NCBI GenBank assembly: GCA_022865355.1 | Contig: JALHST010000102.1 | Location: 1 to 36,738, forward strand | DNA length: 36,738 nucleotides | Direction of reading: 5' to 3' | Origin: Maribacter sp. | Lineage (GTDB): Bacteria; Bacteroidota; Bacteroidia; Flavobacteriales; Flavobacteriaceae | Shown here: one piece after another, positions 1 through 36,738 of the stretch | How the letters are laid out: each line of letters begins with the position of its first letter | How positions within the stretch are numbered: position 1 is the first letter of the stretch | Made by a program: the position numbers and the translations under genes | Notes under the pieces: model-generated | Databases searched by the model: none | What the model saw: only the letters and a program-made list of their open reading frames with translations | Told to the model about the DNA's origin: nothing

Positions 1-978
1 AATGAGATGTTGCAGGAAGCGAAGAAAGAAGGTGCAGTTTTCGCAGGGCTGGCGCGTGATAATTCAGATGGACCTTCTGCCCCCAACGGGGGTGATCTGG
101 GGTATTTTCAACAGGGAATCATGGTTCCAAAATTTAATGATTTTGCTTTCGGAAATCCAGTCGGCTCCATTGGTCTTGTTGAAACCGATTTTGGTTTTCA
201 TGTAATTAAAATAGATGACAAACAAGATGTCGTACAAATCGCAACCTTAGCCCGGGAAATTGAACCATCTGAAGAGACGACCAATAAAATATTTACCGAT
301 GCTACCAAATTCGAGATGGAATCTACTTCATCAGAGGGGTCTTTTGCCGAATTGGCCAAAAAAAGCGATTATGCAGTGATGCCTGTGAATAAAATAAAAG
401 CTTTGGATGAAAACCTTCCGGGACTTGGATCGCAGCGCGGTATCGTACAATGGGCTTTTAACCCGGATACCGAAGTAGGGGATATAAAGCGGTTTAATGT
501 AAATAATGGATATGCCATAGTGCAATTGACCGGAATGTATAAAGAAGGTCTCATGTCTGTTGAGGATGCTTCAATCGCGGTACTTCCAAAACTGCGTAAG
601 GAGCGAAAAGCCGCAATAATAATAAGTGCCAACCAAGGTAAAAACATGGATGTTATCTCAAAAGACAATGCCGTTACTCCTAATACCGCGACCGCCTTGA
701 CTGTAAAATCGCCTACCATTCCTGGTGCCGGAAATGAACCTGCCGTTTTAGGTACGGCCTATACCTTACCGGAAGGTGGTACCTCGGGTCTCATAGAAGG
801 CCAAACAGGCATCTATATGGTAACGGTCACCAAAAAGGTGAATGCGCCTACTTTGGAAAATTATAGCACCTATGCAAATGCCATCCAAGCGGCCAATGCA
901 GGTAAAGTCAATACCGATGTGTATAATGCCTTGAAGGAGGCAGCAAAAATAGAGGACAAAAGAGCCTCCTTTTATTAA
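1..978 (+). CDS. ppiD: PpiD/SurA-like peptidylprolyl isomerase, C-terminal part (5' partial)
   Basis: The reading frame is open from the first base and ends with TAA at 976-978, so this is the last 325 residues of a longer protein; the ATG at 7 is internal. The first ~60 residues are the end of a parvulin (PpiC rotamase) domain: the stretch GGDLGYFQQG, then a hydrophobic FNDFAF segment, a GSIGLVETDFGFHVIKI strand and the closing KIDDK. The rest is a long alpha/beta tail with weak parvulin resemblance (EGSFAELAKKSDY, GSQRGIVQWAF), as in Bacteroidota PpiD-type foldases of about 700 residues, which have an N-terminal membrane anchor and assist folding of exported proteins. The anchor and SurA_N part lie outside the window. 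It converges on the GHMP kinase gene 37 bp downstream. Family assignment is firm; ppiD versus another parvulin foldase is inferred. Confidence 0.8.
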   Translation, partial: NEMLQEAKKEGAVFAGLARDNSDGPSAPNGGDLGYFQQGIMVPKFNDFAFGNPVGSIGLVETDFGFHVIKIDDKQDVVQIATLAREIEPSEETTNKIFTDATKFEMESTSSEGSFAELAKKSDYAVMPVNKIKALDENLPGLGSQRGIVQWAFNPDTEVGDIKRFNVNNGYAIVQLTGMYKEGLMSVEDASIAVLPKLRKERKAAIIISANQGKNMDVISKDNAVTPNTATALTVKSPTIPGAGNEPAVLGTAYTLPEGGTSGLIEGQTGIYMVTVTKKVNAPTLENYSTYANAIQAANAGKVNTDVYNALKEAAKIEDKRASFY

Positions 979-1015
979 ATGGCCTACTGAAGGGCTTCTT
1001 CGTAGGGCCCTGCGA

Positions 1016-1942
1016 TTATTTTTTCCTAGATAAAATCATTTCTGAATAGGGTATGACAGTCTCATACCCTTTTTTTTTGAAGTAGCGGTAACAATTTGTA
1101 TCACCTGTGGCCATAACGAAGTCCCCGCCCCACGCACCTAAGCTCTTTATCGCTCCAGGATAATCAGAAAATAGATCTTCTTTTACTGTAGGAATCTGTA
1201 GTATTTCCGAAAGTAACTTTTCGTGCATCTCAATCTGTTCAACAAAAGTTTCTAAATTCTCGACGAAACTCATTTGACCTGAAATTTTCGAAATTCGCGC
1301 TACAAGTTGGGCACGATCAAACTTTAGTTTACGATACCGCGTGATACCTTCTAGGCTATTTTGTTTTTTGTTCAAATAGACAAAATAGAGATGATTCTCG
1401 AAGGTCGGCATAAAATCGATTTCCTGTACATGAGGTATACCATTTTTTAAGTGAAACAAAATAGGAAGATTGTGGTTGGCGCATGCGATATCATAGCCAC
1501 TTCCACCAAAGGAATTTCGAAGTAAGATATAGGCATCGACATTTGCCCATTGCGCAATGTTGTTAATCAAGGTGGAAGAGGAGCCTAAGCCCCAATTTCT
1601 CGGGAACGTCAACTTGGTTTCAATTTCAAAACCGTCACGTCCGTTTAAAAATGTAGGATTCAGTCTTTGGGCCTCAAAAAGTATCGTACGAAGTGTATTC
1701 CTTGGTGTCGATGCCTCGCTTTTTTGAATTCCTGAAAATTCACTTAGCGCGAAGGTGGTTTCGAACCAAATCGTACCATGCTCATCAAAACTTTTCCATA
1801 CCAAAGTTGACGGCATCGTTTTTTTTACCTTTAAAAATTGTCCGTAAGTGGTCGGTAGTGCAAGACTTAAGGCGCCATCAAGTACTACATATTCGCCGGT
1901 CAGCAGCAGTTTTCCATTACTGTAGAATTGCCTTTCCATCAA
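1016..1942 (-). CDS. GYDIA family GHMP kinase (probable mevalonate pathway kinase)
   Basis: A 308-residue GHMP-superfamily small-molecule kinase. Visible motifs are the N-terminal substrate strand LLLTGEYVVLDGA (residues 12-24), the phosphate-binding loop PRNWGLGSSS (114-123) and the hallmark GSGYDIA (147-153) that names this Bacteroidota subfamily. The start codon overlaps the stop of the upstream HMG-CoA reductase gene (ATGA), so the two are translationally coupled. A second Met directly follows the first, so the start could be one codon later. The coupling points to a phosphorylation step after HMG-CoA reductase (mevalonate or phosphomevalonate kinase), but the substrate cannot be read from the sequence. 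The C-terminal half has the usual GHMP tail with SLGAWGGDFVMAT, the glycine-rich motif near the substrate. Family confident, substrate unknown. Confidence 0.85.
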   Translation of the reverse strand: MMERQFYSNGKLLLTGEYVVLDGALSLALPTTYGQFLKVKKTMPSTLVWKSFDEHGTIWFETTFALSEFSGIQKSEASTPRNTLRTILFEAQRLNPTFLNGRDGFEIETKLTFPRNWGLGSSSTLINNIAQWANVDAYILLRNSFGGSGYDIACANHNLPILFHLKNGIPHVQEIDFMPTFENHLYFVYLNKKQNSLEGITRYRKLKFDRAQLVARISKISGQMSFVENLETFVEQIEMHEKLLSEILQIPTVKEDLFSDYPGAIKSLGAWGGDFVMATGDTNCYRYFKKKGYETVIPYSEMILSRKK

Positions 1943-3258
1943 TTGCTTTTCAGCTTTTCATACGCTTTTACGACTTCACTATGGGTTGCCGTGTGCTTCC
2001 TAAAATAGTCTATTAAGGTTACCTTTTCATCTTCGGTAGCTCCCAGTTGATTGAGAATGTTCAATAGATGCATTTTCATATGACCTTCTTGGATTCCGGT
2101 TGTTACCAGCGAGCGTACGGCGGCAAAATTTTGTGCCAGCCCCGCGACGGCAACTATTTGCATCAATTCTTTGGCGGAAGGCTTTTGCAAAATGTCAAGC
2201 GCCAGCTCGACCAAGGGGTGAAGACTTGTCAGTCCGCCTACGGTTCCCAAGGCCAAAGGAACTTCAAGCCAGAATTTAAAGATGCCGTCTTCAATTTGTG
2301 CATGGGTAAGACTTGTATACGATCCGTCTTTGGCAGCATAGGCATGAACACAGGCTTCAACGGCCCTAAAGTCGTTTCCGGTGGCCAATACTACCGCATC
2401 TATTCCGTTCATAATGCCCTTGTTGTGTGTTACCGCCCTGTGGGGTTCCACCTTTGCAATTTGTAGGGCCCTGACCATTTTGTCTGCAAACTCGATGGGG
2501 GATATGCCTTCGTCTACTTTAAGATCTTGGACAGGGCACTGCACCTCGGCCCGCACTAAGCAATTTGGGACGTAATTGCTAAGGATGCTCATAACGATTT
2601 CAATATCTCTTTCCTCTTTATTGAATGGCTCAAACACCTGTGCTTCCTCCCTAAAGGTTTTGGCGAAAAGTTCAAGGCACGAATTTATAAAATTGGCGCC
2701 CATGGCATCAGCGGTCTCAAACGTGCAGTGCAGTTGATAGTAGTTTTCAAGGCCGCCCGTTTTGTCGCGAAGTTCGATGTTCGTAATCCCACCCCCTCTT
2801 TTCTCCATATTCTTGGTAATGGATGCCGTATTTGAGATTAACAGGGGTTTCACCTGTTCAAAATAGGCAGTCAGTTTTTTGGAATTTCCTTTAAATATAA
2901 AATGTACTTGCCCAATTTTTTCGGTGCCTAATACCCGGGTCTTAAAACCGCCTCGGTTGAGCCAAAATTTCGCCGCTTTACTCGCGGCGGCAATTACCGA
3001 GCTTTCTTCAATCGCCATGGGGATGGCGTATAACTTTTCGTTTATTAAAAAGTTGGGGGCTATCCCCAAGGGCAAGTAGTAGTTTGAAATCGTATTTTCA
3101 ATAAACTCATCGTGCAATTTTTGCAATTCCTCGTCCGAGTTTAAATACCTTTTTAAAACTTTTTTTGTGATTTTGGGGTCGATGGTATAGTTGGTGGCTA
3201 TCCAATCTATTTTCTCATTCTTGGTCAGTTTGGAGAATCCTTCGATAGGAACGGTCAT
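1939..3258 (-). CDS. mvaA: Hydroxymethylglutaryl-CoA reductase, class II
   Basis: A 439-residue class II (bacterial type) HMG-CoA reductase interconverting HMG-CoA and mevalonate in the cytosol. By eye the catalytic set is complete: Glu84 in AIEESSV, Lys280 in HNKGIMNGID, Asp296 in ATGND and His393 in GIQEGHM, matching the E83/K267/D283/H381 set of the Pseudomonas mevalonii enzyme. DAMGAN (184-189) and GTVGG (338-342) are further signatures. Class II enzymes are often named degradative, but here the 4-bp overlap with a GHMP kinase argues for a biosynthetic role in isoprenoid supply. It is the first gene of a two-gene operon. The start is at 3258, since the frame opens with MTVPIEGFSKLT and upstream sequence is AT-rich intergenic DNA. 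Length and motif order are normal. Confidence 0.93.
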   Translation of the reverse strand: MTVPIEGFSKLTKNEKIDWIATNYTIDPKITKKVLKRYLNSDEELQKLHDEFIENTISNYYLPLGIAPNFLINEKLYAIPMAIEESSVIAAASKAAKFWLNRGGFKTRVLGTEKIGQVHFIFKGNSKKLTAYFEQVKPLLISNTASITKNMEKRGGGITNIELRDKTGGLENYYQLHCTFETADAMGANFINSCLELFAKTFREEAQVFEPFNKEERDIEIVMSILSNYVPNCLVRAEVQCPVQDLKVDEGISPIEFADKMVRALQIAKVEPHRAVTHNKGIMNGIDAVVLATGNDFRAVEACVHAYAAKDGSYTSLTHAQIEDGIFKFWLEVPLALGTVGGLTSLHPLVELALDILQKPSAKELMQIVAVAGLAQNFAAVRSLVTTGIQEGHMKMHLLNILNQLGATEDEKVTLIDYFRKHTATHSEVVKAYEKLKSN

Positions 3259-3414
3259 ACGAGGTCTATTTCAAAGTAAAGATACGAATAAAGCAAATAA
3301 AGGTACCTATATGCCTTAGGGTTCGGCATATAACCCCTTTTAACATCGAAACTTTATATTCTTAGCAAAATTATCACTAAACTTGAAAGTTTTAATTCAA
3401 ATTTTAAGTGATCT

Positions 3415-5580
3415 ATGCGAAAAACGTTTGTTGCATTGCTTTTTCTCATTGGCTTCTTGGGGTCAATGGTGGCCCAACAAAAAAAAATTACCGATGAAGA
3501 TATTTATCAAGACACATTTAGGACCGAAGGCTTGGATGCCCTTCGTTCGCTTAAGAATGGCAAACAGTACACCTTGTTAAATTTCGATAGGGATAGTGGT
3601 ACTTCTTCCATAGATACGTATGATTATATAACCCAACAGAAGGTGGGAACGAAGGTTGCTTCACAAGATCTTGTGGATATTCCTTACTTTTCGTCCTACG
3701 AATTTAATGATGACGAATCAAAGATATTGTTGGCCAAAGAGGTAGAATCGATTTTTCGTAGATCTACCTTGGGCATTTTCTATGTGTACGACATCGCTTC
3801 AAAAAACCTCGTAAAAATCTCCGACGCCAAAATTCAAGAGCCTGTGCTATCCCCAAATGGGAAACAAGTGGCATATGCCAGGGACAACAATTTATATATT
3901 TTTGACATAAACACAAAAAGCACCAAACAAATCACTAACGACGGTATAAAAAATCAAATCATCAATGGCATAACCGATTGGGTCTATGAAGAGGAATTTG
4001 CATTTGTAAGGGCCTTTGATTGGAATTCCGATGGCACCAAAATCGCTTTTCTCCGCTTCGATGAGACCGATGTCCCAGAATTTTCGATGGATATTTATGG
4101 GACCGGACTTTACCAACAGCCTTATGTCTTTAAATACCCGAAAGCCGGTGAAAATAATTCGGTGGTTACGCTGCATATGTACGATTTAAAGGCAGGTACT
4201 ACTGCTTCGGTCGATTTGGGCGATGCCTATTACATTCCGCGTATAAAATGGATGAACGACCCAAAGTATCTCAGTGTGCAGACCTTGAATCGCCACCAGA
4301 ATAAACTACAACTATTTTCAGTAAATGCCCTGGATGATTCGGTTTCGCTATTATTAGAGGAAGTAGACGCTGCCTATGTCGATATTACGGATAACCTTAA
4401 CTTCCTGGCCGATGATAGTTTTATTTGGACCAGTGAAAAAGATGGCTACAATCATATTTATTTATATAACTCGGAAGGCAAATTAATGAATCAGGTGACG
4501 AAAGGCCCTTGGGAAGTAACCAATTATTACGGCTATGATCAGAAAAGGGATAAAGTCTATTACCAATCTACCGAGAATGGCTCTATCAACCGGGGTGTTT
4601 ACAGTATAGATAGCAAGGGCCGACATAAGAAAAGCCTGGCCGCTACACCAGGAACGAACAGTGCCGACTTTAGTGCTGATTTCACCTATTTTATAAATGC
4701 TTATTCGAGTGCTACGACCCCATATCAATATGCACTGCATAGCGCAGAGGATGGTAAGAAGTTAAAAGACATCAAGGATAATAAGGCGTTGCTGAACAAA
4801 TTGGAAGGATATGAAATCAGCCCCAAAGAGTTTTCGACCCTGTCGATCAATGGCAACGAGCTGAATATGTATATGATCAAGCCAAAAGATTTCGATCCTA
4901 CTAAAAAATATCCACTTTTTATGTACCAATATAGTGGCCCAGGCTCTCAAAACGTCAATAATACTTGGATGGGCGCCAATGATTATTGGCATCAGCTTTT
5001 GGCTTCCGAAGGCTATGTGATTGCTTGCGTCGATGGCCGCGGGACCGGTTTTAAAGGACGCGATTTTAAAAAGGTGACCCAATTAGAACTCGGGAAGTAC
5101 GAAGTGGAAGACCAGATCGCCGCGGCCCAGAAACTAAGTGAACTTGCTTTTATTGATGAAAATCGCACTGGGATCTGGGGTTGGAGTTATGGTGGGTTTA
5201 TGAGTTCCAATTGTATTTTAAAAGGGAATGATGTCTTTGAAACGGCGATTGCGGTCGCCCCCGTGACCAGCTGGCGCTTTTACGATACCATTTACACCGA
5301 ACGATTCTTGCGTACACCTGAGGAAAACCCAAAAGGGTATGACGACAATTCGCCCTTTAACTATCCAGAACTATTAAAAGGCAAATTTTTATTGGTACAT
5401 GGTACAGGGGATGACAATGTACATGTTCAAAACAGCATGCGCATGATCGAGGCCCTGGTACAAGCAAACAAACCCTTTGATTGGGCATTGTATCCTGATA
5501 AGAACCATGGTATATATGGTGGTAACACCCGTATTCATTTGTTTAACAAATTAACCAATTTCATTAAGGAAAATCTTTAA
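3415..5580 (+). CDS. S9 family peptidase, dipeptidyl peptidase IV type
   Basis: A 721-residue exported serine peptidase. Residues 1-21 form a signal peptide (MRK, hydrophobic core, cleavage near VAQ), so it acts in the periplasm or on the cell surface. Residues ~30-480 are the beta-propeller (DPPIV_N), including the WVYEEE segment that in DPP IV holds the substrate amino terminus. The C-terminal alpha/beta hydrolase has the triad Ser591 (GWSYGG), Asp666/667 (GTGDDNVH) and His698 (KNHGIYG). The family releases X-Pro or X-Ala dipeptides from peptide N termini. The POT transporter starts only 17 bp downstream, so digestion and uptake of peptides look co-transcribed. The start at 3415 is chosen because it begins the signal peptide; an overlapping reading at 3383 is out of frame and spurious. 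Confidence 0.93.
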   Translation: MRKTFVALLFLIGFLGSMVAQQKKITDEDIYQDTFRTEGLDALRSLKNGKQYTLLNFDRDSGTSSIDTYDYITQQKVGTKVASQDLVDIPYFSSYEFNDDESKILLAKEVESIFRRSTLGIFYVYDIASKNLVKISDAKIQEPVLSPNGKQVAYARDNNLYIFDINTKSTKQITNDGIKNQIINGITDWVYEEEFAFVRAFDWNSDGTKIAFLRFDETDVPEFSMDIYGTGLYQQPYVFKYPKAGENNSVVTLHMYDLKAGTTASVDLGDAYYIPRIKWMNDPKYLSVQTLNRHQNKLQLFSVNALDDSVSLLLEEVDAAYVDITDNLNFLADDSFIWTSEKDGYNHIYLYNSEGKLMNQVTKGPWEVTNYYGYDQKRDKVYYQSTENGSINRGVYSIDSKGRHKKSLAATPGTNSADFSADFTYFINAYSSATTPYQYALHSAEDGKKLKDIKDNKALLNKLEGYEISPKEFSTLSINGNELNMYMIKPKDFDPTKKYPLFMYQYSGPGSQNVNNTWMGANDYWHQLLASEGYVIACVDGRGTGFKGRDFKKVTQLELGKYEVEDQIAAAQKLSELAFIDENRTGIWGWSYGGFMSSNCILKGNDVFETAIAVAPVTSWRFYDTIYTERFLRTPEENPKGYDDNSPFNYPELLKGKFLLVHGTGDDNVHVQNSMRMIEALVQANKPFDWALYPDKNHGIYGGNTRIHLFNKLTNFIKENL

Positions 5581-5597
5581 CCGAACTCCTATAAATT

Positions 5598-6992
5598 ATG
5601 ACGACCCTTACCAAACCAGCCCATAATAAAGAACTTTTTGGGCATCCCGTAGGCCTCTATATCCTTTTTTTTACCGAAATGTGGGAACGATTTTCCTACT
5701 ATGGGATGCGGGCCTTGTTCACCTTGTTTCTGGTGGCAGAGACCACTTCGAGCAATGCTGGTTTCGGCTGGACCAATAATGAAGCCTTGGCGCTGTATGG
5801 CTGGTATACTATGTTGGTCTATGTTTCATCGATCCCAGGTGGGTGGGTCGCCGATAGGATCCTTGGTCAAAAAAAGACGGTAATGTTAGGGGGTGCCTTA
5901 TTATGTATCGGACACTCGGTCCTTGCCCTAAATTCGGAAATGACCTTTTATCTTGGCTGTTTCTTTATCATTCTTGGCGTAGGCTGTTTAAAACCGAACA
6001 TCTCATCGATGGTCGGTGGCTTGTACAAACCAAAGGACGAACGAAGGGACCTTGGTTTTTATATCTTTTACATGGGTATCAACATTGGTGGGTTTTTAGC
6101 GCCGATCATTTGTGGTTACATAGGTGAAAAGGTAAATTGGCACTATGGCTTCGGACTCACCGCGATTGGTATGTTTTTGGGTCAGGCCGTCTATGTTTGG
6201 GGGCAAAAATACCTCGTCAATGTAGGGAATTTAATAAGTAGAGAGACCGAAAGTGACCGTAAAATATTGGATACTCCACTTACCAAGATTGAAAAAGATA
6301 GGATCAAAGTACTGTTAATCTCCTTTCTGCTCATTATTCTATTTTGGGCGGCATTCGAGCAGGCAGGTGGCCTCATGAATTTATATGCCAAACAGAAAAC
6401 CGATCGGAATTTCTTTGGACTCTTCACGATACCGGCTTCTATATTTCAATCTGTGAATTCATTTTTTATCATCACCTTGGCTACGGTTGTCGGTGCATTT
6501 TGGTTAAAATGGCGCAAAAAGGGTCGAGAATCCTCATCAATGTTCAAGATTGCTGTTGGCTTGATTATCATGGCACTTGGCTTTGGTTTTATGAGCGCGG
6601 CATCGTTACAATACGAAAGCAATGGTTCTTCGGCAATGTACTGGTTGATCTTGGCCTATCTTTTGCACACCATCGGGGAACTTTGTGCTTCCCCGGTATC
6701 CTTATCGTATATCACCAAGTTGGCGCCACTAAAATATGCTTCCATCATCATGGGATTGTATTGGGCCGCGACCGGGCTTGGTAATAAAGCTGCCGGACTT
6801 ATAGGCGAGGCCTCCCAAAATTTAGGGGAATTTGAAATATTTACGGGAATTGCCGTAATCTGGTCGCTAATTGGCGTTTTGGTAATTCTTATGCTGAAAC
6901 CCTTAAAAAGAATGGCCCACGGTGCTGAAGACGGTGAAACAAGAATCGATGATGAGGTGCCGGAAAAATTTAAAATCGAGGATCACGTTTAA
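5598..6992 (+). CDS. POT/PTR family proton-coupled di/tripeptide transporter
   Basis: A 464-residue polytopic inner-membrane protein of the major facilitator superfamily, POT branch. The diagnostic ExxERFxYY motif is at residues 27-35 (EMWERFSYY). Others are VADRILGQKK in the first cytoplasmic loop, the PTR2 signature FYMGINIGGFLAPIICG, the FEQAGG segment and the glutamate of HTIGELCASPVSLSY in a late helix. These residues couple peptide import to protons. It follows the DPP IV-like peptidase by 17 bp and probably imports its products. The C terminus is a short acidic cytoplasmic tail. Its stop codon shares four bases (TTAA) with the stop of the convergent comEC gene, leaving no space for a terminator between them. 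Confidence 0.93.
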   Translation: MTTLTKPAHNKELFGHPVGLYILFFTEMWERFSYYGMRALFTLFLVAETTSSNAGFGWTNNEALALYGWYTMLVYVSSIPGGWVADRILGQKKTVMLGGALLCIGHSVLALNSEMTFYLGCFFIILGVGCLKPNISSMVGGLYKPKDERRDLGFYIFYMGINIGGFLAPIICGYIGEKVNWHYGFGLTAIGMFLGQAVYVWGQKYLVNVGNLISRETESDRKILDTPLTKIEKDRIKVLLISFLLIILFWAAFEQAGGLMNLYAKQKTDRNFFGLFTIPASIFQSVNSFFIITLATVVGAFWLKWRKKGRESSSMFKIAVGLIIMALGFGFMSAASLQYESNGSSAMYWLILAYLLHTIGELCASPVSLSYITKLAPLKYASIIMGLYWAATGLGNKAAGLIGEASQNLGEFEIFTGIAVIWSLIGVLVILMLKPLKRMAHGAEDGETRIDDEVPEKFKIEDHV

Positions 6993-9013
6993 TCCATTCG
7001 AAAATAATAAGCTCCCTTTTCGCCAGTATAGTGAAAAGGGATTTTTCTTTTTAGACAGGTCGCCTTCCATCGATTAATAAAGCTGCTATAATTGCTGCCA
7101 TCTGCGATAATCCTTTTTGGCATGGTTGCAACGAGAAGTCGCTCCAGGTTCATTTTTGGGCTTTGGGTAAGCAGTAAATAATCCATATCGGTTGCTTTCG
7201 AAGGAATGACCCCTGAACTGTCGATTACCAAAAGTTTTTCATTCCCATAGAAATAACCATTTTCCAGGGGATGATGAACAAGGGTAGCCATATGTTCCCC
7301 TACCTGGTAGTCGCGTGCGAGTTTTAGCGCGGCATTTTTGTCCTCCGAGAACACGAATAATTTGGATCCGCTTTGTTGTAAAATAACCGAATTTCGGGAT
7401 TGGTGGGCCACGAACATGGTTTCTTTTCGTTGCGTTTCATAAAATGTATAAAACACCCATGCTTGAAAGCTGATAATGGCTGTCAAAAGCGCAAGGCCTC
7501 TTTTGAAGGTCGACTTTGTTAAAACAAGTACCAATGAAATGATAATGGCATAGGTCAAAATCAATTGCATGAAGTCAAACGGGATATTTCGGAATACAAA
7601 GGCTTCTTTACCTGCGACCCATGCGACACTTTCGTTCATCAAAGCAATAATCGCATCATACAACTTCACTAGGTAGCCGGGTAAGAAGCCCGCCAAGGCT
7701 AGCGTGATTACCAAAATACCCATCCCCAAAATCAGGCCTAGAAACGGAATTATCAAAATATTCGAAATAAAAAAAAGGCCGGGAAATTGATGAAAGTAGT
7801 AGAGGCTTATTGGTAAGACCCCTATTTGCGCCGCAATACTCACACTTAATAATTGCCATAGCTTACGGAGGGCCCAAAGTTTGGGATGCCAAAATTTTTG
7901 TAGGAGGGGATAACCCCAAACAATGGCCAAGACCGCGGCATAGCTTAACTGGAAACCAACTTGAAACAAGAGCATGGGGTTAATGGCCAAAAGGATAAAA
8001 ATAATTGATAGTGCCAAAATATTATAGGTGTTTCCAGGCCTATTCAAATACAGGGCATACGCTACGAAGGTAAACATGGTTACCGCCCGTACGATCGAGG
8101 CCGATAGCCCGGCCAACAGCGCAAATGCCCATAATAGCATCACTATCGTTATCAATTTTAGGATCTTTCCTTTGGGTAAATATTCCAGTGGCCGTAAAAT
8201 GAATTGTAATAGCAAGAGTAAAATGCCAATATGCAGGCCTGAAACCGCCAAAATATGCACGGCCCCTGCATTTTTATAATCAGCATAGGTGGCTTCCGAT
8301 AGGTCGTTGCGTTGCCCCAGCAAAATTGCCTGCATGACCGCAAGTTGTTCATCCCCGAAATAGGCCTTTTTCAACTGGGAGCTAATTTTGTTTCGTACCG
8401 CGGCCATAAACCCATACAGACTTGTTGAGGTTTTTTCAACACCTAAATAATTGGAGGTTGCCACTTGCAACTGATGGGCAATTCCCAAGTCGTTTAAATA
8501 CGCCCTATAGCTAAATTGATGGGGATTCAGGGGAGGTTTTATGGAATCAATTGGGCCATAAACCAACAATTCATCATCAATTTCGAACGGGACATGGGTT
8601 GAATCCCCTGAAAATACCAGCAAGAGCTTTCCGGAAGATTTTCTAGAATCTACCCCTTCCACATAGGCCAGGTACCGTTCGGAAAAATGGGTAGGTTTCA
8701 TGACCTCCGCGATTTTTAAGTGCCAAAGGCGTTCGCCTTTTTTTTCTTGATAGCCGAAGTGTGATTTATAATTCTCTTGCTGCCCTAAGTTAATCGCGCA
8801 GATGCCAATAACCACTGCGGTCATTGCCATTAATAGGGTTAACAAACCATATTTCCGGGGCTTGGCCTTGACATACAACAGGGTCATAACAACCAATGAA
8901 GAAAACAAAAGAAGAATCGAAGTACTGCTGTTGATGTGCGAATAATAACCTATAAGGATGCCTAAGACGATGCAAATAGTCAGTTTTATCGGTATGAATC
9001 TGAGAAGGCGCAT
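6989..9013 (-). CDS. comEC: ComEC/Rec2 family competence membrane protein
   Basis: A 674-residue inner-membrane protein expected to form the channel that passes single-stranded DNA into the cytosol during natural transformation. Residues 1-90 carry N-terminal membrane helices, followed by a DUF4131/OB-like periplasmic part (~95-200). The Competence domain follows, with the signature HILAVSGLHIG and about eight further helices up to ~residue 530. The last ~130 residues look like a reduced metallo-beta-lactamase fold (DYLLLTQSPKMN, KRIIADGSN) but lack the HxHxDH metal motif. It is the last gene of the surE-lpxB-NlpC/P60 cluster, 36 bp after the peptidase gene, and shares its stop codon bases with the convergent POT gene. 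DNA uptake is inferred from the family; no other competence genes are in the window. Confidence 0.88.
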   Translation of the reverse strand: MRLLRFIPIKLTICIVLGILIGYYSHINSSTSILLLFSSLVVMTLLYVKAKPRKYGLLTLLMAMTAVVIGICAINLGQQENYKSHFGYQEKKGERLWHLKIAEVMKPTHFSERYLAYVEGVDSRKSSGKLLLVFSGDSTHVPFEIDDELLVYGPIDSIKPPLNPHQFSYRAYLNDLGIAHQLQVATSNYLGVEKTSTSLYGFMAAVRNKISSQLKKAYFGDEQLAVMQAILLGQRNDLSEATYADYKNAGAVHILAVSGLHIGILLLLLQFILRPLEYLPKGKILKLITIVMLLWAFALLAGLSASIVRAVTMFTFVAYALYLNRPGNTYNILALSIIFILLAINPMLLFQVGFQLSYAAVLAIVWGYPLLQKFWHPKLWALRKLWQLLSVSIAAQIGVLPISLYYFHQFPGLFFISNILIIPFLGLILGMGILVITLALAGFLPGYLVKLYDAIIALMNESVAWVAGKEAFVFRNIPFDFMQLILTYAIIISLVLVLTKSTFKRGLALLTAIISFQAWVFYTFYETQRKETMFVAHQSRNSVILQQSGSKLFVFSEDKNAALKLARDYQVGEHMATLVHHPLENGYFYGNEKLLVIDSSGVIPSKATDMDYLLLTQSPKMNLERLLVATMPKRIIADGSNYSSFINRWKATCLKRKIPFHYTGEKGAYYFRMD

Positions 9014-9049
9014 ACGGGTCGGTTATTGTTCTAAAATAACCAAAACAAT

Positions 9050-9616
9050 TTACAATACGCGCGTAGCTTTTACAAAAGCGTAGTTCCAAAAACCTTCCCG
9101 TAATGAAGAAACGATAACCCCCCGAGACGTGGAAGCATGAATAAACTTAATATCATCGCCGTCAACCGCAACGACCAAGCCCACATGATTGATCCTCTTT
9201 CTGCCTTTGGAGGTCTTGAAGAATAAAAGATCGCCCTTGTTAATATTACTTAGCCGGATGCGCTTACCTTCTTCTGCCATTTCATAGGATATTCTGGGAA
9301 GCAATACTTCATTTTCGCGAAAGGACACATATAGCAGGCCTGAGCAGTCCATGCCCTTTTCCGTCGTACCGCCAAATTTGTAGCGGACTCCTGAAAAGGT
9401 AAGAGCGGTATTTATAATCGCATCGGCTTTGGAAAGAGATGCAATTGGTGCCGGTGTTGCCTCTAAATCGTTTTCGTCCTCAAGGGCAATTTCATTTTCC
9501 TTGTCAGACGCCTCAACGGTTACCTTTCGTTCTTCCCTATAGGTAGTTTTCTTTTTAATTGCCCCGCAGCCAACGAGAAGCACCAATGAAGTGAAGAATA
9601 CGATTTTGCGAATCAT
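9050..9616 (-). CDS. NlpC/P60 (C40) family lipoprotein peptidase
   Basis: A lipoprotein of about 188 residues with a C-terminal NlpC/P60 papain-like domain that hydrolyses peptidoglycan stem peptides. The catalytic Cys is in MDCSGLLYVSF, the His in INHVGLVV, and a third polar site in FIHASTSRG. The start at 9616 gives MIRKIVFFTSLVLLVGCG, a textbook lipoprotein signal with lipobox LVGC; 9625 is nearly as good. A longer frame open to 9718 is rejected, because it would bury the signal peptide and run through a hairpin repeat. An acidic linker (EVEASDKENEIALEDENDLE-like composition) separates the lipid anchor from the enzyme. It lies between lpxB and comEC on the same strand and probably remodels the wall during envelope growth. 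Confidence 0.88.
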   Translation of the reverse strand: MIRKIVFFTSLVLLVGCGAIKKKTTYREERKVTVEASDKENEIALEDENDLEATPAPIASLSKADAIINTALTFSGVRYKFGGTTEKGMDCSGLLYVSFRENEVLLPRISYEMAEEGKRIRLSNINKGDLLFFKTSKGRKRINHVGLVVAVDGDDIKFIHASTSRGVIVSSLREGFWNYAFVKATRVL

Positions 9617-9629
9617 CCGGAGCATTTTA

Positions 9630-9654
9630 TCCCGACACCCGATGGTTATCGGGA
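9630..9654. repeat. Short palindrome CCCGAT-N4-ATCGGG between lpxB and the C40 peptidase gene
   Basis: CCCGAT (9638-9643) and ATCGGG (9648-9653) form a 6-bp stem with a GGTT loop, extended by an outer TCCCG/CGGGA pairing (9630-9634 with 9650-9654). It sits in the only sizeable gap inside the surE-to-comEC cluster, just ahead of the peptidase start codon. CCCGAT/ATCGGG palindromes recur between genes in many flavobacterial genomes, so this is probably a dispersed extragenic repeat. A role in mRNA processing is possible but not shown. Confidence 0.5.
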
Positions 9655-9718
9655 CGGAAGCTTGGAAATCAAAATTACATAAATAAATGAAAAAGGGGGT
9701 ATTAAATTGGGTTCCCAC

Positions 9719-10834
9719 TTATTGAATCCCCTGGATGATCAATTTTGCGGTTAGGGCACTAGCCCCCTTCCCGCCGAGTTTTTTTGACAATTCGTCGTAC
9801 GATTTTATTTGGGCCTCCCGTTGGGTCCCCGACAGTATATTCGACAATTCAACCCGAAGATTTTGCGAATTTAGGTCGTCTTGTATCAGTTCTTTCACCA
9901 CTTCCTTGCCCATTATTAAATTGACCAGGGAAATAAATTCTAAAGTGATGATGCGTTTGGCAATTTGATACGAAAACCAATTGGCGCGATAACAAACCAC
10001 CTGCGGAACCTTATACAGCGCCGTTTCCAAAGTCGCTGTTCCACTGGTCACAAGGGCGGCATGGGCAACACTTAAAAGATCATAGGTCTTATTGGATACA
10101 AAACCTACATTGGGATTGTCCAAAAATGGCGTATAGAAATCCCGGTCCAAGCTTGGTGCGCCCGCAATGACGAATTCATATTCTGAAAAGTCCTTTACGA
10201 CCGATAGCATTACATTGAGCATTTTATCAACTTCCTGCTTCCTACTCCCAGGTAATAGGGCAATGATAGGTTTTTCAGCATCTAGGCCATTTTCAGATCG
10301 AAAATCCTGTTCTTGGATTTTCGGACGGTCGGCAATGGCGTCAATCAAAGGATGGCCCACAAAATATACTGGAAAGTTATGTTTCTCCTCGTAAAACTCT
10401 TTCTCAAAGGGAAGAATTACGTACAGGGCATCAATATCTCTTTTTATAGCGTTGATGCGCTTTTCACGCGAGGCCCAAATTTGTGGTGAAATAAAATAAT
10501 TGGTCTTAAAATTATGGTTTTTGGCCCATTTCGCAATGCGAAGGTTGAATCCCGAATAATCGATAAATACAATAACATCGGGAGCGAATTTTTGGATATC
10601 GGCTTTGCAGTAGGTAATGTTTTTTAAAATACTGTCCAAGTTTTGTAGTACTTCAAGAAAGCCCATATAGGCCGTTTCCTTGTAATGCTTGACCAAAACT
10701 CCTCCTGCAGCCTGCATCAAGTCGCCCCCCCAACATCGAATGTCGGCATTCTTATCTATTGATTTTAAGGCCTTGATGAGATTGGAGCCATGCAGGTCCC
10801 CTGATGCCTCCCCAGCGATGATGTAGTACTTCAT
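9719..10834 (-). CDS. lpxB: Lipid-A-disaccharide synthase
   Basis: A 371-residue family 19 glycosyltransferase joining UDP-2,3-diacylglucosamine and lipid X to form the tetraacyl disaccharide of lipid A at the inner face of the inner membrane. Signatures are GEASGDLHGSNL near the N terminus (8-19), FIDYSGFNLR, YFISPQIWASRE, VGHPLID, LLPGSRKQEV and, late in the protein, SGTATLETAL, which lines the UDP-sugar site. Length is normal. It follows the small membrane protein gene by 60 bp and precedes the C40 peptidase lipoprotein, so lipid A synthesis, wall hydrolysis and ComEC share one strand and probably one transcript starting at surE. Confidence 0.96.
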   Translation of the reverse strand: MKYYIIAGEASGDLHGSNLIKALKSIDKNADIRCWGGDLMQAAGGVLVKHYKETAYMGFLEVLQNLDSILKNITYCKADIQKFAPDVIVFIDYSGFNLRIAKWAKNHNFKTNYFISPQIWASREKRINAIKRDIDALYVILPFEKEFYEEKHNFPVYFVGHPLIDAIADRPKIQEQDFRSENGLDAEKPIIALLPGSRKQEVDKMLNVMLSVVKDFSEYEFVIAGAPSLDRDFYTPFLDNPNVGFVSNKTYDLLSVAHAALVTSGTATLETALYKVPQVVCYRANWFSYQIAKRIITLEFISLVNLIMGKEVVKELIQDDLNSQNLRVELSNILSGTQREAQIKSYDELSKKLGGKGASALTAKLIIQGIQ

Positions 10835-10894
10835 TTCTTGCTCAAGTTCCGGTCTATGCGACAGGTGGGCACCTGTTTCTAGGCCTTGAATTTA

Positions 10895-11176
10895 TTACAT
10901 TACTTTATAAAAAAGCACCACCAGGGCAGTCAGTAAGGTGGCGATCAATACCCCTTTTGCACGCAGATCTCGCTTTATACGTAAAAAGCCAAAAAAAGCC
11001 ACTAGGTTTAGAATGGCGCCCAAAGCCAATAAGCTTCCGATCTGATCTTGTTGTGCAGCCATCGCGAACGTCTCAGTGATTCCGTACTCTGAAAATAGTA
11101 GAATATATAACAGTGTGCCAATGGTATTGGCGATAATTCCGACTACAAAACCAATGATCAACTCCTTTTTATGCAT
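10895..11176 (-). CDS. Small integral membrane protein of unknown function
   Basis: A 93-residue protein that I do not recognise. The start at 11176 (MHKKELIIGF) is chosen over an upstream in-frame ATG at 11227, because it overlaps the surE stop by 8 bp and begins directly before the first membrane helix. Three hydrophobic segments are visible: residues ~5-26 (IIGFVVGIIANTIGTLLYIL), ~44-64 (LLALGAILNLVAFFGFL) and ~72-90 (GVLIATLLTALVVLFYK). A basic loop RIKRDLRAK lies between the second and third, as expected for a cytoplasmic loop. The tight coupling to surE and placement before lpxB suggest an envelope role, but nothing in the sequence names one. Confidence 0.8.
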   Translation of the reverse strand: MHKKELIIGFVVGIIANTIGTLLYILLFSEYGITETFAMAAQQDQIGSLLALGAILNLVAFFGFLRIKRDLRAKGVLIATLLTALVVLFYKVM

Positions 11177-11948
11177 GTAATTTCCAATTATTAATAATTT
11201 GTATCGCATGATGGGCGGTAAGGTCAAATTGAGTGGGCACTACTGAAATATGCCCCTGTGCCAACGCCCATTCGTCGGTATCCTCCCCATTATCCAAAAG
11301 CTCGAATTCTCCGGTTAGCCAATAGTATTCCTTGCCGGACGGGTTGGTTCGCTTGTCAAATTTTTCTTTCCAATTGGCGCGCGCCTGTCGACACACTTTT
11401 ATCCCCTTTAGCTTCTTTTTGTCAAGTTTGGGAATATTAACGTTGAGTACAACCCCTTGGGGCATACCATGGGTGATGGCTTCACGTACGATTTTTTGAA
11501 TGGAGTCTTTGGCTGCATTAAAATCGGCTTCCCAGGAATAGTCGCATAGTGAAAATCCGATGGCCGGAATGCCTTCGATTCCTGCTTCTATGGCAGCACT
11601 CATGGTGCCGGAATAAATTACATTGATCGAGGAATTTGAACCATGGTTGATGCCACTTACGCAAATATCAGGTTTGCGTTTTAAAAGTACCTGTAGGCCC
11701 AGTTTGACGCAATCGGCGGGGGTTCCGCTGCAACTATATTCCTCTAGAGCCCCATTTTCAAGATCAACGACCATTTTCTTTGAATAGAGGGTATTATCAA
11801 TAGTAATGGCATGGCCCATACCCGATTGTGGGCTGTCTGGGGCAACCACTACAACGTCCCCTATTTCCTTCATATAACGCACCAAAGACCTCAAGCCCGG
11901 GGCCGTAATACCGTCGTCGTTCGTCACCAGTATCAAAGGTTTTGGCAT
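11169..11948 (-). CDS. surE: 5'/3'-nucleotidase SurE
   Basis: A 259-residue SurE-family acid phosphatase that removes phosphate from 5'- and 3'-nucleotides in the cytosol. The N-terminal metal site is TNDDG (residues 9-13). PDSPQSGMGHAIT, CSGTPADCVKLGL and SGINHGSNSSINVIYSGTMSAAIEA are the remaining family blocks, with metal-binding Ser and Asn residues. Length is typical. It is the first gene of the cluster running to comEC, with the next gene starting inside its last codons. A 195-bp intergenic region separates it from divergent prc; I could not place a clear TAnnTTTG box for surE there. Confidence 0.95.
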   Translation of the reverse strand: MPKPLILVTNDDGITAPGLRSLVRYMKEIGDVVVVAPDSPQSGMGHAITIDNTLYSKKMVVDLENGALEEYSCSGTPADCVKLGLQVLLKRKPDICVSGINHGSNSSINVIYSGTMSAAIEAGIEGIPAIGFSLCDYSWEADFNAAKDSIQKIVREAITHGMPQGVVLNVNIPKLDKKKLKGIKVCRQARANWKEKFDKRTNPSGKEYYWLTGEFELLDNGEDTDEWALAQGHISVVPTQFDLTAHHAIQIINNWKLHA

Positions 11949-12076
11949 ATCACATACTTTAAAGCGCTAAAATACGTTTTAAAAAAGATATGGGTCTTTC
12001 TGTGTTTAACAAAAATTTAATGCCCAAAGGTTAATAAGTGGCATGGTTTTTTCAGTACCTTAGGGTGTTTAACGTG

Positions 12077-12094
12077 TTTCCCTTTACAGGGAAA
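12077..12094 (+). promoter_or_regulatory. Hairpin in the leader of the tail-specific protease gene
   Basis: TTTCCCT (12077-12083) and AGGGAAA (12088-12094) make a perfect 7-bp stem with a TTAC loop, 49 bp before the prc start codon. It lacks a following T run, so it is not a terminator. It could be an operator or a 5' UTR stability element. It stands out in otherwise AT-rich, structure-poor DNA. Confidence 0.4.
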
Positions 12095-12143
12095 TTCTTT
12101 GTAATATGATAATATATCGCAAAGTCTTTAATAAAAAAATTAT

Positions 12144-14336
12144 ATGAAACGAAATTTAGCGTATGCTTTATTCATAATGCTCATTGCTGTAGCTTCCTGC
12201 AGTTTTACGAATAAATCTTTTGAAAACGATGATAAGGACAAGTTGTTATTGGATCTTATCACGTATGTTTTGGAGAAAGGCCACTATGAGCCTAAAAACA
12301 TCGATGATGATTTCTCTGTGAGTGTTTTCGAGGATTTTATCAATGTATTGGATCCGACCAAACGCTATTTTTTGGAAGGGGATATTAAGGAATTTGAACA
12401 GTACAAGTATCAGCTAGACGATCAAATAAAAAACACCGACATTTCTTTTTTTAATCTGGTGTATGATCGCTTGATGAAGCGAATGGCCGATGCCAAGAAT
12501 ATTTACAAAGAAGTTTTGGCCACTCCATTTGATTATAACCAAAATGAAACAATTAATATCAAGTACGAAGATGTTCCTTTTGCCACATCGCGCGACGAAT
12601 TAAAGGAGCGCTGGCGAAAACAATTAAAGTATGCGACGCTTGGAACCTATGATTCCAAATTATCACGCATTAAACAAGATACCAAAAGTTCAAAGTCGGT
12701 CATCAATGATCAGGTCGTTGAGGAAATCGAAAATCCTGACTTGGATTCATCGGAAGACACAAGCAAAGTATTAACCCCGAAAGAAGCCGAGAAATTCGCT
12801 CGGGAATCGACACAAAAGACACTGGATGAGTTTTTTGATTTTGTCGACGATATGCAAAGAAAGGATTGGTTTGTTCAATACATAAATACGATTGTTGATG
12901 AGTTTGATCCACATACCTTTTATTTTGCACCGGATGACAAGGAAAAATTCGATATGAGCATGTCCGGGAAATTCGAGGGTATTGGGGCCCGGTTACAGAA
13001 GAAGCCTGAAGGTGCGAAGATCGTTGAAATCATTTCCGGCGGTCCTGTCTGGCGAGACCAACGTTTAGAGGTTGGCGATGAGATCGTAAAGGTAGGTCAA
13101 GATGGTGCCGAACCGATTGATATTGTCGGAATGCGCATTGATGATGCCATTAAATTAATAAAGGGTCCCGAAGGTACCGTGGTAGATCTAACCGTTCGAA
13201 AGGTAGATGGGTCACTCCAAACCATTTCCTTGACAAGGGATGTTGTGGAGTTGGAAGAGTCTTACGCCAAATCAGCAGGCATTAATAAAGGCAATCAAAC
13301 GTTTGGAATTATAAATCTACCTAAATTTTATGTTGATTTTGATGATTATTCGGAGCGTAATGCGGCCACAGATGTGGCGAAGGAAGTAGAACGTCTAAAG
13401 CAAGAAGGTGCCGAAGGATTGATATTGGATCTGCGTGATAACGGCGGTGGATCTTTGAAAACGGTCGTTGAAATGGCCGGACTCTTCATAAAAGATGGTC
13501 CGATCGTTCAAGTACGGTCGAACGGGAAACGTCAAGATGTATATGACGATAAGGACGAACGCATACAATGGGATGGTCCGTTGGTAATCTTGGTAAATGA
13601 ACTTTCGGCCTCCGCTTCGGAAATATTGGCCGCTGCCATGCAGGATTACAAAAGGGGCATAATCATCGGTAGCAAGCAGACCTTTGGTAAGGGTACGGTT
13701 CAAAACGTTATCCCATTGGATAATATCGTTCGCAGCAACGATCATGGCGATTTAGGTGCCATAAAATTGACAACGCAAAAGTTCTATCGCATCAACGGTG
13801 GTTCTACTCAGTTGGAAGGCGTTAAAAGCGATGTTGTAGTACCTGATAAGTATAGTTATATCGATTTAGGGGAACGAGATCAACACAATCCCCTGAAATG
13901 GGATGAAATCGAACCAGCAAAATATATTCCATGGGACGGCTATATCGATTATGAGGAAACCATTGCCAACAGCACTAAAAGAATGGCGTCCAACCTGCAG
14001 ATCAAGTTGATAGAGGAAAATGCCAGATGGTTAAAAGAAGAACAAGACGAGACCGAGATTTCCCTAAATTATAATGTGTACAAGAGCGAAAACGAAAAGG
14101 ATAAAGAGAAATCAGATTACTTTAAATCGCTTTCGGACTATGATTCGCACTTGACCTTTAAATCACTTAAATACGAACAGGAATTGTTCACCAAAGATTC
14201 TGTTCTACGGGAAAAAAGAGATCGCTGGCATCAGAATTTGGCGAAGGATGTCTATGTTGAGGAAGCTGTAAATGTCTTACAAGATCTCAAGATGAACAAC
14301 ATAAAAAATAGTAAATTGGCTAGTGTCAAAGGATAG
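12144..14336 (+). CDS. prc: Carboxy-terminal processing (tail-specific) protease, S41A family
   Basis: A 730-residue periplasmic protease of the Tsp/Prc type. The N terminus (MKRNLAYALFIMLIAVASCS) is a lipoprotein signal with Cys at ~19, so the enzyme is probably membrane-tethered. Domains in order: N-terminal Tsp helical domain (~25-260), a PDZ domain (~280-370, with the GGPVWRDQRLEVGDEIVKV core), the S41 catalytic core and a C-terminal DUF3340-type tail. The Ser/Lys dyad is visible: Ser490 in the SASASE box and Lys516 in TFGKGTVQ, with a one-residue insertion between them relative to E. coli Tsp. Such enzymes degrade or trim periplasmic proteins from the C terminus and influence peptidoglycan hydrolase levels. 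It is a single-gene unit, closed by the terminator at 14359-14390. Confidence 0.95.
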   Translation: MKRNLAYALFIMLIAVASCSFTNKSFENDDKDKLLLDLITYVLEKGHYEPKNIDDDFSVSVFEDFINVLDPTKRYFLEGDIKEFEQYKYQLDDQIKNTDISFFNLVYDRLMKRMADAKNIYKEVLATPFDYNQNETINIKYEDVPFATSRDELKERWRKQLKYATLGTYDSKLSRIKQDTKSSKSVINDQVVEEIENPDLDSSEDTSKVLTPKEAEKFARESTQKTLDEFFDFVDDMQRKDWFVQYINTIVDEFDPHTFYFAPDDKEKFDMSMSGKFEGIGARLQKKPEGAKIVEIISGGPVWRDQRLEVGDEIVKVGQDGAEPIDIVGMRIDDAIKLIKGPEGTVVDLTVRKVDGSLQTISLTRDVVELEESYAKSAGINKGNQTFGIINLPKFYVDFDDYSERNAATDVAKEVERLKQEGAEGLILDLRDNGGGSLKTVVEMAGLFIKDGPIVQVRSNGKRQDVYDDKDERIQWDGPLVILVNELSASASEILAAAMQDYKRGIIIGSKQTFGKGTVQNVIPLDNIVRSNDHGDLGAIKLTTQKFYRINGGSTQLEGVKSDVVVPDKYSYIDLGERDQHNPLKWDEIEPAKYIPWDGYIDYEETIANSTKRMASNLQIKLIEENARWLKEEQDETEISLNYNVYKSENEKDKEKSDYFKSLSDYDSHLTFKSLKYEQELFTKDSVLREKRDRWHQNLAKDVYVEEAVNVLQDLKMNNIKNSKLASVKG

Positions 14337-14358
14337 GAATATCTTTGATTAACTTATT

Positions 14359-14390
14359 AAAAAGCCCTGCTATTCGAGCAGGGCTTTTTT
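14359..14390. terminator. Rho-independent terminator between convergent prc and msrA
   Basis: A perfect 11-bp stem, AAAGCCCTGCT (14361-14371) with AGCAGGGCTTT (14377-14387), around an ATTCG loop and followed by a T run to 14390. A-residues precede the left arm, so the structure also works for transcription arriving from msrA on the other strand. It lies 22 bp after the prc stop. Confidence 0.93.
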
Positions 14391-14416
14391 ATATAAACCT
14401 GAATTGAAAACGATTG

Positions 14417-14968
14417 CTATGCCGATACTGCCTTTAATTTGTCGGCATGCATTTTGCGTAGTTTTGCCAATTTTGGGGTGATAACGGCACTGCAATACCC
14501 TTGTGACCTATTGTTTCTATAATAGTTCTGATGATAATCCTCGGCTTCATAGAAAGTTCCCAGCTGACTTATTTCAGTAACTATCGGTTGATCATAATAC
14601 GGCGCAACTTCTTTGATGACAGCCTCGGCCGAAGTTCTTTCATTCTCGTTTTGGTAAAAAATGACGGAACGATATTGTGACCCTACATCGGCACCTTGAC
14701 GGTTTAAGGTGGTAGGATCATGGCTGGTCAAAAAAATGATTAAAATATCGGCATACGATATCATATGGGCATCATAGGTTACTTGAATCACCTCGGCATG
14801 ACCTGTCAATCCCGAACATACTTCCCGATAAGTAGGTCTACCTGGGGCAATACCACCGGTATAGCCCGAAATTACTTTCTCGACTCCTTTTACTTCTTGA
14901 AAAACGGCTTCAGTACACCAGAAGCATCCACCCCCGAGGGTCGCTGTTTTTAAATTTTTATCACTCAT
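14417..14968 (-). CDS. msrA: Peptide-methionine (S)-S-oxide reductase MsrA
   Basis: A 183-residue MsrA that reduces the S epimer of methionine sulfoxide in proteins. The catalytic motif GGCFWC places the nucleophile at Cys15 with a second Cys at 18. Other family blocks are SGYTGG, YREVCSGLTGHAEVIQV, the metal-free active-site segment HDPTTLNRQGADVGSQYRSVIF and the C-terminal EDYHQNYYRNN. No signal peptide is present, so it is cytosolic. It lies downstream of msrB on the same strand with a 284-bp gap, so the two enzymes cover both sulfoxide epimers but may have separate promoters. It converges on prc through a shared terminator. Confidence 0.96.
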   Translation of the reverse strand: MSDKNLKTATLGGGCFWCTEAVFQEVKGVEKVISGYTGGIAPGRPTYREVCSGLTGHAEVIQVTYDAHMISYADILIIFLTSHDPTTLNRQGADVGSQYRSVIFYQNENERTSAEAVIKEVAPYYDQPIVTEISQLGTFYEAEDYHQNYYRNNRSQGYCSAVITPKLAKLRKMHADKLKAVSA

Positions 14969-15079
14969 TTTGTTCGTTGTTAAAATTTAGGTTCAAAAAA
15001 GTTTATGGTTTCCTTTTCATCCATGGGCCATACCTTCAATCGCGATCCGATGTAAAATAGGAGCTAAAAAGTAAGGACA

Positions 15080-15202
15080 TCAAAATATCAATCGCTTCCT
15101 GAAAGCGTTAGGCCACATTTTGTAACGCACCAGCACGAATTTTAAATGAAACGGATTTCTCTTGTCAATGACTTCATTCAACACCCTGTCATCCGCTATT
15201 TC
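15080..15202 (-). pseudogene. Possible short gene remnant between msrB and msrA
   Basis: On the minus strand a 40-codon stretch is open from just after a TAG (15203-15205) to a TGA (15080-15082). It encodes a protein-like, basic-aromatic segment with the blocks NEVIDKRNPFHLKF and RYKMWPNAFRK. It has no ATG, only a GTG at 15184-15182. A short ATG-led piece in another frame just upstream (MGTPKLGNS, near 15220) would join it through a frameshift. This could be a decayed small gene, a GTG-started small protein or chance. The remainder of 14969-15252 shows nothing I can name. Confidence 0.25.
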
Positions 15203-15252
15203 CTAATTTTGGCGTGCCCATCTTTTTCTAAGTGCTTTCGTCCCTTTTCTTG

Positions 15253-15711
15253 TCACACGGTACTGCTTTCCTTTTGAAGTTGCAAAGACTCCGAATTGAT
15301 ACAATACCGTAAGCCGCTGGGTTGTGGGCCATCGGAAAATACATGGCCCAAATGGGCATCGCAGGTGTTGCACATAACCTCCACGCGGATCATACCAAAG
15401 GCAGTATCCTTTGCATATTTTATTGAATTTTCTTTAATAGGTTGGGTAAAACTGGGCCATCCGGTACCTGACTCGAATTTAATGGTCGAGTCGAATAATG
15501 GCGTATTGCAACAAACACAATTGTATTTTCCAGCTTCGTGAATACCGCATAGCGCTCCCGTGTGTGGGGCTTCCGTTCCTTTTTTACGCGTTATCCGATA
15601 TTGTTCCGGGCTTAGTAGTTCGCGCCATTCTGCTTCGGTCTTATCGACCCTTTTGTCAGGTTTTGGATTGCCGTTCACACAATATGCAATGATATCTTTC
15701 CAAGTAAGCAT
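15253..15711 (-). CDS. msrB: Peptide-methionine (R)-S-oxide reductase MsrB
   Basis: A 152-residue MsrB that reduces the R epimer of methionine sulfoxide. The catalytic Cys137 is in GLRYCINSESL. Two CxxC pairs that bind the structural zinc are Cys65/Cys68 (NCVCC) and Cys114/Cys117 (CNTC). The GTGWPSF block carries Thr where many MsrBs have a resolving Cys (GCGWPSF), so recycling must use another cysteine such as Cys55 (GALCGIHEAG), or proceed directly with thioredoxin. No signal peptide is present; cytosolic. It is divergent from the nuclease gene at 15869 and upstream of msrA. The short start MLTWKDI directly after an AT-rich leader is the only sensible one. Confidence 0.95.
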   Translation of the reverse strand: MLTWKDIIAYCVNGNPKPDKRVDKTEAEWRELLSPEQYRITRKKGTEAPHTGALCGIHEAGKYNCVCCNTPLFDSTIKFESGTGWPSFTQPIKENSIKYAKDTAFGMIRVEVMCNTCDAHLGHVFSDGPQPSGLRYCINSESLQLQKESSTV

Positions 15712-15856
15712 GGTATTGTTCCTTTATGTTTCAAGTTTATAATTCTGCTTCTTTCCCGTAACAATTTAGAAAAGTATGAGGAGAAATGCTACTATAAGTC
15801 GTAAGATGTTTTTGAAACTTACAGGTCTTGGGAGGTCTTTAACCGTGAATTTGAAT

Positions 15857-15864
15857 TAATTTTG
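15857..15864 (+). promoter_or_regulatory. Bacteroidota -7 promoter box for the nuclease gene
   Basis: TAATTTTG is a perfect match to the Bacteroidota -7 consensus TAnnTTTG. It ends only four bases before the ATG at 15869, which would put the transcription start at or within a base or two of the start codon (leaderless or nearly so). No good -33 TTG at the usual spacing was found; the nearest TTG is 26 bp upstream. Confidence 0.45.
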
Positions 15865-15868
15865 TAGA

Positions 15869-16681
15869 ATGAACAGAGCCCGGAATAAAACGATATATGC
15901 GCTTTTGTTGTTGATTTGCATCATTGGTTTCTGGCTTTTTGAAAATTTCTATACGCCTGCTACCTATTCCTCCAAGGATACAAGTATAGTAAAAACTGAG
16001 ATTTTAGAAGACCTACTTCCAAGTTCTACTACTGGTTCTGTAGTGGAACATGAACATTTCACTTTATCTTATAATGAGCCTTTTGAACAAGCGGAATGGG
16101 TGGTCTACGTCCTGAAAAAGGAGCAATTGACCTATCAGGACCGGAAACGGCCTTTTTTTTTGGAAGATCCCAAAGTCAAGTCCAAATCTGCCGATTGGCG
16201 CAATTACAGAGGTTCGGGATATGATCGGGGACATCTTTGTCCGGCCGGTGACCGACGATTTTCCGAACAGGCCTATAACGAAACATTTTATACAAGCAAT
16301 ATTAGTCCGCAAGACAAGGATTTTAATGCTGGGGTGTGGAACCGCCTCGAATTGCAAGTGCGACAATGGGCCAAAAGATATGGCAGCGTTTTCGTGGTCA
16401 CGGGCGGCATTCTAGAAGATGGACTACAGGAAATAGGGGAGGAAGACGTAGATGTTCCGAACTATTTTTACAAAATCGTGGTAAAAGGCCCACCTGAACG
16501 GCTAGAAGGAATCGCATTTCTAATACCAAGTATCGAGAGTCAAAAGAACTTAGAACAATTTACCGTTCCTATCGATTCAATCGAAAAATTAACGGGAATT
16601 GATTTCTTTCAAAAATTACCCGATAGTGAAGAAGCTGAGCTCGAGGGTAGTGTAATTACCCAAGGATGGAAATTCAATTAA
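15869..16681 (+). CDS. DNA/RNA non-specific endonuclease, membrane-anchored
   Basis: A 270-residue beta-beta-alpha-metal nuclease (Serratia nuclease/NUC1 family) that cleaves DNA and RNA. The catalytic DRGH motif is at 119-122 (DRGHLCPAGDR) with His122 as the general base. The metal and transition-state residues appear in TSNISPQ (N144) and FNAGVWNRLE (Asn153, Asn158, Arg159, Glu161). Residues ~9-27 form one hydrophobic helix after a short basic start, so the nuclease domain should be anchored facing the periplasm. This start is kept because later ATGs would lose the anchor. It may feed on external nucleic acid or degrade incoming DNA; neither is shown. It is a single gene, divergent from msrB. 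Confidence 0.93.
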   Translation: MNRARNKTIYALLLLICIIGFWLFENFYTPATYSSKDTSIVKTEILEDLLPSSTTGSVVEHEHFTLSYNEPFEQAEWVVYVLKKEQLTYQDRKRPFFLEDPKVKSKSADWRNYRGSGYDRGHLCPAGDRRFSEQAYNETFYTSNISPQDKDFNAGVWNRLELQVRQWAKRYGSVFVVTGGILEDGLQEIGEEDVDVPNYFYKIVVKGPPERLEGIAFLIPSIESQKNLEQFTVPIDSIEKLTGIDFFQKLPDSEEAELEGSVITQGWKFN

Positions 16682-16980
16682 AGTAATACGTTTTGGAAAT
16701 AGGAAATAGTTTCTGCCTACTGCTAGTGCGAACTATTTACTTATTACCGCCTTCGTGAAGATGTCATTGCGACCCCGATAAAGCGGGGGAAGCAATCTCC
16801 CGGATCCGTGTCAAAAAGAAGCAGATTACCACGTCGCTAACGCTCCTCGTGAAGACGTCTTGTTCACTGCCTACTGCTTTATCCTCCATAGCTTCCAACT
16901 TCGCCAAGGCTTCGTCGGATACATTAGCGAAGGAGTACGCCCTGCTGATTCCTGGGCTATCGGGGTGGAATTTTTCTCAA
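16682..16980. repeat. Gene-free region made of interspersed repeat fragments
   Basis: This stretch between the convergent nuclease and rodA genes carries no supported gene. It contains the ATTGC/GCAAT palindromic element (listed separately). A 12-bp direct repeat, CTGCCTACTGCT, occurs at 16713-16724 and 16867-16878. A second near-repeat, CGTGAAGAYGTC, occurs at 16754-16765 and 16848-16859. A CTTCG...CGAAG inverted segment lies around 16905-16940. The mosaic of short palindromes and repeats resembles the dispersed extragenic elements that accumulate between convergent genes in Bacteroidota. Confidence 0.6.
16764..16798. repeat. Interspersed palindromic element (TCATTGCGA...GAAGCAATC type)
   Basis: ATTGC (16766-16770) pairs with GCAAT (16792-16796), and inside them CCCCG (16773-16777) pairs with CGGGG (16784-16788), giving a two-part imperfect hairpin. 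The TCATTGCGA...GAAGCAATCT layout is a recognisable dispersed repeat in many bacterial genomes. It may also act as a crude terminator for the nuclease and rodA transcripts, since no standard terminator is seen here. Confidence 0.65.
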
Positions 16981-18264
16981 TCAAATACCTTCCTTCAATC
17001 GGTTCGAATCCAGTTTCAGGAATATGAATAAAAGAATAGTAAAAAATAAAAGACCTGACCCGCCATAACTGAAGTACGGCAAGGGTATTCCTATAGTAGG
17101 TAAGATCCCGATGACCATCCCGATGTTAATGAAATAATGAATCAACAGAATGGAGATTACCCCATAACCATACATACGGGCAAAAGCGCTTTTTTGTCTT
17201 TCCGCCAGATATACCAGCCGTAACAAAAAAAATGTAAAAAGAAGAACGACGGTAGCGGTACCCATAAATCCCCATTCCTCACCGATCGTACTAAAAATGT
17301 AGTCTGTATGCTGCTCGGGCACAAAATCACCTTTCGTACGGGTGCCTTCCAAAAACCCTTTCCCAAAAGAGCCGCCAGACTCAATGGCCTTTTCGGATTG
17401 ATAGGTGTTGTAACCAATGGTCTTTCGAATCTGTTCCAATTTGGCTGGATCTTTTTCCAAACGTAACCAAAGGCTGAATCGGTCACGGTGCCTTTGCTCG
17501 AAAACATTGTTGAAGACAAAATTTACCGAGAGCGAGAAAAGGATCGTAACTGCAACAATCGATATCAATGGAAAAACCGGCACCTTAAAGGATTTCTTTT
17601 TAAAAAAAAGAAAAAGTATTAACAAAAACACCAAGGCTATACTAACCCAGATCGTACCAAAAATCAAGGTGGTTATAAAAACGATAATAGCTAAGAAAAC
17701 GATACTCAAATAGACCAAAGGAAGTCCTTCCCTAAAGAGCACGAATATCAATGAAAAAAAAACGAGCGCACTGCCGGGATCGGGTTGGGGAATTATCAAT
17801 ATCGCGGGAATAAAAATAATTAGAAAGGCATAAATCTGATGCTTAAACTGCTTAATATCGGTTTGTATATCACTTAAATATTTTGCTAGGGCAAGGGCAG
17901 TAGCCACTTTGGCCGGCTCGGAGGGTTGCAGATTAAAGAAGCCTATGTCATACCAAGAGGTAGCGCCTGCGATGGTCTTACCGAACACGAATAAGCCTAG
18001 TAAAAGGACGACGGCTATAATATAGAATAAACTAGCAAAACGCTCATAGAAGTTGGCTTCCAGCGCAAGGATGATGAGGATGGTAACCACACTCGTTCCA
18101 ATAAAAAATAGTTGCTTTCCGTGTAGGGTCCCAAAATTGAATATCGATGAATCTGTTTCACTAAAAGTACTTGAGTATATACTTATCCATCCAATAATTA
18201 CCAAGGTGACGTAAATAAAAATCGAGAGCCAGTCGATCCTTTTTAAGATACTTTTACCAGACAT
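16981..18264 (-). CDS. rodA: Rod shape-determining protein RodA (SEDS glycosyltransferase)
   Basis: A 427-residue SEDS-family polytopic protein that polymerises lipid II glycan strands for lateral wall growth, working with PBP2. The start at 18264 (MSGKSILKRIDW) is preferred to an in-frame ATG at 18306, because it overlaps the mrdA stop by 11 bp and precedes the first membrane helix closely. Around ten membrane helices are visible. Conserved blocks are the QPSEPAKVA segment, IIPQPDPGSALVF, FVPEQHTDYIFSTIGEEWGF and the C-terminal GIPLPYFSYGGSG, the SEDS signature. It is the last gene of the rod-shape cluster and ends at the repeat region. Confidence 0.95.
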   Translation of the reverse strand: MSGKSILKRIDWLSIFIYVTLVIIGWISIYSSTFSETDSSIFNFGTLHGKQLFFIGTSVVTILIILALEANFYERFASLFYIIAVVLLLGLFVFGKTIAGATSWYDIGFFNLQPSEPAKVATALALAKYLSDIQTDIKQFKHQIYAFLIIFIPAILIIPQPDPGSALVFFSLIFVLFREGLPLVYLSIVFLAIIVFITTLIFGTIWVSIALVFLLILFLFFKKKSFKVPVFPLISIVAVTILFSLSVNFVFNNVFEQRHRDRFSLWLRLEKDPAKLEQIRKTIGYNTYQSEKAIESGGSFGKGFLEGTRTKGDFVPEQHTDYIFSTIGEEWGFMGTATVVLLFTFFLLRLVYLAERQKSAFARMYGYGVISILLIHYFINIGMVIGILPTIGIPLPYFSYGGSGLLFFTILLFIFLKLDSNRLKEGI

Positions 18265-20122
18265 ACTCGTTGATCTTGAACTCCTCCCCGCTGTAAGGTT
18301 TGGCATATTCTTGTTCCAAGGTCTTTTCTAACATTCTTTTTTCCATGTCTTTTCTGGTGATTTCTCCCTTAAGATATTTTTCTATGAGCAGGGAGGCGAT
18401 ATGGCCGGCATAGCGCGCACCATAATAGCCATTTTCGATATAGACGGCTAGGGCTATTTTAGGATTATCGACAGGGGCAAAGGCTATAAAGACTGAATTG
18501 TCGGTTAGTTGGGTCTTTACACCGTCAATTTTAGTATAATTTTCAACGGTCCCGGTTTTTCCGGCAATCTCAACACCGGGTATCTGAACACCGCGGGCCG
18601 TTCCCAATTTATAAACATCGGCCATGCCGCTGATTACCGGTTCAAAATATTTTTTGTCAATGGTGGTATGTTTGGGTTCTATATAATCGGGATCGTTAAT
18701 TTCCTTGCCATCGATTTTCTTAAGTATATGGGGAATAAAATAGTGGCCTCTATTGGCGATCGCTGCCGTCATATTGGCGAGTTGCAAGGGAGTAACCTGA
18801 ACTTCCCCTTGACCGATTGCCAAGGAGATGATGGTAGAAGAAGACCAGCGATTGTCCCCGTACCATTTATCATATAATTTTTTTGAAGGCACCAAACCGG
18901 GTCTTCCCGTATAGAGGTCAGAGCCCAAATAACCGCCAAGGCCAAAACTCCGGATATGCTTTTCCCAAACATCCATGGCCTCGTCTGCTGTCGGATACTT
19001 GTCAAATATTTTTCGGAATGTCCCGGCAAAATAAGCATTACATGATTTATAGATTCCGGTATGCATATCCCGAATTCCCCCTCCGCAATGACATCCCCTT
19101 TTGGTCCTACCGACATAAAAGCCATGGTAACAGGTAAACTTGGTCTCGGGTGTAATTACCCCCTCTTGTAAAGCGATAAGTGCATTGAGGGTCTTAAAAG
19201 GAGATCCCGGCTCTTTTTCAAATGAGATGGATCGATCGAACAATGGTTTGGCAATCGTATCGTAATGGAGTAGGCTGTAGTTTTTAGATCGCTCCCTACC
19301 GACCAATAGTGCAGGGTCATAGGTAGGTCCCGATATCATAGCCAAAATTTCCCCGGTAGCAGGTTCAATGGCGACAATACCACCATGCTTTCCGTGCATA
19401 AGACGTTCACCGTATTCTTGCAAAGTCTTGTCAAGTGTTAAATTGATTTCAATACCCTGTTCAGGGATGGTATCCAAACTTCCTTCCAAATAAGGCCCGA
19501 TATCCCGGTTAAATCTATCTTTCTGAATATACTGCACCCCTTTTCTGCCCCGTAATATTTCTTCATATTGCTTTTCAACCCCCGAACGTCCTGTAAGTTC
19601 CCCTTGTACGTAATAAGGATTCTTGGCCAGGTCACCTTCATTCACCTCACTAATGTAGCCAAGAACGTTCGCCCCACTAGTCGTGTCATAATAACGTAAT
19701 GATCTTTTTTGAATATAAAACCCCTCAAAATGCCGCATCTTTTCCTGAAGCCGCGCATAATCTTCTTTTGATAACTGGGGAACCAAAACGGATGGGAGCC
19801 TTGGGGAATATATGCGCGCCTTATCGAGGGTACTGATAAACTTTTCCTTGTCTATTCCTAATAGTGCACAAAATTCCAACGTATCCAATGCCCGTACCTC
19901 CCTAGGTATGACCATGATATCATAGGCAGGTTGATTCCCGACCAACAGCTCGCCCTTACGATCATAAATATAGCCGCGCTCCGGGTAATCGTAAATTGCT
20001 TTAATGGCAGGATCGTCCAAAACCTGATCCGGAGAGAAACTAAATATTTGTAAGTACGATAGTCTACCGACAAATACGATCCCGATAATGACAATTATGG
20101 ATGATAATAAAAATTTTTTCAT
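18254..20122 (-). CDS. mrdA: Penicillin-binding protein 2 (elongasome transpeptidase)
   Basis: A 622-residue class B PBP that crosslinks peptidoglycan during rod elongation with RodA. The N terminus has a single membrane anchor (~4-22), then the PBP dimerisation/pedestal domain with DRKGELL and GRSGVEKQYE. The transpeptidase follows, with Ser307-x-x-Lys310 (GSPFK), Ser360-x-Asn362 (SCN) and Lys522-Thr-Gly (AGKTGT). Between the first two motifs lies a Cys/His-rich stretch (Cys331, His333, Cys344, His345, Cys346, Cys361). It is translationally coupled to rodA (11-bp overlap) and separated from mreD by 128 bp, which contains its own likely promoter. Length is normal for the family. Confidence 0.95.
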   Translation of the reverse strand: MKKFLLSSIIVIIGIVFVGRLSYLQIFSFSPDQVLDDPAIKAIYDYPERGYIYDRKGELLVGNQPAYDIMVIPREVRALDTLEFCALLGIDKEKFISTLDKARIYSPRLPSVLVPQLSKEDYARLQEKMRHFEGFYIQKRSLRYYDTTSGANVLGYISEVNEGDLAKNPYYVQGELTGRSGVEKQYEEILRGRKGVQYIQKDRFNRDIGPYLEGSLDTIPEQGIEINLTLDKTLQEYGERLMHGKHGGIVAIEPATGEILAMISGPTYDPALLVGRERSKNYSLLHYDTIAKPLFDRSISFEKEPGSPFKTLNALIALQEGVITPETKFTCYHGFYVGRTKRGCHCGGGIRDMHTGIYKSCNAYFAGTFRKIFDKYPTADEAMDVWEKHIRSFGLGGYLGSDLYTGRPGLVPSKKLYDKWYGDNRWSSSTIISLAIGQGEVQVTPLQLANMTAAIANRGHYFIPHILKKIDGKEINDPDYIEPKHTTIDKKYFEPVISGMADVYKLGTARGVQIPGVEIAGKTGTVENYTKIDGVKTQLTDNSVFIAFAPVDNPKIALAVYIENGYYGARYAGHIASLLIEKYLKGEITRKDMEKRMLEKTLEQEYAKPYSGEEFKINEYVW

Positions 20123-20203
20123 CTACGATGAAATTTTATTTTGTTTTTTTTGAATTGGCAACTTTTGATCTTAGTTTCTTTTATCGATCCTTCTTAAAAG
20201 AGA

Positions 20204-20234
20204 CAAAATTACCATTTGTAAAGATAGGTCCCAA
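20204..20234 (-). promoter_or_regulatory. Candidate promoter for mrdA-rodA
   Basis: On the minus strand, TTG (20234-20232), a 20-bp spacer and TAATTTTG (20211-20204) fit the Bacteroidota promoter pattern TTG-N~19-TAnnTTTG. It lies about 80 bp ahead of the mrdA start, in the 128-bp gap after mreD, so PBP2 and RodA can be transcribed apart from mreBCD. Confidence 0.5.
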
Positions 20235-20250
20235 GAACAATTGGTGCAAT

Positions 20251-20760
20251 TCATTCCTTTCGAACACTAAAAAGTGAACCGAATAACAAGCAAAGTACCA
20301 AGGTAGCCGGTCCTATGAAAATTACCTTTTTTAAGATAAGCAATATATTTGCCAAGTTGAAAATTTCCAAAGTAAAGAATACCATATGGTGTATCACTAT
20401 TAATAACGCCAAAAATGTGATTTGTTGTACTTTGGTGGCATTGCCTAGTTTAAAACTTTGGAACTCATAATTTACGCCGAATACAAATCGCATAATTGTT
20501 GGCCTAAAATATGCGATCGTAACCGTCGAAGCAGCATTCAATGCCATGGTATCCAAAAAAAAATCAATGGTAAGTCCCAAAAGAAAACATACGCCAATAA
20601 AAGTCGCTCGGTTCTCCTTAATGGGGTACCAATACAGGAACATTATGTAGACCATTGGGTTAATGAACCCGAAGAAATTCAAGCGGTTGAATATCAAAAC
20701 CTGCACCAGCACCAGTAGTACAAACCGTATGGCATTTATAAAATAATTATTATTGATCAT
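20251..20760 (-). CDS. mreD: Rod shape-determining protein MreD
   Basis: A 169-residue polytopic membrane protein with about five helices, matching MreD in size and position. The start at 20760 (MINNNYFINAIRF) overlaps the mreC stop by 11 bp; an in-frame ATG at 20814 lies deep in mreC and is rejected. Helices are visible at ~10-28, ~33-50, ~58-78, ~100-125 and ~135-160. Assignment rests mostly on the mreB-mreC-x-mrdA-rodA order together with the hydrophobic profile and the FFGFINPMVYIMFLYWYP segment, since MreD sequences are poorly conserved. It is part of the elongasome membrane complex. Confidence 0.88.
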   Translation of the reverse strand: MINNNYFINAIRFVLLVLVQVLIFNRLNFFGFINPMVYIMFLYWYPIKENRATFIGVCFLLGLTIDFFLDTMALNAASTVTIAYFRPTIMRFVFGVNYEFQSFKLGNATKVQQITFLALLIVIHHMVFFTLEIFNLANILLILKKVIFIGPATLVLCLLFGSLFSVRKE

Positions 20761-21571
20761 TCCCGTCGGTCTCTGATTGCAATTGAATAATTTCTGGACG
20801 CCTTTTATTTTCAATGATGTAAACGTAGGAAATGTTTGTCATATCGTTAAAAAGGGCCACCTGAATCGTATACAGGCTATTCGAATTATCTAAATCGTAC
20901 TTTTTTATTGTTCCTATTGGGATATTTTCTGGGAATATACTGCTCATCGCGCCCGTAACGATGGTATCACCGATGGTCAGGGGCACCATTCTAGGAATAT
21001 CTATCAATTGTACTATATTATAATCTTTTGTGTCCCATATTAAGGAACCAAAATTATTGGTACCCTTAATTTTGGCATTTATATTCGAATTCTCGTTTAA
21101 AATGCTTTGCACTGTAGTAAAGTTCTGGGAGGTATTCTCGACAATCCCCAAAATTCCCTTGTCGGTAATAACCCCCATATCAGGCTTGATACTATCCTTC
21201 CTGCCTTTATTGATGGTGATATAGTTTCGTGGATTGGCATAACTATTTTTAATAACCTTGCCAATGATAATCGTGTATTGCCGTTTTGTTGAATCAAGTG
21301 GCACTGAATCTGCGAATCCCATGTTAAACAATTCGTCCCTTAACCTTTTATTTTCTTCAATCAATTTACTATTTTCCTCGTCGAGACCAAAATAGGAGAA
21401 AAAGTTATTCGATGTTTCATATATCCTCCCAGAAACATAATTTGCCGAATTAAAAAAACGGGATTGGTGATAGGAATGCGAGCGAATGGTAAAGACCAGC
21501 GAAAGGGTCAACAGACAGATATAAAGTAGAAAGTTCTTATATCGAATTACAAAGTTGATAATCTGCTGCAT
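20750..21571 (-). CDS. mreC: Rod shape-determining protein MreC
   Basis: A 273-residue bitopic protein. A membrane helix lies at ~13-30, followed by a coiled-coil segment (~60-85, EENSKLIEENKRLRDEL) and the beta-barrel MreC domain in the periplasm (~100-255). Family blocks include ARVIKN-like GKVIKNSYANPRNYITINKG, KPDMGVITDKGILGIV and IPENIPIGTI-type FPENIPIGTIKKY. MreC activates PBP2/RodA and links them to MreB. It is separated from mreB by 133 bp with no clear terminator, and is coupled to mreD by overlap. Confidence 0.94.
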   Translation of the reverse strand: MQQIINFVIRYKNFLLYICLLTLSLVFTIRSHSYHQSRFFNSANYVSGRIYETSNNFFSYFGLDEENSKLIEENKRLRDELFNMGFADSVPLDSTKRQYTIIIGKVIKNSYANPRNYITINKGRKDSIKPDMGVITDKGILGIVENTSQNFTTVQSILNENSNINAKIKGTNNFGSLIWDTKDYNIVQLIDIPRMVPLTIGDTIVTGAMSSIFPENIPIGTIKKYDLDNSNSLYTIQVALFNDMTNISYVYIIENKRRPEIIQLQSETDGNDQ

Positions 21572-21704
21572 CGAAGCTTTTGTTATATAAGATTATTTAC
21601 CCTTGAAGAACCCAAGACTGACGATGTTATTTTTTACTTCCCAAGTATCCCCAGACGCCATGAGTTTGAATAAATGCCGGTAAATAAATGCACCGTTACC
21701 TTGC

Positions 21705-22733
21705 TTATTTAATCAAAATACTTTTGTATCGCTCCAAGTTCTTTAAGGCGATACCGGTACCTCGAACGACTGCACGCAAAGGATCCTCTGCGATATAAAC
21801 GGGCAAATCGGTCTTTTTGGAAAGTCTTCTATCCAGTCCCCTTAACATGGATCCCCCACCGGCCATGTAAATACCTGTGTTGTAGATATCGGCCGCCAAT
21901 TCAGGAGGTGTCTGGGACAAGGTCTCCATAACGGCATCCTCTACACGAAGAATCGATTTGTCCAGGGCCTTTGCAATTTCACGATAGGATATTTGTACTT
22001 GTTTTGGTTTTCCGGTCAATAGGTCACGGCCTTGTACTGATTTATCCTCAGGAGGGTTTTGTAAATCTTCGGTGGCCGAGCCAATATCGATTTTAATATT
22101 TTCAGCCGTACTTTCGCCAACATATAAATTATGCTGGGTCCGCATATAGTAGATGATGTCATTGGTAAATACATCGCCCGCAATTTTGACCGATTTATCA
22201 CAAACGATACCTCCCAGGGCGATAACGGCAATCTCGGTGGTACCTCCACCAATATCGACGATCATATTGCCTTTTGGCTGCATAATGTCCAAACCTATCC
22301 CAATAGCTGCCGCCATGGGTTCATGGATCAAATACACCTCTTTGCCATTGACACGTTCGGCAGATTCCTTTACCGCGCGCATTTCTACCTCGGTAATCCC
22401 AGAAGGGATGCAGATGACCATGCGCAAGGCCGGTGGAAACCATTTTTTCTTCAAGGCGGGGATGTTCTTGATGAACATATTGATCATCTTTTCAGAGGCA
22501 TCAAAATCGGCAATAACGCCATCTTTCAGAGGTCGAATGGTTTTGATGTTCTCATGGGTCTTGCCCTGCATCATACTCGCTTCTTTTCCGACCGCAATTA
22601 TCTTTCCAGTAATTCGATCTCTCGCGACAATGGAAGGACTGTCCACGACCACCTTATCATTATGAATAATAAGGGTATTGGCGGTGCCTAAATCGATGGC
22701 TATTTCCTCAGTCAAGAAATCAAAAAATCCCAT
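21705..22733 (-). CDS. mreB: Rod shape-determining protein MreB (bacterial actin)
   Basis: A 342-residue actin-fold ATPase whose membrane-bound filaments guide lateral wall synthesis. Nucleotide-binding blocks are DLGTANTLI near the N terminus (phosphate 1), DIGGGTTEIAVIALGG in the middle (phosphate 2) and MAGGGSMLRGLDRRL near the end (adenosine). IPSGITEVEMRAVKESAE and LIHEPMAAAIGIG are further signatures. It heads the rod cluster and has a candidate promoter in the 55-bp gap after purH. Length and motifs are complete. Confidence 0.97.
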   Translation of the reverse strand: MGFFDFLTEEIAIDLGTANTLIIHNDKVVVDSPSIVARDRITGKIIAVGKEASMMQGKTHENIKTIRPLKDGVIADFDASEKMINMFIKNIPALKKKWFPPALRMVICIPSGITEVEMRAVKESAERVNGKEVYLIHEPMAAAIGIGLDIMQPKGNMIVDIGGGTTEIAVIALGGIVCDKSVKIAGDVFTNDIIYYMRTQHNLYVGESTAENIKIDIGSATEDLQNPPEDKSVQGRDLLTGKPKQVQISYREIAKALDKSILRVEDAVMETLSQTPPELAADIYNTGIYMAGGGSMLRGLDRRLSKKTDLPVYIAEDPLRAVVRGTGIALKNLERYKSILIK

Positions 22734-22774
22734 TGTGTGTTATTTGGTTTTCGGTTAAACGTGCGTTTCGTCGA

Positions 22775-22782
22775 CAAAAGTA
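22775..22782 (-). promoter_or_regulatory. -7 promoter box for mreB
   Basis: Read on the minus strand this is TACTTTTG, a perfect TAnnTTTG, 41 bp ahead of the mreB start and just past the purH stop. No clear -33 TTG at standard spacing is seen; that region would fall within the 3' end of purH. It suggests mreB does not rely only on read-through from purH. Confidence 0.4.
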
Positions 22783-22788
22783 GTAAAA

Positions 22789-24324
22789 TTAATGCTTGAA
22801 ATGACGTGTGCCTGTCATTACCATCGCAATTCCATTTTGGTTACAATAATCGATACTGAGTTGGTCTTTGATCGACCCACCGGGCTGTATAACACAAGAA
22901 ATACCACTTTTATGCGCTATCTCTACACAATCGGGAAAGGGAAAAAAAGCATCGCTCGCCATGACCGCTCCGTTGAGGTCGAAATGAAATGATTTTGCTT
23001 TGTGAATCGCTTGATTTAGGGCGTCTACCCGGGAGGTTTGGCCCGTTCCACTTGCGCACAATTGTTTATTTTTGGTCAAAACGATGGTGTTGCTCTTGGT
23101 GTGCTTGCATAATTTTGAGGCAAAAATTAAGTCTTCCAACTCTTTTTTCGACGGTCTCTTGTCGGTTACATATTGAAGATCGGATTCCAAATCGGTTTTT
23201 TGGTCCTTATCCTGGACCAAAACGCCGTTCAAGCAAGTTCGTATGCCGGTTTCAGGTAGCGCCGTTTCATGTTGTACCAAAAGAATTCGATTTTTCTTTC
23301 CTTTTAATATGTCAATCGCTGCACCAGCATAACTTGGCGCGATAACGACCTCACAGAATAATTCATGAATTTCTTTGGCCGTTGCGGCGTCGATTTCAAC
23401 ATTGCTTATAAGAACACCGCCAAAAGCGGATACCGGATCTCCGGCCAGGGCATCTATATAGGCTTGCTGAATAGAGTCTCTTGTGGCCAAACCACAGGCG
23501 TTATTATGTTTTAGGATGGCAAAGGTCGGCGCGTCCTTTTTAAATTCGGCCATTAGATTTACGGCGGCGTCTACATCCAATAAGTTATTGTACGACAACT
23601 CTTTTCCGTGTAGCTTGGTAAACATGGCATCTAAATCCCCGAAGAAAAAGCCCTTTTGGTGAGGGTTCTCCCCATATCGCAATACCTTACCCTTGGTTTC
23701 GCTGATCTTTAGGGCAGCTTGTTCATGGGTCTTGTTAAAATAATTAAAAATGGCGGTATCATAATGGGAGGAAACATTGAATGCCTTGGTGGCGAACTTT
23801 TTTCGGTCTTCCATTTTGGTCGTGCCATTACCTGAACTAATCAAAGCTAGAAATTCGCCATAGTCTTCCATCGAGGAAACGCAAAGAACGTCTTTATAAT
23901 TTTTAGCGGCAGCGCGTATCAAGGAAATCCCTCCGATATCTATTTTTTCGATAATATCCTCCTCGGAAGCACCACTTGCCACCGTTTTTTCAAAAGGATA
24001 GAGATCAACGATGACGATATCCAATTGCGGAATTTGAAATTCCTCGAGTTGGGCTATATCGCTCTCATTATCCTGACGGTTTAAGATGCCACCGAAAACC
24101 TTAGGATGTAAGGTTTTTACCCGACCTCCCAAGATAGCTGGATAACTGGTCACCTTTTCTACCGGCACCACTTCAATGCCCAGTTCCTTAATAAATTTTT
24201 CGGTGCCACCGGTCGAGTATATCGTGATTCCCAAGTCTTTGAATTTACGAACTATCGGTTCAAGACCCTCTTTATGGAATACGGAAATTAGAGCCGATTT
24301 GGCTTTTTTTGTGCTCATTTGCAT
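22789..24324 (-). CDS. purH: Bifunctional AICAR transformylase / IMP cyclohydrolase
   Basis: A 511-residue enzyme catalysing the last two steps of purine synthesis: formylation of AICAR with 10-formyl-THF, then ring closure to IMP. The N-terminal MGS-like cyclohydrolase domain (~1-200) shows SALISVFHKEGLE, IYSTGGTEKFI and SLIRAAAKNYKDV. The transformylase domain carries RYGENPHQKG, LKHNNACGLA (catalytic Lys-His) and the C-terminal block MASDAFFPFPDC, ending in GTRHFKH. A second Met two codons in (24318) is an alternative start. Length is normal. A promoter and an inverted repeat lie immediately upstream. Confidence 0.97.
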   Translation of the reverse strand: MQMSTKKAKSALISVFHKEGLEPIVRKFKDLGITIYSTGGTEKFIKELGIEVVPVEKVTSYPAILGGRVKTLHPKVFGGILNRQDNESDIAQLEEFQIPQLDIVIVDLYPFEKTVASGASEEDIIEKIDIGGISLIRAAAKNYKDVLCVSSMEDYGEFLALISSGNGTTKMEDRKKFATKAFNVSSHYDTAIFNYFNKTHEQAALKISETKGKVLRYGENPHQKGFFFGDLDAMFTKLHGKELSYNNLLDVDAAVNLMAEFKKDAPTFAILKHNNACGLATRDSIQQAYIDALAGDPVSAFGGVLISNVEIDAATAKEIHELFCEVVIAPSYAGAAIDILKGKKNRILLVQHETALPETGIRTCLNGVLVQDKDQKTDLESDLQYVTDKRPSKKELEDLIFASKLCKHTKSNTIVLTKNKQLCASGTGQTSRVDALNQAIHKAKSFHFDLNGAVMASDAFFPFPDCVEIAHKSGISCVIQPGGSIKDQLSIDYCNQNGIAMVMTGTRHFKH

Positions 24325-24334
24325 GTGCTTGCGA

Positions 24335-24355
24335 TTACAGGTTCTAGGCCTGTAA
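24335..24355. promoter_or_regulatory. Operator-like inverted repeat upstream of purH
   Basis: TTACAGG (24335-24341) and CCTGTAA (24349-24355) form a perfect 7-bp inverted repeat with a 7-base spacer. It overlaps the proposed -7 box and the expected transcription start of purH, the usual place for a repressor site. I do not recognise the regulator. Confidence 0.45.
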
Positions 24356-24382
24356 AAGTAAATTTTTTAGAAGTAGTATCAA
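24353..24382 (-). promoter_or_regulatory. Candidate promoter for purH
   Basis: On the minus strand TTG (24382-24380), a 19-bp spacer and TACTTTTA (24360-24353) match the Bacteroidota pattern TTG-N19-TAnnTTTG with one mismatch in the last base. It gives a leader of roughly 25 bases before the purH start. Confidence 0.5.
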
Positions 24383-24411
24383 GAGGAGTTTATCAACAAA
24401 AGGATAAACTT

Positions 24412-24864
24412 TTAAAGAATTTTGGCTACTTCCGCTGTTACAAATTCCAAAAAACGCTCATCTTCCTCGGTAAACGGATCGGGAGTGTTTGAGTCAATAT
24501 CGATCTGGCCAATGTTTAGGCCTTTAACGAACACGGGGACAACGATTTCAGCCTTAACGGTAATACTACAAGCAATATAGTTATCCTGTGCGGTAACATC
24601 GGGCACCACAAAGTTTTGGTTGCTCAGGGCGACCTGCCCACAAATGCCTTTACCGAAGGGGATGATGGTGTGGTCGGTAGGTGCTCCGGCATAGGGGCCC
24701 AATTTTAATTCCTCCTTGTCGCCATTCCTGAAATAGAATCCGACCCAATCATAATGCGCAACCTTGTTTTTCAACAATTCACAAATTTCTTGCAATCGGG
24801 CCGATACATCAAGGTTCTTGTTTTTTGTTATGGCGCTAATTTGCGATTTGAGCGTTTTGAACAT
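24412..24864 (-). CDS. GAF domain protein related to free methionine-(R)-sulfoxide reductase
   Basis: A 150-residue single GAF domain protein. The layout follows fRMsr (MsrC): HYDWVGFYF, LKLGPYAG, FGKGICG (Cys75), VPDVTAQDNYIAC (Cys99), AEIVVPVFV and GQIDIDS. By alignment to the E. coli enzyme, Cys99 matches the catalytic Cys118 and Cys75 matches Cys94. The position of the resolving Cys84 is His65. If active on free methionine-R-sulfoxide it must therefore recycle differently; alternatively it is a GAF sensor that has left the family function. It is cytosolic. It lies 87 bp upstream of purH on the same strand and is divergent from the copper locus, with its own TAnnTTTG box. Confidence 0.85.
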   Translation of the reverse strand: MFKTLKSQISAITKNKNLDVSARLQEICELLKNKVAHYDWVGFYFRNGDKEELKLGPYAGAPTDHTIIPFGKGICGQVALSNQNFVVPDVTAQDNYIACSITVKAEIVVPVFVKGLNIGQIDIDSNTPDPFTEEDERFLEFVTAEVAKIL

Positions 24865-24891
24865 TTTGAGGACTCTTTACCTATAAGACTA

Positions 24892-24899
24892 CAAATTTA
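24892..24899 (-). promoter_or_regulatory. -7 promoter box for the GAF domain gene
   Basis: The minus strand reads TAAATTTG, a perfect TAnnTTTG, 27 bp ahead of the start codon, giving a leader of about 20-25 bases. The -33 element is weak. It faces the oppositely directed box at 24966-24973 in the same 114-bp divergent region. Confidence 0.45.
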
Positions 24900-24965
24900 C
24901 AACAATTCAATCCATAATATTGCGTTATTGGTTTAGCATATTGCCCATCGGGTTGATCTATTTTG

Positions 24966-24973
24966 TACTTTTG
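24966..24973 (+). promoter_or_regulatory. -7 promoter box at the head of the copper locus
   Basis: TACTTTTG, a perfect TAnnTTTG, ends five bases before the ATG at 24979. A TTG occurs 22 bp upstream, slightly wide of usual spacing. Transcription would start at or beside the start codon, so the message is leaderless or begins translation at one of the in-frame ATGs at 24988 or 24991. Confidence 0.45.
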
Positions 24974-24978
24974 CTTCT

Positions 24979-25395
24979 ATGAAAGAAATGATGGGTCGTT
25001 TATTTTCAATGATCATGGCGGTCTTGCTTTTGGCCTCCACGACCTCGTGGACGGTTGGAAAGCATTACTGCATGGGCCGTGTCATGGATGTTTCTTTCTT
25101 CTCGAAGGCCGAGGATTGTGGTATGGACCTGCATCAATCGGCAAATTCACTCACCTACAATTGGGAAAATGCGCATTGTTGTGATGATGAGACCGTGTAT
25201 ATCACGGGTCAAAATGACTTAAAAGTATCACTTGATAAATTGACTTTTGAACAATGTCAATTTATTGCTTCATTGGTATACCATTATATCGATCTGTTTG
25301 AAGGACTACAGGACCATGTAGTGCCTTTCAAATACTACCCGCCTCCCATACTGGTTAAGGAAATTACCATATGGGATCAAGTTTTTCTTATTTAA
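24979..25395 (+). CDS. HYC_CC_PP family protein (putative secreted metal-binding protein)
   Basis: A 138-residue exported protein of a Bacteroidota family named for its conserved HYC, CC and PP motifs. All are present: HYC at residues 29-31, HCC at 66-68 and PPP at 121-123, plus Cys47 in DCGMD and Cys93. Residues ~6-25 form a hydrophobic signal segment, so the Cys/His sites would face the periplasm. The chemistry suits binding of Cu(I) or a similar soft metal, though no function is established. It is the first gene of the copper/silver efflux locus, 101 bp ahead of the RND pump gene. Starts at 24988 and 24991 are alternatives. The metal-chaperone role is inferred from residues and neighbours only. 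Confidence 0.82.
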   Translation: MKEMMGRLFSMIMAVLLLASTTSWTVGKHYCMGRVMDVSFFSKAEDCGMDLHQSANSLTYNWENAHCCDDETVYITGQNDLKVSLDKLTFEQCQFIASLVYHYIDLFEGLQDHVVPFKYYPPPILVKEITIWDQVFLI

Positions 25396-25415
25396 TATCA
25401 TAATTGAGGTCTTGT

Positions 25416-25436
25416 CATGCTGAACCAATCAGCATG
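25416..25436. promoter_or_regulatory. Palindrome CATGCTGA-N5-TCAGCATG upstream of the RND pump gene
   Basis: CATGCTGA (25416-25423) and TCAGCATG (25429-25436) are a perfect 8-bp inverted repeat with an ACCAA spacer. It ends 15 bp before the -7 box at 25452, so it overlaps the -33 region of that promoter, a typical operator position. A caution: TCATGCTGAA...TCAGCAT sequences also occur as dispersed repeats in flavobacterial genomes. Confidence 0.5.
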
Positions 25437-25451
25437 GCTTTTGGCATCTGA

Positions 25452-25459
25452 TACCTTTG
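25452..25459 (+). promoter_or_regulatory. -7 promoter box for the RND efflux operon
   Basis: TACCTTTG is a perfect TAnnTTTG, 37 bp before the pump start codon, giving a leader of about 33 bases. There is no good TTG at -33; the palindrome at 25416-25436 occupies that place, which would fit a promoter needing an activator. Confidence 0.45.
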
Positions 25460-25496
25460 AACTATTCTTCACGGTTCAATCACTATTATTCATATT

Positions 25497-28400
25497 ATGT
25501 TAAATAGAACAATAAAATACTTCTTAGAGAACAAGCTGGTTACATTCCTTATTTTAGGTTCATTTGTAGCCTGGGGTATTGTCACATCCCCCTTCGATTG
25601 GGAAACGGGCTTTTTGCCGAAAGATCCTGTACCTGTAGATGCCATTCCCGATATTGGTGAGAACCAGCAAATAGTCTTTACCGATTGGCCGGGAAGATCA
25701 CCTCAAGATATCGAAGATCAAATCACCTATCCATTGACTACCTCCCTTTTAGGGATTCCTAACGTTAAATCGATTCGAAGTACCTCGATGTTCGGCTTTT
25801 CAAGTATCTATGTCATTTTTGACGAAAAGGCCGAATTTTATTGGTCAAGATCCAGGGTTCTCGAAAAATTGAACTCCCTTCCCTCCAATTTATTACCGGA
25901 AGAGGTACAACCAACCCTTGGTCCCGATGCCACTGCCTTGGGACAAGTATTCTGGTATACTTTGGAAGGACGTGATTCAGTTGGGAATGTCACAGGCGGT
26001 TGGGATTTGCACGAATTACGTACTGCTCAGGATTATTATGTAAAATATGCTCTTAATGCTGTTTCAGGGGTATCGGAAGTTGCTTCGATAGGGGGTTACG
26101 TGCAAGAATACCAGGTCGATGTCAATCCCGATGCCTTAAAAGCATTTAATATAGGAATTGATATGGTTATGATGGCGGTCAAAAATTCGAACCGCGATAT
26201 CGGGGCAAAGACTATAGAAGTGAACAAGGCCGAATATTTGGTTCGTGGGCTGGGATATATAAAGAAGGTTGAGGATCTTGAGAGTACCGTGGTGACCGTC
26301 AATAATAACAAGCCCATTCTTATCAAGGATATAGGCGTAGTGTCCATCGGACCGGCAGCCAGTAGGGGCGTGTTGGATAAAGGAGGAGCCGAAGTCGTAG
26401 GGGGTGTCGTCGTGGCACGGTATGGCTCCAATCCGTTGGAAGTCATAAACAAGGTCAAGGGAAAAATTAGGGAAGTAGCCCCAGGATTGCCTAAAAAAGT
26501 ACTGGCCGATGGCACGACTAGCCAGCTAACTATAATCCCATTTTACGACCGGACCCAACTGATCGAAGAAACCATTGGCACCCTTGAAACCGCTTTATCC
26601 CATGAGATATTGATCAGTATTATTGTGGTTTTGGTATTGATGCTCAATTTACGGGCATCTATTATCATTTCAAGTTTACTACCTGTCGGCGTGTTGATGA
26701 CTTTTATTGTTATGCGTTATACCGGGGTAGATGCCAATGTAGTGGCACTATCGGGAATTGCAATTGCCATAGGGGTCATGGTAGACATTGGGATTGTATT
26801 TGTCGAGAATATTATTCGTCATCTCGATATGCCCGAAAATCAAGGTGTACGAGGAAAAGAACTGATGCATGTAATTTACGAAGCAACCAAGGAAGTGGCT
26901 TCTGCCATTACGACCGCCCTGGCAACGACGGTTGTGAGTTTTATACCGGTATTTGCGATGGAATCTGCGGAGGGAAAACTTTTTAGACCCTTGGCCTTTA
27001 CCAAAACCTTTGCCTTGTTGGGAGCTTTTATTTTAGGTATTGTTGTGCTCCCCGCATTCGCACATCTTGTTTTTGGAATCCAATATGATAAAAAAAGAAT
27101 ACAAAGACTTTTTAGTACTATACTGATAATAGGAGGCCTGCTATTGGCTCTCTATGCCCAAATGTGGCTTCCCCTGGCATTATGCCTTATCGGCGCCAAT
27201 AATCTATGGGGACATCATTGGCCTATCGCGTATGCCAAATATACTCAGCATATTAATTTAGTGCTAACCCTGTTTATAACGACCTACTTCTTGACCGAGG
27301 AATGGATGCCCTTGGGGCCACAGAATAGCATTCTGGTCAACTACTTGTTTGTGTTGATAATAATGGGCTTGATATTGGGGTCCTTATGGTCGATAGTTTA
27401 TAACTATGAAAAGGTGCTTTCATGGTGTTTGGTGAACAAAGGTAAATTTATGTTGATTCCCTTGGTGACGATACTTCTTGGTCTTTTGATTTGGATCGGT
27501 TTTAATAACACCTTTGGTTTTATGGCCAGAGGGATGGACAAAATCGGACTTAATATCAAGTCTTCCAGTGCATGGTCTTCGGCGGTACATACTTTTCCAG
27601 GAATAGGTTCTGAGTTTATGCCGGCATTAAATGAGGGGAGTTTCCTCTTAATGCCCACTTCCATGCCACATATTGGGGTCGCGGAAAGTAAAAAAATAGT
27701 GCAACAATTGGATATGGCATTGGCCAATATACCAGAAGTTGACAACGCAGTAGGAAAAATGGGAAGGGTGGAGAGCGCCTTGGATCCGGCACCGATATCC
27801 ATGTATGAGAATATCATTAACTACAAACCTGAATATATTATAGCCCCTGATGGGAATCCCAAACGCTTTAAAGTTGATGACCAAGATCGTTTTGTCCTTG
27901 GGGCCGGTGGCGTACTAACCAATGCAGATGCCTTGAACAAGGGAATCACCGAAATAGAGCTGGTATTAGATGAAAATGGGGAATATTATAGAAATTGGCG
28001 TCCTGAAATCAAGAATGCCGATGATATATGGCAGGAAATTGTCAAAGTAACAAAGATTCCTGGGATAACATCGGCTCCTAAATTGCAGCCCATAGAAACA
28101 CGATTGGTGATGCTTCAAACAGGGATGAGGGCACCGATGGGGATTAAGGTGTACGGTCCCGATTTAAAAACCATTCAAGATTTTGGGGAGCAACTGGAGG
28201 CTGTTTTAAAAGAGGTCCCTTCGGTTAAACGGGAAGCGGTTTTTGCCGATAGAATTGTTGGGAAACCTTATTTAGAGCTTACGATTGATCGGAATGCCAT
28301 CGCCCGATATGGCCTTAGTGTTGAGAAGACCCAACAGATCATTGAAACCGCCATAGGGGGTATGGAAATTACGACCACGGTCGAAGGAAGGGAACGTTAT

Positions 28401-29312
28401 CCGGTCAGGGTAAGATATCCCAGGGAATTAAGGGATGACCCCGATAAAATAAAAAAAATACTGGTGCCTACGCCAAGTGGAGCCCAAGTACCCTTGGGAG
28501 AGCTGGTGACCGTACAATATACGCGTGGGCCTCAAATGATTAAAAGCGAAGACACCTTTTTGGTTGGCTATGTGCTTTTTGACAAGAAAGATAATTATGC
28601 CGAAGTAGACGTAGTCAATGAAGCCCAGCGTTTTATACAACAAAAAATTGATGCCGGCACCTTAGTGGTTCCCAAAGGAACCAGTTATAAATTCTCAGGT
28701 AGTTACGAAAACCAGATACGGGCCGTAAAAAGATTATCGATCGTAATCCCGATCAGTTTGCTCATTATCTTCTTGCTGCTATTCTTTCAGTTTAAAACGG
28801 TTATTGCTTCATCCATTCATTTTTCAGGAGTGTTCGTGGCTTTTGCAGGGGGCTTTATTATGCTGTGGTTGTACGGTCAGGATTGGTTTCTGAATTTTTC
28901 TATTTCAGGAGTAAATATGCGGCATTTGTTCCAAATCCACCCCATAAATCTAAGTGTCGCCGTATGGGTAGGGTTTATTGCCCTTTTCGGTATTGCGACC
29001 GATGACGGAGTAATCATGGGCACCTATATCCATCAGGTATTTGAAGAAAAAAAACCGACAAGTGTAGCTGAGGTCAGAGCTGCTGTCCTCATCGCAGGAA
29101 AGAAAAGGGTACGGCCTGCCATGATGACCGCTGCAGTTGCCATCATTGCCCTTTTACCGGTGTTGACCTCCACAGGGAAAGGTGCCGACATCATGATTCC
29201 CATGGCCATCCCAACATTCGGAGGGATGGTTATTCAACTTATGACCATGTTCGTTGTACCTGTGCTACAATCGTATTGGCGGGAAACGGTCGTCAAAAAA
29301 ATTGAAAGATGA
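25497..29312 (+). CDS. cusA: CusA/CzcA family heavy-metal efflux RND transporter
   Basis: A 1271-residue proton-driven inner-membrane pump that drives metal through a tripartite complex to the outside. RND blocks include PVDAIPDIGENQQIVFTDWPGRSPQDIEDQITYPL near the N terminus (in part), GIAIAIGVMVDIGIVFVEN in TM4 with the proton-relay Asp, and GIATDDG in TM10. Met719, Met769 and Met872 align with the Cu/Ag-binding Met573/623/672 of E. coli CusA, and the first two are exactly 50 residues apart in both. Two stretches are extra: a hydrophobic block at ~535-640 with about three to four added helices, and ~54 residues between the last two Met. The next gene overlaps by ATGA. Copper/silver specificity is inferred from the Met set and the neighbours. 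Confidence 0.94.
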   Translation: MLNRTIKYFLENKLVTFLILGSFVAWGIVTSPFDWETGFLPKDPVPVDAIPDIGENQQIVFTDWPGRSPQDIEDQITYPLTTSLLGIPNVKSIRSTSMFGFSSIYVIFDEKAEFYWSRSRVLEKLNSLPSNLLPEEVQPTLGPDATALGQVFWYTLEGRDSVGNVTGGWDLHELRTAQDYYVKYALNAVSGVSEVASIGGYVQEYQVDVNPDALKAFNIGIDMVMMAVKNSNRDIGAKTIEVNKAEYLVRGLGYIKKVEDLESTVVTVNNNKPILIKDIGVVSIGPAASRGVLDKGGAEVVGGVVVARYGSNPLEVINKVKGKIREVAPGLPKKVLADGTTSQLTIIPFYDRTQLIEETIGTLETALSHEILISIIVVLVLMLNLRASIIISSLLPVGVLMTFIVMRYTGVDANVVALSGIAIAIGVMVDIGIVFVENIIRHLDMPENQGVRGKELMHVIYEATKEVASAITTALATTVVSFIPVFAMESAEGKLFRPLAFTKTFALLGAFILGIVVLPAFAHLVFGIQYDKKRIQRLFSTILIIGGLLLALYAQMWLPLALCLIGANNLWGHHWPIAYAKYTQHINLVLTLFITTYFLTEEWMPLGPQNSILVNYLFVLIIMGLILGSLWSIVYNYEKVLSWCLVNKGKFMLIPLVTILLGLLIWIGFNNTFGFMARGMDKIGLNIKSSSAWSSAVHTFPGIGSEFMPALNEGSFLLMPTSMPHIGVAESKKIVQQLDMALANIPEVDNAVGKMGRVESALDPAPISMYENIINYKPEYIIAPDGNPKRFKVDDQDRFVLGAGGVLTNADALNKGITEIELVLDENGEYYRNWRPEIKNADDIWQEIVKVTKIPGITSAPKLQPIETRLVMLQTGMRAPMGIKVYGPDLKTIQDFGEQLEAVLKEVPSVKREAVFADRIVGKPYLELTIDRNAIARYGLSVEKTQQIIETAIGGMEITTTVEGRERYPVRVRYPRELRDDPDKIKKILVPTPSGAQVPLGELVTVQYTRGPQMIKSEDTFLVGYVLFDKKDNYAEVDVVNEAQRFIQQKIDAGTLVVPKGTSYKFSGSYENQIRAVKRLSIVIPISLLIIFLLLFFQFKTVIASSIHFSGVFVAFAGGFIMLWLYGQDWFLNFSISGVNMRHLFQIHPINLSVAVWVGFIALFGIATDDGVIMGTYIHQVFEEKKPTSVAEVRAAVLIAGKKRVRPAMMTAAVAIIALLPVLTSTGKGADIMIPMAIPTFGGMVIQLMTMFVVPVLQSYWRETVVKKIER

Positions 29313-30607
29313 GAGATTTAGAATATACTGTAGTAAAGAGGCCCGCCCTTGCTTGTTGGGGCATGCCAAAACAAATTGCACAAGTGCTATTAATCAGTCT
29401 ATTTTTGATAGGTATGGTTTCAAAAGTCCATGCGCAATCCCTGGAAGAATATATAGGGATCGCCACTCAGAACAATCCGGAAGTGAAAACGGCCTACGTT
29501 AAATTTGAAGCGGCCATGCAAAAAGCACCGCAGGTAATGGCATTGCCAGACCCAACAATCACTATGAGTGCCTTCGGGCGAATGATCGAAACCAGAATAG
29601 GCAGACAGGAAGCGAGATTTAGCCTTATGCAAATGTTTCCCTGGTTCGGTACACTTTCCGCTAAGGAAAATGTTGCCAACCTACTGGCCGAAGCCGCTTT
29701 CCAAAACTATTTGGATACCCGGAATGAAGTCATTCTCAAGCTAAAGGAAACCTATGCCGAACTATATGAATTGCGTCAAATGATTCAATTGGAAAAGGAG
29801 AATCTATCAATCTTAGAAACCTATCGAAAATTGGGACTAAGTAATTTTAGTACTGGGAAAGGAACTATGGTCGATGTCGTACGCATTGATATTGACCTAA
29901 ATAAAAGCAGGACAACCTTGGAGATCCTGGAAGGAAAGGAAAGGCCCCTACAGATTTCTTTTAATACCCAATTGAATCGAGGATTGGATGAAATGATAGC
30001 GGTACCCAATAATTTAACCTTGGGAAAAGTAATTGATAGGGTAGGCATAGATAGCCTGTTCGAAGTGAATCCTAAGCTTGTAGGATTGGAAAAACAAATG
30101 GCGTCTTATGAAGCACAACAATTACTTTCAAAAAAAGAAGGATATCCAATGATCGGTCTTGGTGTAGACTATTCCATAATTGGACAACGGGATATACCCA
30201 ATCTCGACATGAACGGGCAAGATGCCATTATGCCCATGCTCACGCTAACCCTTCCAATTTACAGAAAAAAGTATAGAGCCTCTCAAAAGGAGGCAGAATT
30301 GATGGTACAAGCCGTAACGAGTGAAAAACAGGCCGTAAAGAATAGTCTTTACAGCGAATATACGAATGCGGTTTTCGATTTGTCAAAAGCGGGACAACTT
30401 AAGAACCTCTATCGAAAACAAACGGAAAGTACCGAACAAGCGATTCAGTTATTATTGGTTGGGTTTAGTAATAACACCTCCGATTTTGAGGAAATACTAA
30501 GAATGAACCAAGACCTGCTCCTTTACAAAACGGCCATGGTTGCCGAAACAAAAAACGAGTTTGCGGCACAATCAAAAATAGATTATTTACTTTCTAAAGC
30601 GGAATAA
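29309..30607 (+). CDS. TolC family outer membrane efflux channel (CusC-like)
   Basis: A 432-residue outer membrane factor forming the exit duct of the RND complex. The mature part starts near SLEEYIGIATQNNPEVKTAY, followed by two repeats of long amphipathic helices (OEP domains; LKLKETYAELYELRQMIQLEKEN and ASQKEAELMVQAVTSEKQAVKN in part). The start overlaps the cusA stop (ATGA). However, a proper signal peptide only appears from Met19 (MPKQIAQVLLISLFLIGMVSKVHAQ region, ATG at 29363), so translation may begin there. It is followed after one base by the adaptor gene. Cognate use with the neighbouring pump is inferred from the operon. Confidence 0.92.
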   Translation: MRDLEYTVVKRPALACWGMPKQIAQVLLISLFLIGMVSKVHAQSLEEYIGIATQNNPEVKTAYVKFEAAMQKAPQVMALPDPTITMSAFGRMIETRIGRQEARFSLMQMFPWFGTLSAKENVANLLAEAAFQNYLDTRNEVILKLKETYAELYELRQMIQLEKENLSILETYRKLGLSNFSTGKGTMVDVVRIDIDLNKSRTTLEILEGKERPLQISFNTQLNRGLDEMIAVPNNLTLGKVIDRVGIDSLFEVNPKLVGLEKQMASYEAQQLLSKKEGYPMIGLGVDYSIIGQRDIPNLDMNGQDAIMPMLTLTLPIYRKKYRASQKEAELMVQAVTSEKQAVKNSLYSEYTNAVFDLSKAGQLKNLYRKQTESTEQAIQLLLVGFSNNTSDFEEILRMNQDLLLYKTAMVAETKNEFAAQSKIDYLLSKAE

Positions 30608-30608
30608 G

Positions 30609-32390
30609 ATGAACGAGAAAAATAAAAACATACTGAAAATGGCGGGTATACTTTTCGTCGGACTTCTATTAGGATGGGTGCTTTTTGGCGGTAATAAGGC
30701 GGAAAACGCTGGCCATGATCACCCTACCGAAGTATCGGAGAATACGATTTGGACCTGTTCGATGCATCCCCAAATCAGACGGTCGGAACCAGGGAAATGC
30801 CCGATTTGTGGTATGGACTTGATCCCCTTGGAAACCAATGATGGCAATACCAACCGTATGGCGATACAAATGACTGAAGACGCTATGAAATTAGCAAATA
30901 TTCAAACCATGCTTGTTGGGGCCAGGGAAGCAAATAAAAATGTTCGCCTGAATGGCAAGATTCAGGTGGATGAACGCAAATTATACCAGCAACCAACCCA
31001 TATTCCCGGCAGGATAGAACAATTGAACATCAATTTTACGGGTGAAAAAGTTAATCGCGGCGAGCTATTGGCCATGATCTATTCGCCGGACCTAGTGACC
31101 GCACAGGAAGAACTTCTCCAGGCTAATAGTATAAAAAATACGCAGCCTGAACTCTTCGAGGCTGCTAAACTGAAATTGTCGAATTGGAAAATTGGTGAAG
31201 GAACCATCGACAAGATACTGAATACGAGAGCCATAATTCAGCGATTTCCGATAACCGCAGACGTGTCTGGCGTGGTTATGAGCAAGAAGGTTGAAGTAGG
31301 GGATTATGTAGATAGGGGCATGCCATTATATGAAATTGCCGACCTTTCATCGGTATGGGTACTGTTCGATATTTATGAGACCGATATTCCCTGGGTGAAA
31401 ATAGGGGATCCTGTTACCTATACCGTTCAATCATTTCCAGGTGAAACTTTTGAAGGTAAAATTAAATTTATTGACCCGCTGATCGATCCCGAGACTAGAG
31501 TAGCCTCAGCGCGTGTGGAAGTTAAGAACACCGAGAATAGGCTAAAACCTGAAATGTTCGTGTCAGGCACCCTCCAAAGTAATTTGGGCAAAGCTGCCGC
31601 TCAGGAAATTATTGTTCCCAAATCGGCAGTGATGTGGACCGGTGAACGATCTATCGTTTATCTAAAGGAGGTCGTACAAAACAAAATTAATTTTACATTA
31701 CGCGAAGTGATCCTGGGACCTTCCCTAGGTGAGGCCTATGTAATAAAATCAGGTCTTCAAAATGGGGATGAAATTGTGGTAAATGGCACTTTTACGATTG
31801 ATGCCGCTTCGCAATTGGCAGGGAAGCCAAGTATGATGGACCCACAAGGAGGCAGCGTTATGACCGGGCATAGGCATGATGGCGTAGTGATGCCTTCACC
31901 GATGCAGACCTCTCAAAAAGCCATAGACTATACCATACCAATCAGTCAGGAAGCTAAAGAGGCCCTTAAGCCTCTTTTTACGGCATATTTCGCTATGAAA
32001 GATGCCCTGACGAATGATCAGATGAAAGAAGCGCAAAGGGCCGCCACCGAAATACTAAAAGGTATTGAAGGGATAGATATGACCTTATTTAAGGACGAAT
32101 CCCACGATGTATGGATGGGTTTAAGCAGTAATCTGAAAAACACCATGCAACAGTTAGCAAACTTAAAAACTATTGCAGAAGTTAGAAAAGCTTTTCAACA
32201 GATTTCAAATGATATGATCAGTTTGGAAAATGTATTTCGGCCCTATGGGGAAACCACCTATGTGATTCATTGCCCCATGGCGGATAGTAATAAGGGAGGA
32301 GATTGGTTAAGTACTTCAAAGGAGATTCGAAATCCGTATTTCGGTCATTCGATGCTTACGTGTGGGGAAGTAATTAAAGAAATAAAATAG
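30609..32390 (+). CDS. Efflux RND periplasmic adaptor with heavy-metal-binding and DUF3347 domains
   Basis: A 593-residue CusB-type membrane fusion protein linking pump and channel. Residues ~8-27 are a membrane anchor, then a His-containing linker (AGHDH). The heavy-metal-binding domain is at 48-75, with Cys50, Met52, His53, Cys64, Cys67 and Met69 (TCSMHP...CPICGMDL). The barrel-sandwich, beta-barrel and membrane-proximal domains span ~90-410 (VNRGELLAMIYSPDLVTAQEE; ETRVASARVEV). A His/Met-rich linker (TGHRHDG, MPSPM) follows, then a DUF3347 domain at ~444-593 ending in HCPMA and MLTCGEV. The two extra domains are typical of Bacteroidota copper adaptors and probably load metal into the pump. 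It starts one base after the TolC gene. Confidence 0.93.
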   Translation: MNEKNKNILKMAGILFVGLLLGWVLFGGNKAENAGHDHPTEVSENTIWTCSMHPQIRRSEPGKCPICGMDLIPLETNDGNTNRMAIQMTEDAMKLANIQTMLVGAREANKNVRLNGKIQVDERKLYQQPTHIPGRIEQLNINFTGEKVNRGELLAMIYSPDLVTAQEELLQANSIKNTQPELFEAAKLKLSNWKIGEGTIDKILNTRAIIQRFPITADVSGVVMSKKVEVGDYVDRGMPLYEIADLSSVWVLFDIYETDIPWVKIGDPVTYTVQSFPGETFEGKIKFIDPLIDPETRVASARVEVKNTENRLKPEMFVSGTLQSNLGKAAAQEIIVPKSAVMWTGERSIVYLKEVVQNKINFTLREVILGPSLGEAYVIKSGLQNGDEIVVNGTFTIDAASQLAGKPSMMDPQGGSVMTGHRHDGVVMPSPMQTSQKAIDYTIPISQEAKEALKPLFTAYFAMKDALTNDQMKEAQRAATEILKGIEGIDMTLFKDESHDVWMGLSSNLKNTMQQLANLKTIAEVRKAFQQISNDMISLENVFRPYGETTYVIHCPMADSNKGGDWLSTSKEIRNPYFGHSMLTCGEVIKEIK

Positions 32391-32463
32391 CTTTAGGATT
32401 TAATAAGAAAATCAAATAAATAAATAAATCTATAAAATAATAGTAATTCTAAAATCAAATACA

Positions 32464-33084
32464 ATGAAGAAAGCAAAAATAGCGACTTGGATTTTTACAA
32501 TGACATTTGTGACTTTGACCGCACTGTCTTGCAAGGAAAATAAAAATAATCAACCAAGGGAAGTGGAACATGGATCGGAGATGCATGGGGCAGAAAGTCC
32601 CCATCAGGACGATAACTCAGTGGATACTTCCTCCGAGACTACGATGGCCAGTAGTCAATCATTGCCGACAGTATCTTCAATTTTGACCGCTTATTTGCAG
32701 CTAAAAGAGGCTTTGGTAGCCGATGATACACAAAGCGCTGCCAAAAAGGGAGAGGCTTTGATTGTCGCCTTGAATAATTTTGATAATTCTAAATTTACGA
32801 ACGAGCAAAGATCGAAACTAAATGATATTGTTGAAAATGCGACCATTCACGCTAGGGATATCTCAAAAGCTAGCCTTGACCTTCAACGAGATCACTTTAA
32901 ACTTTTAAGCGGTGATCTAATCGAATTGGTGGCCATAACGGGATCGCCAATCACATTATATCAACAATTCTGTCCAATGTATGATCAAGGTAGTGCTTGG
33001 CTAAGCGCCAGTAATGAGATTAAAAACCCCTACTATGGCAGTAAAATGTTAAATTGTGGTGTTGTAAAGGCAACGATTCAATAG
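32464..33084 (+). CDS. DUF3347 domain lipoprotein, putative periplasmic copper binder
   Basis: A 206-residue exported protein. The N terminus (MKKAKIATWIF then a hydrophobic core and ALSC) looks like a lipoprotein signal with Cys23, though Ala at -3 is atypical. Residues ~35-60 are acidic and rich in His and Met (EHGSEMHGAESPH). Residues ~70-206 are a DUF3347 domain with helices LTAYLQLKEALVADD and the C-terminal block FCPMYDQGSAWLSASNEIKN followed by MLNCGVV. The CPM and NCG motifs match those at the end of the adjacent adaptor, so this is a stand-alone paralogue of that domain. It probably shuttles or buffers metal in the periplasm; this is inferred. It follows the adaptor by 73 AT-rich bases. 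Confidence 0.88.
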   Translation: MKKAKIATWIFTMTFVTLTALSCKENKNNQPREVEHGSEMHGAESPHQDDNSVDTSSETTMASSQSLPTVSSILTAYLQLKEALVADDTQSAAKKGEALIVALNNFDNSKFTNEQRSKLNDIVENATIHARDISKASLDLQRDHFKLLSGDLIELVAITGSPITLYQQFCPMYDQGSAWLSASNEIKNPYYGSKMLNCGVVKATIQ

Positions 33085-33118
33085 AGGGCATCCGACTTTT
33101 TAAAAGGGGGATATGGCG

Positions 33119-33139
33119 ATACAATGGTTGCCATTGTAT
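33119..33139 (+). promoter_or_regulatory. Hairpin between the DUF3347 gene and the copper ATPase gene
   Basis: ATACAATGG (33119-33127) and CCATTGTAT (33131-33139) form a perfect 9-bp stem with a TTG loop. There is no T run after it, so a simple terminator is unlikely. It stands about 70 bp before the ATPase start in a 123-bp gap and could be an operator or an mRNA-processing hairpin that sets ATPase level. Confidence 0.5.
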
Positions 33140-33207
33140 TTGGTCTAAAATAGCAGGATCGGTTTATTTCTCCTCAAGATCTTTTTCCATGATTAGAACA
33201 CAATATT

Positions 33208-35721
33208 ATGCCGATGAAACACAAATATCAAATTGACGGGATGACCTGCGATGGTTGTCGTTCTCATGTTGAGAACGTACTGAATGTTATCGAGGGGGTA
33301 AAAAAAGTAAGCGTAGATCTAGCAAGTAAAGTGGCCGAAATAGAGATGGATTCCCATATTCCCCTATCAGTTTTTCAGGAGGCTTTACAAAAAGATGGCG
33401 GGGCCTACGGTATCCGTATGCCCGGTGACCCGCATTCCCATAATGAAAAATCTACATCAGAAAAAATTAGCGGATCAAAGGGGAAAGGTACATTTTATTG
33501 TCCCATGCGATGCGAAGGGGATAAAACCTATGACCTTCCTGGAGATTGCCCGGTATGTGGGATGGATTTGGTTGAGGAAGTTGACCTTAGGTTGGGGTCG
33601 GCAACCCAGTACACTTGTCCCATGCATCCAGAAATCATACGGGATGCCCCCGGGTCGTGCCCCATCTGTGGCATGGATCTGGTTCCCATGCAACCCGATA
33701 CTTCAGCAGAAGAACTTAAGTATAAAAAGCTTTTAAAAAAGTTCTGGATCGCCATGGCATTCACCCTTCCGATTTTCCTTTTGGCCATGGGTGAAATGTG
33801 GCCTGGGAATCCTTTGCACAGGCTGTTGTCAATGAAAAACTGGAATTGGGTACAATTCGGATTGTCCTTACCGGTAGTTTTTTATGCGACCAGGATGTTC
33901 TTCGAAAGGGCCTATAGGTCTATTATAACCTGGAATCTGAACATGTTTACACTTATTGGCATCGGTGCCGGGGTGGCTTGGACTTTTAGTGTCTTCGGGA
34001 TGCTTTTCCCCGATTTCTTTCCACAGGAATTTAAGTCGGAAGCGGGTACCGTACATGTGTATTTTGAAGCGGCCACCGTAATTCTGACTTTAGTGCTTTT
34101 GGGCCAAGTACTGGAAGCCCGGGCACATAGCAAGACCAACTCGGCCGTAAAGGAGCTTTTGAAATTGGCACCGAATAAGGCGATACGGGTCGTTAATGGG
34201 AATGATGAAGAAATTGTCATTGACGCCATAAAGGTAGGCGATGTCCTACGGGTAAAACCGGGCGATAAAATCCCGGTAGATGGTACGATTACCGAAGGGG
34301 AAACGTCAGTAGATGAATCTATGATAACCGGCGAACCCATTCCTGTGACGAAATCGGTTTCGGATAAAGTAAATAGTGGCACCATTAATGGCAATCAGTC
34401 CTTTTTGATGACTGCTGAGAAAGTAGGTAGCGATACGTTGCTTTCCCAAATCATACACATGGTGAATGAAGCGAGTCGCAGCAGGGCGCCAATTCAGAAT
34501 CTTGCCGATAAGGTATCTGGGTATTTTGTCCCGGTAGTCGTGTTAATCGCCATCATCACCTTCGTGATTTGGGCACTCTGGGGTCCAGAACCATCCTATG
34601 TATACGCTTTGGCAAATGCCATTGCAGTATTGATTATTGCTTGCCCATGTGCCCTAGGACTAGCAACCCCTATGAGCGTAATGGTCGGTGTTGGCAAGGG
34701 CGCACAAAATGGCATCCTTATAAAAAGTGCGGAGGCCTTGGAAAAAATGAATAAAATACAGACCCTGATCATAGATAAAACCGGTACCATTACTGAAGGA
34801 AAACCAAAAGTTGAAAAAATTGGGTATTTCAAGGATGAGTTTACAGAACAGCAAGTATTACAATATATCGTTTCTATAAACCAATTTAGTGAACATCCGT
34901 TGGCGGAGGCAAGCGTGGCGTACGGGAAAGAAAAAGGCGTGAAATTATTGAAGGCGGAGAATTTTAAGTCCGTTAGCGGAAAAGGGGTAGAAGCCACGGT
35001 CAACAATAAAAAGGTATTCCTAGGCAACACTAAGATGATGGCAGATGCCGCGACCGAAGTATCTAAAGATTTACGGCAAGAAGCGGAATCTTTTCAAAAA
35101 CAGGGAAAAACCGTTTCCTATCTGTCGATCGAGGGGCAGGCTGCAGGGTATATGGTCATCGGGGATGCCATCAAGAAATCTAGTATACAGGCCATCAAGG
35201 AATTACAGGATATGGGAATAGAGGTCATCATGTTGACCGGGGATAACAAGGAAACGGCCGCGGCAGTGGCCAAGGAATTACATCTCACAGGGTATCGGGC
35301 GGGCATGTTACCGGAAGACAAATTGAAGGAAGTTGAAAAATTACAAAAAGAGGGTAAAGTGGTAGCCATGGCGGGCGATGGCATCAATGACGCCCCGGCA
35401 CTGGCCAAAAGTGATGTTGGTATCGCTATGGGTACGGGTACCGACGTGGCCATCGAGAGCGCTGGTATTACTCTGGTGAAGGGCGATTTACAGGGCATTG
35501 TACGTGCCCGAAACCTCAGTGGGCTAGTGATGGGAAACATCAAACAAAACCTATTTTTCGCCTTGGTTTATAACACTATCGGAGTCCCGATCGCGGCCGG
35601 GGTGCTGTTTCCTTTCTTTGGCGTGTTATTATCTCCCATGATTGCGGCAGCGGCTATGAGTTTTAGTTCGGTTTCGGTGATAGGGAATGCCCTTCGTTTG
35701 AGAACAGCGAAACTATCGTAA
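33208..35721 (+). CDS. copA: Copper-translocating P1B-type ATPase with HMA and two heavy-metal-binding domains
   Basis: An 837-residue metal pump exporting Cu(I) (or Ag(I)) from the cytosol. N-terminal domains in order: HMA domain with GMTCDGC (Cys14, Cys17), a His-containing linker (DPHSHNE), then two heavy-metal-binding domains at 96-122 (YCPM...CPVCGMDL) and 134-161 (TCPMHP...CPICGMDL). The ATPase core has Cys479-Pro-Cys481 in the membrane metal site, TGEPIPV, DKTGT with phosphorylated Asp523, the SEHP nucleotide motif and [10 protein letters not shown]. The last helices carry [11 protein letters not shown] and [15 protein letters not shown], the Cu(I) subgroup signature. The start may be Met1 or Met3. 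It is the last gene of the locus and lies after a hairpin, so it may be separately adjusted. Confidence 0.95.
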
Positions 35722-36004
35722 AATAAAGGTAAGAAGAACAAATTCAGTAAAAATCAGGATGCCAAAAACACGGCCCTTCAATGCTATTGTCCTCGGCACG
35801 ATACAACTCATGATCGTACTACACACTAAAAAACAGAAAACCGCGTTCTTCTTGAAATAATCGATGTGTTTTGCATTGTGGGCACATCGGTCTGTAGAAA
35901 AAAGTGTATAAACTTGTTAGAAAATATGTTTATAACTAATTCCTCGAAATTTAAAACACAGGAAAAAAAAAGTAGTTTTAATTGAAATTTTAATCATTTC
36001 AATC
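35722..36004. other. Intergenic region before the H1-like genes
   Basis: This 283-bp stretch follows copA and has no clear copA terminator. It contains one 33-codon ATG frame (35759-35860) without family features, which I do not call as a gene. Its last 91 bases are the leader of the first H1-like gene. Nothing else is seen. Confidence 0.6.
35914..35986 (+). promoter_or_regulatory. Conserved leader element of the first H1-like gene
   Basis: TTGTTA (35914-35919), 12 bases, ATAACTA (35932-35938), and then TTTTAATTGAA (35976-35986). The same three blocks occur ahead of the second H1-like gene at exactly the same distances from the ATG (91 and 29 bases). TTGTTA-N12-ATAACTA may be the promoter or a binding site; the third block would lie in the leader RNA. 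Confidence 0.55.
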
Positions 36005-36094
36005 ATGGCAACAGCAAAGAAAGCAGCTCCAAAAGCCGCCGCCAAAAAAGCCGCTCCAAAAGCAGCTAAAAAGGCACCAGCGAAGAAGAAGTAA
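36005..36094 (+). CDS. Very small histone H1-tail-like Ala/Lys/Pro protein (29 aa)
   Basis: A 29-residue protein beginning MATAKKAAPK and ending APAKKK, made only of Ala, Lys and Pro apart from Met1 and Thr3. It resembles the C-terminal tails of eukaryotic linker histone H1 and the bacterial H1-like proteins (Hc2, HctB, AlgP type), which bind DNA non-specifically by charge. Four features support a real gene: ATG context identical to the second copy (ATGGCAAC), a conserved 91-bp leader, TAA at 36092-36094, and a strong terminator 47 bp downstream. It would be among the smallest of its kind. DNA compaction is inferred from composition; it could also act on RNA or as a truncated relic of the longer neighbour. 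Confidence 0.75.
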   Translation: MATAKKAAPKAAAKKAAPKAAKKAPAKKK

Positions 36095-36140
36095 TTCTTA
36101 TATCGGGTTTATAAGATAAGCCCTATGCAATGGAAAATCG

Positions 36141-36168
36141 AACCACCCGCGACCTGCGGGTGGTTTTT
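36141..36168 (+). terminator. Rho-independent terminator of the first H1-like gene
   Basis: AACCACCCGC (36141-36150) pairs perfectly with GCGGGTGGTT (36156-36165) around a GACCT loop, followed by a T run to 36168. It lies 46 bases after the stop codon at 36094 and makes the small gene its own transcription unit. Confidence 0.93.
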
Positions 36169-36440
36169 ATATTATGGTATACACACCGGGCTACTTTTCC
36201 CCGTCCCTGCACCCTGCATGAATACGCTTTCTTCCTTGATCCTTGGTCATAAAAATGGACAGGGCCAATCGATCAAATCCGAATTTCAATTCGCAACGCA
36301 TATCAAAATAGTGTATGGAAAATAGGTTGTCAATACGGTTTGAAACACTATAATTGATTTTCCTACGTTCTTGGCCAAGCTCCTAATTATTTGGCCTTGT
36401 GGACATTGGGGGTGGTAGCGGGTGACAGCGAAATCAACAA

Positions 36441-36513
36441 TTGTTAAAAAGAATAATGATAACTAGCTCATAAAAAGCAATTTACAAAAGAAAAAAACCT
36501 AATTTTAATTGAA
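36441..36513 (+). promoter_or_regulatory. Conserved leader element of the second H1-like gene
   Basis: TTGTTA (36441-36446), 12 bases, ATAACTA (36459-36465) and TTTTAATTGAA (36503-36513) repeat the arrangement seen at 35914-35986, with the same spacing to the start codon. The two leaders can be aligned over 91 bases without a gap. Confidence 0.55.
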
Positions 36514-36531
36514 TATCTAAAATAATAAAGG

Positions 36532-36738
36532 ATGGCAACGACAAAAAAACCGGCAGCTAAGAAAGCGCCAGCAAAAAAAGCCGCTCCCAAGGCAGCGGCC
36601 AAGAAGACTCCTGCAAAGAAGGCTCCTGCAAAAAAAGCCGCTCCCAAGGCAGCGGCCAAGAAGGCTCCTTCCAAGAAGGCTCCTGCAAAGAAGGCTCCTG
36701 CAAAGAAAGCTCCTGCAAAGAAAGCTCCTGCAAAGAAA
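36532..36738 (+). CDS. Histone H1-like Ala/Lys/Pro-rich protein (3' partial)
   Basis: The first 69 codons of a gene that runs off the window. It starts MATTKKPAAKKAPAKK and continues in Ala, Lys, Pro with rare Thr and Ser, like the C-terminal tail of histone H1 and bacterial H1-like nucleoid proteins. It contains a 12-residue block encoded by an exact 36-bp repeat (36571-36606 and 36628-36663). From 36664 there is a tandem array of a 15-bp unit encoding APAKK (APSKK in the first copy), five copies to the window end. The start is fixed by the leader shared with the 29-residue paralogue. A non-specific DNA-binding, chromosome-condensing role is inferred from composition. The repeats make the gene prone to length change. 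Confidence 0.82.
   Translation, partial: MATTKKPAAKKAPAKKAAPKAAAKKTPAKKAPAKKAAPKAAAKKAPSKKAPAKKAPAKKAPAKKAPAKK
36571..36738 (+). repeat. Internal coding repeats of the H1-like gene
   Basis: Two exact copies of a 36-bp unit (36571-36606, 36628-36663) lie 57 bp apart. They are followed by five 15-bp units of the form GCTCCTGCAAAGAAR (36664-36738; the first unit has TCC for GCA and AAG for the first AAG/AAA choice). Near-identity at the DNA level, including codon choice, points to recent duplication by slippage or recombination. Confidence 0.85.

Follow-up and report, generated by a model that had tools for sequence, protein, structure and literature searches.

HYC_CC_PP, a probable leader gene sensing metal through its nascent chain, with distinct RNA and promoter features

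The copper transport locus and its first gene

The stretch of DNA analysed here (hereafter the window) comprises 36,738 nucleotides of contig JALHST010000102.1 of a Maribacter sp. genome (GCA_022865355.1). On its forward strand, a small ORF precedes a set of metal transport genes. The features of the locus are the following:

24966..24973 (+): predicted -7 promoter box TACTTTTG, fitting TANNTTTG/TAHHTTTG and ending 5 nt before the leader ATG (sequence and family statistics)
24979..25395 (+): HYC_CC_PP ORF, putative leader, 138 aa, TAA stop (ORF and profile)
25063..25071 (+): HYC motif, codons 29-31 (H 89%, C 98% among 131 rows)
25117..25119 (+): C47 codon (96% among 131 rows)
25177..25182 (+): CC motif, codons 67-68 (99% and 100% among 131 rows)
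25339..25347 (+): PPP, codons 121-123, possible slow-translation site (P122 92%, P123 95% among 131 rows)
25384..25395 (+): C-terminal FLI, conserved in the family alignment, and stop codon
25388..25398 (+): candidate 5' strand of P1, a long-range stem; it overlaps the stop codon and forms 11 bp, two of them G-U, and alone is not significant in the window
25414..25438 (+): hairpin of 10 bp with a loop of 5 nt and TTTT directly after it (25439-25442)
25497..25507 (+): candidate 3' strand of P1, containing the cusA ATG (window RNA fold)
25497..29312 (+): CusA-type RND transporter, the presumed controlled gene (PF00873, 575 bits)
29309..30607 (+): outer-membrane efflux protein (OEP, CusC-type; PF02321)
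30609..32390 (+): CusB-type adaptor with HMBD and DUF3347 (PF16576, PF19335, PF11827)
32464..33084 (+): DUF3347 protein (PF11827)
33208..35721 (+): P1B-type ATPase with HMA and two HMBD matches (PF00122, PF00403, PF19335)

The ORF at 24979-25395 is a real reading frame from ATG to TAA. The first-pass annotation had placed it directly ahead of a Cu/Ag pump, and a CusA-type RND gene indeed follows after a gap of 101 nt. The P1B-type ATPase runs in the same direction and probably belongs to the same gene cluster as cusA. A divergent GAF-domain gene lies upstream of the ORF. This genome has one intact copy of HYC_CC_PP, a second copy that is broken and lies on a short contig (locus L002), and, separately, one marginal profile match (E 0.08) with stops. 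The L002 locus (L002:567-1260, contig C306) is a degraded HYC-cusA pair: the leader remnant carries stops, the start of cusA runs into a DUF3347-like tail, and the gap has a similar CATG hairpin. At the end of the window, a repetitive frame (FFAGAFFAGAF...) occupies positions 36468-36737 of the reverse strand.

The family identity proposed in the first-pass annotation was borne out by a match to HYC_CC_PP (NCBIfam NF047658) over residues 7-138, with 106 bits against a curated cut-off of 28 (E 1.9e-30). The motifs that it had named are present (HYC at 29-31, DCG at 46-48, HCC at 66-68 and PPP at 121-123), but the protein holds five cysteines (C31, C47, C67, C68 and C93) instead of the six reported. 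A hydrophobic N-terminus, signal-peptide-like by eye, precedes the motifs and is a putative export signal. Against Pfam, nothing was matched at E<=0.01 and DUF2797 alone at E<=1; against the PDB, no meaningful relative was obtained (best E 1.3). A search with the window protein alone recovered one related locus (L214), and an AlphaFold model built from the alignment of these two sequences, which are 48% identical, reached a mean pLDDT of 47.9. The protein has no CXXC motif and carries YPPP where the CruR family has RAPP. It did not match the profile of DUF2946 (PF11162), the CruR family, at E<=0.01, and membership in that family was rejected on this test. Regarding the rules given for CutF-like proteins in the available part of their survey (PMC9973294), its 138 aa lie below the limit of 150 aa, but with 15 residues after P123 it falls outside the rule that Pro-Pro be within 15 residues of the C-terminus. 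Judged by profile, the window protein is thus a clear member of HYC_CC_PP and stands outside DUF2946.

Conservation, promoter and genomic neighbours across the family

Of 296 genomes sampled from the phylum, 91 contain HYC_CC_PP (84 above the cut-off). It was also detected in 15 of the 21 genomes of the relatives search, own genome counted, and in 135/149 genomes of one genus of the window's family. Among 14 named control genomes, one was matched, Bacteroides ihuae. The analysis covered 144 members with about 16 kb around them, and 20 control regions of similar size from the same genomes. Excluded were three loci in which the ORF caller recovered no member (L125, L138 and L153, the match in the latter holding stop codons), one false hit in L152, and L001-L003, which are a duplicate or fragments of the own genome.

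Protein conservation was assessed on 131 of 132 rows under 75% identity, the mis-started L145 being omitted. Mean column identity is 18%, and six columns alone reach at least 90%: C31, C47, C67, C68 (96-100%), P122 and P123. C93 is outside the conserved columns. The number of mature cysteines is most commonly five (62/144) and six in 30/144. Among the 129 members having both CC and PP, 86 show a distance of 54-57 residues between them. Of the 130 members with PP, 100 have 12, 15 or 16 residues after it and 27 have at most 13; 14 of the 144 lack a Pro-Pro near the end. The last residue is isoleucine in 108/144, or 79% in the 132-row set, compared with 18-49% for the most frequent final residue of six neighbouring families. 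Conservation is therefore confined to four cysteines, the Pro-Pro and the C-terminal tail. When the 131 members were searched against Pfam, every matched family hit at most four of them, and DUF2946 was absent among the 25 families listed of 70. DUF2946 itself occurs in 5/148 genomes of the phylum, at places other than HYC.

The region upstream of the gene is also distinctive. With member starts picked by distance to the HYC motif and hence independently of the box, 68/144 members have a TAHHTTTG -7 box that ends 2-10 nt upstream of the ATG, compared with 7/1280 other clustered genes; the other 76 members have no box at this distance. The TANNTTTG form was found within 80 nt in 94 of the 144 members and in 113/1171 other genes. 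According to the available parts of PMC6847099 and PMC9723704, the -7 box occupies positions -12 to -5, leaderless mRNAs make up 5.5% in F. psychrophilum, and in F. johnsoniae leaders of more than 10 nt are found on 87% of the predicted transcripts. Since the box abuts the ATG and sits at -12 to -5, the sequence predicts a nearly leaderless mRNA whose start is no more than a few nt from the ATG. Translation start in Bacteroidota is described as proceeding without Shine-Dalgarno sequences in the accessible text of PMC6847099.

A bias was likewise observed in the stop codon. In loci assigned to the window's family, 47/56 leaders end in UGA as compared with 66/581 other genes there, and in the remaining loci the figures are 39/88 and 105/622, respectively. 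The window leader ends in UAA, unlike this bias.

Among the 143 members with a following gene in view, 138 have this gene in the same direction. Neighbour labels are Pfam assignments made on one or two proteins per cluster, so that errors within clusters are possible (cluster 34 was called HMA by motif only); copper-type denotes RND/OEP, CusB-like, HMA protein, DUF3347, P1B ATPase, multicopper oxidase and MauE-HMA. By these labels, a copper-type gene lies in the co-directional downstream run of 121/144 members, while the 20 control regions gave none and a single TonB receptor. The survey of neighbours for copper genes that the first-pass annotation had suggested thus came out in favour of a metal link. 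Copper-type or TonB receptor genes are found downstream in 128 of the members and anywhere in the fetched locus in 140/144; 16/144 downstream runs have neither. A co-directional gene is present less than 100 nt upstream in 44/144 members, and 22 of these represent two conserved Flavobacterium-like settings; there, the leader is only presumed to be the first gene.

The partnership with RND pumps proposed in the first-pass annotation proved too narrow. RND/OEP genes are indeed found in 61/144 downstream runs, but 46/144 have a TonB receptor instead. In a protein tree which has few columns for its rows and whose bootstrap is not settled, two members of the window's five-row clade (support 100/99) stand before AraC-then-P1B runs and the others before an RND pump, an HMA cluster and a TonB receptor; five downstream labels require 40 changes against 69.4 after shuffling. 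A simple RND partner was dropped on these neighbour counts and the tree. Because the downstream operon types differ even within the window's clade, the leader is re-used ahead of differing transport genes.

Several further arrangements were seen. In the window's family, HYC is often located at one chromosomal place by an mre/purH/GAF-gene cluster (window 20251-24864; for instance L055-L069 and L154-L160), and the operon behind it varies (RND, TonB receptor, HMA). HYC genes at L077:5484-8147 and from L162:6520 onward stand ahead of cytochrome c, a porin-like protein and a small lipoprotein-like gene, not copper transport genes. Two divergent HYC genes lie close together in L074 and L163, one before an RND operon and the other before an AraC-type regulator, related copies of which show a CxxC-like motif at the N-terminus.

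RNA structure between the leader and the next gene

The gap behind the leader has a median of 90 nt (137 gaps), compared with 15 nt for 441 other gene pairs of the same operons, where neighbour starts come from a simple ORF caller and single gaps may be off. It is also more strongly folded than its shuffles, with a median z of -2.74 (126 gaps) compared with -1.13 for 153 other gaps of at least 30 nt.

A long-range stem, P1, was defined on an alignment of 40 of 43 loci, about 39 of the sequences belonging to one genus. L015 was omitted for its different ending, and L019 and L020 as strongly divergent, like CusA-type members; for two more loci, L230 and L239, no leader end was obtained. The alignment leans to one kind of member, 30 loci being the best scorers of 149 genomes. 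P1 comprises 13 bp; its 5' strand is made up of the stop codon plus the 10 nt after it, and its 3' strand stops about 8 nt short of the next ATG. Pairing is kept in 94.6% of cells, compared with 29-49% in slid controls. Covariation was detected as changes on both sides at 5 pairs and in 15 cells, where shuffling gave 1.5 and 3.3, and none of 500 shuffles reached either value. RNAalifold gave a near-zero consensus energy, because the inner hairpins do not align, but retained seven P1 pairs.

Across the whole family, the strands differ in sequence and yet fit their own partner. The mean duplex energy with the own partner is -11.14 against -6.85 with permuted partners (z -19.9), and for other gaps -7.82 against -6.49 (z -6.8); since the permutation keeps differences in base composition between genomes, these scores are partly compositional and the other gaps provide the fairer yardstick. 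Without stop and start codons, the values are -6.7 against -3.43, and -5.04 against -4.07 for the other gaps. Stems of at least 9 bp were found in 63/127 gaps where 14.3 were expected, and in 17/131 other gaps where 7.0 were expected, meaning that the other gaps of the same operons likewise exceed the null, though more weakly. The remaining 64 of the 127 gaps have no P1-like stem of this length. When the leader end up to stop+13 was held clear, 31% of members, compared with 5% of other gaps, showed an opening of the next start that exceeded 0.2.

In the window, the fold of 25390-25510 has a z of -2.99 (2/200 shuffles as good) and contains, besides the 10-bp hairpin (25414-25438), a stem that closes onto the cusA ATG. 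Holding the same region clear raised the openness of the cusA start from 0.36 to 0.53. P1 of the window alone is not significant (own-shuffle p 0.78, stop and start excluded; 16.5% of foreign partners fit better). No Rfam match was obtained near the window leader at E<=1, and among eight related loci the gathering threshold was passed by two tRNAs only. That P1 can cover the start region of the next gene is thus supported for the family, and in the window it is a candidate stem.

A proposed cis-acting leader and comparable known systems

From this material, we consider it fairly likely that HYC_CC_PP acts in cis as a translated leader which links expression of copper transport operons to the copper met by its nascent, exported chain. 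The reading builds on the position at the head of copper operons, the box abutting the ATG, the structured gap, the covarying P1, the UGA bias and the conservation of cysteines, Pro-Pro and tail. Transcription would begin at the leader ATG or a few nt from it, as the promoter box suggests. The leader would be exported during its synthesis, and its H-C, C and CC motifs would then bind Cu(I)/Ag(I). The computed pairing of P1 between the leader stop region and the next start region, with hairpins between, would hinder initiation. A ribosome at the leader end would cover the 5' strand of P1 and leave the next start free, so that open P1 would be the on-state. Metal binding to the nascent chain would set how long the ribosome dwells at the leader end, either by relieving a slow Pro-Pro step or by delaying termination. 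For an efflux operon such as that of the window, high copper is expected to give more pump, and the finished leader protein may be dispensable.

The position of the Pro-Pro speaks against a simple form of this leader model. It lies 12-16 codons before the stop, and a ribosome held there would not reach P1 and would leave it closed, whereas a hold at the stop would open it; copper would therefore have to relieve a Pro-Pro pause or prolong the dwell at the stop. Furthermore, the N/H/Y-x-PP contexts of HYC_CC_PP members may not arrest the ribosome, because a change from RAPP to AAPP abolished the arrest of CruR in vitro (PMC12992588, available text). A single regulatory sign for all operons is doubtful, since the same type of leader heads pump and TonB-receptor operons, which are not expected to answer copper alike. 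Also weighing against the model are the members lacking a Pro-Pro near the end, a box at 2-10 nt or a P1-like stem of at least 9 bp, the downstream runs with neither copper-type nor TonB genes, the weaker excess of pairing in other gaps, and, for the window, the insignificance of its P1 alone and its UAA stop.

We put forward only tentatively the most complete form of the proposal, a copper switch used throughout Bacteroidota. There, a near-leaderless mRNA would open with the sensor gene, the metal-loaded nascent chain would delay termination at a mostly UGA stop, and the held ribosome would melt the covarying stem that hides the next start; such a switch would serve RND efflux, TonB-receptor, P1B and multicopper-oxidase operons in a phylum without Shine-Dalgarno sequences.

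Of the alternatives, transcription attenuation is the most probable, even if it is rather unlikely. Stalling or release of the ribosome would let Rho or an intrinsic terminator act in the gap, for which CruR offers a precedent (PMC9426467, as far as its available part goes), and TTTT directly follows the window hairpin 25414-25438. However, P1 extends to the next start region and does not end in a U-run, and by eye a U-run is missing right behind most of the listed hairpins.

A mature periplasmic chaperone or sensor handing Cu/Ag to the CusB/CusA complex, close to what the first-pass annotation had in mind, would make good use of the putative export signal, the four conserved cysteines with histidine and the copper-operon neighbours. 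We regard it as improbable: RND genes occur in fewer than half of the downstream runs (61/144), the clade of the window heads four kinds of operon, little is conserved besides cysteines, Pro-Pro and C-terminal tail, and the conserved promoter, gap and RNA features would be superfluous for a chaperone. Sensor may be the correct word, yet the conserved anatomy suits a nascent chain acting in cis better than a mature chaperone; a chaperone role in addition to the leader role is possible. Plain translational coupling, in which P1 opens as the leader is translated and the protein sequence senses nothing, is hardly probable, for although P1 overlaps the stop codon and would alone be enough to couple the genes, cysteines and Pro-Pro are the most conserved columns, the CC-to-PP spacing is tight and copper-type runs are headed in 121/144 cases.

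If the cis-acting leader reading is correct, a curated family becomes a testable regulatory device, and a possible route for tuning copper efflux and TonB-receptor operons in Bacteroidota is identified. The covarying stem and the promoter feature can each be mutated separately. A chaperone role would not be the first thing to seek, and knock-outs of HYC_CC_PP would disturb copper genes through cis effects. Nascent-chain metal sensing would also be extended to a phylum from which RAPP/RGPP uORFs of copper genes are reported missing in the available text of PMC12992588.

According to the first-pass annotation, the family is not known to have a demonstrated function, and a literature search by the name HYC_CC_PP found no paper; mechanistic analogues, CruR and CutF, are however published (PMC9426467, PMC9973294, in the parts available). 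The accessible parts of PMC12914433 and PMC9723704 do not mention the family, and in the literature on copper arrest peptides and CutF in Bacteroidota no other paper describes it, as judged by titles and the start of abstracts.

A further family of the phylum, DUF6660 (PF20365), was found in 20/99 genomes. It shares with HYC_CC_PP the small cysteine-rich protein, a PP motif near the end and a following RND gene (18/20 loci), and differs by CSPFCxCxCC, mostly WQPPK near the end and mostly a UAA stop. Its profile matches one HYC member weakly (E 0.017). It looks like a second leader family (L247-L266), with the -7 box just before the ATG in some loci; a search by the name DUF6660 found no paper. 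TnaC is a short cytoplasmic peptide which senses tryptophan and, depending on this ligand, holds the ribosome at the UGA stop of the leader. Termination arrest of this type is one way of reading the UGA bias of HYC_CC_PP, with the difference that TnaC involves neither metal nor export.

CruR of Bordetella pertussis (bp2923, DUF2946) resembles HYC_CC_PP as first gene in copper operons, by a long gap (162 nt in CruR), by a fixed spacing between cysteine motif and Pro-Pro, and by a protein presumed to be short-lived. CruR differs by its CXXC, the RAPP three residues before the end, action by Rho termination and a copper response that switches genes off (PMC9426467, available part), and among the Pfam families listed for HYC_CC_PP members DUF2946 does not occur. 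CutF of Rhodobacter capsulatus is likewise a small exported leader with a metal motif and a Pro-Pro near the C-terminus; it heads metal operons, and its gap RNA is able to cover the ribosome-binding region of the next gene. The survey of CutF places CutF-like proteins in Bacteroidota, ahead of RND and TonB genes, and the general idea of such leaders in this phylum is therefore already published (PMC9973294, as presented in its available part). HYC_CC_PP differs from CutF by HYC, C and CC motifs instead of CxxxC, 12-16 residues after the Pro-Pro, a phylum without Shine-Dalgarno sequences, a P1 that joins the stop codon with the next start, the box abutting the ATG and the UGA bias. As far as the available accounts of CruR and CutF go, the leader logic proposed here matches that of these published nascent-chain copper sensors, and the sequence and the RNA are different.
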